This document shows, piece by piece, positions 1 to 64,000 of a stretch of 64,000 bases of DNA. Position numbers and translations under genes: made by a program. Positions within the stretch are counted from its first letter, which is position 1; each line of letters starts with the position of its first letter. The stretch covers positions 124,001 through 188,000 of the forward strand of contig CACHEH010000002.1 of NCBI GenBank assembly GCA_902578805.1. The letters run 5' to 3'. The notes under the pieces were generated by a model that searched no databases, was not told the origin of the DNA, and was given only the letters and a program-made list of their open reading frames with translations. Source of the DNA: an uncultured SAR116 cluster alpha proteobacterium. Its GTDB lineage: Bacteria; Pseudomonadota; Alphaproteobacteria; Puniceispirillales; Marisalimonadaceae.

Positions 1-341
1 TTGAAAATTTTAAAGATATGAAAGTTGCTGGTGAGAAAATATTAAACCTTGGTGCAAGTTATGTTATTTTAAAAGGTGGTCACATGAACACCCCAATTAT
101 GACGGATTTATTAATAGGTGAAAAAGTAACATATCAAATTAAAACCAAAAAAATAGTAACCAATCATACACATGGAACTGGGTGCACAATGGCATCTGCC
201 ATAGCAGCAAGTTTAGCTAAATCTTATAATATTAAAAAAGCATTTGATAATGCTCACTTTTATGTAAACCAAGCTATTGTTAAGTCACCAAAATTTGGTA
301 ATGGCCATGGTCCAATTAATCATTCTTTTAATATTAAGTAA
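1..341 (+). CDS. thiD: Hydroxymethylpyrimidine/phosphomethylpyrimidine kinase, C-terminal part (partial at left edge)
   Basis: This is the C-terminal end of a ThiD-type kinase, which phosphorylates HMP and HMP-P in thiamine biosynthesis in the cytoplasm. The reading frame is open from base 3 to the stop at 339-341, so the true start lies outside the window and the ATG at 18 is internal. Visible family marks are LKGGH, the anion-hole motif THGTGCT followed by a helix with SAIAASLAK, and the terminal GHGPINH, all typical of the ribokinase-like ThiD fold. Its last 8 bases overlap the end of the convergent GST-like gene. The thiamine assignment rests on family resemblance, and no other thi gene is visible here. 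Confidence 0.88.
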   Translation, partial: ENFKDMKVAGEKILNLGASYVILKGGHMNTPIMTDLLIGEKVTYQIKTKKIVTNHTHGTGCTMASAIAASLAKSYNIKKAFDNAHFYVNQAIVKSPKFGNGHGPINHSFNIK

Positions 342-999
342 TTTGTTGATTAGCTATTTTAAGTAGGTTTTTATACCATTTATAAACAGGGTCTTCATAA
401 TTTAATAAGTTACATGAACTACAAAGATCGACCCATTTTAAATTTCCAAAAAAAATACAATCTTCTATTCCAGGTTTATTACCAGATATATAACCATTAT
501 TAATTATTATTTTCCTAATTGGATCAATTGATTTTCTAAATTCTTCAATAGAAGATGAAATATTTGGAACAAATTTTGTAATTGATCCATTTATTCTTTC
601 TTCTCTAGTTTTTACATAGTAATCGATATCATCTCCTTCTAAAACATTTGGTATTTCATGTGCAATTATCTTAAACAAGATTGGTAATAACTGTCTTGAA
701 GTCCATAAATATAAAAAATATGAAAAATTTTTTGATGAATTATTAATAAATATTTTTTTCTGAGGATAGTTTTCGTTTAACCAATTAATTATATTCCACG
801 AATCACAGACAAAGCCATCTTTATGATCTAGTATAGGTACTAATTTTTGTTTAGAGAATGAAATTTTATCTTTATCAGTGAATCTTACAGGAATAGTTTC
901 GAATTTTATTTCATTTTGAATAAGACATAGCTTTGTATTCCAACATGGAGGACTAAATCTTAGATCATTTTTGCCTGATAAATCGTATAACTTAAGCAT
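334..999 (-). CDS. Glutathione S-transferase family protein (LigE/beta-etherase-like)
   Basis: This 221-residue protein has an N-terminal thioredoxin-fold GST domain. It starts LKLYDLSG, followed by RFSPPCWNTK and the sequence up to FVCDSWNIINWL. VPIL carries the cis-proline of the GSH site, and the DS pair matches the glutathione gamma-glutamyl contact. A helical C-terminal domain follows. The RFSPxCW pattern resembles the LigE-type GSTs common in alphaproteobacteria, some of which cleave beta-aryl ethers, but the substrate here is unknown. The gene is divergent from serC across a roughly 100-bp region and convergent with thiD, overlapping it by 8 bp. Confidence 0.8.
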   Translation of the reverse strand: MLKLYDLSGKNDLRFSPPCWNTKLCLIQNEIKFETIPVRFTDKDKISFSKQKLVPILDHKDGFVCDSWNIINWLNENYPQKKIFINNSSKNFSYFLYLWTSRQLLPILFKIIAHEIPNVLEGDDIDYYVKTREERINGSITKFVPNISSSIEEFRKSIDPIRKIIINNGYISGNKPGIEDCIFFGNLKWVDLCSSCNLLNYEDPVYKWYKNLLKIANQQIT

Positions 1000-1052
1000 T
1001 TATTTTATGGATCCTTTAATTGTATTGACTTTTGAAAAATAACCTTTATCAA

Positions 1053-1106
1053 AATGAGCGGGCAGTTGCTTCCCAACAAGCAATAATATTTTATGAGGTT
1101 AATATG
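1053..1106 (+). ncRNA. serC leader, putative cis-regulatory RNA (serC motif)
   Basis: Just before serC is a hairpin with stem TTGCTT (1066-1071), loop CCCAAC (1072-1077) and stem AAGCAA (1078-1083). A second short stem, ATATT (1086-1090) with AATAT (1101-1105), follows. The second stem holds the ribosome-binding GAGG (1095-1098) in its loop and includes part of the start codon. An alternative pairing GTTG/CAAC (1065-1068 with 1074-1077) would exclude the first hairpin. From memory, the alphaproteobacterial serC motif (Rfam serC) has this layout: a leader of serC-serA whose last stem overlaps the ribosome site. Ligand and mechanism are unknown to me. Confidence 0.6.
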
Positions 1107-2264
1107 ACAAGACCATTAGTCAAGCCAATTAATCCAGAATTTTCATCTGGACCTTGCGCCAAAAGACCTGGTTGGTCTTTAGACGTATTACAACAAAGCT
1201 CACTAGGTAGATCCCACAGACATAATGATTGTAAAAATAAATTAAAAAAAGTAATTGAGCTTTCAAAATCAATATTAAATATTCCTAATGATTATTTAGT
1301 AGGTATAGTACCTGGATCTGACACAGGTGCTATAGAAATAGCTATGTGGAACCTCCTAGGTGCAAAACCAGTAACAATGTTAGTCTGGGATAGTTTTGGT
1401 GCAGACTGGGCTAAAGATATTCAATTAGAATTAAAACTTGAAGATATTAAAATTATAAAAGTAGATTATGGAAAATTACCCAAATTAAGTAGCTTTGATT
1501 TAAAAGGTGACATAGTATTTAATTGGAATGGTACTACAGCAGGTGTATGTGTTCCCAACGGAGATTGGATAAATAATTCACGTGATGGTTTAACGATATG
1601 TGATGCAACTTCAGCTGCTTTTGCAATGGATATTGATTGGTCAAAATTAGATGTAGGTACATTTTCATGGCAAAAATCTTTGGGAGGTGAGGCTGGCCAT
1701 GGCATGATCATTCTTTCTCCAAAAGCTGTTCATAGAATAAACACACACAATCCTAAATGGCCAATACCAAAATTGTTTCAATTAAAAAAAAATAATGAGA
1801 TTAATTTAGATATTTTTTCAGGTTTAACAATAAATACACCGTCAATGATTTGTGTTGAAGATTTTTTGGATGTGCTGAATTGGTCTAAAGAAATAGGGGG
1901 GTTGGAAGAGTTAATAAGAAGATCAAAAGATAATTTAAATATTATTAAAGATTGGGTATCTTCATCTACATGGGCCGACTTTTTGTGTGAAGACTTAACA
2001 AACTTATCTAACACATCAATATGTTTGAAACTCACAGACCCTAAACTTATTTCACAATCCCTAGAAACAAAAAATATTATAGAAAAAAATATAATTAAGT
2101 TTTTAGAGGAAAATAATGTGGCATTCGATATAGGGAGTTACAGATCTGCACCTCCTGGGTTAAGAATTTGGGGTGGACCTACAGTTGAAAATGACGACAT
2201 AAAAAAACTACTACCTTGGTTGGATTGGGCCTACCATAAATCATTAAGTGATCTAGATATTTAA
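1104..2264 (+). CDS. serC: Phosphoserine aminotransferase
   Basis: SerC converts 3-phosphohydroxypyruvate and glutamate to phosphoserine, step two of serine synthesis, and also acts in the PLP pathway of some bacteria. The protein is 386 residues and has the alphaproteobacterial SerC opening PxNPxFSSGPCAKRPGW. It carries the class V aminotransferase Asp in CDATSAAFAMD (about 167) and the PLP lysine in SWQKSLGGE (about 191). I chose the ATG at 1104 because GAGG at 1095-1098 sits 5 nt upstream. An in-frame TTG at 1032 would add 24 residues that merely read through the RNA leader. serA follows 21 nt later, so the two form a serine operon. Confidence 0.93.
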   Translation: MTRPLVKPINPEFSSGPCAKRPGWSLDVLQQSSLGRSHRHNDCKNKLKKVIELSKSILNIPNDYLVGIVPGSDTGAIEIAMWNLLGAKPVTMLVWDSFGADWAKDIQLELKLEDIKIIKVDYGKLPKLSSFDLKGDIVFNWNGTTAGVCVPNGDWINNSRDGLTICDATSAAFAMDIDWSKLDVGTFSWQKSLGGEAGHGMIILSPKAVHRINTHNPKWPIPKLFQLKKNNEINLDIFSGLTINTPSMICVEDFLDVLNWSKEIGGLEELIRRSKDNLNIIKDWVSSSTWADFLCEDLTNLSNTSICLKLTDPKLISQSLETKNIIEKNIIKFLEENNVAFDIGSYRSAPPGLRIWGGPTVENDDIKKLLPWLDWAYHKSLSDLDI

Positions 2265-2285
2265 CTATAAATTGAAGGTTGGGAA

Positions 2286-3872
2286 ATGCCAAAAGTTTTA
2301 ATTAGTGATAAATTAAGTGAATCTGCAGTAGATATTTTTAAAAAAAATAAAATTGAAACAATTTACAAACCAGGCCTTAGTCATGATGAATTGCTTAAGA
2401 AAATTAATAACTACGACGGACTTGCAATAAGATCAGCTACAAAAGTCACTGAAGAAGTTTTTAGGAATGCAAAAAATTTAAAAATTGTAGGCCGTGCTGG
2501 TATTGGAACAGACAATATTGATAAATTAGCTGCAACTAAAAATGGTGTAATTATTATGAACACACCATTTGGGAATGCCGTTACTACTGCTGAACATGCC
2601 ATAGCTCTAATGATGTCACTCGTTAGGATGATACCGCAGGCTGATAGTTCTACCAAACAAGGGAAATGGGAAAAATCTAAATTTAATGGTACTGAAATAA
2701 ATGGTAAGTATTTAGGTTTAATTGGTTGTGGAAATATAGGATCAATTGTGGCCAGTAGAGCTTTAGGTCTAAAAATGAAGGTTTTGGCATTTGATCCGTT
2801 CCTTACACATGAAAAAGCTTCTGAATTAGGTGTTGAAAAAGTAAATTTGGATTACTTACTGAGTAACTCAGATATAATATCTTTGCATACACCTCTTACT
2901 GAAGATACTAAAAATATAATTTCATCAGAAGCAATTAGCTTAATGAAAAAAGGGTCACGGATAATTAACTGTGCAAGAGGAGGTTTGGTTGACGAAGTGG
3001 CTTGTAGAGCAGCACTAGAAACAGGTCATTTGGCAGGTGCTGCTTTTGACGTTTTCACAGAAGAGCCTGCTAAAGAAAATATTTTATTTGATGCTCCTAA
3101 TTTTGTAGCAACCCCACATTTAGGTGCAGCTACAATTGAAGCTCAAGAAAATGTTGCTATTCAAATAGCTCAACAAATGTCAGATTATCTTAATACAGGA
3201 GCTGTAGTAAATGCTCTAAACTATCCTAGTGTATCTGCAGAGGAAGCACCAATCCTAAAACCTTATGTTAGGTTAGCCTATCTAATGGGTTCATTTTTAG
3301 GACAGGTTTCACAAGAGGGTATATTGAGCGTAAAATTAGAATTAGAAGGTAAAGCATCAAATCTTCTTGACGTACCCTTAATGGCAAGCGCATTAGTAGG
3401 TATTTTAGAGCCTTCATCCGCTGCTGTTAACAATATAAGCTCAGCATCAATTGCTACTAGTAGAGGTATTGACTTATCAACAATTAAGCATGAAAGAAGG
3501 TGTGATTATGAAACTTTGCTCAAAATTACTATTAAACATGATAATGGTGAAAGAACAATTTCAGGCACTCTAATTGCTGGTAACAAGCCAAGAATTATTA
3601 ACATACAAGGTATTTCTATTGAATCAGAATTTCCAAAGAGCGCTTTATATCTAAGAAATTATGATAAACCAGGTTTCATTGGTGATTTAGGTAATAAATT
3701 AGGAAATAATAACATTAACATTGCTTCTTTTCATTTAGGGCGTCGAAGTGTAGGAGGAGAAGCGATAGCTTTGGTAGAGATAGATGGAAATGTAGATGAG
3801 AAAATTATTTCTGAAATTAGAAATTTACCTCAAGTGGCGAGAGTAAATACTATTAAGTTTGAAGGTAAATAA
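2286..3872 (+). CDS. serA: D-3-phosphoglycerate dehydrogenase, long form
   Basis: SerA catalyses the first step of serine synthesis, NAD-dependent oxidation of 3-phosphoglycerate. At 528 residues it has the long three-part architecture: a catalytic/NAD region with LIGCGNIGS, CARGGLVDE and the catalytic His in ATPHLGAAT, then an intervening ASB-like domain, and a C-terminal ACT domain (LRNYDKPGFIGDLG onward, last ~75 residues) that usually senses serine. A GAAGG ribosome site at 2274-2278 supports the ATG at 2286. It is co-transcribed with serC under the leader RNA, so regulation at two levels (leader and ACT domain) is likely. Confidence 0.95.
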   Translation: MPKVLISDKLSESAVDIFKKNKIETIYKPGLSHDELLKKINNYDGLAIRSATKVTEEVFRNAKNLKIVGRAGIGTDNIDKLAATKNGVIIMNTPFGNAVTTAEHAIALMMSLVRMIPQADSSTKQGKWEKSKFNGTEINGKYLGLIGCGNIGSIVASRALGLKMKVLAFDPFLTHEKASELGVEKVNLDYLLSNSDIISLHTPLTEDTKNIISSEAISLMKKGSRIINCARGGLVDEVACRAALETGHLAGAAFDVFTEEPAKENILFDAPNFVATPHLGAATIEAQENVAIQIAQQMSDYLNTGAVVNALNYPSVSAEEAPILKPYVRLAYLMGSFLGQVSQEGILSVKLELEGKASNLLDVPLMASALVGILEPSSAAVNNISSASIATSRGIDLSTIKHERRCDYETLLKITIKHDNGERTISGTLIAGNKPRIINIQGISIESEFPKSALYLRNYDKPGFIGDLGNKLGNNNINIASFHLGRRSVGGEAIALVEIDGNVDEKIISEIRNLPQVARVNTIKFEGK

Positions 3873-3890
3873 ACTAGTTATTCTTTTAAA

Positions 3891-3909
3891 TATTTGTTAA
3901 GAACAAATA
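3891..3909. repeat. Short perfect inverted repeat between serA and hisZ
   Basis: TATTTGTT (3891-3898) and AACAAATA (3902-3909) form a perfect 8-bp inverted repeat around a 3-base loop, 18 bases after the serA stop. It is almost entirely A/T and has no T-run behind it, so it is at best a weak hairpin or a small operator. It could reduce read-through from serA into hisZ. Confidence 0.3.
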
Positions 3910-3955
3910 AATCTTTAGTATATATGAAATGTATTTTCTATTTTAGGTGCTTAGA

Positions 3956-5095
3956 ATGACTAAATCACAAAATCAAAAGGGATTGTTACCTGCAGGATTA
4001 AGTGATATTCTTTACCCCAAAGCTCAAGTTCAAGCAAAAAAAATTGAAAATTTGCTGGATGTGTTTTCTAATTATGGCTATTTAAGAGTTAAACCTCCCT
4101 TAGTTGAATACGAAGAAACTCTATTATCTGATGGACCCGGAACAATGTTAAAGGATTCTACTTTTAGAATTATGGATCCTTTATCACAAAAAATGATGGC
4201 ATTAAGATCAGACGTTACAGCTCAAATATCTCGAATAGCTTCTACAAGATTATCTCACTTAGCACGTCCACTCAGATTATCTTATTCTGGAGATGTTTTA
4301 AGAGTAAAAGGGGATAGTTTTAATACTGAGCGTCAAAAGACACAAGTTGGTGCGGAATTAATTGGCTTAGAGAATGAATTTTGTGATGCTGAAATTATTC
4401 TCATTTGTTTAAAAGCACTTAAATCCATTAATATTGAAAATATTACTATTGATATAAACTTACCTTTTCTAAGAGAGTATTTATTAAAAGATCTTTCATC
4501 ATCTCATAAAGAAGAAATTAATAAAGCAATAGATTTAAGAGATAAAAAAAGTTTAAAAAAGTTTAAATTTAAATATTCTCAAATTGTACTAGATCTAATG
4601 GAATATTCTGGTGATTATTTATTTGCTACTAATTTTTTAAGTAAGTTAAAGTTAGAAGGTTTTATTAATGATGTAAGAAACTATTATTTAAGAGTTATCG
4701 ATATTGTTGACAAGAATGATTCATCTATCAAGATTTCAATTGATCCGCTTGAAAACAGAGGTTTTAATTATCACACTGGTCTATCCTTTACAATTTTTTC
4801 TGAAAACTTAAAAGGTGAAATCGCTAAAGGTGGAAGATACAAAATTTTAAATGGTGAAACAGCAATTGGATGTACGATTTATACTGAAAAAATTTATTCT
4901 AATTCAAAATCTAGTATAGATAAAAGTCTAGTCTACTTACCGTATCTTAATTTAAATGACGCAGATCACATTATAAGTAAAGGTTACAGAGTTGTTTTCG
5001 GTAATAACTTAATCTCTGATCTAAAAAAAGATGCTTTTAATTTAAAATGTCAATTTATTTGGGAAAATAAAAAGATAGTCAAATTAGAAAACTAG
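3956..5095 (+). CDS. hisZ: ATP phosphoribosyltransferase regulatory subunit
   Basis: HisZ is a catalytically dead histidyl-tRNA-synthetase paralogue that pairs with short-form HisG for the first step of histidine synthesis. The 379-residue protein shows the class II synthetase core: LPAGLSDILYPKA at the start, RSDVTAQISRIA, a motif-2-like region ending GDVLRVKG, TQVGAELIG, and GGRY near residue 300. It lacks the C-terminal anticodon-binding domain that a true HisRS would have. I prefer the ATG at 3956 (TTAGG upstream at 3943-3947) over the GTG at 3947. No hisG is adjacent, so HisG must be encoded elsewhere. Confidence 0.88.
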   Translation: MTKSQNQKGLLPAGLSDILYPKAQVQAKKIENLLDVFSNYGYLRVKPPLVEYEETLLSDGPGTMLKDSTFRIMDPLSQKMMALRSDVTAQISRIASTRLSHLARPLRLSYSGDVLRVKGDSFNTERQKTQVGAELIGLENEFCDAEIILICLKALKSINIENITIDINLPFLREYLLKDLSSSHKEEINKAIDLRDKKSLKKFKFKYSQIVLDLMEYSGDYLFATNFLSKLKLEGFINDVRNYYLRVIDIVDKNDSSIKISIDPLENRGFNYHTGLSFTIFSENLKGEIAKGGRYKILNGETAIGCTIYTEKIYSNSKSSIDKSLVYLPYLNLNDADHIISKGYRVVFGNNLISDLKKDAFNLKCQFIWENKKIVKLEN

Positions 5096-5125
5096 TCAAA
5101 TAATAAAAAGTTTAAGGAATGTTTT

Positions 5126-6421
5126 ATGAGTAATGTAGTTGTTATTGGAACACAATGGGGTGATGAAGGTAAAGGTAAAATTGTTGATTGGTTATCAGAA
5201 AAAGCTAATTTAGTTGTTCGGTTTCAAGGTGGACATAATGCAGGGCATACTCTAGTTGTTGACGAAAAAATTTTTAAATTGTCTCTGTTACCAAGTGGAA
5301 TTGTTAGAGAAAATACAATTGTTTTGATTGGTAGTGGAGTCGTAATAGATCCTTTCCATCTAAAAAAAGAAATTGATGAATTAAAAAATCAAAATATTAA
5401 AATATCTTCTGAAAATCTTATTATTTCAGACTCTGCTTTTTTGATTTTACCCATTCATCAAGTTATAGACCAATTAAGGGAAAATGAAAAAAACAGCGAA
5501 AAGATTGGAACTACAGGAAGAGGTATTGGTCCATCCTACGAAGACAAAGTTGGTAGAAGAGGTTTAAGAGTATGTGATCTTTATGATAAAGATGAATTAT
5601 CTTTAAAACTTTCAAAATTATATGCTTTTCACAATATATGGTTAAAAGCAATGGGTGAACAAAAACTTGATCCTGAAAATATTTTTGAAAATCTTTGGGA
5701 TATAGGTCAGATGCTAAAATCTTATGTTCAACCTTCTTGGCTTTTGATCAATAAATTTAATCAAAATATGTCTAATATACTATTTGAAGGCGCTCAAGGT
5801 ACCTTTTTAGATATAGATCATGGTACTTATCCTTTTGTGACTAGTAGCAATACTACCGCCTCTCAGGCAGGCATTGGGGTAGGTTTAGGTCCAACAGAGA
5901 TAGATTATACATTAGGCATAACTAAAGCCTATACTACAAGAGTTGGATCTGGTCCTTTCCCTACAGAAGATAAAGGTGAAGATGGTATTGCACTTGGAAA
6001 AAAAGGACATGAATTTGGAACAGTTACTGGTAGACAAAGACGATGTGGGTGGTTTGACTCAGTTCTAGTTAGACAAGCTGTGTCTTTATCTAGTATTAAA
6101 GGTATTGCATTGACTAAATTAGATGTTTTGGATGGATTTAAAGAAATTAAAATTTGCACTGAATATCTTTTAGATGATAAAATTATAAAATACCTACCTT
6201 CATCCGAAAAACAACAAACTCGTGTAAAACCTATTTATGAAACTTTAAAAGGGTGGAAAGGAAGTATAGTTGGGATAAGAAACATAAATGATTTTCCTAA
6301 GGAGGTTAAAACTCTCATTAGAAGAATTGAAGAACTTATAGGATGCCCTGTAATATTAATTTCAACTAGCCCTGAAAGATCTGATACAATATATTTAAAA
6401 GATCCATTCAATATAGATTAA
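5126..6421 (+). CDS. purA: Adenylosuccinate synthetase
   Basis: PurA converts IMP, aspartate and GTP to adenylosuccinate, the first committed AMP step. The 431-residue length is exactly usual for the family. Near the N-terminus are the GTP-binding loop TQWGDEGKGK and the GGHNAGHT motif with its catalytic His. Further on are TTGRGIGPSYEDK, the IMP-contact region FEGAQGTFLDIDHGTYP, and TGRQRRCGW, which contacts aspartate. AAGGA at 5114-5118 supports the start. The gene follows hisZ by 30 nt on the same strand, and its last 4 bases overlap the end of rpoH on the other strand. Confidence 0.97.
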   Translation: MSNVVVIGTQWGDEGKGKIVDWLSEKANLVVRFQGGHNAGHTLVVDEKIFKLSLLPSGIVRENTIVLIGSGVVIDPFHLKKEIDELKNQNIKISSENLIISDSAFLILPIHQVIDQLRENEKNSEKIGTTGRGIGPSYEDKVGRRGLRVCDLYDKDELSLKLSKLYAFHNIWLKAMGEQKLDPENIFENLWDIGQMLKSYVQPSWLLINKFNQNMSNILFEGAQGTFLDIDHGTYPFVTSSNTTASQAGIGVGLGPTEIDYTLGITKAYTTRVGSGPFPTEDKGEDGIALGKKGHEFGTVTGRQRRCGWFDSVLVRQAVSLSSIKGIALTKLDVLDGFKEIKICTEYLLDDKIIKYLPSSEKQQTRVKPIYETLKGWKGSIVGIRNINDFPKEVKTLIRRIEELIGCPVILISTSPERSDTIYLKDPFNID

Positions 6422-7326
6422 TCATCTTTGAATTCTATTAAATTAAGTTCTTTGGCCCTATGTTTGACTGCAGCTTGTAGTTTTTCAAAGGCTCTTGTTT
6501 CAATTTGTCTAATTCTTTCTCTACTAACTTTATATTCCTGAGATAGGTCTTCCAATGTTCTAGGATCATCAATCAATCTTCTCTTCACAATGATATCTTT
6601 TTCTCTAGGTTTTAGATGATCTAGAGCTTCGATTACCATTTTATTTTTTATGTTTTTTTCTTCATAATTTTCATATTGGGCTTCTTGATTATCTCTATCA
6701 TCAGTTAATAAATCTTGCCATTCAGCCTCTTCACCATCATTGCGACTAATTGGTGAGTTCAATGAATGATCCCCTCCTAACATTCTTCTATTCATACTAA
6801 TAACTTCATCACGTGAAACATCAAGAGTTTTAGCAATATTATTAACTTGTTTAGGTGAAAGGTCACCATCTTCTAATGCGTTTATTTTACCTTTAATTTT
6901 TCTTAAATTAAAAAATAATTTTTTTTGACTTGCTGTCGTACCAATTTTGACTTGTGACCAGCTTCTTAAAACAAATTCTTGAATCGCTGCTTTAATCCAC
7001 CACATCGCGTAAGTAGCCAATCTAAAACCTTTTTCTGGATCAAATTTTTTAACAGCGTGCATCATTCCAATATTACCTTCAGCAATTAGATCGGCAATAG
7101 GTAAACCATAACCCTTATAGCCCATAGCTATTTTTGCTACCAGTCTTAGATGACTTGTAACAAGTTTATGTGCAGCTTTGGTATCTTGTTTTTCTAACCA
7201 ATCTTTAGCAAGTATATATTCCTCACCAGCCTCCAACATTGGAAATCTTTTTATCTGATCTAAATATCTTCCCAAATTATTGTCTGGTGAAACTAATGAC
7301 AGCTTCATGTTATCTACATTACTCAA
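6418..7326 (-). CDS. rpoH: RNA polymerase heat-shock sigma factor RpoH (sigma-32)
   Basis: This group 3-like sigma-70 family factor directs heat-shock transcription. The 302-residue protein has region 2 (HLRLVAKIAMGYKGYGLP, DLIAEGNIGMMHAV, FRLATYAMWWIKAAI). It then has the RpoH box ASQKKLFFNLRKIK (about residues 132-145), which is diagnostic of sigma-32, and region 4 with the helix-turn-helix TLEDLSQEYKVSRERIRQIE. The start appears to be TTG at 7326, with GGAG 7 bases upstream. An in-frame ATG lies at 7308. rluD is 72 bp upstream on the same strand. Alphaproteobacteria often carry more than one rpoH copy, and I cannot tell whether this is the only one. Confidence 0.93.
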   Translation of the reverse strand: MSNVDNMKLSLVSPDNNLGRYLDQIKRFPMLEAGEEYILAKDWLEKQDTKAAHKLVTSHLRLVAKIAMGYKGYGLPIADLIAEGNIGMMHAVKKFDPEKGFRLATYAMWWIKAAIQEFVLRSWSQVKIGTTASQKKLFFNLRKIKGKINALEDGDLSPKQVNNIAKTLDVSRDEVISMNRRMLGGDHSLNSPISRNDGEEAEWQDLLTDDRDNQEAQYENYEEKNIKNKMVIEALDHLKPREKDIIVKRRLIDDPRTLEDLSQEYKVSRERIRQIETRAFEKLQAAVKHRAKELNLIEFKDD

Positions 7327-7398
7327 ACTACATCTCCAGAATTCATTTCTTATATAATACTTTTTTATATAAATTTAAAGTCTTTAAAAAAATTTGTA

Positions 7399-8412
7399 TT
7401 ATATCTTTAAATTATTAATAAGTGAAGTAATATCTTTAGGCAAATTGCTAGAGAATTCCATATATTTGTTGGTAATAGGATGTGCGAAGCATAATTTACT
7501 AGCATGGAGAGCTTGTCTACTAAAAGATTTAACGAAATTATTTTTTTCTTTAAGAAATTTATTTGTGAAATTTTTACTCCTTAATGGTTTTCCATATAAA
7601 TCATCCCCAATGATACTATGACCTAAATCTGACATGTGAACACGAATTTGATGTGTTTTACCTGTTTCTAACTTACATTCTACTAGACTAGCAAAAGGTG
7701 GGTAAATATCTAAAATTTTCCATTTTGTTATAGCTCTTTTTCCTTTTTGAACAACAGCCATTTTTTTTCTATTTATTGAAGATCTTCCAATAGGTTTTTC
7801 AATAGTACCTTTGTTTTCAGGCTGCCCCCACACTACAGCATTATAACGTCTATCTAAATCATGGTTATGAAATATTTTACATAATTTTGAGTGTGCTAAT
7901 TCTGTTTTTGCAGCCACCATTACACCACTGGTATTTTTATCTAGCCTATGAACGATTCCAGGTCTTTTAACACCACCAATACCTAAAAGACTGTCTCCAC
8001 AATGATAAAGTAAAGCATTTACTAATGTTGAATTAGGAGATCCTGGTGCGGGATGCACCACCATACCTGCTTTTTTATTCAAAACTATTATAAAATCATC
8101 TTCATAAACAATTTCTAATTTTATATTTTCAGGTAAAGGAATAGAAACAGTTGGCTCAGGCAATAATAATTGGATTTTTTCACAGTTTCGAACTTTAAAT
8201 GACGGATTATCAACAATTATACCATCAACAGTAAGGTTTTTTTCTTCTATTAAATTTTTAATTCTACTTCTTGAAAATGAAAAATTCTTTAAATTTAAAT
8301 GTTGTTTTGTTTGATCACTTACTTTAATAGCTTCAGTTATCCAAGTATCAAGACGTTCAAAAGGTATGTTAAAATTTTTAACTAGGAAAGAGATTTTTAT
8401 AGGTGTTGTCAT
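7399..8412 (-). CDS. rluD: 23S rRNA pseudouridine synthase, RluD/RluA family
   Basis: This enzyme isomerises uridines in 23S rRNA (helix 69 for RluD). The 337-residue protein has an N-terminal S4 RNA-binding domain (RLDTWITEA, SRSRIKNLIEEKNLTVDG), a VHPAPGSPNSTLVNALLYH segment, and the catalytic motif GIVHRLDKNTSG, whose Asp is the nucleophile. It ends with a KTHQIRVHMSDLGHSIIGD region typical of the family. I chose the ATG at 8412. It shares the palindromic CATG at 8410-8413 with the divergent gene's ATG. An upstream TTG at 8433 has no ribosome site. The distinction between RluD and other RluA-family members rests on length, the S4 domain and context. Confidence 0.88.
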   Translation of the reverse strand: MTTPIKISFLVKNFNIPFERLDTWITEAIKVSDQTKQHLNLKNFSFSRSRIKNLIEEKNLTVDGIIVDNPSFKVRNCEKIQLLLPEPTVSIPLPENIKLEIVYEDDFIIVLNKKAGMVVHPAPGSPNSTLVNALLYHCGDSLLGIGGVKRPGIVHRLDKNTSGVMVAAKTELAHSKLCKIFHNHDLDRRYNAVVWGQPENKGTIEKPIGRSSINRKKMAVVQKGKRAITKWKILDIYPPFASLVECKLETGKTHQIRVHMSDLGHSIIGDDLYGKPLRSKNFTNKFLKEKNNFVKSFSRQALHASKLCFAHPITNKYMEFSSNLPKDITSLINNLKI

Positions 8413-8812
8413 GTCAAATATATTTAACTCCAAAACAGATAAAAAATCCTCTATAGTTGCTAATATAAAGGTTATAAAAATTATTGCTATTATTTTAGGT
8501 TTACTAATAATTTTAGGTTTAATTCTTTTTTTCTGGGGTGTGGCTAATAGTTTTAAAAAAATAAATAACAGTCAATCAAACATAAGTAGGCCTATTCAAA
8601 TAGATCAAAAATTTGATAAAGAAATTGATTTATACGTACCTAAGAATGCTCAGCTAATATCATCTTCACTGGGGGAAGAAAATCAAATTTTACTAAGATA
8701 TCTTCACAAAGGTAAAAATACATTAGTAATTTTAGATATTAAAACAAAGAAAATAATGTCTATAATAACTTTAAACAAACGTGGTGAATATTTTAATTTT
8801 AAAATTGATTAA
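8411..8812 (+). CDS. Small single-pass membrane protein of unknown function (possibly DUF6476-like)
   Basis: This 133-residue protein has a short cytoplasmic N-terminus with charged residues. One strong transmembrane helix (IKIIAIILGLLIILGLILFFWGV, about residues 24-46, interrupted only at its edges) follows, and then a soluble domain of mixed strands. I do not recognise a catalytic motif. Small proteins of this shape sit next to rluD in other alphaproteobacteria, and DUF6476 is my best but unverified match. The ATG at 8411 has AGGTG at 8401-8405. It overlaps rluD's start codon by two bases on the opposite strand. ltaE follows after 16 bp. Confidence 0.65.
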   Translation: MSNIFNSKTDKKSSIVANIKVIKIIAIILGLLIILGLILFFWGVANSFKKINNSQSNISRPIQIDQKFDKEIDLYVPKNAQLISSSLGEENQILLRYLHKGKNTLVILDIKTKKIMSIITLNKRGEYFNFKID

Positions 8813-8828
8813 CATTTAAGTATATGAA

Positions 8829-9887
8829 ATGACAAAAAATAAAATTTTTATTGGAACTGACACAGTTTCGGGTATTGCTCCTCAGTTATTTGAAGCAGTA
8901 TCAAAAGCCGCTGAATTAAAAACACCACCTTACGGAAATGATGTTTTTACAAAAGAATGTAAAAAAGTTGTAAAAAATATCTTTGAAAAAAATGATTTAG
9001 AAATCATCCCTATGTTTTCTGGTACAGCCGCTAACTCCTTAGCTTTATCGTCTTTTCTCAGGTCTTATGGATGTGTTATTTGTCATAGCGATGCACATAT
9101 CAATAAAGATGAAGGAGGAGCACCAGAGTTTTTTTCTGGTGGTGGCAAATTAATTACTATCTCAAATTCACTAGGACGTATTAAAGCTCAAGATCTTCTG
9201 AATAAAATTGATGAAATAAAGTTTAAAGGGAAATCAAGCCCTGTTATATCAGGTGTATCAATTACACAACTAGCTGAAAATGGAACTTTGTATACACGAG
9301 GCGAAATAGAAGCAATTAGTAAAATTTGTAAAAGAAATAACTTGTATCTTCATATGGATGGAGCAAGATTTTCAAATGCGATAGTCTCTCAAGAATTAAT
9401 ATCTCCTGCAGAGGCTACATGGAAAGTTGGAGTTGATTGTCTTTCACTAGGTGCTACTAAAAATGGTGCCATGGCAGCAGAGTTAATAATATTTTTTAAT
9501 AAAACATTAGCTAGAGAAGCAAGACATCTTATTAAGCAAACTGGACATGTAATTTCTAAAACTAGATTTGTTTCAGCTCAGCTAAATGCTTGGTTTAAAG
9601 ATGGTTTGTGGTTAGAACTAGCTAAGATAGCTAATAAAAATGCTCTATATCTGAGCCATAAATTATCTGAATTCAATGATTTTAAAATTTTATATCCAAC
9701 ACAAGGCAATGAAGTTTTTGTAAAGATGAGTAATTTATCATATAATAATATTATTAAACTGAACATAATTCCAAATTTATGGAACAAAGTTGATAAAGAT
9801 AATTTAGTTGTGAGATTTGTAACTTCTTTTGAAACAACTGCAAGTCAGATAGATGAGATTATTTACAGATTGAAAACTTATTTTTGA
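8829..9887 (+). CDS. ltaE: Low-specificity L-threonine aldolase (beta-eliminating lyase family)
   Basis: The predicted activity is PLP-dependent cleavage of threonine or allo-threonine to glycine and acetaldehyde. The protein is 352 residues, a normal length. It has a fold-type I layout with SGTAANSLAL near residue 65 (phosphate and substrate pocket), LHMDGARFSNA carrying the PLP-binding Asp, and LSLGATKNGAM, in which the lysine after ATK-type context forms the Schiff base. The ribosome site is weak. The gene ends exactly where the convergent membrane-protein gene ends (9887/9888). Other beta-eliminating lyases are possible, but the motif set fits threonine aldolase best. Confidence 0.87.
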   Translation: MTKNKIFIGTDTVSGIAPQLFEAVSKAAELKTPPYGNDVFTKECKKVVKNIFEKNDLEIIPMFSGTAANSLALSSFLRSYGCVICHSDAHINKDEGGAPEFFSGGGKLITISNSLGRIKAQDLLNKIDEIKFKGKSSPVISGVSITQLAENGTLYTRGEIEAISKICKRNNLYLHMDGARFSNAIVSQELISPAEATWKVGVDCLSLGATKNGAMAAELIIFFNKTLAREARHLIKQTGHVISKTRFVSAQLNAWFKDGLWLELAKIANKNALYLSHKLSEFNDFKILYPTQGNEVFVKMSNLSYNNIIKLNIIPNLWNKVDKDNLVVRFVTSFETTASQIDEIIYRLKTYF

Positions 9888-10262
9888 CTACATTCCATAA
9901 TTTAAATTAATTGCTATATCAAGAAATATTGATTTTACTTGAGTAATTAAGTCTTTCTCAAAGGTAAAGGCAAATTTACCTATATAAGAGTATCCCAAAA
10001 ATAACGGTAAAAGATATATTCTAAGCATCAAAATTAGCCAAGCTACATAAATTGGTATTAATGGCTTTACAATAAAACTAGGTGTTATTTTATTAGCAAT
10101 ATTTAGAATTGGGTAAGCAAGTTTGGTTATAAAGCGGTATAAAACAAAATTACTTTCTTCTCTCAAAAATAAATTTAAGATAAAATTAATTAACAAAATT
10201 ATCATTAAGCATGCTAAAAAATAATCAAGAGAAATAAGCCATATAGGAAAATTATTAATCAT
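9888..10262 (-). CDS. YggT-family-like integral membrane protein
   Basis: This is a 124-residue membrane protein. One hydrophobic helix occupies about residues 13-33, a charged stretch leads to YPILNIANKITPSF, and a second hydrophobic region lies around 64-90 (PLIPIYVAWLILMLRIYL). The pattern 'helix, P-x-L-NxxxKITPSF, helix' recalls the YggT family, small proteins of unclear role linked to cell division or osmotic tolerance, although this one looks like a single-repeat variant. It sits tail to tail with ltaE without a spacer base. The family call is based on pattern similarity only. Confidence 0.55.
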   Translation of the reverse strand: MINNFPIWLISLDYFLACLMIILLINFILNLFLREESNFVLYRFITKLAYPILNIANKITPSFIVKPLIPIYVAWLILMLRIYLLPLFLGYSYIGKFAFTFEKDLITQVKSIFLDIAINLNYGM

Positions 10263-10350
10263 AAAAATATCATACTAACAAATTGTATAAATTAAAAAAT
10301 CATAATTTAAATTATATATTTATTAAAGCCAAAAAAACTTTTAATACTAG

Positions 10351-10367
10351 TTATGTTATATACATAA
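10351..10367. promoter_or_regulatory. Perfect inverted repeat upstream of ettA
   Basis: TTATGT (10351-10356) and ACATAA (10362-10367) form a perfect 6-bp inverted repeat around TATAT, 21 bases before the ettA start. The position overlaps where a -10 element could lie, so it may be an operator or just A/T-rich chance. There is no direct evidence for a regulator. Confidence 0.25.
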
Positions 10368-10388
10368 ATATAACTCTGAGGTAATAAA

Positions 10389-12068
10389 ATGAATAAACCA
10401 CAATATATATATACAATGTATAAATTAAGTAAGTTTTACCCTGGGGGGAAACAAGTAATTAAAGATATGAGTCTATCTTTCTTACCAGGAGCTAAAATAG
10501 GAGTTCTAGGAGGAAATGGAGCAGGTAAATCATCTCTATTAAAAATAATGGCAGGTGTTGATGATGAATTTAATGGAGAGGCAAAATTAGCTGATGGAAT
10601 AAAAGTAGGATATCTAGCTCAAGAACCAGAACTAAATAGTAGTTTAAATGTTTATGAAAATGTTATGGAAGGGATGGCTGAAGCAAAAAAACTTGTTGAT
10701 GATTTTAATGCTATTTCTCTAAAATTCTCAGAGGATTTAACTGATGAAGAAATGGATAAAGTAATTGCAAAGCAAGGTGAGTTACAAGAACAAATTGATA
10801 ATATGGATGCATGGGATTTAGATAGAAAAGCAGAGATAGCAATGGATGCATTGAGTCTTCCCCCAGCTGAGTCAAAGATAGATCATTTGTCTGGTGGCGA
10901 AAAAAGAAGAGTTGCTTTAGCTCAATTACTTTTATCCAATCCTGATTTTTTGTTGTTGGACGAACCGACTAATCATTTAGATGCTCTTTCCGTCTCTTGG
11001 TTGCAAAGATTTCTACATGATTTTCCTGGCACTGTTGTAACTATAACTCATGATAGATATTTTTTAGATGAAGTAGCTGGCTGGATTTTAGAATTAGATC
11101 GTGGAGAAGGTATTCCCTATAAAGGTAATTATTCTGGTTGGCTGGAGCAAAAGCAAAAGCGACTTGAACTAGAAGGTAAAGAAGAAGAAGCCAAAAAAAG
11201 AAAAATTAAAGAAGAATTAGAGTGGATAAAGTCAGCACCAAGAGCAAGACAAGCAAAGTCAAAGGCTAGAATAACATCTTATGAAGAATTAGTATCAAAA
11301 GAACAGAAAAAAGAATTTAATATTGGAAACCTTGTGATACCACCAGCACCTAGACTTGGTAATGATGTAATAACTTTCAGAAACGTTAGTAAGTCCTTTG
11401 ATGATAAATTAATAATAGATAATCTTAGTTTTAAACTCCCTCCGGGAGGAATTATAGGTGTAATTGGAGCAAATGGAGCAGGTAAAACTACCTTATTTAG
11501 ATTAATAAATAAAGAAGAGGAACCAAATAGTGGAGAAATTTTAATTGGTGAAACTGTAAGTTTAAACTATGTTGATCAATCAAGAAATGATTTAAAACCA
11601 GAAGAGAATGTATGGCAGTCTATTAGTGATGGACTAGATGAAATACAAATAGGTAAAAAGACTATTCAAAGTAGAGCTTATGTTGGTCAATTCAATTTCA
11701 AAGGTTCTGACCAACAAAAAATTGTAAGTCAGTTGTCTGGTGGTGAAAGAAATAGGGTTCATCTAGCAAAAATGTTAAAAAATCCAGGGAATGTTTTACT
11801 TTTGGATGAACCAACTAATGACCTTGATGTTGATACACTAAGAGCATTAGAAGAAGCAATTCTTGATTTTTCGGGATGTGTAGTTGTAATTTCACATGAT
11901 AGATGGTTCTTAAACAAACTTGCCACACATATTCTCGCGTTTGAGGGTGGAAGTCATGTGGAATGGTTCCAAGGAAACTACCAAGATTATGAGTTAGACA
12001 AAAAGAGAAGATTAGGTGAAGAAGCGCTCAATCCAAAGAGAATAAAATATAAACCAATATTGAGGTGA
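10389..12068 (+). CDS. ettA: Energy-dependent translational throttle protein EttA (ABC-F)
   Basis: EttA is a soluble ABC-F ATPase that binds the ribosomal E site and gates the first elongation step according to energy state. At 559 residues it matches the family's very constant length. It has two ABC domains. Domain 1 has GGNGAGKSS and LSGGEKRR with LLLDEPTNHLD. A charged linker (EGKEEEAKKRKIKEELEW, around 255-285) follows. Domain 2 has GANGAGKTT, LSGGERNR and LLLDEPTNDLD. The preserved catalytic Glu residues in both DEPTN motifs indicate an active enzyme. GAGG at 10378-10381 supports the start. It ends 1 bp from the convergent mlaC. Confidence 0.94.
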   Translation: MNKPQYIYTMYKLSKFYPGGKQVIKDMSLSFLPGAKIGVLGGNGAGKSSLLKIMAGVDDEFNGEAKLADGIKVGYLAQEPELNSSLNVYENVMEGMAEAKKLVDDFNAISLKFSEDLTDEEMDKVIAKQGELQEQIDNMDAWDLDRKAEIAMDALSLPPAESKIDHLSGGEKRRVALAQLLLSNPDFLLLDEPTNHLDALSVSWLQRFLHDFPGTVVTITHDRYFLDEVAGWILELDRGEGIPYKGNYSGWLEQKQKRLELEGKEEEAKKRKIKEELEWIKSAPRARQAKSKARITSYEELVSKEQKKEFNIGNLVIPPAPRLGNDVITFRNVSKSFDDKLIIDNLSFKLPPGGIIGVIGANGAGKTTLFRLINKEEEPNSGEILIGETVSLNYVDQSRNDLKPEENVWQSISDGLDEIQIGKKTIQSRAYVGQFNFKGSDQQKIVSQLSGGERNRVHLAKMLKNPGNVLLLDEPTNDLDVDTLRALEEAILDFSGCVVVISHDRWFLNKLATHILAFEGGSHVEWFQGNYQDYELDKKRRLGEEALNPKRIKYKPILR

Positions 12069-12069
12069 T

Positions 12070-12678
12070 TTACTTATCTTTACTCATCTTCATTAACAAT
12101 ATGTCAAAGTCACCTCTGTTTTTTCTTAAAACAGATACAGTTTCAGCTTTTTGTGAACTTACTAATGATATACCTTCTATTTCTAAATCAAGAATAAGAA
12201 ATGATCCATTTTTGTTTGCAGCTAATTTCCATAAAAGATTCACATTAGGCTTCTTCTTATTTGGGTCTTCAATTATTCCTCTCACATAAATTAGTTTCTT
12301 ACCACGTTTTTCAGACTTTGTTGGCTTATAAGATAATGTTGCTAGAGTGTTAAGATGTTCTTCAATAGCAAGAACAATTTGATTTAGTAATGCTGTTTTA
12401 TATTTTTCTCTTTGTGTTTCTGAAGCCTTTTTCCAAAAAGTTCCAGTTGTGGCTTTGCACATAAAATCTAGATTAATATATTTTTTTATTAACAATGTAA
12501 TTTTTTTAGATCTCTCATCAGGTTCTAGTTTTATAGTGCTAATAGCATGTTTTTGAGCCTCTATAATCATTTGTTGAATAGTAGCTTCACTCATTTTTAA
12601 ATTATCTGAAAAAGATTTAGCAATATTAACGTAAAAAAATAAAAAAATTAAAAGCGTATAATTTAAAAACTTACTCAT
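12070..12678 (-). CDS. mlaC: MlaC-like periplasmic phospholipid-binding protein (Ttg2D family)
   Basis: MlaC shuttles phospholipids between the outer-membrane MlaA complex and the inner-membrane MlaFEDB transporter. The 202-residue protein starts with a hydrophobic signal-like segment (NYTLLIFLFFYVNIAKSFS) and then follows the Tol_Tol_Ttg2 family pattern: a helical domain with FMCKATTGTFWKKAS and a strand-rich lipid pocket (KKLIYVRGIIED, VNLLWKLAAN, FLILDLEIEGISLV). mlaA lies 5 nt upstream on the same strand, which fits the assignment. The transporter genes mlaDEFB are not in this window. Confidence 0.85.
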   Translation of the reverse strand: MSKFLNYTLLIFLFFYVNIAKSFSDNLKMSEATIQQMIIEAQKHAISTIKLEPDERSKKITLLIKKYINLDFMCKATTGTFWKKASETQREKYKTALLNQIVLAIEEHLNTLATLSYKPTKSEKRGKKLIYVRGIIEDPNKKKPNVNLLWKLAANKNGSFLILDLEIEGISLVSSQKAETVSVLRKNRGDFDILLMKMSKDK

Positions 12679-12683
12679 TTTTT

Positions 12684-13424
12684 CTAATCCAAAAGCTTTT
12701 CAAACTCAGCATCCAAGTTGTTATTTTTATTTTCAATATAATTTTTACTATAAATCTCATTGCGTCTATTTTGAAGGTAAATAGTCCTAACTTTGATATA
12801 AGGATCAGTTGAAAGATAAATATTATCAATTGTTTTTGACATTTTACTTCTTTTGTCAATCATGTTTATAGGAATTTCAGCTAAATACAAATCATCAATT
12901 GAATTAGGAGATAAAGTTGACATGTTTTGTCTGTCTAGGATTGTTCCAGTTAAATCCCTGGTTGTTTTTGGTCCAATAAAGGGGACCATCAAAAAGGGTC
13001 CTTCTGAAACATATAAACTAGCAAGAGTTGATCCAAAATCTTTCTTTTTAATAATGGTTTCACCTTTATCTAAATCATAAAAGCCTAAAGTAAGTCCATT
13101 TAATAAAAACTTAGCAGATGCTAAAATCGTATTTTCCATATCTGTTTGTAAAGCACTGTTAATTATAGTGCTAGGTGTGTCCATCCATTCAAGATGATTA
13201 CTAACACTTGATCTGATTTTAGTAGGAATTTTTTTGACATAAGTCTTGCTAATAGGTGATATTATTTTCTGATCTACATATTTGTTAAATTGAAATACAT
13301 TTCTATTCATTTTTTCGAATGGATCTTTGTTTTCAGACACAAGCTTAGTAGAACTAGAACACCCATTTAAAATAAATGCAGCTATTATGAATTTTATAAA
13401 TAAAAATTTATATTTTTTTGTCAT
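12684..13424 (-). CDS. mlaA: MlaA/VacJ family outer-membrane lipoprotein
   Basis: MlaA removes misplaced phospholipids from the outer leaflet and hands them to MlaC. The 246-residue precursor has a signal peptide ending in the lipobox LNGC (Cys at about 22). Then come the family hallmarks: DPFEKMNRNVFQFNKYVD, SVSNHLEWMDTPSTIIN, and the strongly conserved EGPFLMVPFIGPKTTRD. A helical C-terminal region follows. It forms a two-gene operon with mlaC. The upstream 135-bp gap separates it from the divergent uvrD and must hold both promoters. Confidence 0.92.
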   Translation of the reverse strand: MTKKYKFLFIKFIIAAFILNGCSSSTKLVSENKDPFEKMNRNVFQFNKYVDQKIISPISKTYVKKIPTKIRSSVSNHLEWMDTPSTIINSALQTDMENTILASAKFLLNGLTLGFYDLDKGETIIKKKDFGSTLASLYVSEGPFLMVPFIGPKTTRDLTGTILDRQNMSTLSPNSIDDLYLAEIPINMIDKRSKMSKTIDNIYLSTDPYIKVRTIYLQNRRNEIYSKNYIENKNNNLDAEFEKLLD

Positions 13425-13501
13425 TAAATAAACACATATTAATCATTTATATTAAATATTTATTATTATTTATTTGTTAATTTTGTACAAGTTAAACCAT
13501 C

Positions 13502-13521
13502 AATATGTTACAAATATGTTA
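13502..13521. repeat. Two AATATGTTA direct repeats in the mlaA-uvrD divergent promoter region
   Basis: AATATGTTA occurs at 13502-13510 and again at 13513-13521, 11 bp apart, or one helical turn. It lies in the divergent spacer about 40 bp upstream of the uvrD start. Such phasing can mark protein binding on one DNA face, but the A/T-rich background makes chance plausible. No alphaproteobacterial LexA-type box (GTTC or GAAC pairs with a 7-base spacer) is visible. Confidence 0.25.
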
Positions 13522-13559
13522 ATATTACTCTTAAATTCTTATCAGAAAATATAAAAATT

Positions 13560-15797
13560 ATGTCTCAATTTTATAATCATCAAGCATTTGTAGACCTAAA
13601 TGATTCTCAAAAAGAGGCTGTAAAAAATCTTGATGGTCCTTTATTAGTACTTTCTGGTGCAGGAACAGGAAAAACCAGAGTTCTTACGGCAAGATTAGCT
13701 AACTTATTATACAGTAATAAGACTAAGCCATGGAATATTCTTGCGGTAACTTTTACTAATAAAGCTGCAAAAGAAATGAGGACTAGACTTGAAAGTTTAA
13801 TTGGGCCATCAGCGAATTCGGTGTGGTTAGGTACTTTCCATTCAATAGCTGCTAGAATATTAAGAGAAAATGCAGAAGTTGTAGGTCTAAATTCAAATTA
13901 TACGATAATAACTCCAGATGATCAGATTAGGCTTCTAAAACAAATAATGATTGATCAGGATATTGACATTAAGAAATTTACTCCAAAAGCAATGTCTAAC
14001 TTAATTAGTTCTTGGAAGGATAATGGCTTTAAACCAGATGACATAAATCAATCTTACAATGATTTTTTTGCTAATGGTAAAGCAATAAATATATATAAAA
14101 CTTACCAATCAAGATTAGTAACTTTAAATTCTGCTGATTTTGGTGATTTACTGTTATATAATTTAACTATATTTTCGGAACATTTAGACATATTACAAAA
14201 ATATCAATCTAAAATTTTATATTTCCTAGTTGATGAATATCAAGATACAAATACTATTCAATATTTATGGCTTAAATTATTTGCAAATAAATCTCAAAAT
14301 ATTTGTTGTGTGGGTGATGATGATCAATCTATTTATGGTTGGCGTGGCGCACAAGTCGGAAATATTTTAAAATTTGAAAAGGATTATACTTCAGCGAAGG
14401 TAATAAAATTAGAAGAAAATTACAGATCAACTGGCCGAATATTAGAAGCTGCCAACAGTATCATTTCCAATAATAAAGAGAGGTTAAGTAAAAAACTTAA
14501 AACATCTTCTGGGGATGGAGACAAAATAGATCTAATTTCTGTCTGGGATGGTGTTGAGGAAGCTAAAATAACTAGCTTAGAAATTGAAAATTTACACTCA
14601 TGTGGTTTTAGATATGACCAAATTGCTGTTTTAGTTAGAGCAGGGCACCAGACTAGATATTTTGAAGAAAGATTTGTAGATATTGGTATTCCATATAAAG
14701 TAATTGGAGCAAAATTCTACGAACGTTTAGAAATTAGGGATGCTTTAGCTTATTTGAGAGTTGTTCAACAACCTAACGATGATTTAGCTCTAGAAAGAAT
14801 AATAAATGTTCCAAAAAGAGGATTAGGTACAAGTACAACCAGCTTAGTACACTCATACGCAAAAAAAAATAATATTTCTTTTTTTTCAGCTGTTCAAAAT
14901 TTGTTGTTGACTGATGAGTTAAGACCCAATGTAAAAAAAACATTAGAAAATTTAATAAATCAATTTATTGACTGGAATAATCATAACAAAGAGATTTCTC
15001 ATACAGACTTGGCTTTAAAAGTACTTGAAGAATCTGGGTATATAGGTCACTGGCAAAATGAAAATTCGATTGAAGGCGAAGGTAGATTAGAAAATTTAAA
15101 AGAGTTGATCAATGCTATGAGTGGTTTTGATAATTTATCAGGGTTTTTAGAGCATATATCATTAGTTATGGATGGAGATAATGAAGCTGAAGCAGGTGAA
15201 GTTTCTTTAATGACTTTACATGCGGCAAAGGGACTTGAATTTGAGGCTGTTTTTCTGCCTGGATGGGAAGAAGGTATGTTCCCAAGCCAGAGATCTATTG
15301 ATGAATTAGGCTTATCAGGCTTGGAAGAAGAAAGAAGGTTAGCTTATGTAGGAATTACGCGTGCAAAAAAAAGACTTTTTATAACCTTTGCGGCTAATAG
15401 ACAAATTCATGGCTTATGGCAAGGGTCAATTCCATCAAGATTTATAAGTGAATTGCCAAAAAAGATTATTAATGAAAATATTGAGGGTAATCTTGGAGCA
15501 GATGTATCGAGCTATAATCAAATTGATTTTGATTTATCATCCAACAATTCATCATATGGACCAGGATTTCTCAGAGCAAAACAGAACGGAATCAGAAGTC
15601 TTGATGTTTATAAAAATTCTCAATTTGAGAAGAGTGTATCAAGCTCCAATTTAAATCTTAGTGTTGGCCAAAGAGTTTTTCATCAAAAATTTGGCATGGG
15701 TCTTATTATTTCTTCCGATGGAGATAAACTGAATATAAATTTTGATAAAGCTGGAGAAAAGAAAGTAGTATCTAGTTTTGTTAAAATAATAGAATAA
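13560..15797 (+). CDS. uvrD: ATP-dependent 3'-5' DNA helicase UvrD/PcrA
   Basis: This SF1A helicase acts in nucleotide excision and mismatch repair and in removing recombination proteins. The 745-residue protein has the Q motif LNDSQKEAV and Walker A SGAGTGKTR (lysine at about 38). It also has AVTFTNKAAKEM, Walker B DEYQDTN, GDDDQSIYGWRGA, LEENYRST, TLHAAKGLEFEAVFLPGWEEGMFP and GITRAKKRLF (motif VI arginine). The C-terminal tudor-like tail found in PcrA/UvrD (VGQRVFHQKFGMG onward) is intact. prmA follows 11 nt after, so the two are likely co-transcribed. Confidence 0.95.
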   Translation: MSQFYNHQAFVDLNDSQKEAVKNLDGPLLVLSGAGTGKTRVLTARLANLLYSNKTKPWNILAVTFTNKAAKEMRTRLESLIGPSANSVWLGTFHSIAARILRENAEVVGLNSNYTIITPDDQIRLLKQIMIDQDIDIKKFTPKAMSNLISSWKDNGFKPDDINQSYNDFFANGKAINIYKTYQSRLVTLNSADFGDLLLYNLTIFSEHLDILQKYQSKILYFLVDEYQDTNTIQYLWLKLFANKSQNICCVGDDDQSIYGWRGAQVGNILKFEKDYTSAKVIKLEENYRSTGRILEAANSIISNNKERLSKKLKTSSGDGDKIDLISVWDGVEEAKITSLEIENLHSCGFRYDQIAVLVRAGHQTRYFEERFVDIGIPYKVIGAKFYERLEIRDALAYLRVVQQPNDDLALERIINVPKRGLGTSTTSLVHSYAKKNNISFFSAVQNLLLTDELRPNVKKTLENLINQFIDWNNHNKEISHTDLALKVLEESGYIGHWQNENSIEGEGRLENLKELINAMSGFDNLSGFLEHISLVMDGDNEAEAGEVSLMTLHAAKGLEFEAVFLPGWEEGMFPSQRSIDELGLSGLEEERRLAYVGITRAKKRLFITFAANRQIHGLWQGSIPSRFISELPKKIINENIEGNLGADVSSYNQIDFDLSSNNSSYGPGFLRAKQNGIRSLDVYKNSQFEKSVSSSNLNLSVGQRVFHQKFGMGLIISSDGDKLNINFDKAGEKKVVSSFVKIIE

Positions 15798-15808
15798 TAC
15801 ACTTAGTT

Positions 15809-16798
15809 ATGGATTTGTGGTCAATTAGAATTACTGTAGAGGATGAGTTCAAAGAATTATTTTCTGAATATTTTGAAGATTTTGATGGATATTTGTCATC
15901 TAGTTTATTTCAGGATAAATACTTAAACAGCAAATACATTAAAGGTAAATCTTATAATTTTATAACGAATAAATTAGGTGAGTTTCATCAAAACAAATAC
16001 TGGATATTAGAAATCATCCTTAATATAAAACCTGACAAAAAGTTAATAAATACCAAACTAAATTTACTTGCTAAACAATTTAAACTAAATAAATTTTATG
16101 ATTTTAATGGAAAAAATAATCATAAAGGTTTTTTAAATAAAATTTATATATCTAAAATTATTAGTAAAGATTGGCTAAAAGAAAATAGGTCATCATTTCC
16201 GTCCATAAATATTGATAACTTTTACATTTATGGTTCTCATATTAAAAAAGAATGTTCTGAAAATAAGATACCAATAAAAATAGATGCGTCTTTTGCATTT
16301 GGAAGTGGATCTCATGAAACTACAAAGAGCTGCTTAAATTCCTTAACTTATTTATCAAAAATTTATAATCCAAAATCAGTGTTAGATTATGGTTGTGGAA
16401 CTGGAATTCTTGGAATAGCATCAAAAAAAATTTTTAAAAATAATAAAATTACCTTTGTTGATATTGATATAAATGCATTAAAACTAACAAAAGAAAATCT
16501 TAGATTAAATAATATTATTTCTAGAGAAATCTTTCTTTCTAAGTCAAATACAATGAATAATTTCAACAAAAAAAAATATTATGATTTAATTTTTGCTAAT
16601 ATTCTTTTTGGTCCTCTTATAAGTTTAGCGCCTAGACTTAAATTTATATCAAAACCAAATTCATTTATAATTTTATCAGGGCTTTTAAGAAATCAAATCA
16701 CAAATATAGTTAATAAATATAAAATGTTTGGATTTAATTTAAAAAAAAAGATTATTATAAATGGGTGGGGAACACTAATAATGAGACGTCAATTTTAA
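15809..16798 (+). CDS. prmA: Ribosomal protein L11 methyltransferase
   Basis: PrmA trimethylates ribosomal protein L11 using S-adenosylmethionine. The 329-residue protein has a divergent N-terminal substrate-recognition domain. Its C-terminal Rossmann domain holds AFGSGSHETTKSCL, a PrmA-specific loop, SAM motif I VLDYGCGTGILGIA, VDIDINAL, and the catalytic-site motif FANILFGPLI, which is NILAxPL in most homologues and slightly altered here. It lies between uvrD and pepP on the same strand with 11- and 14-nt gaps. Confidence 0.9.
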   Translation: MDLWSIRITVEDEFKELFSEYFEDFDGYLSSSLFQDKYLNSKYIKGKSYNFITNKLGEFHQNKYWILEIILNIKPDKKLINTKLNLLAKQFKLNKFYDFNGKNNHKGFLNKIYISKIISKDWLKENRSSFPSINIDNFYIYGSHIKKECSENKIPIKIDASFAFGSGSHETTKSCLNSLTYLSKIYNPKSVLDYGCGTGILGIASKKIFKNNKITFVDIDINALKLTKENLRLNNIISREIFLSKSNTMNNFNKKKYYDLIFANILFGPLISLAPRLKFISKPNSFIILSGLLRNQITNIVNKYKMFGFNLKKKIIINGWGTLIMRRQF

Positions 16799-16812
16799 TT
16801 AAAGAGTAAAGT

Positions 16813-22290
<5,478 letters not shown>

Positions 22291-22294
22291 TTTC

Positions 22295-23125
22295 TTAATC
22301 AAAAATATTTTTTAAATAATCTATAATTGATAACTCATAATCTTTAGTTTGAGCAAGATTAAGATTATTTTCAAATAAATTTTTACTTAGATTTGCCCAT
22401 TTATTATCCGGAAAGTTGTATTTAAGAATTGCACTACTTTTGATAGCTTCTTCTTTTAAGCCTATTATTAAAAAAGCTTCGGATAATCTATAGAGTGCTT
22501 CAGGAATAACAGAAGTATTTTGATAATTTTGCAAGATAAATTTAAATCTTTTTATCGAACTAGCTGGCGCACCTTTCTTTAAATAAAATTTTCCAATATT
22601 TAGCTCATTTCTTGCAAGTGAGTTTTCTAAAAATTGAATTTTTAGCCTAGAGTCTTTACCATATTTAGTATTTGGATATTTTGTCTCTATTAATTTAAAG
22701 TTGTTTAAAGCGTTGATTGTTAAGCCTGGATCTCTTCCTTCTGTTGATATTTGTGAATAATAACACATAGCTAGCAAATAGTGAGCATATTGAGTTAATT
22801 GCCCTTTAGGGTTCATTTCTATAAAATCATTTAATTTTATTATGGCTTTTTTGAGCTCATTATTTTCATAAAGAGTGTAAGCTGACATAATTTCAGATCT
22901 TGAAGCTAATGAAGAAAATGGATAATTTAAAGAAATTTCTTCAAAATTTAAATTTGCTTTTTTAAAATCACCTTTTTGAAGAGAAGTTAAACCAACTGCG
23001 TACATCTCTTTGTCAGATAATTGTGAGTTATTTTCTGGTTTATTAAAATTACTGCAACTTGAAACTAATAGTGAAATAAAAAACATTTGTATAATAATCA
23101 AATATTTTTTTTTGTTATTATGCAT
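22295..23125 (-). CDS. bamD: Outer-membrane protein assembly lipoprotein BamD (ComL/YfiO)
   Basis: BamD is the essential lipoprotein of the BAM complex that inserts beta-barrel proteins. The 276-residue precursor has a signal peptide with lipobox LVSSC (Cys about 24). Five TPR-like repeats follow (for example FEEISLNYPFSSLASRSEI, LNDFIEMNPKGQLTQYAHY, FKLIETKYPNTKYGKDSR, and FKFILQNYQNTSVIPEALYRL). YALAMCYY-type helices with ISTEGRDP between repeats are typical. It follows lpxC by 92 bp and is followed by recN. Confidence 0.93.
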   Translation of the reverse strand: MHNNKKKYLIIIQMFFISLLVSSCSNFNKPENNSQLSDKEMYAVGLTSLQKGDFKKANLNFEEISLNYPFSSLASRSEIMSAYTLYENNELKKAIIKLNDFIEMNPKGQLTQYAHYLLAMCYYSQISTEGRDPGLTINALNNFKLIETKYPNTKYGKDSRLKIQFLENSLARNELNIGKFYLKKGAPASSIKRFKFILQNYQNTSVIPEALYRLSEAFLIIGLKEEAIKSSAILKYNFPDNKWANLSKNLFENNLNLAQTKDYELSIIDYLKNIFD

Positions 23126-23217
23126 AATTAAAATTTTCTAAATCAGTATCTAATTATATTGTTTTATTATTAATAATCAGATTTGTATACAAAAATTTAT
23201 TATCCATTAAGAAAATA

Positions 23218-24186
23218 CTAGGCTACGTTAGTAATATTTTGTGAAGAGTTTTCATCCTTAATTAAATTCAAAAATTTATCATTGTTGTTTTCTATATCAA
23301 TAGATTCTATTTTATAATTACCTCGGTATTTCAAGATTTCTCTAACAAATTTTTGATTTAAATTATGTCCAGGGGCAAAACAACTAATTTTACCTACCAA
23401 TGGCATTCCAAGCAAATAAAAATCACCGATACAGTCTAACGCTTTGTGTTTAACAAATTCTTTATCTAATCTTAATCCATCAGGGTTTAATATCTCATAT
23501 TTATCTACAACTATGGCATTGTTAAGGTTCCCTCCAATAGCCAGGCCAGCTGTTCTCATTTTTTCAACATCCTCTGAAAGAGTATATGTTCTAGCCATGG
23601 ACAAGTTTCTAATAAAATTTTCTTTTGAATGTCGATAAAAATATTCTGAGTAACCAATAATAGTATTAGGATAATCGATAGAAACATTAATTGACAATTC
23701 ATTAGAAGGTAAAATGGAAATAAATCGATTGCCATCTTTAACTTCAACTTTTTTTGTAATTTTAAGAAATTTTCTTTTTTTGTCTTGAGTTTTAATACCT
23801 GCTTTTGTAATTTTTTTTATATACTCGTTAGAACTTCCATCTAAGGCAGGTAATTCTGGGGCGTTAATTTTAACGAGCACATTATCTAAATCTAAAGCAT
23901 TAAATGCAGCCATTATGTGCTCAATTGTTGATACTGATACGCCTTTATGATTCGCAATTTTTGTACATAAACTTGAATTTACAACATTATCGATAACGGC
24001 TTTAATTTTGTTGTTTTTAATAATATCAGTTCTTTCAAAAATAATACCTGTATCAATGTCTGCTGGTTCTACACTCAATGTTACAGCTCGACCATTATGT
24101 ACCCCAACTCCAGAAAAAAGAATTTTACTTTTTAATGTGTTCTGATTTGATTTATTATTAATAACTATTCTATTAACGAAATTCAT
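23218..24186 (-). CDS. lpxC: UDP-3-O-acyl-N-acetylglucosamine deacetylase
   Basis: LpxC is the zinc enzyme for the committed step of lipid A synthesis, so the cell has lipopolysaccharide. The 322-residue protein has FSGVGVHNG at the start, the zinc His in TIEHIMAAF (about 77), LPALDGSS, and then KHKALDCIGDFYLLG, containing a second zinc His and Asp. PGHNLNQKFV supplies the catalytic His. GAGG 8 nt before the ATG at 24186 supports that start over a TTG at 24192. It follows ftsZ by about 80 bp, the classic division-to-envelope junction. Confidence 0.95.
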   Translation of the reverse strand: MNFVNRIVINNKSNQNTLKSKILFSGVGVHNGRAVTLSVEPADIDTGIIFERTDIIKNNKIKAVIDNVVNSSLCTKIANHKGVSVSTIEHIMAAFNALDLDNVLVKINAPELPALDGSSNEYIKKITKAGIKTQDKKRKFLKITKKVEVKDGNRFISILPSNELSINVSIDYPNTIIGYSEYFYRHSKENFIRNLSMARTYTLSEDVEKMRTAGLAIGGNLNNAIVVDKYEILNPDGLRLDKEFVKHKALDCIGDFYLLGMPLVGKISCFAPGHNLNQKFVREILKYRGNYKIESIDIENNNDKFLNLIKDENSSQNITNVA

Positions 24187-24266
24187 ATCCAATACCTCAG
24201 AGTATGTTTATAACTCTTTTATATTAAATACAAATCACATATAATTACGAAATATTTCAAAATATA

Positions 24267-25916
24267 TTAATTTGCTTGTCTTCTCAAAAAAGCTGGTATT
24301 TCTAAAACTTTTTCGTCAACTTCCTTACTTTCCTGTTCTATATCTGTAAGATCTATCTGATGATTTATTGGTTCACTTTGATTTTTATCGTTGAACAAGT
24401 CAAAGTTCTTCGATTGATCATCTGTTTCTTTGATATCTTGATCAAGATCAAAATCCAATTTCTCTATGTTCTCATTTTGTGATTTTGGATTTTGAAAGAT
24501 ATTATCAGAATTTATATCAACATCACTTAATTCTTTATTTCGCAAAATATTATCTTCATCATTTAAATTAGGATCTATTTTTACTTCATTATTTTTATTA
24601 TTCCCAAAGAAAGATGAAACACGATTAAACAAAGATTGTGGTTTGGTTTCAGTAAATTTATTTTTAGGTTTATTCATAAAAAGGGTTTCAAGATCATTTT
24701 TTTTATTTTCAGGTTCTGAGAAATTTTCATTCTTTTTTTCGATTTTTTCTTGATTGAACTCTAACTTGTTTATTTCTGTTTCTAAATCAGTTTGGTCAAT
24801 ATTTGAATTTTCCAATATTTCAGCCGAGTCTCTAGAAAAATTTGTTTCAAGATTATTGTCATAATCTTCTATGGCTGAATTTATATTAAGACCATTTGAT
24901 ATAATTTCATCTTCAAATATCTTATTTTTAGAATCATTCATATCTTCTTCTTTATTAATTCCGGTTGCAACAACAGAAACTTTAATTATTCCCTCCAAAT
25001 TATTGTCAATAGATGATCCAAAAATGATATTTGCATTTTCATCTACCTCGTTTCTGATTTTACTCGCTGCTTCGTCAACTTCAAAGAGTGCCATATCAGG
25101 CCCTCCTTGAATGTTAAGCAAAATCGATTTAGCCCCTTTAATATTAGTGTTATCTAATAAAGGATTATTGAGAGCAGCTTGGGCTGCATTTTTTGCTCTG
25201 TTTTCTCCTGAACTCTCTCCAGTACCCATCATTGCTTTGCCCATATTTCCCATCACTGTTTTTATATCAGCAAAATCTAAATTTATCATTCCTGGATTTG
25301 TAATTAAATTAGTAATACCGCAAATACCTTGATAGAGTACATCGTCAGCCATCTTGAAAGCTTCAGCAAATGTTGTTTTTTCATTAGCGATCTTAAAAAG
25401 GTTTTGATTTGGTATTACAATAAGAGTATCAACGTGTTCTTTTAATAATGATAAACTATTTTCTGCCACCTCCATCCTTTTCCTTCCTTCAAAATCAAAA
25501 GGTTTAGTCACTACTGCAACAGTTAAAATCCCTTTCTCTCGAGCAGCCTTAGCTATAACAGGTGCAGCTCCGGAACCAGTCCCTCCACCCATGCCTGTAG
25601 TAATAAACAACATATTAACATCACTCAATTCAGCAATTATTTCTTCAATAGATTCATCTGCGGCTTTTTTACCAGTTTCAGCATCAGAGCCTGCTCCAAG
25701 TCCTAATGTTATATTTTTACCAAGTTGAATTTGCCTAGATGTTAAGCTTCTTGACAATGCCTGACCGTCAGTATTAGCTACTAAAAAGTCAATATTTTCA
25801 ATTTTTTCGTTAATCATTGTATTGACCGCATTGCCTCCAGCACCTCCAATTCCAATTACTGATATTTTAGGTTTAGTATCATTTATATTCTCTGGGATTG
25901 TTATATTAAGTGTCAT
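24267..25916 (-). CDS. ftsZ: Cell division GTPase FtsZ with long C-terminal linker
   Basis: FtsZ is the tubulin homologue that forms the division ring. The 549-residue protein has [14 protein letters not shown] (about 21-34), the GTP-binding tubulin signature GGGTGSG (110-116), and the T7-loop catalytic NLDFAD (about 212-217). A conserved core ends near 320. Then comes an Asp/Asn/Glu/Lys-rich, low-complexity linker of roughly 215 residues, and a terminal conserved peptide [11 protein letters not shown] (539-549) that binds FtsA and other partners. The long linker is common in alphaproteobacteria. AAGGAG 7 nt upstream gives a strong start. ftsA lies 37 bp upstream. Confidence 0.97.
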
Positions 25917-25953
25917 TATCGTCTCCTTACTTAGTTGCTATTGAAGTTTAAAA

Positions 25954-27210
25954 TTACAAATTTTGATCAAACCAATTTCCTATTTTTCCGAAATAATTAA
26001 ATATTCCTGCATTATATCCTTTTTGGTTAAATACTTTTTCTTTTTCTAAGCTTTTGATAAGCAAGCCAGTTAAACAAGCAAAAGTGGGTGTTTGTACAAT
26101 TTCTGGCAGATCAATTAAACCAATTGGTCGTCCAATTCTAACATTTGATTTAAAACAGTTTGAGGCTAATTCACGAATATTATTCAGATTAGCTCCTCCA
26201 CCGCATAAGATAATCTTGTTAATATTATTTGGTTTAGATTTTATTTGACTTAATCTTTCTTCAACTAGCTCAAAAATTTCTTCAACCCTAGGTTTAATTA
26301 TTGCAGTTAGTACTGATTTTGGGATTTTTTGAGTTACTATTTCACCTTGATCAGAAATTATTGGAATATCCAAGTTTATATATTCGTCAGTTTCCTTAGC
26401 TAAGGTTGACCCGTGTAATATTTTTATTTTTTCAGCATCTTCTGATTTTGTTCCTAACCCTCTTACTATGTCGCTCGTAATATGTAATCCTCCGATTGGA
26501 ATTGAATCTGAAAAAATAATTTTATTATTTAGGAACACCCCAATACTTGTAATATTTGCCCCAAGATCAATTACGACAGCACCGTTAGTTTTCTCATCTT
26601 GAGTCATAGTTGAAATACCTGAAGCTTCTGAACATATAACGAATTTTTCAACAGATAAGTGGCATAGATTTACAGCACTTATTATGTTCTTTATTGTAGA
26701 TTTTTGGCCATATATATAATTAACTTCGACTTTTAATGAATCTGTAAATATTCCAACCGGATTGTCTACTGAAGTATTATTATCCAAATAATACTTAATT
26801 ACGGACGAAGAAATTAGTTCATAATTATCAATTTGAGTAAAATTTTTATTTTTAAGAATTTTAAAAATATCATTTTTTTCAACCCTGCCATTTTCTATTT
26901 TTAAATGATTTCGCGTAATTTTGGTAACAGGTCTTCCTCCAGAAAGACTACATATTACATTATTTATGGGGAAGCCTGCCATACTTTCAGCACCTTCAAC
27001 TGCTCGGGCAATTGAATTAGCAATTTTTTTCATGTCAGTTACATTGCCATTACAGATACCGAGAGAAGCATGCTGTCCAAATCCTAAAGCCTTTATTTGG
27101 ACGTCATTTGTTTTTACTGAAGTACCAATTAAACAAGATACTTTACTATTACCTACATCAATGACAGTAAATATATTTTTTGAATTGTTTATACTACTCA
27201 TAACAGTCAT
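25954..27210 (-). CDS. ftsA: Cell division protein FtsA
   Basis: FtsA is an actin-like ATPase that tethers FtsZ to the membrane and recruits late divisome proteins. The 418-residue protein has phosphate-1 FTVIDVGNSKVSCLIG, a 1C subdomain with SLSGGRPV, phosphate-2 AVVIDLGANITSIGVF, and adenosine motif IILCGGGANLNNI. It ends in an amphipathic membrane-targeting helix NYFGKIGNWFDQNL. Its ATG at 27210 overlaps the ftsQ stop by one base (TGATG), which suggests translational coupling. Confidence 0.95.
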   Translation of the reverse strand: MTVMSSINNSKNIFTVIDVGNSKVSCLIGTSVKTNDVQIKALGFGQHASLGICNGNVTDMKKIANSIARAVEGAESMAGFPINNVICSLSGGRPVTKITRNHLKIENGRVEKNDIFKILKNKNFTQIDNYELISSSVIKYYLDNNTSVDNPVGIFTDSLKVEVNYIYGQKSTIKNIISAVNLCHLSVEKFVICSEASGISTMTQDEKTNGAVVIDLGANITSIGVFLNNKIIFSDSIPIGGLHITSDIVRGLGTKSEDAEKIKILHGSTLAKETDEYINLDIPIISDQGEIVTQKIPKSVLTAIIKPRVEEIFELVEERLSQIKSKPNNINKIILCGGGANLNNIRELASNCFKSNVRIGRPIGLIDLPEIVQTPTFACLTGLLIKSLEKEKVFNQKGYNAGIFNYFGKIGNWFDQNL

Positions 27211-28034
27211 CAGTTTCTCTTTTCAGAAATAAGCTTTTTGTCTACATTTATTTTACCAAGGATTTGGTCAGGTTTTCTGAGATCTATCTCTATAAGACCA
27301 ATGTTTAATATTTTAAAGTTTTCATTAAGAGTTATTACTTTTTGCAGTGCCTCTCTTGTATTTTTATAAGGTAAACGGATAGTTAATCCTTGTTTAAAAT
27401 GAATATCCCACCTTCTTTGGTTGACGAATGTGAAAGACCAAATGTTTTTTGCGAAATCTTTATTTAAATTTACTATTTTTAAAATTGAACCAATATTTTT
27501 TTCTGCATCTTTACCATTTACAATTGGAAGGTGGTTCTTAAAGTAATTTAAATTTTTTGCTAATATCAAATTACCAGATTTAGATATTAATCTATTTCCA
27601 AATTTATTTTGCAAAATAGCAATTGGCTCTTTTTCAGTTAAAATCACTTTAATAGTGTTAGGATACACTATCTCTATAGATCCTTTTTTAACCCAGGTAA
27701 TATTATTGATTTCATCGTAAACGTTTTTAAAGTTAATACTAAAAATATTGATTTTGTTGTACGAGCTTATAATTTTTAAAATTTCATTTTTATTAAGGTG
27801 ATTTGTACCTTTAATTTCAATATTTTTAATTACAAAGCCGTTATTGACTAAAAGTTGGTTAAAAAACTCAAATTTAAATGAAGTGATTATTTTATTTAAA
27901 TTTAAGAAGAAATAAAAGGTGATTAAAAAAATAATTAAAATTATTAAATTTTTTTTATTGAGGATCTTTTTTGAGAATATATCTTTTTTTATTTCATTAT
28001 TAAAGTTATTTGAATAAAATTTAGATGTTAGCAT
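27210..28034 (-). CDS. ftsQ: Cell division protein FtsQ
   Basis: FtsQ is the bitopic divisome scaffold. The 274-residue protein has a basic cytoplasmic N-terminus and one transmembrane helix (about 31-47, IILIIFLITFYFFLNL). A POTRA domain (FVIKNIEIKGTNHLNKNEI) and a beta domain containing GNRLISKSGNLI and LPIVNGKDAEKNIG follow. Its start overlaps the end of ddl by 7 bp. The order ddl-ftsQ-ftsA-ftsZ is the canonical one. Confidence 0.9.
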   Translation of the reverse strand: MLTSKFYSNNFNNEIKKDIFSKKILNKKNLIILIIFLITFYFFLNLNKIITSFKFEFFNQLLVNNGFVIKNIEIKGTNHLNKNEILKIISSYNKINIFSINFKNVYDEINNITWVKKGSIEIVYPNTIKVILTEKEPIAILQNKFGNRLISKSGNLILAKNLNYFKNHLPIVNGKDAEKNIGSILKIVNLNKDFAKNIWSFTFVNQRRWDIHFKQGLTIRLPYKNTREALQKVITLNENFKILNIGLIEIDLRKPDQILGKINVDKKLISEKRN

Positions 28035-28960
28035 TCGTAACTTGCCTCCCCTATAATTACTTCAACCATATCGTCCATATTAAGGCCGCAATATGATGCT
28101 TGTTCAGGGCTAAGTGATGTTTTTGTCATTCCTGGTTGGGTGTTTAATTCAAGCATATATAATTTTTCTTCATTGGTATCGTACCTAAAATCACTGCGTG
28201 AAATTCCTTCACAACCAATGATCTGATGAGCTTTTAAGGCCCATGACATAGCTTTGTTATAAATATTTTTTGGAATATCAGCAGGAATTACGTGAAATGA
28301 ACCGTGTTTATCATATTTGGCACTATAATTGTAAAATTCTTTTTCTTCATTTGTAGTAATTTCAGTAACACATAAGGGATCTTCTTTTAAAACTGTTACA
28401 GTTAATTCTTTTGAACCAACATAGGTTTCAGCCATTAATTTTTTATGAATAAATCTATAATTATTAGGAATTTGATTTCCTTTTTTTATAATATTTACAC
28501 CAATTGAACTCCCACCTTTAATAGGTTTAACCACAAATGTTCCATCATGATCTACTTCTAAATGTTTACCATTCTTATTAATTGGTAATGTTTTAGGAAA
28601 GTAAATTGGATCATTCGAAAACTGAGTAGCATTTGTTATAATTCTTTTAAAATTAATTTTATTCATTGCAATAGAAGAGGTTGCCACGCCTGAATGTGTA
28701 TATGGTATTTTAAGTAAATTTAATAAACCTTGTATTGAACCATCTTCTCCAAAATCTCCATGTAATGCATTAAAACAAAGGTCTGCCTTAATTTTGGCTA
28801 AACTAGCAATATTAATACCTGAAATGTCAACTTCAGTAATCTTGTAACCTATTTGTTTTATTGCTTTTGCGCATTCAGCTGCAGTCAGGAGTGAAACCTC
28901 TCTTTCAGAGCCATTGCCTCCTTTTAAAAGTAGTACATGTATGTTTTGGTAGGTTTTCAT
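28028..28960 (-). CDS. ddl: D-alanine--D-alanine ligase
   Basis: This ATP-grasp ligase makes the D-Ala-D-Ala dipeptide of the peptidoglycan stem. The 310-residue protein shows LLKGGNGSEREVSLLTA at the start, ALHGDFGEDGSIQGLL, IPYTHSGVATSSIAMNK, and the ATP-binding VVKPIKGGSSIGV. It ends with ISRSDFRYD and LELNTQPGMTKTSL, the Mg/ATP and substrate region. It overlaps murB by 4 bp (ATGA). The short form without extra domains is usual for dcw-cluster DdlB. Confidence 0.95.
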   Translation of the reverse strand: MKTYQNIHVLLLKGGNGSEREVSLLTAAECAKAIKQIGYKITEVDISGINIASLAKIKADLCFNALHGDFGEDGSIQGLLNLLKIPYTHSGVATSSIAMNKINFKRIITNATQFSNDPIYFPKTLPINKNGKHLEVDHDGTFVVKPIKGGSSIGVNIIKKGNQIPNNYRFIHKKLMAETYVGSKELTVTVLKEDPLCVTEITTNEEKEFYNYSAKYDKHGSFHVIPADIPKNIYNKAMSWALKAHQIIGCEGISRSDFRYDTNEEKLYMLELNTQPGMTKTSLSPEQASYCGLNMDDMVEVIIGEASYEC

Positions 28961-29850
28961 TTTTTTCCTACTATTTCTATTTCCCAGTTAAGTTTAATCC
29001 CAGAATTTTCAAATACTTTTTGTCTTACTTTTTGACCTAATTCTTCAATTTGTTGAGCAGAGGCTTTTTTAAGATTAATAATAAAATTACAATGTTTTTC
29101 TGAAATCATTGCATCACCATTTTTTAGACCTCTACATCCTGCTTGATCAATAAGTTGCCAAGCTTTGTTGCCAAAAGGATTTTTAAATGTACTACCTCCT
29201 GTTTTTATTCCTAATGGCTGTGATTCTTTTCTGGATTGTATAATTTTTTTCATCTTTTCTTTTATAAATTCATGCTTACCAAATGAGGTCTTGAAGCGAG
29301 CTGATAAAAATATCCACTTAGCTTCAAGTCCTATTTTTCTGTATTCCATCTTTAAATCTTTTTTAGAAAATATTTTATATTCACCATTATGATTTATTGC
29401 TTTTACATCTATTAAAACATCTTTAAATTCAGATCCAAACGCCCCAGAATTCATTTTTATTCCGCCACCAATCGTACCAGGGATTCCAATTAAAAATTCA
29501 AGTCCTGTTCTGTTATGTTCTCTAGCAAAGCGAGCCACTTCTGCGTCAATTGCACCACAATTAGCTGTAATTATTCCGTCTGCATCAATACTTATTTGAT
29601 TTAACTTCTTTGTAATTAGGGTAATACCATTTATTCCATTATCCCTTACTAATAGATTAGATCCTGCGCCAATTGTGAATACCTTACAGTCCGCAGGTTT
29701 TTCTTTTAAAAATTTTTCAATACATATCTCTTCTTCAGGTACGAAAAGAATTTCGGCATTACCACCAACTCCAAACCATGTGTATTTTGCTAGTCTATGT
29801 TCTATATAAACATTATTTAAAAACTTATTTTTAAATGTGTTTGTTTTCAT
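28957..29850 (-). CDS. murB: UDP-N-acetylenolpyruvoylglucosamine reductase
   Basis: MurB is an FAD enzyme that reduces enolpyruvyl-UDP-GlcNAc to UDP-MurNAc. The 297-residue protein has TWFGVGGNAEIL, GAGSNLLVRDNGI, FLIGIPGTIGGGIKMNSGAFG-like FAD contacts (about 120-140), QPLGIKTGGSTFKNP with the proton-donor Ser, and a final segment with NFIINLKKAS. It lacks the extra loops of E. coli MurB, so it is a type II enzyme. The start overlaps murC by 20 bp, the largest overlap in the cluster. Confidence 0.95.
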   Translation of the reverse strand: MKTNTFKNKFLNNVYIEHRLAKYTWFGVGGNAEILFVPEEEICIEKFLKEKPADCKVFTIGAGSNLLVRDNGINGITLITKKLNQISIDADGIITANCGAIDAEVARFAREHNRTGLEFLIGIPGTIGGGIKMNSGAFGSEFKDVLIDVKAINHNGEYKIFSKKDLKMEYRKIGLEAKWIFLSARFKTSFGKHEFIKEKMKKIIQSRKESQPLGIKTGGSTFKNPFGNKAWQLIDQAGCRGLKNGDAMISEKHCNFIINLKKASAQQIEELGQKVRQKVFENSGIKLNWEIEIVGKK

Positions 29851-31246
29851 TTTTTAATTCTTCTTCAAGGCTATTTGCTATTTTTGTTATTGAACCTGCG
29901 CCAAGACAGATTATTAAATCACTTGGTTGTATTATTTTTATTAATACTTTTGCTAAATGACTCTGATCTTTAATGTATAGAACATTTTTATGTCCATAAT
30001 TAGCTAGTCCATTTTCTAAATTATAACTTTCGTAATTTTTTATAGGTTTTTCACCAGCAGGATAAACATCAAGAAGTATGACATGATCTGCATCATAAAA
30101 TGATCTACAAAATTCATCAAACAGATCCCTAAGCCTGCTATAACGATGAGGTTGAAAAATTGAAATTATTTTATTTTCAGGAGTTAGCAATCTTGCTGCC
30201 GCCAATGCAGAGTTAATTTCTACAGGATGGTGACCATAATCATCGATAATAGTTGTATTATTATAGTTTCCAACTCTTTGAAATCTTCTTTGAACCCCAG
30301 TAAAATTTTTCAGTGTATTTTTAATTTTTAAAAGTGGTATTTTTAATTCTATTCCAGTTGCAATTGTTGCTAATGCGTTTTGGATGTTATGAACCCCAAT
30401 CATTGAAAATTCTATATCATAAACTTTATTTTCGTATTTTTTATTATTTGAAATATTAAGGGAAAAGCTCATTTTATTTTTTTCATATAAAATATTAGTG
30501 GCTCTTATGTCTGCATTGGCTGACAATCCGTATGTAATTACTTTTTTATTCTCTAACTTTGATATTAATTTTTGTGTTCTAGCATTATCTATACATAAAC
30601 AAACAAACCCATAAAATGGTATTGAAGAAACAAAATTATAAAATGCATTCTCTAAGTTATCTTCCGTTTTGTGGTAATCTAAATGTTCTAAATCTATATT
30701 GGTAATAATAGCAGCAGTTGGATTTAGTTTTGTAAAACTTCCATCGCTTTCATCTGCTTCCACAACCATCCATTCACCATTACCAAGTCGGGCATTACTA
30801 TCAAGTGAGGAAATGATTCCTCCATTTATTATGGTTGGGTCCATGCCATTTTCTTCAATCATCTTTGCTATTAACGAGGTGGTCGTGGTTTTACCATGAG
30901 TGCCAGCTATTGCAATTGATTGCTTTAAACGCATTAGTTCTCCTAACATTTCAGATCGATGTACAATTGGAATAAACATTTTTTTTGCGGCGATAAATTC
31001 CTCATTTTTCTCTGAAATTGCAGTTGAAACAACAATGATTTTAGCATTGATAATATTATTTTTTTTCTGGCCAATAAAAACTTTAATGCCAAGCTTTTCT
31101 AATCTATTGGTATTGTTACTTTTACTTAAGTCACTTCCTTGAACTTGATAACCAGATTGGTGTAATATTTCTGCGATTCCACTCATACCAATTCCACCAA
31201 TACCAACAAAGTGAATAATTCCAAGGTTTTCTGGGCTTTTTAACAT
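29831..31246 (-). CDS. murC: UDP-N-acetylmuramate--L-alanine ligase
   Basis: MurC adds the first amino acid of the stem peptide. The 471-residue protein has an N-terminal Rossmann-like domain (HFVGIGGIGMSGIAEIL), ATP P-loop GTHGKTTTTSLIAKM, VVEADESDGSFTKL, NIDLEHLDYHKT and the C-terminal DDYGHHPVEI and QPHRYSRLRDLF motifs. All are MurC-specific. It overlaps murG by 7 bp. Confidence 0.96.
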   Translation of the reverse strand: MLKSPENLGIIHFVGIGGIGMSGIAEILHQSGYQVQGSDLSKSNNTNRLEKLGIKVFIGQKKNNIINAKIIVVSTAISEKNEEFIAAKKMFIPIVHRSEMLGELMRLKQSIAIAGTHGKTTTTSLIAKMIEENGMDPTIINGGIISSLDSNARLGNGEWMVVEADESDGSFTKLNPTAAIITNIDLEHLDYHKTEDNLENAFYNFVSSIPFYGFVCLCIDNARTQKLISKLENKKVITYGLSANADIRATNILYEKNKMSFSLNISNNKKYENKVYDIEFSMIGVHNIQNALATIATGIELKIPLLKIKNTLKNFTGVQRRFQRVGNYNNTTIIDDYGHHPVEINSALAAARLLTPENKIISIFQPHRYSRLRDLFDEFCRSFYDADHVILLDVYPAGEKPIKNYESYNLENGLANYGHKNVLYIKDQSHLAKVLIKIIQPSDLIICLGAGSITKIANSLEEELKNENKHI

Positions 31247-32415
31247 ACTTTACTCCGCCCTACTTTTGGATTATTTATCATTTTTAAAACTAAATCTGAC
31301 AAATATTCTGAAGGTGTTTTATTTTCTCTTAAATTTAATAATTTATTTGATAGGTCGGCGATTTTTTTACTTTTTTTAATAAGTTGTTTTTTGTTTTTTA
31401 AAATGTTTTTTAATAATTTTTCAAAATCATTTTTATCATTACTATTTTGATCAATAACCCAACCACAATTATTGTCTTTGAAAAATTTAGCATTTTCATA
31501 TTGATGATTATCAAATGAATTTGGAAGAGGAATAAATATTGCAGGTTTACAAGAGGCCATTATCTCAGCAACGGATGATCCTCCTGATCTAGTAATTATT
31601 AGTTGTGCTATCTCAAATTTTCTAGAAATATTATAAAAAAAAGTAGAAACTTCTGCTTCAATTTTATGAACTCTATAATTGTTTTTTACTTTATCTAAAT
31701 CTTCTATTCTTACTTGCTGAATAATCTTGATTTCTTTCCTAATGTTTTCTGGAAGTGAACAAATTATTGAGGTTACTTGTTTTGAAAAAAAAGAAGCACC
31801 AAGACTTCCTCCGTATATTAAAATTGTGAAAGGTTTATCTGAAATTAAATATAAACAATTATCACCAATTTCTTCAAATTCTTGTCTTACCGGATTTCCA
31901 GTGAAAATTGTGTTTTTGACATTTTCAATGTTTTTTGTTTCTAAGAATGACAATGCTAATATATTTGAAATTTTACTAAGCAATTTGTTCCCTCTACCAA
32001 CAATAGCATTTTGTTCATGGATAATTGACGGAATTGTACAAATTTTAGCTGCTAATATCGGAGCTACTGAAGGGTATCCCCCGAAACCTATAGCTAAATT
32101 TGGTTTTTGGGAAACTATTATTAATAATGATTTTAATAATGAAATTAAAATTTGAAATAATGAAATTATTTTATAGATTAATTTTTTATTGCTTGGACTT
32201 TTAACATTGTGAGTAAATATTTTAAAATTTAAAGTTTTATTCTCAAAGAAATTCTCGTAATATACCCTTCCTCTCTGGTCAGTAATAATAATAAACTTAA
32301 AATTTTTCATTTTATTAATTAAAGATAATGAAGGATATATATGTCCTGCAGTCCCTCCAGCAACAAGCATTAAAACTTTTTTTCTCTTATAATTTGTCAT
32401 TTCAAAATTTTTCAT
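31240..32415 (-). CDS. murG: Undecaprenyl-PP-MurNAc-pentapeptide GlcNAc transferase
   Basis: MurG is the peripheral GT-B glycosyltransferase that turns lipid I into lipid II. The 391-residue protein has the glycine loop VAGGTAGHIYPSL, IGFGGYPSVAP, IIHEQNAIVGRGN, LIYGGSLGASFF and the donor-site RSGGSSVAEIMA followed by PAIFIPLPNSFDNHQ. The start at 32415 overlaps ftsW by 14 bp. An internal ATG at 32400 is an alternative. Confidence 0.95.
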   Translation of the reverse strand: MKNFEMTNYKRKKVLMLVAGGTAGHIYPSLSLINKMKNFKFIIITDQRGRVYYENFFENKTLNFKIFTHNVKSPSNKKLIYKIISLFQILISLLKSLLIIVSQKPNLAIGFGGYPSVAPILAAKICTIPSIIHEQNAIVGRGNKLLSKISNILALSFLETKNIENVKNTIFTGNPVRQEFEEIGDNCLYLISDKPFTILIYGGSLGASFFSKQVTSIICSLPENIRKEIKIIQQVRIEDLDKVKNNYRVHKIEAEVSTFFYNISRKFEIAQLIITRSGGSSVAEIMASCKPAIFIPLPNSFDNHQYENAKFFKDNNCGWVIDQNSNDKNDFEKLLKNILKNKKQLIKKSKKIADLSNKLLNLRENKTPSEYLSDLVLKMINNPKVGRSKVC

Positions 32416-33535
32416 AAATTTCTTTTCTAAATGGCTGTAAAGAGTTGTTTTTTTTGGTTAAAGATAAAATTATTCCTGCTGTTATAGCTGAAGCTAACAA
32501 AGATGAGCCTCCATAGGAGAGAAACGGTAAAGTCATTCCTTTTGTAGGAATAAGGTCAGTGTTACTTGCCATGTGGATCAATGTTTGGAAACCGAATTGG
32601 AAAGCAAGTCCTCCTACAGCTAAAATAAAAAAAAGGTTATTATTATAAATTGTATAGTAAAATGATCTAATGATTATAAGACAATAGATAATAATTATAA
32701 CACTACATATTAATGCGCCATACTCTTCAGCAGCCACAGCAAAAACAAAATCAGAATGGGCATCGGGTAAAGATTTTTTATAAAAACCCTCACCTGGACC
32801 TTTGCCCCAAAAGCCACCAGACTCAAAAGATTGTAAAGACTTAGATACTTGGTATGTTTTCCCTTCAATAAAATTGTCTATTCTTATTTTAACATGATTA
32901 AAATGATGGTAAGAAATAATCATAAAAATTGGAAAAGCTAATATAAGAAATAAAATAATTATTAAGGGTATTCCAGTAATGAATAATTGAAAACCCCAGG
33001 TAAACATCATTACGATGGTCATTCCTAAGTCAGGTTGTAATAGTAATAAAGTTGATATTAAAGTTATTGAGGCTATTGACCACATCCAACCAGGAAATTT
33101 TGTTTTTTCAACCCATAAAGATAATAGCCAAGCATTAAAGACGACAAACAAAGGCTTACCTATTTCACTTGGCTGAAAACTTAAATTTCCTAAATAAAAC
33201 CATCTTTGCGCTCCTTTTATTTTTTCTCCTTCAAATAAAATTACAAAAAGTAATAAAGTAGTTACAATTATACCTAAAATACAAATTATTTTGGTTTGTC
33301 TTTCATTTAATACAGAAAAAAATATTATAATAGGAATGCTTAATGCACCAAACAACAAATGTCTTACAGTGAAATAATGTGATGGGATATTAAGGCTTTC
33401 GGCAAGATGCTGGCTGGCGGCCATGACTAAGAATATACCAAACAAAATTAATATAAAAAATGAAGTCAATAAATATCTATCGATTGTCCACCACCAAAGT
33501 GCAAGGTTAGATCTATCTGAACGTGAGATTTTCAT
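32402..33535 (-). CDS. ftsW: SEDS-family peptidoglycan glycosyltransferase FtsW
   Basis: FtsW polymerises lipid II at the septum together with FtsI. The 377-residue protein has about ten hydrophobic helices. The SEDS landmarks are KGAQRWFYLGNLSFQPSEIGK (the W/R-rich conserved loop), LLQPDLGMTIV, GPGEGFYKKSLPDAHSDFVFA with the catalytic Asp region, and the final IPTKGMTLPFLSYGGSSL. It overlaps murD by 4 bp (ATGA) and is followed by murG. Confidence 0.95.
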   Translation of the reverse strand: MKISRSDRSNLALWWWTIDRYLLTSFFILILFGIFLVMAASQHLAESLNIPSHYFTVRHLLFGALSIPIIIFFSVLNERQTKIICILGIIVTTLLLFVILFEGEKIKGAQRWFYLGNLSFQPSEIGKPLFVVFNAWLLSLWVEKTKFPGWMWSIASITLISTLLLLQPDLGMTIVMMFTWGFQLFITGIPLIIILFLILAFPIFMIISYHHFNHVKIRIDNFIEGKTYQVSKSLQSFESGGFWGKGPGEGFYKKSLPDAHSDFVFAVAAEEYGALICSVIIIIYCLIIIRSFYYTIYNNNLFFILAVGGLAFQFGFQTLIHMASNTDLIPTKGMTLPFLSYGGSSLLASAITAGIILSLTKKNNSLQPFRKEIYEKF

Positions 33536-34857
33536 TTTTTTAACATTTCGTTTAATTGTTTATTAACTATTTCTTTAAATTTATTTCCTCTCTCTTCAAA
33601 GTTTTGAAATTGGTCAAAACTAGCTGCAGAAGGAGACAACAAAATCACATAACTTTTTAAGTTGGATGAAGCAGCTATATCTAAAGCTAGCTGGGTTGCT
33701 TTATCTAATGTGAAACAATGGTGCATTGATAAATCTTTTTTAAACTTTAAAATTTCTTTGCAAAAAAAATTAGTAGATTTCCCTATTAAAAAAACTTCTA
33801 CAACTTTGTCTAAAAATTTTTTAGATTCTCCAATTCCTCCTGACTTCGGTTGTCCTCCTACTATCCAAAATATATTATCGAATGACTGAAGAGCAGCTGC
33901 AGTAGATTCACCATTTGTTGACTTACTATCATTTATAATTTTAATTCTTTTGGAGATATGTATTGGTTCCATTCGATGAGGCAAGCCTCTAAAATGTTTA
34001 ACAGCTATTTTGATTTTTTCATCAGTTATATTTAGATATCTTGCCATAGATATTGCAATAGATCCGTTGACTTGATTGTGTGATCCTATAAGGTGGTGAT
34101 TGTCTTTAATATAATTTAAAAATTCGCTATTTTTAATTTTTATTACATTTATACATTTATACTTTTTCTGTTTTATTGTTTTATTCAAAAGTTTATTATT
34201 AGCATTAAAAATAAATGCCCCATTAGTTTTTAAAAAATCTAAAATTTTCAGCTTTGAAAGTTTATATTTATAAAAAGTTTCATGGTAGTCTAAGTGGTCA
34301 GGAGTAATGTTAGTTATTGAAGCAAGATCTAAACTTAATTTTTTTGCACCATCAAGTTGATAACTTGACAGTTCGAGAATTATAACTCCATCTTTCCCTG
34401 GATCTTTAATTTCGCATGCAGGAAAACCATAATTTCCACCTATGACACATTTTATTTTGTTAAAATTTAGTATGTGGAATAATAGTGCTACAGTTGTAGA
34501 TTTCCCATTAGTACCAGTTATTCCAATTATTTTAGCTTTTGGTTTTGTTTCTACAAATAAGTCAATCTCATTAATAATCTTAACTTTATTTTTTATTGCA
34601 AGTTGAATTGCATTATGTTTATGTTTTGAATTTATAGGAATCCCAGGACTCACAATTATAGTTTTTAGAGTTTTCCAAGGCCAAAATTTATAATTTTTCC
34701 AACTATTTTTTCTAATATGGTTTGGTTTATTTTTTTGGTCATCAAAGATATATAAATTAGCTTTTGAACTTAAAAGTATTTTGGCTGCAGCCAAACCAGA
34801 TAATCCAGCCCCTAAAATTCCAACATCTTTATTTTTATAAGAACTAATTTCTATCAA
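33532..34857 (-). CDS. murD: UDP-N-acetylmuramoylalanine--D-glutamate ligase
   Basis: MurD adds D-glutamate to UDP-MurNAc-Ala. The 441-residue protein has GILGAGLSGLAAAK, the P-loop GITGTNGKSTTVALL, LELSSYQLDGA, NITPDHLDYHETF and INDSKSTNGEST, all classic. The start codon is TTG at 34857: TAAGG lies 7 nt upstream and there is no in-frame ATG nearby. It starts 4 nt after the mraY stop. Confidence 0.95.
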   Translation of the reverse strand: MIEISSYKNKDVGILGAGLSGLAAAKILLSSKANLYIFDDQKNKPNHIRKNSWKNYKFWPWKTLKTIIVSPGIPINSKHKHNAIQLAIKNKVKIINEIDLFVETKPKAKIIGITGTNGKSTTVALLFHILNFNKIKCVIGGNYGFPACEIKDPGKDGVIILELSSYQLDGAKKLSLDLASITNITPDHLDYHETFYKYKLSKLKILDFLKTNGAFIFNANNKLLNKTIKQKKYKCINVIKIKNSEFLNYIKDNHHLIGSHNQVNGSIAISMARYLNITDEKIKIAVKHFRGLPHRMEPIHISKRIKIINDSKSTNGESTAAALQSFDNIFWIVGGQPKSGGIGESKKFLDKVVEVFLIGKSTNFFCKEILKFKKDLSMHHCFTLDKATQLALDIAASSNLKSYVILLSPSAASFDQFQNFEERGNKFKEIVNKQLNEMLKK

Positions 34858-34861
34858 TTTA

Positions 34862-35950
34862 TTACCTTAGTTTAAGTGAAGAAATTCCAACTAATGCCAA
34901 AATAACCGCAATTATCCAGAACCTTATAACTATTGTAGCCTCAGCCCATCCTTTTTGTTCAAAATGATGGTGTAATGGTGCCATTCGAAATATTCTTTTA
35001 CCTGTAAATTTATATGACAAAATTTGAACTACTACAGATACTGTCTCTAACACAAAAAGACCTCCAATTATAATTAACACTAATTCATGTCTTGCTACTG
35101 AAGCTGTTACACCAATTACTCCTCCAAGTGATAATGAACCAGTGTCGCCCATAAAAACCATAGCGGGCGGAGCATTAAACCATAAAAATCCCAGACCTGA
35201 ACCTATAATTGCACCAAGAAATACTGTAATTTCACCAACCCCAGGAACATAATTTAATTGTAAATAATTTGAAAAATTTATATGTCCAACTACATAAACT
35301 ATTACTGCAAATGAAGCAGCAGCAATCATTACTGGTACAATTGCCAACCCGTCTAAACCGTCTGTCAAATTTACTGCATTTGACGAACCTACCACGACTA
35401 AGATTGTAAATGGTATATAAAATACTCCTAAATAAAGAATACTATCTTTGAAAAAGGGGACAGATAATGTATTTTGAAATTGTTCTGGAGTGTTTTCTGA
35501 AATTAACCAAGCTGCAAGAAACGCTATAAAAATTTGAGGTATAATCTTCTGATAGCTTCTTAGACCGTTGCTTGTCATTCTTGACACTTTCAACCAATCA
35601 TCTATGAGTCCTATTATACCAAATAATAAAGCTATTCCTAAAACAATCCATATGTATATATTATCTAATCTAGCCCACAAAATTGTTGATATTACAAAGG
35701 CTAATAAAATTAACAATCCTCCCATGGTTGGCGTGCCGGCTTTAAAAATAATATGATTCTTAGGTCCATCAATTCGAATTGGTTGACCTTTTTCCTGTAC
35801 TTTTTTTAAAAGTGATATAATAAATGGACCAAATATGAAGCTTATTAATAAGGCGGTTAATAGGGCTCCAATTGTCCTAAAAGTTATATAATTAAATAAA
35901 TTTAGAGGTTGAAAGTAATCAGTATAATTTAACAAAAGTTCAGGCAGCAC
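34862..35950 (-). CDS. mraY: Phospho-N-acetylmuramoyl-pentapeptide transferase
   Basis: MraY transfers the MurNAc-pentapeptide to undecaprenyl phosphate (lipid I). The protein is a polytopic membrane enzyme with the Asp motifs GLIDDWLK and NLTDGLDGLA, FMGDTGSLSLGG, and the HHH motif PLHHHFEQKGW. I place the start at GTG 35950, giving 362 residues starting LPELLLNYTDYF, the family's usual length and N-terminus. AGGAG lies 7 nt before it. Longer in-frame starts (to 36010) would add about 20 residues that only translate the end of murF. It overlaps murF by 11 bp. Confidence 0.92.
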   Translation of the reverse strand: MLPELLLNYTDYFQPLNLFNYITFRTIGALLTALLISFIFGPFIISLLKKVQEKGQPIRIDGPKNHIIFKAGTPTMGGLLILLAFVISTILWARLDNIYIWIVLGIALLFGIIGLIDDWLKVSRMTSNGLRSYQKIIPQIFIAFLAAWLISENTPEQFQNTLSVPFFKDSILYLGVFYIPFTILVVVGSSNAVNLTDGLDGLAIVPVMIAAASFAVIVYVVGHINFSNYLQLNYVPGVGEITVFLGAIIGSGLGFLWFNAPPAMVFMGDTGSLSLGGVIGVTASVARHELVLIIIGGLFVLETVSVVVQILSYKFTGKRIFRMAPLHHHFEQKGWAEATIVIRFWIIAVILALVGISSLKLR

Positions 35951-37355
35951 TTGCATTCTCCTGTATAATGTCCTTGAATATTGGTACAAGTCGCCAAAGA
36001 CCAGTACCATTAGACCCTTTTAAAAGAATTATTTGATTTGGTTTAACAAATTGTTTTATATCGTTTATTAATTGATCTATCCTATAATATGAATGACAAT
36101 TTAATGTTACTTTTAATTTATCGTTTATCTTTTTTGAATAATTTCCTAATGTTAAAAGCAAATCAGGTTTGATTTTTTGTATAATTGGAACAAGCTCTAA
36201 ATGCATTTGTCTTGAATGTTTACCTAATTCAAGCATGTCACCAATTATGATTACCGTCTCAAATTTATGTAGTTTTAGTTTTAGTTTGTTAAAATTGTGA
36301 AGAGCAGCTTTCATTGAAGCAGGATTGGCATTATAGCTGTCATTTATGATAAAAGTTTTTTCATTTTTATTAAAATTAATTGTAAGTCTTTCTCCTCTTC
36401 CCGATAAAGGCTTTAGATCACTAATAAGACTATGAACTTTTTTTGGTTCAAGTTTTAATTCTTTTATAATTGCAATAGCCGCTATAGCGTTCTCAGCTTG
36501 TGTAATGTTTAAGTATTTCAAATGCCAATTTTCTATTTCGTCATAAAAAATTGTAGATCCATCTTTTTCATCAATTATCCTTTTTATTCTTGTGTTTGAA
36601 TTTTTTTTACTTCCATACAAGTGTATCTTCGCATTTACCTTTTTAGCCTCAATTATTAAAAATTTTTTCCAAATATTATCAGAATTGATAATAGCGATAC
36701 CATTACTCTTTAGACCTAAATAAATCTCACTTTTTGCTTTCGCAATCTCTTTTTCATTTTTAAAGTTTTCAATATGTGAGCTTGATACATTTGTTATTAA
36801 TGCAATATTTGGTTTTGCTATTTTTGATAATACCCTAATTTCTCCCGGATTGTTCATTCCTAATTCTAGAACACAAAAATCACAATTCTTAGGTAATCTA
36901 GATAATGTTAGCGAAAGTCCAATAATATTATTATTATTACCAAACGTTTTATGAGTTTTACCAAATTTTTTTAGCGCTGTTGACAATAAATAGTTAGTAC
37001 TAGTTTTTCCACTACTACCTGTTATGCCAACTGTAATTCCATTAAACCTGTTTCTCGCAAACTTTCCAATTTCTATTAAAGCTTTTTTCGTGTCTTTTAC
37101 AAACAATCCATTATACTTTTCAGCTAACTTAATATTCGAAACAAGTACTCCACATGCTCCTTTTGAAATCGCAGTTTCTATAAAGTTGTGGCCATCAAAT
37201 TTATCTCCAATTAAAGCAATAAATAAATCTCCAACGTTAATAGTTCTTTCATCTATGCTTATTCCCTTGATATTATCAAAATTTTTAAGAAAATTAGACG
37301 TTGGATCTGATGCTTTACAAGCTGTCATTAAGTCACATTTTGTCCATAATGGCAT
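35940..37355 (-). CDS. murF: UDP-N-acetylmuramoyl-tripeptide--D-alanyl-D-alanine ligase
   Basis: MurF attaches the D-Ala-D-Ala dipeptide. The 471-residue protein has an N-terminal substrate domain (ISIDERTINVGDLFIALIG), P-loop GITGSSGKTSTNYLL, LELGMNNPGEI, NVSSSHIENF and NDSYNANPASMKAAL, the MurF signature. The ATG at 37355 overlaps the murE stop by one base (TGATG). A TTG one codon earlier is less likely. Confidence 0.95.
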   Translation of the reverse strand: MPLWTKCDLMTACKASDPTSNFLKNFDNIKGISIDERTINVGDLFIALIGDKFDGHNFIETAISKGACGVLVSNIKLAEKYNGLFVKDTKKALIEIGKFARNRFNGITVGITGSSGKTSTNYLLSTALKKFGKTHKTFGNNNNIIGLSLTLSRLPKNCDFCVLELGMNNPGEIRVLSKIAKPNIALITNVSSSHIENFKNEKEIAKAKSEIYLGLKSNGIAIINSDNIWKKFLIIEAKKVNAKIHLYGSKKNSNTRIKRIIDEKDGSTIFYDEIENWHLKYLNITQAENAIAAIAIIKELKLEPKKVHSLISDLKPLSGRGERLTINFNKNEKTFIINDSYNANPASMKAALHNFNKLKLKLHKFETVIIIGDMLELGKHSRQMHLELVPIIQKIKPDLLLTLGNYSKKINDKLKVTLNCHSYYRIDQLINDIKQFVKPNQIILLKGSNGTGLWRLVPIFKDIIQENASAA

Positions 37356-38878
37356 CAAAAAGTTTCCCTTACTTTTTCAATATTTTTTATAGTCTCTTTG
37401 GCAACTGTATAATCATCAAAAGGAAGTGTTTCTATGCCAATTGTTTGAGAGGTTTCATGTCCTTTGCCAGCAATTAGCAAAAAATCATTTTTCTTTAATT
37501 TTGAAATAGCATAGTGTATTGCCTTATTTCTATCTGCTACCTCTTTAGCATTTGGACAACCCTTTAAAATATCTTTTCTTATATTTACAGGAGACTCAGT
37601 TCTCGGGTTATCGTCAGTTACTATGACTAAATCAGAATTTTCCTTTGCAAGTTCTCCCATACTTTTTCTTTTTTCTTTATCTCTATCTCCTCCACAACCA
37701 AATAATGTTATTATTTTTCCTTTGGCGATTTCTCTAATTGATTTGAGAACATAATTTAATGCTTCTGGAGTGTGTGCATAATCAATTACAACCATTGATT
37801 TATTATGAGTAACAGAAATCATCTCCATTCTACCACGGGCGGGTTTGAGATAACTTATTGATTTGAATATTAAATTTGGGTCTATTCCTAGTGCGATGCA
37901 AATAGAAGCGGCCGCAACAACGTTATAAGCTTGAAATTTTCCTATCATCCCAATAGTAGAATTATAAATCTGATTTTTATATTCTAATATCAGATCAATA
38001 TTTTGGTTATTCTGTTTTATTGAATTTATTTTAATATCTGCATCTAAACTTTGTCCATATGTATAAATAATATGGTTCTTATTTTTTATCTCATTAATAA
38101 GTCTTTTTCCAAACACGTCATCAATGTTAATCGCTATAGCAGAATTATTCTGTAATATTTCAGTAAAAAGTCTCTTTTTACTGTAATAATAATTTTCAAT
38201 ATTTTTGTGATAATCAAGATGATCGTGTGATAAGTTAGTAAATATAGCTCCTGAAAATTTTACTCCATCCAGTCTGAATTGATCAAGTCCATGAGATGAA
38301 GCTTCTAAAGCTAAATGTGATATACTTTCATTTTCTAATGAATATAATTCATTATACAAATCATCAGGATTAAATGTGGTAAGATTATATTTTGAAGATC
38401 TAATTAAACTTTTGTTAAGAACGTTCTCAATTTTTATTCCTAGGGTGCCCATTGATGCAGCTTTCCATCCTGCTTGAACCCATAATTGTCTACAAAATTC
38501 AACTGTAGAAGTTTTACCATTTGTTCCTGTTATTCCAATAATTTCTTTAGGTTGTTTTTGATAAAACGAAGCAAGTAGTTCAGTATATATGAGTCTTGTA
38601 GATAATTTGTTAGTTGAAATAATATCTTTATTTTCAGATTTATTAGCTACTATGAGAAAGGCACCATTTTTCTTTGCTTCTAATATATAATCTGATCCAT
38701 CAAACTTCTCACCCTTTATAGCTACAAAGATATAATCCTCTTTGACTTTTTTGCTATTTTCTGAAATTCCATTCACATTATGATTAAGCAACTTATCAGG
38801 AATATTTTTAAATAATTCTAGCAAAATTTTGTTTCTTGAAATTAGACTTCTAAACAACATGTTATAAGTTTGCTCCAT
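37355..38878 (-). CDS. murE: UDP-N-acetylmuramoyl-L-alanyl-D-glutamate--meso-diaminopimelate ligase
   Basis: MurE adds the third stem residue. The 507-residue protein has NSKKVKEDYIFVAIKG, P-loop GITGTNGKTSTVEFC, LEASSHGLDQFRLDG, NLSHDHLDYHKN and, near the end, TDDNPRTESP. The DNPR sequence is the recognition motif for meso-diaminopimelate, so the wall should be of the DAP type. It overlaps ftsI by 17 bp. Confidence 0.95.
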   Translation of the reverse strand: MEQTYNMLFRSLISRNKILLELFKNIPDKLLNHNVNGISENSKKVKEDYIFVAIKGEKFDGSDYILEAKKNGAFLIVANKSENKDIISTNKLSTRLIYTELLASFYQKQPKEIIGITGTNGKTSTVEFCRQLWVQAGWKAASMGTLGIKIENVLNKSLIRSSKYNLTTFNPDDLYNELYSLENESISHLALEASSHGLDQFRLDGVKFSGAIFTNLSHDHLDYHKNIENYYYSKKRLFTEILQNNSAIAINIDDVFGKRLINEIKNKNHIIYTYGQSLDADIKINSIKQNNQNIDLILEYKNQIYNSTIGMIGKFQAYNVVAAASICIALGIDPNLIFKSISYLKPARGRMEMISVTHNKSMVVIDYAHTPEALNYVLKSIREIAKGKIITLFGCGGDRDKEKRKSMGELAKENSDLVIVTDDNPRTESPVNIRKDILKGCPNAKEVADRNKAIHYAISKLKKNDFLLIAGKGHETSQTIGIETLPFDDYTVAKETIKNIEKVRETF

Positions 38879-40562
38879 TGTTTTTACCTCTTATCTTATA
38901 ATTGAAGAGATTTTTATAGAATTTTGATGAATTTTCTAACTGAGGCTTAATTCCTAATATTGGAGCAATTCTTGTAACCAATTCTCTTACCACAGGTGCC
39001 ACAACCCATCCAGCGGTTCTGTAACCATTTGAAAATTTTTGACCTTTAGGGTCGTCAATCATAATAGTTATTATAAATTCGGGATTGTTCATTGGAAATG
39101 CTCCTGTAAATGTTACTATATTTTTATTTTTAAAATAACCTCCAGTTGGATTAATTTTTTCAGCAGTTCCTGTTTTCCCACCAACTAAATATCCAGTACT
39201 TTCTGCTTTCTTTGCAGTACCATACTTGTTGCTGACTACTAATCTCATGATACTTTTCATTTTTGTTGATGTTTTTTGAGAGATAATTTGTTGGTTATTT
39301 TTTTTTGATTTGGCAATAATTAAAGTTGGATCAACTTTAATTCCATTATTAACTAGTGTCGCAGTTACAGAAGCAAGATGCATAGGTGTTATTGAGATTC
39401 CGTGACCATAAGAAATTGTCATTGTAGTTAAAATTTTTTTATCCATTAGTACTTGAGGTCTTCCTAGTTCTGGTAACTCTAACTCAAGCTTATTCATCAA
39501 CCCTAATGATCTAAGATATTTTAATTGAATAGATGGCCCAAATTTTTCTGCTATTTTTGCTGATCCAATATTGCTAGAATGGACAATTACCTCTGGAATA
39601 TTTATAGAATAACTTAAAGGATGAAAATCAGTAATGACTCTAGAAGAAACTCTTAGAGGTTTTGATACATCAAAAACTTCATCCTCGTTTATCAAATTAC
39701 TTTCAAATGCTATTGCTGCAGTAATTAATTTAAGGGTTGATCCAAGTTCATATATTCCTTTAGTAGCTTTATTGAATAATGATCTATCTAATATAGAATT
39801 ATAATTATTAGCGTTATAATCAGGTAATGAAACAATTGAATATACTTCACCATTTTTTGCATTCATGACGATTCCAGCACCACCTTCAGCTTCAAATTTG
39901 TTAATTTGGTTCGATAGCAATTTTTTGGTTATATGCTGAATTCCACTATGTATTGAGAGATTAATATTTTTACCATTCTGAAGTTGGGCATTAAATTTTT
40001 TCTCTATGCCTGCAATTCCTCTACCATCAACGTCTGTTCCGCCGAGAATATGTGATGCAAGAGTGTTATTAGGGTAAATTCTTTTAAGTCTTTTTTGAAT
40101 TATTAAACCTTCTATTCCAGCTTGTAGAAGTCGAACATATTCTCTAGGTGAAATTTCTCTTAATAAGCTTATATATTTTTTATTGGTATTTAATTTTTTT
40201 AATAAATATTTTTCGTTTAATTGAGGAAAAATCTGCAGTAATTTATTAATAGTTATACGCTTATCCAAAATCTTTTGTGGATTTATGTTTAGACTTAGTG
40301 TGTTAATTGTTGTGGCTAAAATCTTTTTATTTCTATCATAGATATTTCCTCTTAAACTTTCCTGAAAAGTATTAGGTTTAATATCTTTATTAGCTATTTT
40401 TGAAATATTATCTTTTTTTATGCTAGCAAGTGATATTGTCCTGTATCCTACTACGGTAAACAAAATTACTAATAATAAACTGCAAAATAGTAATTTGACT
40501 TTTCTAGCTCTAGTGCAATTATTCTTATTCAAATAAAGATCAAAAAAACCAAGAAATTTCAT
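38862..40562 (-). CDS. ftsI: Septal peptidoglycan transpeptidase FtsI (PBP3)
   Basis: FtsI is the class B penicillin-binding protein that cross-links septal wall with FtsW. The 566-residue protein has a short cytoplasmic N-terminus and one transmembrane helix (about 25-43). A dimerisation region with FQESLRGNIYDRN and HILGGTDVDGRGIAGIE follows. The transpeptidase domain has the SxxK motif ELGSTLK (Ser about 273), SSN within VHSSNIGS, and KTG in VGGKTGTAEK. Its ATG overlaps ftsL by 4 bp. Confidence 0.95.
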   Translation of the reverse strand: MKFLGFFDLYLNKNNCTRARKVKLLFCSLLLVILFTVVGYRTISLASIKKDNISKIANKDIKPNTFQESLRGNIYDRNKKILATTINTLSLNINPQKILDKRITINKLLQIFPQLNEKYLLKKLNTNKKYISLLREISPREYVRLLQAGIEGLIIQKRLKRIYPNNTLASHILGGTDVDGRGIAGIEKKFNAQLQNGKNINLSIHSGIQHITKKLLSNQINKFEAEGGAGIVMNAKNGEVYSIVSLPDYNANNYNSILDRSLFNKATKGIYELGSTLKLITAAIAFESNLINEDEVFDVSKPLRVSSRVITDFHPLSYSINIPEVIVHSSNIGSAKIAEKFGPSIQLKYLRSLGLMNKLELELPELGRPQVLMDKKILTTMTISYGHGISITPMHLASVTATLVNNGIKVDPTLIIAKSKKNNQQIISQKTSTKMKSIMRLVVSNKYGTAKKAESTGYLVGGKTGTAEKINPTGGYFKNKNIVTFTGAFPMNNPEFIITIMIDDPKGQKFSNGYRTAGWVVAPVVRELVTRIAPILGIKPQLENSSKFYKNLFNYKIRGKNNGANL

Positions 40563-40864
40563 TTAAGTTCACCATTATTTAAATTTTCTGTTACATTTGC
40601 TAGATCTTGTAAATTCCAAATATCTGTAGGGAGAACTTCTTTCAATCCTAATTTATCTAATGCGATTTTTTCTATTCTTTCAGGACGCTTTAAATAGCTA
40701 AGTTCAGCATTTAATATATTAAGATCTGATTGAGCGTCATTAATATTGTTTTTAATTTGAGAAAGTTCGATTTCTTTTTTTGTAATTAAATGTTTAATCT
40801 GATAAAGGGATATTGCTACAAACAATATTACAAAAACAATCAAAAGAGATGGATACCTTATCAT
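40559..40864 (-). CDS. ftsL: Cell division protein FtsL
   Basis: This is a 101-residue bitopic protein. It has an N-terminal transmembrane helix (about 6-22, LLIVFVILFVAISLYQI) and a periplasmic heptad-like coiled coil (KKEIELSQIKNNINDAQSDLN...), then LGLKEVLPTDIW. Sequence conservation of FtsL is low, so the call rests on topology and on its place between rsmH and ftsI. It overlaps both neighbours by 4 bp (ATGA junctions), implying coupled translation. Confidence 0.88.
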   Translation of the reverse strand: MIRYPSLLIVFVILFVAISLYQIKHLITKKEIELSQIKNNINDAQSDLNILNAELSYLKRPERIEKIALDKLGLKEVLPTDIWNLQDLANVTENLNNGELK

Positions 40865-41814
40865 TTAATTTCTCCAAATGAAGAATTATAAGATGTCCTC
40901 CTAGCTATCCGTAATTTAGCTGATCTAGATCTATAATTGAAGTTAATCTCTCTTTTAGACGGCAAAATTGGTTTCTTTGTCAAAATTTCCAAGCTTGGTT
41001 CCTTTTTAGGAAGTTCAGGTAAATGCCTTGACAAAGATTTATTATTTAAACAATTTAAGAAAAATTTTTTTACAATTCTATCTTCAATTGAATGAAAGGA
41101 AACTACAGCTAATTTACCTTTGGGCCTCAATACTTTTTCTGCGGCTATAAGTCCTTGTTCTAACTCTGTAATTTCATCATTGAGATATATGCGTATTGCT
41201 TGGAAAGTTTTTGTAGCTGGATCTGTTTTACTGTGCTTTATGGGAATAGCATCTCTAATAATCTTTGCTAATTGTCCAGTTGTTCTAATTTTACCTACTG
41301 ACCTTTCAAGAATAATATTTTTTGCGATTCTTTTAGAAAAAACCTCTTCACCTAATTCAAAAATAATATTAGCAAGAGTGTTTTCTTCAACTTTATCTAA
41401 AAACTCTTCAGCTGTAGGTCCATCGCATGACATTCTCATATCAAGGGGGCCGTCAAGTTTAAAAGAAAATCCTCTATCCTTTGTGTCTAATTGTGGACTC
41501 GAAACCCCCAAATCAAAAACAACACCATCTACTTTGTATATATTTAATTCATTTAAGAATTTATCTAACTCTGAGAATTTTCCATTCTTAAAATAAAATC
41601 TGTCTGTAAAAGATTTTTTTAAATTATCTGCAAAAATTTTAGCTAGGGGATCTCTATCAATAGCAATTACTTTACAATTTTGTTTGTTTAAAATAGCACT
41701 GCTATAGCCACCCAATCCAAATGTTGCATCCACATAAATCTCATTTTTAGTCAAAGATAAAGCATTTATTACCTCATCTAGTAAAACTGGAATATGTTCA
41801 ACTTTATCAATCAT
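40861..41814 (-). CDS. rsmH: 16S rRNA (cytosine(1402)-N(4))-methyltransferase
   Basis: RsmH (formerly MraW) methylates C1402 of 16S rRNA at the P site. The 317-residue protein has HIPVLLDEVINAL, the SAM motif YVDATFGLGGYSSAIL, VVFDLGVSSPQLD, DRGFSFKLDGPLDMRM, ATKTFQAIRIYLNDE and VVSFHSIEDRIVKKFF. All are diagnostic. It overlaps mraZ by 8 bp and ftsL by 4 bp. Confidence 0.96.
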   Translation of the reverse strand: MIDKVEHIPVLLDEVINALSLTKNEIYVDATFGLGGYSSAILNKQNCKVIAIDRDPLAKIFADNLKKSFTDRFYFKNGKFSELDKFLNELNIYKVDGVVFDLGVSSPQLDTKDRGFSFKLDGPLDMRMSCDGPTAEEFLDKVEENTLANIIFELGEEVFSKRIAKNIILERSVGKIRTTGQLAKIIRDAIPIKHSKTDPATKTFQAIRIYLNDEITELEQGLIAAEKVLRPKGKLAVVSFHSIEDRIVKKFFLNCLNNKSLSRHLPELPKKEPSLEILTKKPILPSKREINFNYRSRSAKLRIARRTSYNSSFGEIK

Positions 41815-42274
41815 GTGAATTTTGTTTACTCATTTTTTTTTTTAAAATTAATTTAGGTGGACCGTTATCTCTCAAAATTTGTTGAGATTTCGTGTATTGG
41901 TTTTCATAACTAGTAGGAGACCAAATATAAAATGACTCTCCTATACCCATAAAAACTGCTTTATCGGAAAGACCAGCAAAGTTCATTAGAACGTCTGGGA
42001 TAACAACCCTGCCATTTATGTCAAATTTGATTTCAAAGGAATCCGCCATCATCATCCTTAATACAAATGCATCGTCTGATAGAGCATCTAACTCATCAAT
42101 AGCATCTATATATGTTTGCATACGAGCAGAAGTTGTGCCCTCTATGCAATTAAATTGAAGACTTTTAAATAATATTAGACTCTCGTTAGACTTTTCTAAA
42201 TTAACTCTAAATGATGCCGGAATAGATACTCTACACTTTAAATCAATCTTATTATGTGAGGTTGATAAAAACAT
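41807..42274 (-). CDS. mraZ: Transcriptional regulator MraZ
   Basis: MraZ is an AbrB-fold ring-forming regulator of the division and cell-wall cluster. The 155-residue protein starts MFLSTSHNKIDLKCRVSIP, matching the family start MFxGxxxNxxDxKGRVxxP except that Cys replaces the usual Gly before Arg. A second AbrB repeat has KFDINGRVVIPDVLMNFAGL. An upstream in-frame start at 42313 is rejected because the family starts at MFL. It begins the dcw cluster, and its promoter carries repeats that look like its own binding site. Confidence 0.93.
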   Translation of the reverse strand: MFLSTSHNKIDLKCRVSIPASFRVNLEKSNESLILFKSLQFNCIEGTTSARMQTYIDAIDELDALSDDAFVLRMMMADSFEIKFDINGRVVIPDVLMNFAGLSDKAVFMGIGESFYIWSPTSYENQYTKSQQILRDNGPPKLILKKKMSKQNSHD

Positions 42275-42370
42275 TGATTTTAATATCCTAAGTCCAAAAT
42301 AATTAAACTGCACAAGTTCTGAACTTTTAATTTAGTTTAATAATTGTCTAAACAATAATTATCACTCATA

Positions 42371-42405
42371 TGGGATAACATGGGATTATATGGTAGTCAA
42401 TGGGA
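42371..42405. promoter_or_regulatory. MraZ-box operator and mraZ promoter (four TGGGA-like repeats)
   Basis: On the plus strand, TGGGA (42371-42375), TGGGA (42381-42385), TGGTA (42391-42395) and TGGGA (42401-42405) recur with exactly 10-bp spacing (5-base unit plus 5-base spacer). This is the known MraZ target pattern of TGGGN units. On the minus strand the same DNA reads as a promoter toward mraZ: -35 TTGACT (42400-42395), 17-base spacer, extended -10 TGTTATCCC (ending at 42372). MraZ bound here would cover the promoter. The third unit is degenerate (TGGTA). Confidence 0.75.
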
Positions 42406-42457
42406 AAATATCCCTAATATAGTTCGAATTTTATAAATTTATTTACTTATTAAATGT

Positions 42458-42797
42458 GTCAGAGAGCAATAAGCCGGGTTTTGTATCAAAAATTTTGACT
42501 GTAGTTATTAATCTTGAAAATTTGTTACCAAATTTTTCTAGCGACCTACCCAAGAAACTTTGTAGAAATTCAAAATGTGTTTCTTCTATTTGGCCTTGCT
42601 CTAGGTGGGGTTTTCCAAGCCATTTTTATTGCTAAAAATGCGGTGCGCTCTTACCACACCATTTCACCCTTACCAAATTGGCGGTATATTTTCTGTGGCA
42701 CTTTCCCTAGGGTTGCCCCCGCTGGAGGTTATCCAGCACCTTATTTCTATAGAGCCCGGACTTTCCTCTTTAAAAAGCAACTACATAGCTCTCTGAC
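42458..42797 (-). ncRNA. rnpB: RNase P RNA, bacterial type A
   Basis: This is the catalytic RNA that matures tRNA 5' ends. The two ends pair as P1: GTCAGAGAGC at the 5' end (42797-42788) with its complement GCTCTCTGAC at the 3' end (42467-42458). Reading the minus strand, the conserved GAGGAAAGTCCGGGCT follows P1. Then come GGGCAACCCTAGGGAAAGTG, GGTAAGAGCGCACCGC, a P15-type segment AAACCCCACC, and ACAAAACCCGGCTTATTGC near the 3' end. The length of about 340 nt is typical for alphaproteobacteria. It lies between uup and mraZ, and a location beside mraZ is common in this class. Confidence 0.95.
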
Positions 42798-42803
42798 AAA
42801 AGT

Positions 42804-42831
42804 AAGATATAAGTTATTAATTTTAGGTCAA
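42804..42831 (-). promoter_or_regulatory. rnpB promoter
   Basis: On the minus strand, -35 TTGACC (42831-42826), a 16-base spacer and -10 TATCTT (42809-42804) lie 6 bases before the first base of the P1 helix (42797). This fits a sigma-70 promoter that starts transcription exactly at the mature RNA end. It is placed just after the stop of the upstream uup gene (42840). Confidence 0.6.
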
Positions 42832-42839
42832 CATAAACC

Positions 42840-44663
42840 TTACTTTAATAAATTGTTTATTTCGTCATTTAAAATTTGTAATTCAAGCCATCTATTCTCA
42901 GATTCATAAATGATTTTTTTAATTTTTGTTATTTCAATAGCTACTCTATCAAAAGTTTGTCTGTCATTTTTAAATAAATCTTTATCATTTAGAATACATT
43001 CATATTTTTTGAGTTTTTTCTCTAGTTTTGAAATTTTTAAGGGCAGCGTCTCCAAATCATAAGAATCTTTAAAGCTTAATTTTTTTTTGTTAGCTACTTT
43101 TTTTAGTAATATTTTGTTTTTTAGGTTTTTGTTTTTTACATTATTATTTACTACATCTAATTTTGATAGCCCAAATTTCTTATAATAATCTGAGAAATTT
43201 CCTTCATGCTTCACAATTCTATTATTGTTTTCAAATACAAGAAGTTTTTCCACAGTCTTATCTAGAAAAAATCTATCATGACTGATAATTAACACAGTGC
43301 CGTCATAGTTTTTGATGGTCACTTTTAACAAATTAAGGGTGTCAAAATCTAAGTCGTTAGTGGGCTCGTCTAAAATTAAAAAATTATGTTCATTTAAAAA
43401 TAATTTTGCCAGTGATAATCTTACTTTTTCACCACCTGAAAGTGTTGAGTTATTCTGAAAACATTTTTTTTTATCAAATAAAAATTTTTTTAAATACGAT
43501 AAAACATGTATCTTTTCACCCATAAAATCCACATGATCTCCATTTTCAGCAAGTGTACTCCATGGTGTTTTGTTTAGATTTATATTTTGTTTGTTTTGAT
43601 CAAAATACTTAACATTTACGTTTTCACCAAATTTTATTTTTCCAGTATTGGGAGAATATATTCCTTGTAAAATTTTAACTAGGGTAGTTTTCCCTGTACC
43701 GTTTGCACCTATGATGCCTATGCGATCATCTCTTCTGATTTTCAAGTTTAAATCTGAAAAAATGTTTTCATTTTTATCATCTTCTTTATAAGAAAAAGAT
43801 AAACCGAATGTTTCAACTATATTTAATGCGGAATCATTTGTTTTATTAATGATCATATTTAATGGATTTTTTATTATTTCTTTTGTATTTTCATAGTTTT
43901 TATAGAGCTTCTCAAAATTTCTTAATCGTCCCATATTTCTTTTTCTTCGCGCTGTTATTCCATCAGTAGACCACTTTTTTTCAGATCTTATTTTTTGTTT
44001 TAATTTATGAGATTTAATTTTTTCAACTTCTATTAATTCATTAATCCATTTTTGAGAGTTTTCATAGGAACCTTCTCGTTTTAAAATTTTTGTTTTATGT
44101 ATCCATAAAGTTTTTGTAGATATTTTTTTTAAAAACTCCTGATCGTGGCTGACTATAATTAAAGTTTTTTTCAAAGATAATAGCTTTTTTTCTAACCAGT
44201 ATATTGTTGGTAAGTCGATGTGGTTTGTGGGTTCATCTAATAGTAATAATTCAGACTCACTAATAATTAATCTAGCAATGTAAATTTTACGAATTTCACC
44301 ACCAGATAATTTATTTTTAAGATTAATTTTTTTTAAATTTAATTCTTCAATTACTTCTTTTATTTTGGATAAATTAGGGTGTACGTTGTCTCCAGACAAA
44401 AACTCTAAAAGATTACTAATATTCGGTTCGTGAGGATCTTGTTCGAGATAGTCTATTTTTAAGTTAGGTGCTATCCAAATACTACCTGCGTCACATTCTT
44501 CTTTATTTTTTAAGAGGCGTAATAATGAACTTTTACCACATCCATTTTTTCCTACCAAAACAATACGATCAAATTGATGAATTGAAAAATTTACATTGTC
44601 TAATAAAACTTTATTAGATTTAGACATTTTAAAGTCTTGAAAAGTAATTAATGCTTTAGGCAT
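42840..44663 (-). CDS. uup: ABC-F family ATPase, Uup-like
   Basis: This is a soluble twin-ABC protein of the ABC-F class that acts on ribosomes; Uup is also linked to transposon excision. The 607-residue protein has Walker A GKNGCGKSS and signature LSGGEIRKIY with LLLDEPTNHIDLP in domain 1, and GANGTGKTT, LSGGEKVRLS and LILDEPTNDLD in domain 2. A lysine-rich C-terminal coiled coil (about 510-605) distinguishes Uup from EttA. It overlaps the djlA-like gene by 8 bp and is followed by rnpB. Confidence 0.85.
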   Translation of the reverse strand: MPKALITFQDFKMSKSNKVLLDNVNFSIHQFDRIVLVGKNGCGKSSLLRLLKNKEECDAGSIWIAPNLKIDYLEQDPHEPNISNLLEFLSGDNVHPNLSKIKEVIEELNLKKINLKNKLSGGEIRKIYIARLIISESELLLLDEPTNHIDLPTIYWLEKKLLSLKKTLIIVSHDQEFLKKISTKTLWIHKTKILKREGSYENSQKWINELIEVEKIKSHKLKQKIRSEKKWSTDGITARRKRNMGRLRNFEKLYKNYENTKEIIKNPLNMIINKTNDSALNIVETFGLSFSYKEDDKNENIFSDLNLKIRRDDRIGIIGANGTGKTTLVKILQGIYSPNTGKIKFGENVNVKYFDQNKQNINLNKTPWSTLAENGDHVDFMGEKIHVLSYLKKFLFDKKKCFQNNSTLSGGEKVRLSLAKLFLNEHNFLILDEPTNDLDFDTLNLLKVTIKNYDGTVLIISHDRFFLDKTVEKLLVFENNNRIVKHEGNFSDYYKKFGLSKLDVVNNNVKNKNLKNKILLKKVANKKKLSFKDSYDLETLPLKISKLEKKLKKYECILNDKDLFKNDRQTFDRVAIEITKIKKIIYESENRWLELQILNDEINNLLK

Positions 44664-45390
44664 TTAAATCATACTTTTCATTTTTAATTAAATCCCATGC
44701 ATTATTTATTTCTTTTAGTCTATAAGTGTTATTTTCTAATATATCTAGGGGTATCCCTTGAGAAACTAATCTGTCGGGATGATGTTTTATTGCAAGTTTT
44801 TTCCACTTTTGTTTGATTTTTTCTAATGGAGTGTCTCTTGTAACACCCAGCGTTTGGTATGGATCTATATACTTCTCTAGTTTAGAAGAACAAATTCTTT
44901 CAAAATCTTGGTCTGAAAAACCAAAAATATTACTAACTTCTTTCAAATATATTTTTTCAAGATTCGTTATTTTTCCATCTGCTTTTGCTATAATTACCAG
45001 CAAATTAAGAAGCTCTTCTAATACAGAAGAATTATTTTCTAATAGATTAGATATTTGTCTAGCGTAAACTTCAAAACCATCCGTTGTTTTTTTTGCTTGA
45101 TCCCAAAGTCTTGCAACATTTTTAATTTCTCTATGTGGGACGTTAATTTTTTTTTTAAAGGCTTTTATTTCACTTTTAGTAACTTTACCATCAGCTTTAG
45201 CCATTTTAGCCGAAAGAACAATTACTCCAATGGTAAAACCAATTTGTTTTAATGCAATGTCCTTTGGGAGTTTTTGTTTTATTTTAAACTTATCAAAAGC
45301 ATGTCCTGCCGCCCCACCGAGTAGCGCACCTATTGGGCCTCCAAACGCAAATCCAGTTGTACCACCAATAATTTTACCCCAAATGGTCAT
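44656..45390 (-). CDS. djlA: DjlA-like co-chaperone with TerB and J domains
   Basis: This 244-residue protein starts with WGKIIGGTTGFAFGGPIGALLGG and reaches GHAFDK, the glycine-rich membrane-anchoring segment that opens DjlA proteins. A TerB-like acidic helical domain (about 50-165, with LSAKMAKADGKVTKSEI and VIIAKADGKITNLEK as duplicated motifs) follows. A C-terminal J domain carries the HPD tripeptide in KLAIKHHPDRL, needed to stimulate DnaK. It heads a two-gene unit with uup. The client is unknown. Confidence 0.88.
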   Translation of the reverse strand: MTIWGKIIGGTTGFAFGGPIGALLGGAAGHAFDKFKIKQKLPKDIALKQIGFTIGVIVLSAKMAKADGKVTKSEIKAFKKKINVPHREIKNVARLWDQAKKTTDGFEVYARQISNLLENNSSVLEELLNLLVIIAKADGKITNLEKIYLKEVSNIFGFSDQDFERICSSKLEKYIDPYQTLGVTRDTPLEKIKQKWKKLAIKHHPDRLVSQGIPLDILENNTYRLKEINNAWDLIKNEKYDLNA

Positions 45391-45501
45391 AATTTATCTA
45401 TTACAATTAAGATTCACTACGTTCAAGAAAATTAAATTGGATTAGGTTAAAATTTATGTATAACATATTTTTAAATAAGTGTTATTAGGGAATTATTTTT
45501 G

Positions 45502-45726
45502 ATGGAAGAACATGATTTTACAGGATTAAAATGTCCTCTTCCTGTTTTGAAGGCAAAAAGAGTATTAAAGAATTTGGCTAATGGAAAGAAGATTGTTTTT
45601 ATATCAGATGATCCAGCAAGCCCTCTAGACTTTACTCATTTTTCAGAAAATGAAGGTTATGAAATTTCAATTAAAAGTACAACAAAAGGTATTCATTATT
45701 TTACTATTTATAAGTATGAAACTTAG
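45502..45726 (+). CDS. TusA/SirA-like sulfur-carrier protein
   Basis: This 74-residue protein of the TusA family has the hallmark LKCPLPVLKAKR (CPxP with the sulfur-carrying Cys at about 12). A beta-alpha-beta-alpha-beta-beta fold follows, containing VFISDDPASPLDFTHF and a GYEISIKS strand. TusA proteins relay persulfide sulfur for tRNA thiolation or other cofactors. I prefer the ATG at 45502 over TTG 45499. plsC follows 19 nt later. Partner genes such as tusBCDE are absent here. Confidence 0.85.
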   Translation: MEEHDFTGLKCPLPVLKAKRVLKNLANGKKIVFISDDPASPLDFTHFSENEGYEISIKSTTKGIHYFTIYKYET

Positions 45727-45745
45727 AATACTGGGAAAATAGGGG

Positions 45746-46483
45746 ATGATATTTTTAAGATCTCTTTTATTTAATATTCAATTCTATTTAGGCACGAGTA
45801 TACTGGTAACCATTTGTCTACCATCTCTTTTATTTCCAAGAGAAGTGGTGATCTTTGTAAATAAAATTTGGTGTTCCATAATGACTAAAGGAATGAAATG
45901 GTGGCTTAGTACTGAAATAAAAATTATTGGAGAAATTCCTTCCAAAAATAGAGTTGTCATTTATGCAATTAAACATCAGTCTGCTTGGGAAACTGTTTTT
46001 TGTACTGATCTATTTTCAATGCCATCAATTATATTAAAGAAAGCGTTAATATTTTTACCAGTGATTGGATTATATTTCTTAAAAGCAGGGGCTATTCCTA
46101 TATCAAGGGACCAAGGTTTAAATGCACTTAGAAGCATGGGTAGAAATGCACAAAAAGCAGTTAAAGAAAATAAATCAATGATGATTTTTCCTCAAGGCAC
46201 CAGGGTAAATCCAGGTATTTCTTCAAAAGAGAAACCTTATCTACCAGGAGTATTTTTCTTATATTCTCAAGCAAAAGTACCTGTAATTCCTGTAGCTCAC
46301 AATGCAGGATTATTATGGCCTAAAAATAGTTTTTTAAAATATCCTAATAGACTAAGATCAAAATCTGTTACTATTCAAATTCTTCCTGAAATTCAACCAG
46401 GTTTATCAAAGAAAGAATTTTTGACAAAATTAGAAAATATTATGGAAACTGCTTCAAACAGACTAATAAAGTTGGAGAAATAG
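45746..46483 (+). CDS. plsC: 1-acyl-sn-glycerol-3-phosphate acyltransferase (PlsC family)
   Basis: This membrane-bound enzyme makes phosphatidic acid from lysophosphatidate. The 245-residue protein has a hydrophobic N-terminus (about 6-28). The acyltransferase block follows: KHQSAWET, an HX4E version of the usual HX4D, then AGAIPISRDQG, MMIFPQGTRVNPG (substrate phosphate binding) and VPVIPVAHNAG. The acidic Glu in place of Asp also occurs in other alphaproteobacterial members as I recall, so it is probably active. The stop codon abuts the next gene's ATG (TAG-ATG). Confidence 0.87.
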   Translation: MIFLRSLLFNIQFYLGTSILVTICLPSLLFPREVVIFVNKIWCSIMTKGMKWWLSTEIKIIGEIPSKNRVVIYAIKHQSAWETVFCTDLFSMPSIILKKALIFLPVIGLYFLKAGAIPISRDQGLNALRSMGRNAQKAVKENKSMMIFPQGTRVNPGISSKEKPYLPGVFFLYSQAKVPVIPVAHNAGLLWPKNSFLKYPNRLRSKSVTIQILPEIQPGLSKKEFLTKLENIMETASNRLIKLEK

Positions 46484-46888
46484 ATGGATGGTTCTTATAA
46501 AAAAGATAGAAACAATAAACAACTCAATGTTCTCGGTGGGGGCCTTGCACCATGTATATCTTTGAAAGATAAAAATGAAATTATAACGGGATTTTATCGA
46601 GATAATTGTTGTAATACTGGTCTGGATGACTTTGGTTTGCACACTGTTTGTTGTGTAATGACAAAATCTTTTTTAACATTTTCAAAATCAGTTGGAAATG
46701 ACTTAACAACTCCAATACCCGAATATAATTTTAGCGGTCTAAAAGAGGGAGACCATTGGTGTCTTTGTGCTTCAAGATGGCAGGAGGCGTTTGAGGCTGG
46801 TGTGGCTCCTAAAGTAATTTTAAAATCAACTAATATTGCAACACTTTCAGTAGTAAAATTAGAGGATTTAAAACAATATTCTAGATAA
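46484..46888 (+). CDS. DUF2237 family protein
   Basis: This 134-residue cytoplasmic protein of unknown function carries the complete DUF2237 signature: LNVLGGGLAPC, GFYRDNCCNTGLDDFGLHTVC, FLTFSKSVGNDLTTPIPE, FSGLKEGDHWCLCASRWQEA and a final GVAPKVIL. Many conserved Cys, Asp and His residues suggest metal or redox chemistry, which is my inference. The start directly follows the plsC stop, with GGAG 7 nt upstream, so the two are translationally linked. Confidence 0.88.
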   Translation: MDGSYKKDRNNKQLNVLGGGLAPCISLKDKNEIITGFYRDNCCNTGLDDFGLHTVCCVMTKSFLTFSKSVGNDLTTPIPEYNFSGLKEGDHWCLCASRWQEAFEAGVAPKVILKSTNIATLSVVKLEDLKQYSR

Positions 46889-46904
46889 TTCAAGGAGATC
46901 AATA

Positions 46905-47093
46905 ATGCATTTAGATCAAAAAGTGATAGTTACTTGTACAGATAATGATACTAGAAGCAATGGTAAAATCATTAGAATTTTTCCAAATGGGATAGATATA
47001 GAAGTCTCCGATACAATTATTAAGCTAAAAAAAACAAAGCCTAATTTATATGTTGGATCAATGGCTGGATTAGAATTTATTGTAAAAACTTAA
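46905..47093 (+). CDS. Small conserved-looking protein of unknown function (62 residues)
   Basis: I do not recognise a family. The protein is short and strand-rich, with alternating hydrophobics (KVIVTCTD, GKIIRIFPNGIDIEV, IIKLKKTKPNLYVG, GLEFIV), compatible with a small SH3- or KOW-like barrel. No signal peptide or transmembrane helix is seen. It is probably real because a strong AAGGAG lies 8 nt before the ATG and it follows the DUF2237 gene by 16 bp. It ends 8 bp from the convergent bactofilin gene. Confidence 0.6.
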   Translation: MHLDQKVIVTCTDNDTRSNGKIIRIFPNGIDIEVSDTIIKLKKTKPNLYVGSMAGLEFIVKT

Positions 47094-47101
47094 TTTTACT
47101 A

Positions 47102-47509
47102 CTAATTAATTTTAGGCAGTATTTCTACAACCTTATCTTGTTTGTTTTCTATTTGTTTCATACCAGCAACGTTAATAATACCGCCTTCAAATACAGCAAT
47201 TTGCTTGTAGAGAATATCACCAGATAGAACACCATTTTCCATTATTACAATGCTTTCAGAATTTATCTTGCCATTAACATTTCCACTTACAATTAACTCT
47301 GATGATTTGAGTGTACCCTCAACCACACCCTTTTCATCAACTATTATTTGATCAGCTGAAAGTTCACCAATAAACTTATTTCTTATTAAGATTGATCCTG
47401 AGGTCTTGTATTTCCCTTCAAAAACTCCATCACCATCTAATTGAGAGCAAGTTTCTAAATTCTTAACCTTATCTTTTAAAGGGGAAGAAATTCTACTAAT
47501 TTTGATCAT
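47102..47509 (-). CDS. Bactofilin (polymer-forming cytoskeletal protein)
   Basis: Bactofilins self-assemble without nucleotides into beta-helical filaments that localise wall-modifying or signalling proteins. The 135-residue protein shows repeated short strands with the family spacing: GVFEGKYKTSGSILIRNKFIGEL, then VVEGTLKSSELIVSGNVNG, and GVLSGDILYKQIAVFEGGII. The flexible ends and about 100-residue core are typical. It is alone here, with no adjacent M23 peptidase, which often accompanies bactofilins. Confidence 0.85.
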   Translation of the reverse strand: MIKISRISSPLKDKVKNLETCSQLDGDGVFEGKYKTSGSILIRNKFIGELSADQIIVDEKGVVEGTLKSSELIVSGNVNGKINSESIVIMENGVLSGDILYKQIAVFEGGIINVAGMKQIENKQDKVVEILPKIN

Positions 47510-47689
47510 GATTTACTCCTTGGTGTGATAAATTATTCCCTTTAACTAAAGTGATCAGCAATAAAAAAATATAACCAATTGAAAAATATATATATTTAGC
47601 ATAGATTTTGATGCTTAATTAATAAATTTTTTTAAAGAAGAGAATCAGTTTCTATAAATAATAAAAAAGCAATACTTGAGGTACAAAAC

Positions 47690-48619
47690 ATGATCCAACC
47701 CTTTTATGCTAGCTCTGCAATAAATCGCCACGGAAACTATAGAAATAATAAAACTTTATTGAATAAAATAATTATTGAAAAAGATACTAAATTTATCCCG
47801 TTCTATAACGGTAAAAATCTATTTTTAGAAATTAATAAAAACATAACGCCTGTTATTTTTAATAAAATTCAACTTGATGAATTTTTCCCAAATGGAATAG
47901 AAGATACAATTTTTTTAGGCGTAGCACATACCTTAAATTATATGGGTGTAGACCTAAGTCTACCTAATCAAAAGTTTGAATGTTGGCTAAAAGAAAATCA
48001 AATCATTATTGATGATTTAAGAAAATATGGTCCAATTATAAATGATATAGAGGCATCATTCCTAGCTCTTTCTAATGGAATGTTTTTTTGGCAAAATACT
48101 CATAAATTCTGTGGTTCATGCGGTTTTCAAAACTTTTCAACAGAGGGAGGTTTTGTGATGAAATGTTCTAATGATAAATGTGGTAAAAGTCATTTTCCAA
48201 GAACCGATCCGGCGATAATTACACTTATTTCTTTTCAAGATAAAGTTCTACTAGGAAGGTCTCCTAGATTTCCTGATGCTATGTATAGTACATTAGCTGG
48301 TTTTGTAGAACCTGGTGAAAGTCTTGAGCAGGCACTTGAAAGAGAGGTTTTTGAAGAGGTAGGAGTAAAAGTAAAGAATATTAAATATTTTAATTCACAA
48401 CCTTGGCCTTTTCCTGCATCTTTAATGCTTGGTTTTTTTGCGGAGGCGGTAAACAAAGAAATGACAATTGACTATAACGAAATCGAAGATGCTCATTGGT
48501 TTTCAATTAATGAATTAAAGTCTTTGGAACATCCATTCATTAGTGGAGGTTTCAAATTACCAAGAGTGGACTCAATCGCGCGCAGATTAGTTGACACATG
48601 GATCAACAGATTTAACTAA
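47690..48619 (+). CDS. nudC: NAD(+) diphosphatase / NAD-decapping Nudix hydrolase
   Basis: NudC hydrolyses NADH or NAD and removes NAD caps from RNA. The 309-residue protein has a variable N-terminal domain and a four-Cys zinc ribbon (CGSCG and CSNDKCG, about 142-165). The Nudix box is GFVEPGESLEQALEREVFEEVG, and the NudC-specific SQPWPFPASLMLGF follows it. GAGG lies a few bases upstream of the ATG. It opens a plus-strand pair with the OYE-type reductase 18 bp downstream. Confidence 0.94.
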   Translation: MIQPFYASSAINRHGNYRNNKTLLNKIIIEKDTKFIPFYNGKNLFLEINKNITPVIFNKIQLDEFFPNGIEDTIFLGVAHTLNYMGVDLSLPNQKFECWLKENQIIIDDLRKYGPIINDIEASFLALSNGMFFWQNTHKFCGSCGFQNFSTEGGFVMKCSNDKCGKSHFPRTDPAIITLISFQDKVLLGRSPRFPDAMYSTLAGFVEPGESLEQALEREVFEEVGVKVKNIKYFNSQPWPFPASLMLGFFAEAVNKEMTIDYNEIEDAHWFSINELKSLEHPFISGGFKLPRVDSIARRLVDTWINRFN

Positions 48620-48637
48620 ATTTTTACAATTACAATC

Positions 48638-49702
48638 ATGATTTTTTCTCCAATTAAAATAGGTAGTCTAGATGTTTCAAACAGAATTGTTGTTGCGCCC
48701 ATGTGTCAATATTCTGCGAATAATGGTGTAATGACCGATTGGCACACTCAGCATCTCATGCAATTAGGTTATTCTGCAGCAGGTTTAGTAATGGTTGAAG
48801 CAACTGCAGTGGAGGAGGTTGGAAGAATTACTCATAACTGTGTAGGAATATATAATGAAAAATGCATCCAATCTCTAAAAAAAAATATTCAATTAGCAAA
48901 ATCAGTTGCTCCCAATCAATCATGTTTTGGAATTCAATTAGCACATGCTGGTAGAAAAGCTTCTACTCAAAGACCTTGGGAGGGAAGAAGTTCTCTTACA
49001 AAAGATGAAAATCCTTGGAAAACTATATGTCCATCACCAATACCTTTTCAAGAAACTTGGCATGTTCCTCAAGAAATGAAATTATCAGATATAGAAAGGG
49101 TTAAAAAAAAATTTATTTCTGCTTCACTAAAGGCTGTTGAAATTGGATTTGATTTAATAGAAATTCATGGAACACACGGTTACTTACTTCATCAGTTTTT
49201 ATCTCCAATTTCAAATAAACGTAAAGATAAATACGGAGGTAACTTAGAAAATAGAATGAGATTTCCACTTGAAATTTTTTCTTCAATCAAAGATTGCCTT
49301 CCTAAAGATTTTCCTCTTGGTATGAGAATTACTGGTACAGAATGGGAAAATAATGGGATTGATGAAAATGAAGCTACTATGTTCGTGAAAGAATTAGAAA
49401 AAATTGGATGCCATTATGTTTGTGTCTCTAGTGGAGGAAATACACCTAGTCCAAAAATACCTACAGGACCTCATTATCAAGTTCATCTTGCAAATAAGAT
49501 AAAAAAACATACTAAGATGGTTGTTAGAACAGTTGGAATGATTACAGATCCCATTAAAGCTAATAATATTATTATCAATCAAGATGCTGATATGGTAGCC
49601 ATGGCTAGAGCTTTTTTATCTAATCCAAGGTGGGTATGGGATGCAGCTAAGGTTCTTAATCATAATATAGAAGTTCCTCCACAATATGCTAGAAGGATAT
49701 AA
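48638..49702 (+). CDS. NADH:flavin oxidoreductase, Old Yellow Enzyme family (YqjM/NamA-like)
   Basis: This FMN-dependent ene-reductase has a TIM barrel. The 354-residue protein has RIVVAPMCQYSANNGVMTDWH, in which the Cys next to the flavin marks the YqjM (thermophilic-like) subclass. GIQLAHAGRKAS, the substrate-binding pair in EIHGTHGYLLHQFLSP (HGxHGYL) and NRMRFPLEIF follow, with MVAMARAFLSNPRW at the phosphate end. The natural substrate is unknown. Enoate reduction and xenobiotic detoxification are common for this group. Confidence 0.9.
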   Translation: MIFSPIKIGSLDVSNRIVVAPMCQYSANNGVMTDWHTQHLMQLGYSAAGLVMVEATAVEEVGRITHNCVGIYNEKCIQSLKKNIQLAKSVAPNQSCFGIQLAHAGRKASTQRPWEGRSSLTKDENPWKTICPSPIPFQETWHVPQEMKLSDIERVKKKFISASLKAVEIGFDLIEIHGTHGYLLHQFLSPISNKRKDKYGGNLENRMRFPLEIFSSIKDCLPKDFPLGMRITGTEWENNGIDENEATMFVKELEKIGCHYVCVSSGGNTPSPKIPTGPHYQVHLANKIKKHTKMVVRTVGMITDPIKANNIIINQDADMVAMARAFLSNPRWVWDAAKVLNHNIEVPPQYARRI

Positions 49703-49708
49703 CTAATA

Positions 49709-50617
49709 TTATTTTTTTTTGTCAGTTAGAATGTCAACAAGGGATTTTGAATGCTCAGGAGAAAGGTTAAGTTCTTTTCTTAATTTTTCAATTTTTTTTG
49801 CCTCATCATCACTTATAACTCCATCACTTAGAGCCTCATTTATTTCAGCTTCTAAAATAGCGGCTCTTTGCGCCCTTTGATTTGCAAAAGCAGAAGCAAC
49901 TATACCTGTTAAAAGTGCGACTGTGCATACTCCCATTATAGCTGTGAAAGCTCCTATAACTTTGCCTAAAGGTGTAACAGGTGATACATCACCATATCCA
50001 ACTGTTGTAAGAGTAATTAAACCCCACCACATCGTTTCTGGTATTGAACTAAATTTTTCTGGTTGGCTCTCATTTTCAGCAATATACATCAAAGAACTAG
50101 ATAAAAATAATGCAATAATCATAAGGTATAATGCAGCACTAAAGGATCTCCAATCAGCCTTTATGGCAGAAAAAAAATCTTCAATGGCTGAACTGTAATT
50201 GGATATTTTTAATAATCTTAATAATCTCAAAACTCTAAGCCATCTTAAATCTAAACCACCAAAAAAATAGGGAAGAATTGATGGAATAACTGCTAAAAAG
50301 TCAACAAGACCTGTAAAACTAAAAATATATTTTAAACGTTTTACAAAACCAGAAGAATTACCAAGATCTTGCCTTGCAGGGGCAGACCAAACTCTTAAAA
50401 GGTACTCTATACTAAAAATAACAACTGAAAAAATCTCAAATGCATAAAAAGTATCTTTGTAAGATTCACCAATATCTTTTACAGACTCTAAACATACCGC
50501 GGTAACATTTAGAAGAATTAATATGAATAAAATCATATCAACATACTGACTTGGCTTATCAGATAAATTACCTTTAGATAAGAGTTCGTTGGTTCTTTTT
50601 TGAATTCTTAAATACAT
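49709..50617 (-). CDS. Voltage-gated-type potassium channel
   Basis: This six-transmembrane ion-channel protein is 302 residues long. Helices S1-S4 are seen in the first 150 residues, including an S4-like segment with regularly spaced Arg (LDLRWLRVLRLLRLLK). The pore has the selectivity filter TTVGYGDVSP (about 203-212), followed by S6. A short charged cytoplasmic tail (AILEAEINEALSDG...) may form a coiled coil or a SHOCT-like oligomerisation helix. It probably conducts K+. There are no regulatory RCK/TrkA domains. Confidence 0.9.
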   Translation of the reverse strand: MYLRIQKRTNELLSKGNLSDKPSQYVDMILFILILLNVTAVCLESVKDIGESYKDTFYAFEIFSVVIFSIEYLLRVWSAPARQDLGNSSGFVKRLKYIFSFTGLVDFLAVIPSILPYFFGGLDLRWLRVLRLLRLLKISNYSSAIEDFFSAIKADWRSFSAALYLMIIALFLSSSLMYIAENESQPEKFSSIPETMWWGLITLTTVGYGDVSPVTPLGKVIGAFTAIMGVCTVALLTGIVASAFANQRAQRAAILEAEINEALSDGVISDDEAKKIEKLRKELNLSPEHSKSLVDILTDKKK

Positions 50618-50686
50618 GATTACGCCTAGTAATTAAAAATAATTATTAAAACTTAACTTATATTTAAATCTAATACAGCAATTTAT

Positions 50687-51481
50687 TTATGGAGTTGCTG
50701 CAGTGAGACCACCATCAACTATTATTTCTGTTCCTGTAATATATTTAGCTTCGTCAGAGCATAAAAATAACACAGCATAAGCTACATCCCAAGATTCTCC
50801 CATTTTTCCCATTGGGACTTGATCATGTCTTCGTTTCACAAATCCTGTATAATCACCATCAGCATATTTGTTTGCTAACCTCTCAACTAAAGGAGTGTGC
50901 ATTAAACCTGGAACCACACAATTGAGCCGAATATTCTTTTTTGCTTCAATTACAGCTGTTGTTTTTGTCATTTGTATAAGAGCGGCTTTTGAAGCACTAT
51001 AACCTACTTGTGGTTTTCCAACATACCTTAAACCCGCAACAGATGATATATTTACGATGGATCCACCTGAATTTTTTTTCATAATTGGGATTACAAATTT
51101 AATACAAAAATAAGCTGTATCTAAATTCAAAGTAAATTGTTTTTGCCATGTAGGACTGTCAATTTCTACTGGTCCTCCAGGTTCAGATTGACCAACAACA
51201 TTGACTAAAATATCTATTTTTTTATGTTTTCTTTCTATTATCTCAAAAATTTTTTTTACATCATTCTCATTGGTCATATTTACCTTATAAAATGTAAAAT
51301 CGTTACCTTCTTCTTTAATAAAATTAGCAGTGTTTTTACCTGCTTCTTCATTTATATCAGTACCAAAAACTTTTGCACCCTGACGCGCTAGAAGTGTTGA
51401 AATTGCGCGGCCATTGCCAAAACCTCTGCCAATAGAGCCACATCCGGAAACTACTGCAATTTTATTATTTAGATTAAGCAT
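50687..51481 (-). CDS. SDR-family oxidoreductase
   Basis: This is a classical short-chain dehydrogenase of 264 residues. It has the NAD(P) motif SGCGSIGRGFGNGRAI (a longer glycine loop than TGxxxGIG), NVVG in place of NNAG, catalytic Ser in NISSVAG, YSASKAAL with Tyr and Lys, and VVPGLMHTP. The C-terminal GTEIIVDGG is typical. The loop difference could alter cofactor preference. It stands alone, divergent from the nitroreductase. The substrate cannot be inferred. Confidence 0.88.
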   Translation of the reverse strand: MLNLNNKIAVVSGCGSIGRGFGNGRAISTLLARQGAKVFGTDINEEAGKNTANFIKEEGNDFTFYKVNMTNENDVKKIFEIIERKHKKIDILVNVVGQSEPGGPVEIDSPTWQKQFTLNLDTAYFCIKFVIPIMKKNSGGSIVNISSVAGLRYVGKPQVGYSASKAALIQMTKTTAVIEAKKNIRLNCVVPGLMHTPLVERLANKYADGDYTGFVKRRHDQVPMGKMGESWDVAYAVLFLCSDEAKYITGTEIIVDGGLTAATP

Positions 51482-51555
51482 TAGATAAACCTCTAGCAGT
51501 TTTATATAATAGTATTAACATAAGGCATTTAATTTACAAGAAAGTATAAATCGTA

Positions 51556-52389
51556 ATGAAATTTTCAAAATTAGTTGCAGATAGATATGCTGAGGAAATT
51601 GATCTAGATTTTTCAATAATCCAAGAAACAGAAACTCTTAAATCTATTTTATCAAGAAGAAGTATAAGAAAATTTTTAAAAAAGCCAATATCTAAAGAAC
51701 TTCTAACTTTACTTTTAGCTGCTGCACAATCTGCTCCGTCTAAATCAAACCTTCAACAATATTCAATTTTAGTAATTCAAGATCAAAATATTAAAAATGA
51801 AATATCTAACTTAATAGGAAATACCAAGTGGGCACTAACAGCGCCAATATTTTTTTTATACCTTGCAGATATAAGAAGAAATATAATAATAACAAATGAT
51901 AGAGGATATGAGCATAAAAATAACAATGTTGACACTTTCATGAATGGTGTAATTGATGCTGCTTTATCTATGCAATCAACTATATGCGCATCAGAATCTT
52001 TAGGTCTAGGAGTTTGCCCAATTAGTATTATTAGAAATATTATTGAGGAGGTAAAAGTTATTTGTAAATTACCTAAAGGAGTTTTTCCTATTGCAGGTTT
52101 GGCTTTGGGTTGGCCTGATCAAAAGTCAAATGTGTCTATAAGATTATCTCAAGATATTGTAATACACTTTGATAAATATGACGAAAAAGATTTAATTCAA
52201 AAAATAAATAAATATGACGAAAGGGTGTTTAAAAAAGATCCAATTCCAGAAAATAAGCAACGTCACGTTGACCTTTATGGGGTTGCAAAAAAGGGGACGT
52301 GGTCAGAAAATATTAGTAGACAATTATCTGTTCCAGAACGAAGTAATTTCAAAAATTGGTTAAATGAAAATGGATTTAATCTTGAATAA
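51556..52389 (+). CDS. Nitroreductase-family FMN oxidoreductase (NfsA/Frp-like)
   Basis: This 277-residue protein has the nitroreductase start region LKSILSRRSIRKFLKKPIS (FMN phosphate-binding Arg-Ser-x-Arg) and AAAQSAPSKSNLQQYSILVI. In the middle is a helix with DAALSMQSTICASESLGLGVCPI, and a GLALGWPDQ segment matches NfsA-like flavin reductases. The C-terminal 60 residues are an extended tail. It overlaps the convergent alpha/beta hydrolase by 14 bp, the largest such overlap in the window. Confidence 0.85.
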   Translation: MKFSKLVADRYAEEIDLDFSIIQETETLKSILSRRSIRKFLKKPISKELLTLLLAAAQSAPSKSNLQQYSILVIQDQNIKNEISNLIGNTKWALTAPIFFLYLADIRRNIIITNDRGYEHKNNNVDTFMNGVIDAALSMQSTICASESLGLGVCPISIIRNIIEEVKVICKLPKGVFPIAGLALGWPDQKSNVSIRLSQDIVIHFDKYDEKDLIQKINKYDERVFKKDPIPENKQRHVDLYGVAKKGTWSENISRQLSVPERSNFKNWLNENGFNLE

Positions 52390-53239
52390 TATTATCCAAA
52401 ATCTTCTTAAATAGCACTTCGTTTTCATACATTATCCAATGACCTATGTTAAATTCCACATGAAATCTGACTTTAGGATTTATAGATCTCAGTATTGTCA
52501 TTCTATCCTCTAGATAAATTCCTACACTGGCATCTTTTTCTCCCCAAATTACGTACAGTGGTATATCTTGTTTTTTTAATATTTGAGCTAAAGTATCAGT
52601 TGCTGAAATTGGTCGACTTTTAATGCGGTGAGCATCGGTATTTTGTTTTTGCATGTGGACTGCAAAGTCGTCAATTTTCTTTGGATTATGAAACATTAGA
52701 ATTTCAAGATTTGTTTTATGAGCATTATAAACTTCTTGTTCAGTCATCTTTGAGTGTCTAGGTATCATAGTCTTCATTTCGCCTCTTTTGGCTCCTAAAC
52801 CTCCAGGCCCCACCAAAATTAATTTTCTGGGGGATAGTTTTCTTTTAATCAGTTCGTAAGATAAGTGTCCCGCAATTAAACCACCGAAGGAAAAACCGCA
52901 TACCAAAGGATTATCATTTGTTGAGATTAATTCATATAAGGTTTCCGCCAAATTAGATGCAATTTTTTCTGGTGTATGGGGTAGTGCCAAATCATCTGAT
53001 TCTCCAAAACCCGGCATGTCTGGGATCAAAACATTGAAATTTTTAGAAAATGGTATTGCTTGTTTTATCCAATGTTTCCAACTTCCATAACCACCATGCA
53101 AAAGAATTAGAGGTGTCCCCTTACCCCAAGATCTCCAACATATTTTACCACCATTAGAATTTAATAATTTTTTTTGGGAGTTTTTTTCAATCTCAGATAA
53201 ATAATTAGTATATTTGTTAAAATTAAAATTATTTTCCAT
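52376..53239 (-). CDS. Alpha/beta-fold hydrolase
   Basis: This 287-residue hydrolase has the oxyanion motif LHGGYGSWKHW (about 47-57), PDMPGFGESD, the nucleophile elbow CGFSFGGLIAG (GxSxG) and VIWGEKDA with the acid residue. The terminal HWIMYENE has the catalytic His. The substrate is unknown. Related hydrolases act on meta-cleavage or acyl substrates. GAGG upstream of the ATG supports the start. It is divergent from the CoA-transferase gene. Confidence 0.85.
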   Translation of the reverse strand: MENNFNFNKYTNYLSEIEKNSQKKLLNSNGGKICWRSWGKGTPLILLHGGYGSWKHWIKQAIPFSKNFNVLIPDMPGFGESDDLALPHTPEKIASNLAETLYELISTNDNPLVCGFSFGGLIAGHLSYELIKRKLSPRKLILVGPGGLGAKRGEMKTMIPRHSKMTEQEVYNAHKTNLEILMFHNPKKIDDFAVHMQKQNTDAHRIKSRPISATDTLAQILKKQDIPLYVIWGEKDASVGIYLEDRMTILRSINPKVRFHVEFNIGHWIMYENEVLFKKILDNIIQD

Positions 53240-53303
53240 TAATTACCTCAACGATATCCTCAAAGACTAATAATTTTTTTTTTAAATATTAACAAGCATT
53301 TTA

Positions 53304-53331
53304 TTGATCTCTTAACATTTAATAATATAAG
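53304..53331 (+). promoter_or_regulatory. Candidate sigma-70 promoter for the CoA-transferase operon
   Basis: TTGATC (53304-53309), a 16-base spacer and TATAAG (53326-53331) lie 40 bases before the CoA-transferase ATG. The match is good but in an A/T-rich background. Confidence 0.4.
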
Positions 53332-53372
53332 ATGAGACAATAAAGAAAATACTTGGTAATGGAGAACACCTA

Positions 53373-54566
53373 ATGCCACATTTACCTGCATCTGATGCAT
53401 TGTCACATATAAGAGTTATTGATCTTACTAGAGTTAGATCAGGTCCGACAGCGGTTAGACAACTTGCTGATTGGGGAGCAGACGTTATAAAAGTAGAGGC
53501 TCCAGAAAGTGTTGAACCAGATGGCGCGTTAGGTGCATCAAGGCACACTTCTGATTTTCAAAATTTACATCGTAACAAAAGAAGCATTACTCTTAATTTA
53601 AAAAAATCTGAGGCTATAGAAATTTTAATGAAATTAGTAGAAAAGTCAGATGTGGTAGTTGAGAACTTTCGACCAGATGTAAAGCAAAGACTAGGTATTG
53701 ACTACGAGATATTAAAAAAAAGAAATCCTAGAATTATTCTTGCTAGCATATCAGGATTTGGTCAGGATGGCCCATATGCACATAGACCAGGCTTTGATCA
53801 AATCGCTCAAGGCATGGGTGGATTAATGAGTATAACTGGAGAACCTGGAAAGGGCCCAATGAGAGTTGGTATTCCAGTAGCTGATTTAACAGCAGGATTG
53901 TTCTGTGCAATGGGAATTCAGACTGCCCTTATAGAAAGAGAAAAATCTGGTCTTGGTCAATGGGTAAACACATCATTATTACAAGCTCAAATTTTTATGT
54001 TAGATTTTCAAGCCTCCCGGTGGCTTTGTGATAATAATGTAGCAGGACAGGCTGGTAATAATCATCCAACTAGTGTTCCCACTGGAGTTTTCAAAACTTC
54101 AGATGGTTCAATTAACTTAGCAGTTGCGGGTGAAACAATTTGGAGACGTTTTGCTGAAGCAGTTGACAAAAGAGATTGGCTGGAAATGGAAGAATTTAAA
54201 GATGCAAGAAATCGATTAAAAAACAGAGATTATCTAAATAGCTTAATTGAAGAACTAACCGTTACTAAATCGTCTAATGAGTGGGTTAAAAAATTAGAAA
54301 AGGTAGGCGTTCCCTGTGGTCCAATCAATTCTATAGATAAGGTTTTTGATGATCCCCAGGTAAAACATCTTGGCATAGCTCAATCTGTAGATACAATTCC
54401 TTTTGGTGAAACGGAATTAGTTGGACAACCCTTTAATTTGTCTCGTACTCCTAGTAGTTTGAAGCAACGTCCACCAGAAAAAGGTGAACAAAATAGCGAT
54501 GTCCTCAACGAACTGGGTTTCAGTAATAAAGAACTTAATGATTTAAAAAATCAAAATATTATTTAA
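53373..54566 (+). CDS. Class III CoA-transferase (CaiB/BaiF family)
   Basis: This 397-residue enzyme moves CoA between carboxylic acids. It opens with LSHIRVIDLTRVRSGPTAVRQLADWGADVIKVE. Then come NKRSITLNLKK, DVVVENFRPDVKQRLG, and SGFGQDGPYAHRPGFDQIAQ, the family core; the catalytic Asp usually follows GxxGxxxxxP and is probably in the DFQ region near 210. The substrate is not predictable. The enoyl-CoA hydratase starts 15 bp downstream, so CoA activation and hydration are probably coupled. Confidence 0.9.
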   Translation: MPHLPASDALSHIRVIDLTRVRSGPTAVRQLADWGADVIKVEAPESVEPDGALGASRHTSDFQNLHRNKRSITLNLKKSEAIEILMKLVEKSDVVVENFRPDVKQRLGIDYEILKKRNPRIILASISGFGQDGPYAHRPGFDQIAQGMGGLMSITGEPGKGPMRVGIPVADLTAGLFCAMGIQTALIEREKSGLGQWVNTSLLQAQIFMLDFQASRWLCDNNVAGQAGNNHPTSVPTGVFKTSDGSINLAVAGETIWRRFAEAVDKRDWLEMEEFKDARNRLKNRDYLNSLIEELTVTKSSNEWVKKLEKVGVPCGPINSIDKVFDDPQVKHLGIAQSVDTIPFGETELVGQPFNLSRTPSSLKQRPPEKGEQNSDVLNELGFSNKELNDLKNQNII

Positions 54567-54581
54567 TTTATAGGAATAATC

Positions 54582-55370
54582 ATGACTGAAGAAAAAATGT
54601 TATCTCGAACACAAGAAAGTGTAGGACATATTATTTTTAATAATCCAGAAAAACATAATGCTGTATCTATAGAAATGTGGGATGCTCTTGAAAAATTTCT
54701 TAATCAATTCAGAGAGGATAAAAATATCAGAGTTGTTGTTCTTGAGGGGGCTGGAGGTAAATCATTTGTTTCTGGAGCTGACATATCAAAATTTGATAAA
54801 GAAAGGAGTACAAAAGAAGCTGTATTAAGCTATAACAAGCGAACACATAAAGTTTATGAACTTCTTGAGACATTTCCAAAACCAACAATAGCGAAAATTA
54901 ATGGTTACTGTATTGGTGGTGGACTAAACTTAGCTGTGTGTTGTGACATAAGAATTTGCTCTGAAAAGTCAATATTTGCAATGCCTGCAGCAAAATTATC
55001 TCTTGGTTACCCCTTTTCATCAATAAAAAGGTTGTTTGATATAATGGGACCTGGAATGGCTAAACACTTTATGTTTACTGCTGAAAAAATCTCTTCAAAC
55101 GAGGCTGTTTCTTGCGGTTTGGTTCAAAAGCTAGTTGTTGAGGAAAATTTAGAAACCTTTGTGAATGATTATGCTTTTACAATTTCTAAAAATGCTCCTT
55201 TAACTATAAAGGCAATGAAACAAATAGGTATTGAAATTTTAAAAAATCCCTTAGAAAGGGATTTGTCTTTATGTGATCAATTAGCGTCCGCTTGTTTTGA
55301 TAGCGAAGATTATAAAGAAGGAAGAAAAGCGTTTATGGAGAAAAGGACGCCAAACTTTCAAGGTTTCTAA
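54582..55370 (+). CDS. Enoyl-CoA hydratase/isomerase family protein
   Basis: This crotonase-fold protein of 262 residues has GHIIFNNPEKHNAVS, FVSGADISKF (first oxyanion loop) and CIGGGLNLAVCCDIRICSE (second oxyanion loop, GGGL). Its SLGYPFSSIKRL region replaces the usual Glu-containing segment, so the classical hydratase Glu pair is uncertain and another crotonase reaction (isomerase, decarboxylase) is possible. It forms a two-gene unit with the CoA-transferase. Confidence 0.87.
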   Translation: MTEEKMLSRTQESVGHIIFNNPEKHNAVSIEMWDALEKFLNQFREDKNIRVVVLEGAGGKSFVSGADISKFDKERSTKEAVLSYNKRTHKVYELLETFPKPTIAKINGYCIGGGLNLAVCCDIRICSEKSIFAMPAAKLSLGYPFSSIKRLFDIMGPGMAKHFMFTAEKISSNEAVSCGLVQKLVVEENLETFVNDYAFTISKNAPLTIKAMKQIGIEILKNPLERDLSLCDQLASACFDSEDYKEGRKAFMEKRTPNFQGF

Positions 55371-55373
55371 TCT

Positions 55374-56306
55374 TCATATAGGATTATAATATTTGACAGC
55401 ATTGTCATGAAATAGACATTTGATTTCATTTTGTGCCATATCTGCTGTGATTTTTTTAAAACCATCATAAATTTCATCAAAACTAGCCCATAAACCATCA
55501 ACAGGGAAATTAGATGCAAACATGCATTTTTCATATCCAAAAATATTAATAGTATCTAATATTATATCTTTATTTAATTCAACAGTCCATTTTTGACCAG
55601 GAACACAAATACCAGAAATTTTTATAGCTGTATTTGGTTGTTCGGCAAATTCTTCTAAATTAGCTTTCCATTGATCTAATCCATCAAAAGATCTATCTGA
55701 AGGAAGCCCTGTATGATTTAATATAATGATTGTATCAGGAAAATCTTTTGCTAATTGTGTTGCATCATTAAGATGCCACCATGGAGTTTGTAGATCGAAA
55801 TGTAGTTTGTATTTTTTTAATAAAGAATATCCTTTTCTAAAAACAGGATCATTTAGTGACCCCTTTATATTATCAAGTTTAATATTTGGATGCTTACTTG
55901 ATTTAGGCTTATGCCTAATACTTCTTGTAAGATCAAACTTAGACTGATTTTCTAGCACTTTTTCAATATCGTTTCTGTCAAACCATGCTTGTGCAACTAA
56001 AGCATTTGGAAAACCAGTCTTTTCATATAATTTGTGAAGCCATTCAGTTTCACCTATAGGGTCATCTGGATCCCACTCAGTTTCCATGTGTATTGTCTTT
56101 ACAATATTATGATTTTTACTAGCTTCAAAATAATCGGATGTTAGAAAATTTTTACAAATAGATTTATAATCACCGTATCTAAATGATATTTGCTTATTTG
56201 GGTTCAACCAAGGGTTCTTTTTTAAACTTAAATCCCAGAAGTGATGATGAGCGTCTATAATTGGTAAATCTTTCATCATTAAATTCTTAAATTTTTTTTG
56301 ATTCAT
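55374..56306 (-). CDS. Amidohydrolase-family (TIM-barrel) metal-dependent hydrolase/lactonase
   Basis: This 310-residue protein of the amidohydrolase 2 family starts LPIIDAHHHFWDL, with the HxH metal motif. Further on are LHFDLQTPWWHL, LNHTGLPSDRSFDG and a MFASNFPVDGLW with the metal Asp. It resembles sugar- or dicarboxylate-lactonases (for example L-fuconolactonase-type or 2-pyrone-4,6-dicarboxylate-type). It overlaps the upstream hydroxyisobutyrate-dehydrogenase-like gene by 20 bp, so they are coupled. A later start at 56279 or 56276 is possible. Confidence 0.8.
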   Translation of the reverse strand: MNQKKFKNLMMKDLPIIDAHHHFWDLSLKKNPWLNPNKQISFRYGDYKSICKNFLTSDYFEASKNHNIVKTIHMETEWDPDDPIGETEWLHKLYEKTGFPNALVAQAWFDRNDIEKVLENQSKFDLTRSIRHKPKSSKHPNIKLDNIKGSLNDPVFRKGYSLLKKYKLHFDLQTPWWHLNDATQLAKDFPDTIIILNHTGLPSDRSFDGLDQWKANLEEFAEQPNTAIKISGICVPGQKWTVELNKDIILDTINIFGYEKCMFASNFPVDGLWASFDEIYDGFKKITADMAQNEIKCLFHDNAVKYYNPI

Positions 56307-57171
56307 ATAATTTTACTAAAGATGTTCCATCTAAGTTTTCTTTTGCGCTGTTTGTCAAAATTGTAAATAATTTTGTGGTTAGTGAAGACATAGGTATTGG
56401 TGTGTTTTTAGTTTCAGCTAATTTTGATACCATTTGTAAATCTTTTAAAATCTGTGAAGCATATCCTTTGGGTGCAAAATCTCTATTTACTATTCTAGGA
56501 AATAGATCTTTTAACAAATTAGATCCTGCATGACCGTCAGAAAGAGCTTCTGGGATTTTGCATGCATCAACATTCCAAGCTTTAGCAAAGGACGCTGCCT
56601 CTGCTAATATTGCATAATTATTTAAAACTATTATTTGGTTAATCATTTTTACTATTTGACCAGACCCAGTTACGCCGAAATAAGTAAATTTTGAAGATAT
56701 TGCTTCTAAAATAGGTTTAACATTGTCTACAACTTTTTCGTCACCACCTACCATAATAGCAAGGTTACCCTCTAAGGCTTTATCGGGGCCACCGGAGACT
56801 GGCGCGTCAATCCATGACGCTCCTGTTTTTTTATTTAGCTGATTAGCAAAATTAATTGTTTCGTTTACTAAGGTAGTGGACAAATCCAAAATAATAGTAT
56901 TTTCATTAGCATTATTAATTATACCATTTTTTTCAAAAACTACTTCTTTTACACTTTCTGTTTTATCAACACATAAAATTATTATGTCATTAAATTTGGA
57001 TATTTGAGAAGCATTTTCGATTAATTTGATATTTGACATTTTTTTTAAAGGATCTAGTTTTTCTAAATTTTTGTCATATGCTTCAATTTTATAATCTAAG
57101 TAAGAAAGTCTTTTGACTAGAGATAGGCCCATTAATCCTATACCTATAAATCCTATATTTAGATTATTCAT
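56287..57171 (-). CDS. NAD(P)-dependent beta-hydroxyacid dehydrogenase (3-hydroxyisobutyrate dehydrogenase family)
   Basis: This 294-residue enzyme starts IGFIGIGLMGLSLVK (Rossmann GxGxxG). The beta-hydroxyacid signature follows: SWIDAPVSGGPDKALEGNLAIMVGG, then YFGVTGSGQIVKMINQI with the catalytic Lys. The C-terminal helical domain contains FAPKGYASQILKDL, which is usually FxxxLxxKDL. It may act with the downstream amidohydrolase on a hydroxy-acid or lactone pathway, but the substrate is unknown. Confidence 0.88.
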   Translation of the reverse strand: MNNLNIGFIGIGLMGLSLVKRLSYLDYKIEAYDKNLEKLDPLKKMSNIKLIENASQISKFNDIIILCVDKTESVKEVVFEKNGIINNANENTIILDLSTTLVNETINFANQLNKKTGASWIDAPVSGGPDKALEGNLAIMVGGDEKVVDNVKPILEAISSKFTYFGVTGSGQIVKMINQIIVLNNYAILAEAASFAKAWNVDACKIPEALSDGHAGSNLLKDLFPRIVNRDFAPKGYASQILKDLQMVSKLAETKNTPIPMSSLTTKLFTILTNSAKENLDGTSLVKLYESKKI

Positions 57172-57297
57172 TTTAAACTCGTAAAAATTGTAATTTATTT
57201 ATACATATTAAACTTAAACAGAGACGTTAATAGCATCAATTTTTAAAATTATATATTTTGAAACTATAAGGCAAATTTTTCCGGAACAAAGACTGCC

Positions 57298-58170
57298 ATG
57301 ATAAATAATGTAAAACTAGGTATCTTCATTATAATCCTCTCAACACTATTCTTTGCTATCATGGATGGTGTTTCAAGATATTTAGCTGATACTTATAATG
57401 TTTTTGTCATCAACATGATTAGAAGTTGGGTTCTAGCGTTGTTAGTTGTTTCTATTAGTCTTAGAAACAAAAATGGTATTGCAAAAGTTTTAAAAACAAA
57501 ACAACCTTATATTCAGCTAATTAGAGGATTATTACTCACAAGTGCTATTCTCATAGGAGTTTATTCATTTACCAAGCTTGGCTTAGTCCAAACACATTCG
57601 ATACTTTCCTCTTTCCCATTGATTGTAGTTGCTTTTTCAGGACCAATATTAAAAGAAAAGATTGGTATTCAGCGATTTTTAGCAGTAATCTTTGGTTTTA
57701 CTGGCGTTATAATAATATTGGATCCTACAAATTATATCCTGAGCTTTGACGCAATTTTACCTGTTGTAGGTGCTTTTGTTTTGGGTTTTTATTCAATTCT
57801 TACAAGAAAGGTTTCAGAAACAGACACATCAGAAACAAGTTTTTTTTGGGTTGCTATTGTCGGTTTCGTTGTTATGACAATTGTTGGACCATTTTACTGG
57901 GAGCCAATCTTATTAAATGATTGGGGTTGGATGGCATTGTTATGTGTTTTGAGTACTGCTGGTCATTTTCTTTTAATCAAGGCTTATGAAAACGCAGAAG
58001 CCAGTATCCTTCAGCCATTTACATATTTTCAGTTGTTCTTTGCATCTGTTGTAGGAATATTAATATTCGATGATGAAATAACCATGTCAATTATTTTTGG
58101 AGGTAGTATAGTTGTTGCAAGCGGAATTTTTGCAGCATGGAGAACACACATAAAAAGCAAAAATAATTAA
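57298..58170 (+). CDS. DMT-superfamily (EamA) permease
   Basis: This 290-residue integral membrane protein has about ten hydrophobic helices in two EamA repeats. The first has MDGVSRYLADTYNVFVINMIR and FTKLGLVQTHSIL. The second starts near 145 with LPVVGAFVLGFYS and ends AEASILQPFTYFQLFFASVVG. The substrate is unknown; metabolite exporters are common in this family. It heads a plus-strand run of seven genes with small spacers. Confidence 0.88.
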   Translation: MINNVKLGIFIIILSTLFFAIMDGVSRYLADTYNVFVINMIRSWVLALLVVSISLRNKNGIAKVLKTKQPYIQLIRGLLLTSAILIGVYSFTKLGLVQTHSILSSFPLIVVAFSGPILKEKIGIQRFLAVIFGFTGVIIILDPTNYILSFDAILPVVGAFVLGFYSILTRKVSETDTSETSFFWVAIVGFVVMTIVGPFYWEPILLNDWGWMALLCVLSTAGHFLLIKAYENAEASILQPFTYFQLFFASVVGILIFDDEITMSIIFGGSIVVASGIFAAWRTHIKSKNN

Positions 58171-58214
58171 AATTTATTTTTTTATTAAATGATTAATCGA
58201 TATAGGAGGTTTAA

Positions 58215-58907
58215 TTGAATAAAACTATTTTAATTACTGGTGCCAACAGAGGTATTGGTTTGGCGCTAACAAAGTTCTGTCTTAGTAAAAATTTTCACGT
58301 TGAAGCATGTTGTAGAAATCCAGACACCTCTGATGAACTAAATAGATTATCAATTAATAATACTCATCTTAATATAAATAAAATGGATGTTACTAGTACC
58401 AAAAGTATTTTGAGTGCTGCAGAAAATTTTAAAAATGAAATTGACATCATTGTTTGCAATGCAGGTGTTAATAATGGTAAGGGAGACATATTTAGTGAAG
58501 AGCATAATGAAAATGCTATTATGGAAGTAATGATGGTAAATGTTGGTGGACCATTCTTAACAATTCAAAATCTTTATAAAAACCTTAATAAAAAATCTAC
58601 ATCTAAAATTGTTATTATTTCTTCTCTAATGGGAACTCAAACGCATCTCTCAAAAAATGCTCCTATATACAGAGCTTCTAAGGCAGCCGCTAATAATTTA
58701 ATGAGAACAATATCAAATCATTTCTTAGATGATAATATTATTGTGTCATCATACCATCCAGGGTGGGTAAGGACTGATATGGGTGGAGTTAATGCCGATT
58801 TATCAACTGAAGAAAGTGCAACTGGGTTAGTGAATCATTTTTTAAATTTAAAAAAATCTGATTCTGGAAAATTTTTTAATTATGATGGAAGACCACTTCC
58901 ATTATAG
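58215..58907 (+). CDS. SDR-family oxidoreductase (TTG start)
   Basis: This is a 230-residue short-chain dehydrogenase with ITGANRGIGLALTKF, NAGVN, IISSLMG with catalytic Ser, YRASKAAANN with Tyr and Lys, and SYHPGWVRTDMGG. A TTG at 58215 is the start: a perfect AGGAGG (58204-58209) sits 5 nt upstream and there is no ATG nearby. The GNAT gene begins 40 bp later. It resembles the C-factor/sniffer-type SDRs, but its substrate is unknown. Confidence 0.86.
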   Translation: MNKTILITGANRGIGLALTKFCLSKNFHVEACCRNPDTSDELNRLSINNTHLNINKMDVTSTKSILSAAENFKNEIDIIVCNAGVNNGKGDIFSEEHNENAIMEVMMVNVGGPFLTIQNLYKNLNKKSTSKIVIISSLMGTQTHLSKNAPIYRASKAAANNLMRTISNHFLDDNIIVSSYHPGWVRTDMGGVNADLSTEESATGLVNHFLNLKKSDSGKFFNYDGRPLPL

Positions 58908-58947
58908 AAGTTTGTTTTACATTTTAACTTTTGGTTAATAAAAGATT

Positions 58948-59388
58948 ATGAATAACTTTATCTTTAAAGAAATAAGTTCAAAAGAAGAAATGAATAAATC
59001 CTATGCCATCAGAACAAGAGTTTTTTGTGAAGAACAAAAAATATCTAAGGAAATAGAGTTTGATAATTTAGATCACCTTTGCGGTCATTTTTTAATTTTT
59101 GATGGTGTAAAAGCAATTGGAACAGCAAGAGTTCGTCAAAAAGAAAAGGGTCTTCTCAAAATTGAAAGGGTAGCGGTTTTAAAAGAATTTAGAAGATTAA
59201 AAGTAGGATCAATTTTAATTAAAAATGTTATCAAACACTATTTGCACTTGGATTATAACAAATCTATCATTTTACATAGCCAGGTTGCAGTTGCAGATTT
59301 TTATAAAACTTTGAGTTTTTCTGCTTATGGAAATGAGTTTTATGAGGATGGGATTCCTCATATAGCAATGAAATATGTTAAAAATTAA
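58948..59388 (+). CDS. GNAT-family N-acetyltransferase
   Basis: This 146-residue protein has the GNAT acetyl-CoA fold: AIRTRVFCEEQKISKEIEFD at the start, IGTARVRQKEKG, then IERVAVLKEFRRLKVGSILI (motif A, pyrophosphate loop), and a C-terminal DFYKTLSFSAYGNEFYEDG with the IPH ending HIAMKY. The pattern is ElaA/YjcF-like. The substrate is unknown. Gfo/Idh follows 21 bp later. Confidence 0.85.
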   Translation: MNNFIFKEISSKEEMNKSYAIRTRVFCEEQKISKEIEFDNLDHLCGHFLIFDGVKAIGTARVRQKEKGLLKIERVAVLKEFRRLKVGSILIKNVIKHYLHLDYNKSIILHSQVAVADFYKTLSFSAYGNEFYEDGIPHIAMKYVKN

Positions 59389-59409
59389 AATTTTTAAGGT
59401 TAATTTTTT

Positions 59410-60435
59410 ATGAAAAAAAAAATTAAAATAGCAATAGTTGGAACAGGATATTTTAGTAAATTTCATTTTGACGCATGGAAGAGATTAGGTGTAGATGTTA
59501 CTGGAATATGTTCTTTAAATATTGATGAAGCTAAAAAACAATCTTATAGATTTAAAAATTGCAAAACGTATAAAAAATTTTCAAAAATGATAAATGATAT
59601 TGAACCAGATCTTGTAGATATTATTGTTCCCCCGTCAAAACACCTTGAATTAATAAGAATTGCCGCTGAGAAAAAAATAAATATTATATGTCAAAAACCA
59701 TTCACTAATTCTTTGACGCAAGCAAAAAAAGCTGTTGAAATTGCAAAAAAAAATAAAATCATAATTGCTGTTCATGAAAATTTTAGATTTCAACCTTGGT
59801 TTAAGAAAATTTTTAAAATTTTAAAAAGTAATCTTTTAGGTGAATTGTTTCAAGTAAGTTTTAGAATGCGTCCAGGTGATGGGCAAGGTCCAAATGCTTA
59901 TCTCGACAGACAACCTTATTTTCAAAATATGAAAAAATTTTTGATACATGAAACTGCTATTCATTTTATTGATTTGTATAGATATTTTTTTGGTGAAATA
60001 GAAAGTGTCTATGCTTCCTTATCTCAATTAAATGAAGTTATTGCTGGCGAAGATTGCGTTACTGTAATTTTTAAATTTAAAAATGGAATCAAAGGTATTT
60101 TTGACGCAAATAGATTATCTGATCATATTGCTGAGGATAGAAGACTTACAATTGGTGAAATGATTGTTGAAGGATCAGATGGCACAATAAGGTTGAATGG
60201 TGATGGCAAAATATTTTACAGAAAATTTGGAAGTAACAACGAAAAATTAGTTAAATATAAATGGATTAATCGAGGATTTGCAGGAGATAGTGTTTATTTT
60301 TATCAAAAACATGTTTTAAACCATTTCCAGAAAGGACAAGAATTATCTAATAGTGCCGAAAATTATTTGATGAACATATTGGTTGAAAATTGTATCTATA
60401 AGTCAGACAAATTAAAAAAAATGATATATATATAA
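59410..60435 (+). CDS. Gfo/Idh/MocA-family oxidoreductase
   Basis: This 341-residue NAD(P)-dependent dehydrogenase has an N-terminal Rossmann motif IAIVGTGYFSKFHFDAWKR and DIIVPPSKHLELIRIAAE. The family motif in IICQKPFTNSLTQA is the EKP catalytic Lys, here CQKP. A C-terminal alpha/beta domain has FLIHETAIHFIDLYRY. Such enzymes act on sugars, inositols or sugar nucleotides. It lies 15 bp before the DUF4956 gene, so it may belong functionally with that trio. Confidence 0.87.
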   Translation: MKKKIKIAIVGTGYFSKFHFDAWKRLGVDVTGICSLNIDEAKKQSYRFKNCKTYKKFSKMINDIEPDLVDIIVPPSKHLELIRIAAEKKINIICQKPFTNSLTQAKKAVEIAKKNKIIIAVHENFRFQPWFKKIFKILKSNLLGELFQVSFRMRPGDGQGPNAYLDRQPYFQNMKKFLIHETAIHFIDLYRYFFGEIESVYASLSQLNEVIAGEDCVTVIFKFKNGIKGIFDANRLSDHIAEDRRLTIGEMIVEGSDGTIRLNGDGKIFYRKFGSNNEKLVKYKWINRGFAGDSVYFYQKHVLNHFQKGQELSNSAENYLMNILVENCIYKSDKLKKMIYI

Positions 60436-60450
60436 TTTGAGGAGTATTAC

Positions 60451-61104
60451 ATGAGTTATGTTGCTGAACTTAAACAAATTTTATTTTTTGAAAGTATTAT
60501 ATCGCAGATAATAGTATCGTCTTTTCTTGGAATTTTTCTAATTTTTTCTCATGGATATTTTTTTCGATATTTATTTAATAAACATACGATCTTTTTATCG
60601 TTAATGTTACCAGCTACTATTTTAGTTGTTGTTACAGTAATTAAAACAAATATTTTTTTAGCATTGGGTATGGTTGGTGCTTTATCTATAGTAAGGTATA
60701 GAACTCCAGTAAAAAGTCAGTATGAATTAGCAATTTTATTTGCACTTATTGCAATTGGTATAATTGTTGGCGTCAATAGCGTTTACGGAATTTTATTAAC
60801 ATTATTCTTATCATTAATACCGCTTATATACTTTATTTCAATCAATTATTTTCCAATTCTAAAAAAAATTGACTATGACTCGATGTCTGAAGAGAGAATT
60901 TCAGTATCCATGATAACAAAATATGATAATTCTGATGATGCTTTTAATAAACCAATCAAAGGCTTTCTGGTAAGAAAGGATTCAGATATAGAAAATAAAG
61001 AAATATCATTTCTTTTTTCTTTTGAAGACATAAAAAGTGCTCTCGAATTTGAAAAAAATGTTAAAAAAAGAAAAACTTTAAAAAGTATTTCGATTTCTAA
61101 ATGA
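60451..61104 (+). CDS. DUF4956 membrane protein
   Basis: This 217-residue protein has four or so hydrophobic segments (about 14-36, 46-63, 72-95, 99-122). The DUF4956 hallmark ALGMVGALSIVRYRTPVKS lies around 72-90, followed by LAILFALIAIGIIVGVNSVYG. A soluble C-terminal domain of about 90 residues has a beta-alpha-beta look (ISVSMITKYD, ISFLFSFEDIKSALEFEKNV). Its role is unknown. In other bacteria the family is found beside CotH-like and VTC genes. Its stop overlaps the CotH-like gene's ATG (ATGA). Confidence 0.85.
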   Translation: MSYVAELKQILFFESIISQIIVSSFLGIFLIFSHGYFFRYLFNKHTIFLSLMLPATILVVVTVIKTNIFLALGMVGALSIVRYRTPVKSQYELAILFALIAIGIIVGVNSVYGILLTLFLSLIPLIYFISINYFPILKKIDYDSMSEERISVSMITKYDNSDDAFNKPIKGFLVRKDSDIENKEISFLFSFEDIKSALEFEKNVKKRKTLKSISISK

Positions 61105-63581
61105 TTACTTCATTAGATAGATACAAATTTATATTGTATTTCAAATTTATATTTGGAGTAATAATTGGTTTTTATATAAATCCATGTTTTTCAAAGAATA
61201 TAGAGTCACAGTATGATGTTATAATACCAGACGAGATTTTGTTAAATATTCAAGGGAAGTCACTAAAAAAATATGCAACTTTTTTAACAAAAATTAGTGA
61301 AGATAAAACCGGACTTATTCATCCAAATTTTAAAAATTCGTTCAATATTTTTTTAACATCTAAAAATCGATTTAACAAAAATTTTACTATAAAAGCTAGA
61401 GCAAGAATAACTGGTGATTATGATGATCATATAAATATACGAGAAGGTATTTCTTCACTCATGATAAGGTTAAAAAAGAGTAATTTAGGTGGAATAACCA
61501 AATTTAGACTCTTGTTACCAGTTACAAGAAATGGCAATGGTGAAATTTTTTGGTCGGTTCTCATGGAATATTTAGGTTTCCCTGTTCCTTACAGAAAAAT
61601 TGTTCAAGTTTATTTTAATAATGACAAAAAAAAGATACCAATGATTTTTTCTGAAAGAGCAGAAAAAGAATTTTTAGAAAGATTTGGGTTTCGTGAATCC
61701 CCAATTATAGAAGTGGACGAAAGACAAGAATTCGCAAACAGATACTGGAGACTAGATCCAAAAAGATGTTTAGGAGATTACATTGAAAATAAAAAAGCCT
61801 GTAAATTTAATGACGCGCCTGAACATTTGCCTTACAAAATAGAGAACGAAAATTTTTTAAAAAATATTACATCAGTTGAAATATTTTATAGAGGAATAAT
61901 ATCCTTACTAGAAAAAGAAGAAATAAATCAGTTTAATGAATATTTCAGAAATCTTAATATCAAATATGCTAAGCACGGTTTGGGAAGAATAAATGAGAAA
62001 TATATATATAACCCAATATTTCACAACAAAATACCGATTTACGTTGACGGTATGGTAAAAATTCCTGAATGTAATAAAAAGGTTAAGACCAATAAATTAC
62101 CTATTTCTTTTCAAAAAAGTTTTAAAATACTTGAAAAAGTTTATGAACTTAGATCCTTGGGAAAAACTTTTACAAATAATATGAAATGTGTAGTCGTAGA
62201 GGTTTTAAATATGCAACAAAAAATTGAATTCAAACTCAAAAAAATTGACAGTCAACTCAACTATGATCTTATTAATACTAAGTCAAAATCATTCTTTAAA
62301 CCCGTATTGAATCGTCACAACATATCTGCACCAATAATTCATTTATTGAATGATTTCAAGAAAGCTATGTATTGTGACACTATTTATGAAATAAAAGGTA
62401 AAGGTTGTAGTTCGTTGAAATTTAGCAAACTAGTTGATGCTTTGGCTGGTAACCTACCTCCAAAAAATTATAAAGAATATGAATTATTTCCAATAATATC
62501 TATTACAAAACCAATTAAAAAAAATGAGATGATACAGGAAATTTCTCTAAATAAGTCAACTGAAAACATTTATGTAGAAAATAATCAGATAAAGTTTTTT
62601 AAAGTTAAAAGTTTCAATTCTGACATCAATATATATTTGTCGTCTCAGAATTCACAAATAGTATTTTATAATTCGCAAATAAAAAATTCGAAAATAAGTA
62701 TATTTAGACCTTCAAGAGTGTTCAATAATAATAAAATTAGATACAATTATAGGCTTCTTACTGGATGCTTTACCCTAATTTCTTCTATTATAGAAAACAC
62801 ACACTTATATTCAGAAAAAAGTAATTGTGAGGACGCAATTAATTTCATTGGGGTTAATGGAAAAAATATTTCAAGTCGTATTATTGACTCTTCTTACGAT
62901 GCTCTTGATGTGGATTTTTCTAAAATTACTCTTTCAAAAATATTTATAAATAACTCTGGCAATGATTGTATAGATTTTTCTTTTTCAACCTTTAATATTA
63001 ATAACTTAACTGCTATCAATTGTAATGACAAAGCCCTAAGTGTTGGAGAAAAATCTATTGGTATAGTTAAAAAACTAAATCTTAAAAATTCAAAAATTGG
63101 TTTTGCTGTTAAAGATAGTTCAGAACTAAATCTTTTAAGTCCTATAGACAAACAAAACGTAAGCACTTGCGGAATGTTGTATAACAAAAAACAAGAATTT
63201 GAAGGTGGGCTATTAAAATTTTATAAATCAGATAATTGTGATGTTTTGATAGATGATTTTTCATTTTACAATAAAAACGATAATCTAATTTGTAAGTTTG
63301 TATCAAATAACAAATATTTTAAGAGTTGTGTGACCAAATCTAGATTGATATTAAACAAAAAAGAATTTTTTCCCAAAAAAGCCGTTATAAAATTAACTAA
63401 TTTAAACGGAGCTTATAATGATAATGAAAATTCTGTAAATATTAAAAATTGTACACAAAACTCAAATTTATGTAGTTTTAAATTCATCAAAAATTTTAGT
63501 TTTAAAAATGGTTTAAGGATTACGATCTCAGATCCTAAAAATAAAAAAATTATTTTTTTTAATGACTACATTAAACCCTAG
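61101..63581 (+). CDS. Secreted CotH-kinase-like protein with predicted C-terminal beta-helix
   Basis: This 826-residue protein has a signal-like hydrophobic segment (about 9-28). Its N-terminal half resembles CotH: KARARITGDYDDH (about 98-110), SSLMIRLKKS (about 118-127), FRLLLPVTRNGNGEIFW, MEYLGFPVPYRKIVQVYFN and a glutamate-containing IFSERAEKEFLERFG. A region from about 487 to 680 has repeated short strands with Ser, Asn and Asp turns (for example DALDVDFSKITLSKI and GNDCIDFSFSTFNI), matching a right-handed parallel beta-helix. The first part is more divergent than typical CotH, and the kinase residues are not certain. It overlaps DUF4956 by 4 bp, and the VTC gene starts 9 bp later. Confidence 0.72.
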   Translation: MITSLDRYKFILYFKFIFGVIIGFYINPCFSKNIESQYDVIIPDEILLNIQGKSLKKYATFLTKISEDKTGLIHPNFKNSFNIFLTSKNRFNKNFTIKARARITGDYDDHINIREGISSLMIRLKKSNLGGITKFRLLLPVTRNGNGEIFWSVLMEYLGFPVPYRKIVQVYFNNDKKKIPMIFSERAEKEFLERFGFRESPIIEVDERQEFANRYWRLDPKRCLGDYIENKKACKFNDAPEHLPYKIENENFLKNITSVEIFYRGIISLLEKEEINQFNEYFRNLNIKYAKHGLGRINEKYIYNPIFHNKIPIYVDGMVKIPECNKKVKTNKLPISFQKSFKILEKVYELRSLGKTFTNNMKCVVVEVLNMQQKIEFKLKKIDSQLNYDLINTKSKSFFKPVLNRHNISAPIIHLLNDFKKAMYCDTIYEIKGKGCSSLKFSKLVDALAGNLPPKNYKEYELFPIISITKPIKKNEMIQEISLNKSTENIYVENNQIKFFKVKSFNSDINIYLSSQNSQIVFYNSQIKNSKISIFRPSRVFNNNKIRYNYRLLTGCFTLISSIIENTHLYSEKSNCEDAINFIGVNGKNISSRIIDSSYDALDVDFSKITLSKIFINNSGNDCIDFSFSTFNINNLTAINCNDKALSVGEKSIGIVKKLNLKNSKIGFAVKDSSELNLLSPIDKQNVSTCGMLYNKKQEFEGGLLKFYKSDNCDVLIDDFSFYNKNDNLICKFVSNNKYFKSCVTKSRLILNKKEFFPKKAVIKLTNLNGAYNDNENSVNIKNCTQNSNLCSFKFIKNFSFKNGLRITISDPKNKKIIFFNDYIKP

Positions 63582-63590
63582 GATAAATTG

Positions 63591-64000
63591 ATGAAGAGAT
63601 TCGAACAAAAGTATTTATTAGATTCTATCAATATTAATAATGTTTTAAAACAAATTAATGCTAAACCAGTTCACAGTAGCAGATGGATTAATTCAATTTA
63701 TTATGATACCAAAAACTTTATCCTTTATAATGATAGTGTGGAGGGAACCGTTCCGAGAAAAAAAATTAGATTTAGATGGTATGGACAAAATAAAAACATA
63801 AATAAAAATAATCAAAATGGTACCATAGAAGTTAAATCGACTTTTCAATTTCATAGAGATAAATCTAGTATAAAAGTTGTTAATGTTTCACATAAGGAAA
63901 TTAATTTTGAATGCAATAAATTATTAGGTTTAAGCTGTTTTCCGGTGACACAAGTAAGTTTTTATCGAAAATATTATGAGGCCCCAAAAAAAATTAGAGT
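63591..64000 (+). CDS. VTC-domain (polyphosphate-polymerase-like) protein, N-terminal part (cut by right edge)
   Basis: This partial gene encodes 136 residues and runs off the window. It opens RFEQKYLLD (first tunnel strand with acidic and basic residues), then SSRWINSIYYDT and PRKKIRFRWYG (triphosphate-binding basics). EVKST and QVSFYRKYYEAPKKIRV follow. These are the alternating basic/acidic strands of the triphosphate-tunnel metalloenzyme fold found in yeast Vtc4 and bacterial VTC proteins. An AGGAT sequence lies 7 bp before the ATG. The membrane or extra domains, if any, lie outside the window. Confidence 0.82.
   Translation, partial: MKRFEQKYLLDSININNVLKQINAKPVHSSRWINSIYYDTKNFILYNDSVEGTVPRKKIRFRWYGQNKNINKNNQNGTIEVKSTFQFHRDKSSIKVVNVSHKEINFECNKLLGLSCFPVTQVSFYRKYYEAPKKIR

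Follow-up and report, generated by a model that had tools for sequence, protein, structure and literature searches.

In excludon-type systems, the transcripts of opposite genes overlap at their 5′ ends and antisense leaders run between the two. Head-to-head overlap of the genes themselves is strongly under-represented: the accessible portion of a survey of 58 species counts 331 divergent overlaps, compared to 1890 convergent and 12737 codirectional ones (PMC2174442). Longer overlaps of this type are also suspect, and all 75 of those exceeding 60 bp were judged to be misannotations in one study, as far as its available text goes (PMC2478687). Moreover, divergent bacterial promoters can compete or interfere with each other, according to the excerpt consulted (PMC12825309).

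Here we describe two genes on opposite strands whose start codons occupy a single CATG. The locus lies in a 64,000-nucleotide stretch of DNA, hereafter the window, from an uncultured SAR116 cluster alphaproteobacterium. This window is part of contig C2 of an assembly comprising 1.49 Mb in 60 contigs.

Two divergent genes that begin at one palindrome

The elements of the locus, with coordinates in the window, are as follows.

8410–8413, both strands: CATG palindrome containing both start codons, read from the window sequence
7399–8412, minus strand: rluD, encoding an RluA-family 23S rRNA pseudouridine synthase of 337 amino acids, with its ATG at 8412
8411–8812, plus strand: gene for a small membrane protein of 133 amino acids with one transmembrane stretch (judged by eye), with its ATG at 8411; DUF6476-type by way of relatives
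6418–7326, minus strand: rpoH (TIGR02392, 355 bits), downstream of rluD on the same strand
8829–9887, plus strand: PLP-dependent aldolase-like gene (PF01212), 16 nt past the membrane protein gene on the same strand

The palindrome supplies an ATG to rluD on one strand and to the membrane protein gene on the other, and the overlap of the two starts announced in a preliminary description of this DNA is borne out in the sequence. Nucleotides 8411 and 8412 are common to both coding sequences, a head-to-head overlap of 2 nt. With 5′ bases in common on opposite strands, and with both coding genes conserved in relatives, the two form a divergent overlapping gene pair. Each gene heads a unit of two, with rluD followed by rpoH on the minus strand and the membrane protein gene followed by the aldolase-like gene on the plus strand.

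In profile searches, the rluD product scores 283.8 bits against TIGR00005 (RluA family), above the cut-off, and its RluA-family catalytic domain (PF00849, 3e-33) and S4 domain (PF01479, 1.6e-06) place it in that family. Among the specific models it is nearest to RluD, yet its 276.9 bits against the RluD equivalog NF008385 fall short of the cut-off of 351. We use “rluD” as a working name, because the cut-off for the RluA subfamily was passed and that for the RluD equivalog was failed. The membrane protein of the window gave no family match above cut-off in the same kind of search, PF20082 (DUF6476) included. A counterpart that also lies beside rluD (locus L030), reached by sequence search from the window ORF with an E value of 8.5e-4, passes as DUF6476 with a score of 24.4 against a cut-off of 24. 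It is the one that passes among seven relatives scanned; two (L073 and L076) score below the cut-off and four give no match. An HMM of our own for the plus-strand protein, seeded with 29 PF20082 hits together with members of the genus and order, matches 187 of 218 loci, the seeds included.

Conservation of the shared CATG

The preliminary description had proposed comparing the two starts in relatives. This comparison upholds the arrangement, as CATG serves both frames at 31 of 31 unique loci in the genus, where dinucleotide shuffling predicts 1.7. In two other genera of the family the count is 6 of 6 (0.2 expected), in other families of the order 9 of 17 (4.2 expected), and at class level 31 of 93 (10.6 expected), the last figure including ambiguous starts in G+C-rich genomes. 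These expectations are generous, since the true reading frames were retained in the shuffles and stops were disregarded. On account of the ambiguous starts, a stricter rule was also applied that accepts a CATG only if it contains the rluD ATG closest to the conserved domain, and the counts for genus, other genera of the family, order and class are then 31, 6, 8 and 22. Among all 147 unique junctions, the ATG-to-ATG offset created by CATG occurs 73 times and the next commonest offset 13 times.

The 147 unique junctions derive from 187 loci with a DUF6476-type ORF, uniqueness being judged by identity over a key of 60 nt; L007 and second copies of genomes already sampled shared this key with another locus and were removed. 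The starting set held 218 loci with rluD, from which 31 lacking a DUF6476-type ORF were excluded from the CATG counts; L133 holds no rluD. Of 37 genus genomes searched, eight gave no match to the plus-strand protein and were not counted, because the junction seems not to be assembled in them: rluD has no match in three, matches at paralogue level only in four, and is cut short in one (G026), where the match starts at residue 45. The class sample covers the junctions of 109 of 140 genomes with an rluD-like match (including L081–L109), weaker matches being left out, and its 93 loci include some from families already sampled.

The sampled assemblies also yielded a side observation. In 11 relatives (G014, G022, G002, G006, G016, G020, G008, G088, G018, G001 and G026), the 3′ end of rluD lies 14.61–14.64 kb from the contig start, as if their assemblies break at one conserved place. 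The corresponding place in the window's genome is near C2:116,800. A search of C2:100001–120000 with Rfam at gathering scores found no rRNA, the only hit being a 6S RNA at 7489–7641 of L305 (G000 C2, ∼107.5 kb; 49.8 bits versus a gathering score of 46.4).

Beyond the order, a collection of 80 loci, whose lower rows include non-Alphaproteobacteria, holds 40 with a DUF6476-type ORF at rluD. CATG is present in 21 of these 40, or 19 by the strict rule, with L270 and L274 ambiguous. Carriers include Ruegeria (two), Tritonibacter mobilis, Sulfitobacter mediterraneus, Pseudorhodobacter ferrugineus, Defluviimonas, Nioella, Afipia, Emcibacter, Bombella and others. Among the collection loci, the shared CATG was not found in two Rhizobium rows, Phyllobacterium, Mesorhizobium norvegicum or Bradyrhizobium, and another Mesorhizobium (L274) has it ambiguously. 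Rows from Sphingomonadales and Caulobacterales (L224–L226, L234, L235, L237, L242, L243 and L247) have no DUF6476-type ORF beside rluD, which suggests that the gene was lost or relocated there.

A tree of 101 rluD proteins of at least 240 amino acids was built by a quick method, with 50 of its 98 inner branches left open, and was labelled by the wider rather than the strict CATG assignment. The window rluD falls among named Alphaproteobacteria, and CATG is found in 14 of 16 rows of the clade of Paracoccaceae and Roseobacteraceae (hereafter Rhodobacterales). The label changes 20 times on the whole tree, with at least 6 changes forced by starred branches, whereas shuffled labels average 29.1 changes and none of 500 shuffles was as low as 20. 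Thus, the state is clustered in lineages, yet on this tree it was gained or lost repeatedly, and a single ancient origin does not follow.

Ribosome-binding sites differ between the two genes

One further element bears on how translation of the two genes might begin.

8401–8405, plus strand: Shine-Dalgarno-like AGGTG of the membrane protein gene, with its AGG antisense to RluD Pro4 (CCT, 8403–8401)

The motif begins at 8401, as previously claimed. Shine-Dalgarno matches of at least 4 nt precede the plus-strand gene at 30 of 31 genus loci and rluD at 0 of 31, compared with 826 of 5880 random 20-mers. The reported absence of a visible ribosome site for rluD therefore extends to the whole genus sample when positions 3–12 nt before the ATG are searched, and the nearest GGAG in the window is 15 nt away. 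Starting without a Shine-Dalgarno sequence is ordinary in the window, since 27 of its 57 genes have a match of at least 4 nt at the first ATG (naive starts). RNA folding of both start regions revealed no unusual structure (z scores of 1.13 and −0.35).

Proline is found at RluD position 4 in 30 of 31 genus sequences, and all 30 use the codon CCT. It had been argued that the translation and transcription signals of each gene must lie inside the other, and the AGG, as the complement of this codon, agrees with that claim, as do the blocks of excess synonymous conservation within both genes that are described below.

At class level, Shine-Dalgarno matches precede the plus-strand gene at 13 of 31 CATG loci and rluD at 4 of 31. 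Among the 14 Rhodobacterales loci, rluD has a match at 12 and the plus-strand gene at nine, three of these nine being GGTG only 3–4 nt from the ATG. Loci of this clade such as L240, L249 and L254 are a mirror image of the window, where RluD Pro4 writes the site of the other gene: the initial codons of their DUF6476-type gene contain an AAGGA site for rluD.

Synonymous conservation suggests a putative promoter within each gene

A general scan of 7000–9600 for promoters and terminators returned 15 sites versus 14.4 in shuffles, and hence no excess. Comparison of synonymous positions among genus loci singles out two blocks, listed here with the motifs in them and an insertion in RluD.

8293–8340, plus-facing: excess synonymous conservation at rluD codons ∼25–40, putative promoter of the membrane protein gene
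8302–8309, plus strand: TTGTTTTG, candidate part of this promoter, read from the alignment at 28 of the 31 genus loci
8320–8330, plus strand: TACTTTAATAG, candidate part of this promoter
8447–8494, minus-facing: excess synonymous conservation at codons ∼13–28 of the membrane protein gene, putative promoter of rluD
8462–8467, minus strand: TATATT, putative −10 hexamer of rluD, in 31 of 31 genus loci and also in L057 and L058
8281–8322, minus strand: insertion of 14 residues (31–44) in the S4 region of RluD, seen by alignment and overlapping the putative plus-strand promoter

None of 5000 permutations reached the peak in rluD, and the peak in the membrane protein gene has a permutation p of 0.0002 to 0.008, depending on the size of the codon window. 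The plus-facing block also contains TTTAATAGC, read from the alignment at 30 of the 31 genus loci. Two neighbouring genes served as controls. The aldolase-like gene, downstream of the membrane protein gene, has no synonymous block among 30 loci (p 0.14–0.78), and in rpoH, compared among 27 loci, conservation increases just slightly at the 5′ end (p 0.11–0.30). In the 14 Rhodobacterales CATG loci, the rluD peak occupies codons 17–28, not quite those of the genus, with a p of 0.002 for 12 codons, 0.02 for 8 and 0.05 for 6. The plus-strand gene has a weak peak in this clade (p 0.03, 0.07 and 0.25).

By eye, the matches to promoter sequences are weak, with a spacing of 15 bp for the plus-strand candidate and a poor −35 element for that of rluD. 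The most distant genus member (L029) is without the plus-promoter motif. A further sequence, AAATATATTT at 8416–8425, is symmetrical in the window, but its position is downstream of the plus-strand ATG and some subclades do not retain it.

These data lead us to favor, as the probable arrangement, a shared CATG at which each gene is transcribed from a promoter of its own, located within the coding sequence of its partner, and the mRNAs overlap at their 5′ ends. Judged by the synonymous-site conservation, the two promoters would face each other across ∼130 bp. The plus-strand mRNA would begin near 8335, carry a leader of ∼75 nt antisense to rluD codons 1–26, and obtain its ribosome site from the RluD Pro4 codon. 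The rluD mRNA would begin near 8455 with a leader of ∼40 nt antisense to the opening codons of the membrane protein gene, and would be translated without a Shine-Dalgarno sequence. The two would thereby overlap by ∼120 nt around the shared start. Such a state could last, because a change to the CATG harms at least one start and because the neighboring elements sit in two genes. As a likely consequence of this layout, the rluD(-rpoH) and membrane protein(-aldolase) units would interfere with each other's transcription or pair as antisense RNAs. What the data show is the common start with its conservation, the Shine-Dalgarno asymmetry in the genus and the frozen synonymous blocks; the promoters, leaders and interference are what we infer.

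The insertion in RluD falls between RLD and SRSR. It is missing in four of seven proteins aligned (L102, L108, L098 and L076), and the other three (L066, L061 and L057) also carry insertions. To suppose that it is there for the promoter's benefit is speculation. A broader and in our estimation unlikely proposal is that the protein made room there because the DNA is its neighbor's promoter, and that the facing promoters act as a small interference switch, which Alphaproteobacteria retained or evolved anew on several occasions. Such a switch, if true, would link a unit for rRNA modification and heat-shock sigma factor (rluD-rpoH) to an envelope protein.

Alternative explanations

A simple alternative is that one start is misassigned, with rluD beginning at TTG 8433 or the membrane protein gene at ATG 8366 and the CATG internal. 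In the window, both reading frames extend to these positions without a stop, and an ATG lies 15 codons upstream of the plus-strand gene in 9 of 29 genus loci. Against this, an upstream start is missing for the plus-strand gene in 7 of 29 loci and for rluD in 6 of 29, the rluD frame is closed by a stop 6–13 codons upstream in 11 of 29, and a Shine-Dalgarno sequence precedes 8411 in 30 of 31. The TTG seven codons upstream, named in the preliminary description as a possible rluD start, is present in 3 of 29 loci (L001–L003) and in L042, and thus is not conserved; neither candidate is general in the genus. At all 29 loci the genes abut and the CATG is present, the RluD N-terminus leads directly into the conserved domain, and in 28 of the 29 there is no ATG, GTG or TTG among rluD codons 2–40. 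In L012, L015, L023 and L029, neither frame contains a start other than CATG between it and the preceding stop, and rluD codons 2–40 again offer none. We consider misassignment extremely improbable, and these comparisons make it well supported that two genuine genes begin head to head at one CATG. Separately, the plus-gene matches in L012 and L029 were reported with one TGA each, though the ORFs from CATG are open for 133 and 127 amino acids; judging by position, the TGA of L012 precedes the CATG, and that of L029 is probably at the 3′ end. A different possibility, raised earlier, is that rluD is leaderless, with polymerase using an A+T-rich stretch just inside the membrane protein gene and the mRNA beginning at the ATG. 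The Shine-Dalgarno absence on which this was based holds in all 31 genus loci, and a TATATT in the window stops 4 nt short of the rluD ATG. This distance is small for transcription that begins at the A of the ATG. Furthermore, the A+T stretch varies between subclades (AATATATT versus GATAAGTT), and the hexamer kept in 31 of 31 loci, ∼50 nt upstream, would put the transcription start ∼40 nt upstream of the ATG. The leaderless reading is weakened accordingly, and we regard it as very unlikely.

It is also conceivable that the shared CATG is real but a by-product of packing, reached by drift and then frozen, with synonymous peaks that reflect mRNA or 5′-end effects and no interaction between the genes. 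The coming and going of the CATG state over the class is consistent with this, as are the genus g12 loci L061–L064, which retain CATG and lack both promoter motifs. In addition, low Ks at 5′ ends can arise for mutational reasons in the absence of selection, as stated in the available part of one report (PMC12725619). However, 459 kb of the genome contain 54 divergent ORF pairs with a median gap of 138 nt (naive calls of ORFs of at least 100 amino acids), and the rluD pair is the only one of them to share a CATG. Thus, the genome does not generally pack divergent genes in this manner, though two other pairs overlap by ∼30 nt if the first ATG is taken in these naive calls. Likewise, rluD codons 11–20 are below the gene mean for synonymous conservation and codons 25–40 form the peak, so the latter is not a plain 5′-end gradient, and the rise in rpoH is mild and confined to its very start. 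Such a gradient is harder to exclude for the peak in the membrane protein gene than for that in rluD. Overall, packing without interaction seems possible but rather doubtful, and we retain the arrangement with a promoter inside each gene.

Comparison with known systems

A search of a limited literature collection found no description of a shared CATG at the rluD locus, and no paper on DUF6476. If the promoters are embedded as proposed, the locus would be a clear natural example of coding sequence shaped by the promoter and ribosome site of a neighbor, and would offer a system in which to study transcription interference. The predicted regulatory elements are open to base-by-base testing in relatives such as Ruegeria, Tritonibacter, Sulfitobacter and Pseudorhodobacter.

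Antisense leaders would be a feature that this locus has in common with excludon-type systems, but the overlap here is only ∼120 nt and is predicted from sequence alone. Bidirectional promoters also serve divergent genes whose transcription may interfere. As portrayed in the excerpt consulted, however, they are single pseudo-symmetrical promoters firing outwards (PMC12825309), whereas the rluD locus would have two separate elements that face each other and are intragenic. As with the long divergent overlaps, going by the available text, an overlap at this locus could stem from a wrong start (PMC2478687). In contrast to those cases, it is 2 nt in length and both starts are supported by conservation. 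The closest resemblance in kind is to the divergent pairs of the gene-overlap survey, which are likewise opposite-strand protein genes with overlapping 5′ ends, although here nothing but the two start codons overlaps, and the overlap is found repeatedly at a single locus across much of a class; the accessible portion of that survey contains no account of such a locus (PMC2174442). By the counts in the same portion, a short overlap with both starts supported by conservation here joins the class of gene overlap that is least common in bacteria (PMC2174442). The shared CATG locus is a well conserved member of a known but rare kind, the divergent gene overlap.

Follow-up and report, generated by a model that had tools for sequence, protein, structure and literature searches.

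A CotH-like domain fused to a right-handed beta-helix, encoded between DUF4956 and VTC-domain genes in an uncultured SAR116 cluster alphaproteobacterium

Introduction

What could be the role of a protein that joins a CotH-like kinase-fold domain to a beta-helix and is encoded between a DUF4956 membrane protein and a VTC-type polyphosphate polymerase? Sets of CotH, DUF4956 and VTC genes recur in bacteria. The question is raised here by a stretch of 64,000 nucleotides (the window; GenBank assembly GCA_902578805.1, contig CACHEH010000002.1, positions 124,001 to 188,000), in which a first-pass annotation made from the sequence alone had described the fusion, proposed that the beta-helix serves as an adhesive or polysaccharide-binding stalk, and found the kinase catalytic residues unclear. 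Here, we have examined the folds, the conserved residues, the neighbouring genes and the distribution of this protein.

Results

The fusion protein is encoded at 61101..63581 on the + strand, from an ATG, with 826 residues exactly as first annotated, and is present in one copy in the window genome. It has no sequence match in Pfam (E<=1), NCBIfam or the PDB. That the two-domain layout is not a product of chance came from the observation that the order of CotH part and beta-helix is kept in 17 complete homologues. In two of these (G321 and G450) the Pfam cut-offs for CotH and Beta_helix are both passed in one chain, and the fused architecture is therefore shown without any model. We regard it as close to certain that a CotH-like kinase-fold domain makes up the first part of the protein and a right-handed beta-helix the second. 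One family member of 1291 aa (L030:3508-7383) carries a long insertion that separates the two parts. Hydropathy reveals an N-terminal hydrophobic segment at residues ~8-28, common to 17/17 aligned fused proteins; because of this segment, the protein is probably exported or membrane-anchored.

The CotH-like domain spans residues ~44-480 (61230..62540, + strand). The CotH profile PF08757 gives no match to the window protein at E<=1, and its cut-off is passed by six homologues, with bit scores of 75.1 (G071), 77.4 (G450), 65.5 (G321), 46.7 (G519), 43.3 (G526) and 26.0 (G575). A profile built from six family members returned only chance matches in the PDB. The AlphaFold2 (AF2) model of the whole protein used five sequences and was poor in the kinase half. 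Since residues 187-476 fell below pLDDT 50, the N-terminal domain was modelled separately from an alignment of three relatives (L006, placed first, L007 and L008) and the N-terminal half of the window protein. The resulting model, which represents the relative L006 rather than the window copy, has a mean pLDDT of 48, with the best parts of the N-lobe at 60-80. In Foldseek its only PDB matches below E 1e-3 were B. cereus CotH structures (5jda, 1.5e-5; 5jd9, 2.9e-5; prob 1.00), with TM-scores of 0.3-0.4 that are low because the C-lobe is poorly modelled. None of the four sequences in the alignment has a Pfam CotH match, so the structural match is independent of how the family is named. From the matches of the homologues, this low-confidence model of a relative and the motif spacing given below, we conclude that the N-terminal half has the CotH fold; the CotH-like blocks that the first-pass annotation had placed near residues 98-200 lie within it, with close boundaries.

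In B. subtilis, CotH has been proven to be a kinase; its catalytic pair is D228/D251, and mutation of D228 inactivates it (PMC7821199). The corresponding motif of B. cereus CotH (5jd9), FDGFVHN...IPWDYD, places its two Asp at a distance of 23 residues, which is also the spacing of D228/D251. In the 17-member alignment, the invariant residues of the CotH half are G105, H110, S119, P140, H292, P312 and D316. By alignment and by the 23-residue spacing in 5jd9, D316 is equivalent to the metal-binding Asp (D251 in B. subtilis) and is kept in 17/17 proteins. The equivalent of the catalytic D228 was not found: the window loop HGLGRIN (292-298) has no acidic residue, and the alignment shows the catalytic Asp to be missing in the window and in 15/17 homologues. 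Only G071 and G321 (loop HTDxFHN) carry an Asp at the position four residues ahead of the conserved Asn. H292 is invariant in the fused family and has no His at the corresponding place in 5jd9, and position 298 is conserved as N or D. The initial doubt about the kinase residues was well placed. Since D316 is kept while the first Asp is missing, we speak of a CotH-fold domain whose catalytic loop has been lost or altered, and not of an established kinase.

It is conceivable that the protein is an active extracytoplasmic kinase, in which the CotH domain would phosphorylate a protein or a sugar, H292 or another residue would replace the catalytic Asp, and the beta-helix would recognise the substrate. 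The retention of D316, H292 and N/D at position 298 across the family, the Asp in the loop of G071 and G321, and the proven activity of the B. subtilis enzyme (PMC7821199) all favour such a kinase. They are set against the HGLGRIN loop, which lacks any acidic residue at the place where loss of D228 abolishes activity in B. subtilis. Moreover, ATP is scarce outside the cytoplasm. Taken together, we place an active kinase on the unlikely side.

The second half forms a right-handed parallel beta-helix (residues 487-697; 62559..63191, + strand). This is the only region that is well predicted in the whole-protein AF2 model, with stacked strands mostly at pLDDT 70-92. Foldseek with the whole, mixed model gave no match below E 1e-3; the proteins it returned were beta-helix proteins, including PL3 pectate lyases and tailspikes, and the best by TM-score were the C. 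bescii PL3 structures 3t9g/4z06 (prob 1.00, TMt 0.63-0.64, rmsd 5.2-5.3, E 0.055-0.078). The Beta_helix profile PF13229 passes its cut-off in this region in G117, G321 and G450. Structure prediction and Foldseek thus found both folds that had been proposed, the CotH fold in the relative's N-domain model and the beta-helix in the window model, the latter close to the boundaries first given (near 487-680).

Is the likeness to PL3 more than a common fold? The PL3 profile PF03211 gives no match at E<=1. Comparing a profile of 14 beta-helix domains with four PL3 sequences, hhalign aligned 89 columns at E 1.8e-4 and a probability of 48%. The score of 32.2 stands against 10.2 for a reversed control and 16.9 for the best of 100 column-shuffled controls. 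PL6, a further family of beta-helix lyases, was tried as a relative and showed no profile similarity (hhalign E 0.42). Because the controls fall far below the score and PL6 reaches only E 0.42, we are moderately sure that the profile likeness to PL3 goes beyond a shared fold. The same alignment, with its profile probability of 48%, puts D643-K644 on the 'DK' motif of PL3, and K644 is invariant in the family. In C. bescii PL3 the Lys of this motif, Lys108, serves as the catalytic base (PMC10992409). K671 lies 27 residues past K644, and the corresponding spacing in PL3, from the Lys to the Arg that binds substrate (R133 in C. bescii), is 25; the hhalign alignment stops before K671.

Conservation bears on what the beta-helix is for. 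Twelve charged residues, D578, D600, D603, D605, D622, D625, D643-K644, E650, K671-D672 and K696 (62832..63188, + strand), are invariant in the 17 aligned proteins and make up a predicted acidic/lysine cleft; the other invariant residues of the beta-helix are G555, S647 and G649. Among the 17 complete fused proteins, invariant positions make up 15/200 gap-free columns in the beta-helix vs 7/231 in the CotH half (Fisher p 0.047, a descriptive value only, as the sequences are related). Mean pairwise identity, taken over 13 of the 17, is 32% in the beta-helix vs 24% in the CotH part, and is higher in the beta-helix in 75/78 pairs. D578, D600, D622 and D643 are spaced by 22, 22 and 21 residues, consistent with an Asp ladder down one face of the beta-helix, one per coil. 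This residue pattern suits a cleft for metal binding or catalysis better than it would a stalk.

The first-pass annotation had suggested a pseudokinase or binding domain whose beta-helix would be a passive stalk, used to adhere or to bind polysaccharide. The missing catalytic Asp in the window and in 15/17 homologues would agree with this, as would the phage tailspike folds found among beta-helix proteins. A stalk, however, is expected to vary in length and in residues, and this beta-helix is short (~210 residues) and better conserved than the kinase half, and its invariant residues are mostly Asp, Glu and Lys, the PL3-like DK motif among them. As the beta-helix is the more conserved half, with an Asp ladder and with Lys644 on the catalytic lysine of PL3, we consider a passive stalk unlikely and depart here from the original proposal. 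A functional cleft is the reading that we hold as fairly probable. In its overall interpretation the annotation was borne out for the CotH half, the beta-helix half and the doubtful kinase residues; its passive stalk was not supported, and it missed the flanking DUF4956 and VTC genes.

The upstream flanking gene (60451..61104, + strand) encodes a DUF4956 membrane protein of 217 aa (PF16316, 45.6 bits) with about four hydrophobic segments by hydropathy, and its stop overlaps the start of the fusion gene by 4 nt. The downstream gene, for a VTC-domain polyphosphate-polymerase-like protein (63588..64000, + strand, continuing past the window to C2:188208), starts 6 nt past the stop of the fusion gene and encodes 206 aa from a TTG, with an alternative ATG start at 63591; the full gene matches PF09359 with 80.1 bits. 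This spacing suggests that the three genes are transcribed as a single unit. The VTC family profile matches yeast Vtc4 (3g3q) at E 8.4e-16, and R61, R63 and E166, invariant in 18 proteins, align with R264/R266/E426 of Vtc4. Mutation of these residues in yeast impairs polyphosphate synthesis, which in yeast VTC is coupled to translocation across the membrane (PMC9911596).

The CotH-beta-helix fusion was found at 18 loci across Pseudomonadota, one of them a fragment (L009). The VTC gene is next to it or one gene away in 18/18 loci, and the DUF4956 gene is visible in 16/18; in the two others (L009 and the G071 locus) the locus or contig ends first. The trio is rare, being present in 8/136 genomes of the window's taxonomic order. 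Beyond this order it is found in G321, which belongs to a different family of the class, and, outside the class, in four genomes of the same phylum (G450, G519, G526 and G575). The beta-helix profile matched 8/398 sampled genomes of the phylum, 3 of the 8 being weak matches. In G038 and G039 (L028, L029) the gene order is DUF4956-VTC-CotH, with VTC in the middle. One genome (G037) carries two divergent trios (L003 and L013), one of them window-clade-like without a match to the CotH HMM and the other nearer to canonical CotH.

Strict co-occurrence with VTC and DUF4956 would also be expected of a non-catalytic periplasmic assembly factor of a VTC/DUF4956 complex, in which the beta-helix is structural and its acidic ladder binds Ca2+. 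Structural metal binding alone, however, does not explain the three invariant lysines of the cleft, and we rate such a scaffold as very unlikely. As to the substrate of a functional cleft, several carrier loci adjoin genes for glycosyltransferases, sulfotransferases or polysaccharide deacetylases, and the trios of L007 and L009 lie inside clusters of the LPS/exopolysaccharide type (glycosyltransferase 61, sulfotransferase, sugar-nucleotide enzymes). No polysaccharide gene stands directly beside the trio in the window genome.

The trio, spanning 60451 to C2:188208, abuts the 3' end of a tRNA-Thr gene, which starts on the opposite strand at the next base after the VTC stop (L010:8208 = C2:188208). 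Past it lie an rRNA-methyltransferase-like gene, tRNA-Tyr and tuf. Four genus mates (G003, G008, G016 and G017) have tRNA-Thr directly after a GNAT gene (58948-59388 in the window), with neither the trio nor the GFO/IDH/MocA oxidoreductase gene (59410-60435) that lies 15 nt upstream of the trio in the window. A fifth (G013) has the oxidoreductase gene between the GNAT gene and tRNA-Thr and lacks the trio. Among the six genomes compared, only that of the window has the trio at tRNA-Thr, which makes it an accessory cassette located at the tRNA-Thr 3' end. The 3' end of a tRNA gene is a usual site of integration. The oxidoreductase gene is itself variably present among genus mates, and may represent cargo separate from the trio at this site.

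No integrase was identified at the window trio, and a tyrosine-recombinase-like neighbour in another locus (L003:66-605) has no Pfam support. A phage or plasmid origin was considered and set aside, as no relatives were found in IMG/VR or in phage or plasmid collections, the last two searched with homologues as queries; tailspikes are nevertheless among the fold matches of the beta-helix. The GC content of the trio is 25% vs a window mean of 29%, and the adjacent genes are AT-rich too, so that GC alone is not decisive for horizontal transfer.

Discussion

The combination of a decayed kinase-like half, a beta-helix, a polyphosphate enzyme and a membrane protein suggests a little-known polymer-modifying machine of the cell surface. 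How its parts could work together may be pictured as follows. By analogy with yeast, the VTC-type protein would make polyphosphate from ATP in the cytoplasm, and DUF4956, as its putative membrane partner, may let polyphosphate or phosphate cross the membrane. The fusion protein, probably anchored in the inner membrane, would act outside on a cell-surface polymer. Its PL3-related beta-helix would bind, and probably modify (cleave, epimerise or edit), an acidic polysaccharide through the Asp/Lys cleft. The CotH-fold domain could bind a phosphate-bearing ligand through D316, and might transfer phosphate by a non-standard mechanism or regulate the beta-helix. That the fusion is an exported protein modifying an envelope or surface polymer and coupled through DUF4956 to cytoplasmic polyphosphate synthesis is, as a whole chain, a tentative proposal to which we give slightly less than an even chance.

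Where an exported kinase-like protein would obtain its phosphate is a further question, and the polyphosphate polymerase encoded in the same operon suggests an answer. One could go further and imagine an extracytoplasmic machine driven by polyphosphate, in which VTC makes the polymer, DUF4956 carries it over, the CotH domain phosphorylates a surface polysaccharide with it in place of ATP, and the PL3-like beta-helix holds that polysaccharide; we regard this extension as decidedly improbable. For the tentative proposal itself, the fusion to a pectate-lyase-like beta-helix points to a polysaccharide substrate, and K644, D643 and D316 are residues on which it can be tested.

Fusion of CotH to a beta-helix was not described in any paper that we found in the open-access literature, a search that leaves most subscription journals outside its scope. 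The three gene families themselves have been seen together. Separate cotH, PPP and DUF4956 genes lie beside pelDEADAFG in streptococci, clostridia and bifidobacteria, with no beta-helix mentioned (PMC7112168); in the present set, CotH carries a fused beta-helix, and pel genes were not seen. We count the placement of that unfused Gram-positive set by pel in favour of the tentative proposal. In C. perfringens, the locus NELoc-2 has CotH, VTC-domain and 'tubulin/FtsZ' genes together (PMC2879425). The genes annotated there as 'tubulin/FtsZ GTPase' (within CP4_0460-CP4_0465) encode membrane-located proteins of 222-226 aa and lie between the VTC and CotH genes (PMC2879425); by position and size, they look like misnamed DUF4956 proteins.

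Compared with the CotH family (PF08757; 5jd9/5jda), the window protein shares the fold of its N-terminal half and the PWD-type metal Asp, kept as D316, and several members of its family pass the Pfam cut-off; it differs in having no Pfam match, no catalytic Asp and a fused beta-helix, and in not being the coat gene of a spore former. With PL3 (PF03211; 3t9g/4z06) it shares a beta-helix of similar size, one Asp per coil and a 'DK' aligned at the position of the catalytic Lys, but it has no PF03211 match, carries an extra acidic ladder (D600/D603/D605/D625/E650) and is part of a fusion. The VTC partner resembles yeast Vtc4 (3g3q) in keeping the tunnel residues and in pairing a soluble domain with a membrane partner. 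Unlike the yeast complex, the bacterial protein has neither an SPX domain nor a fused transmembrane part, its DUF4956 partner is a different membrane protein, and the CotH-beta-helix protein has no counterpart in yeast.
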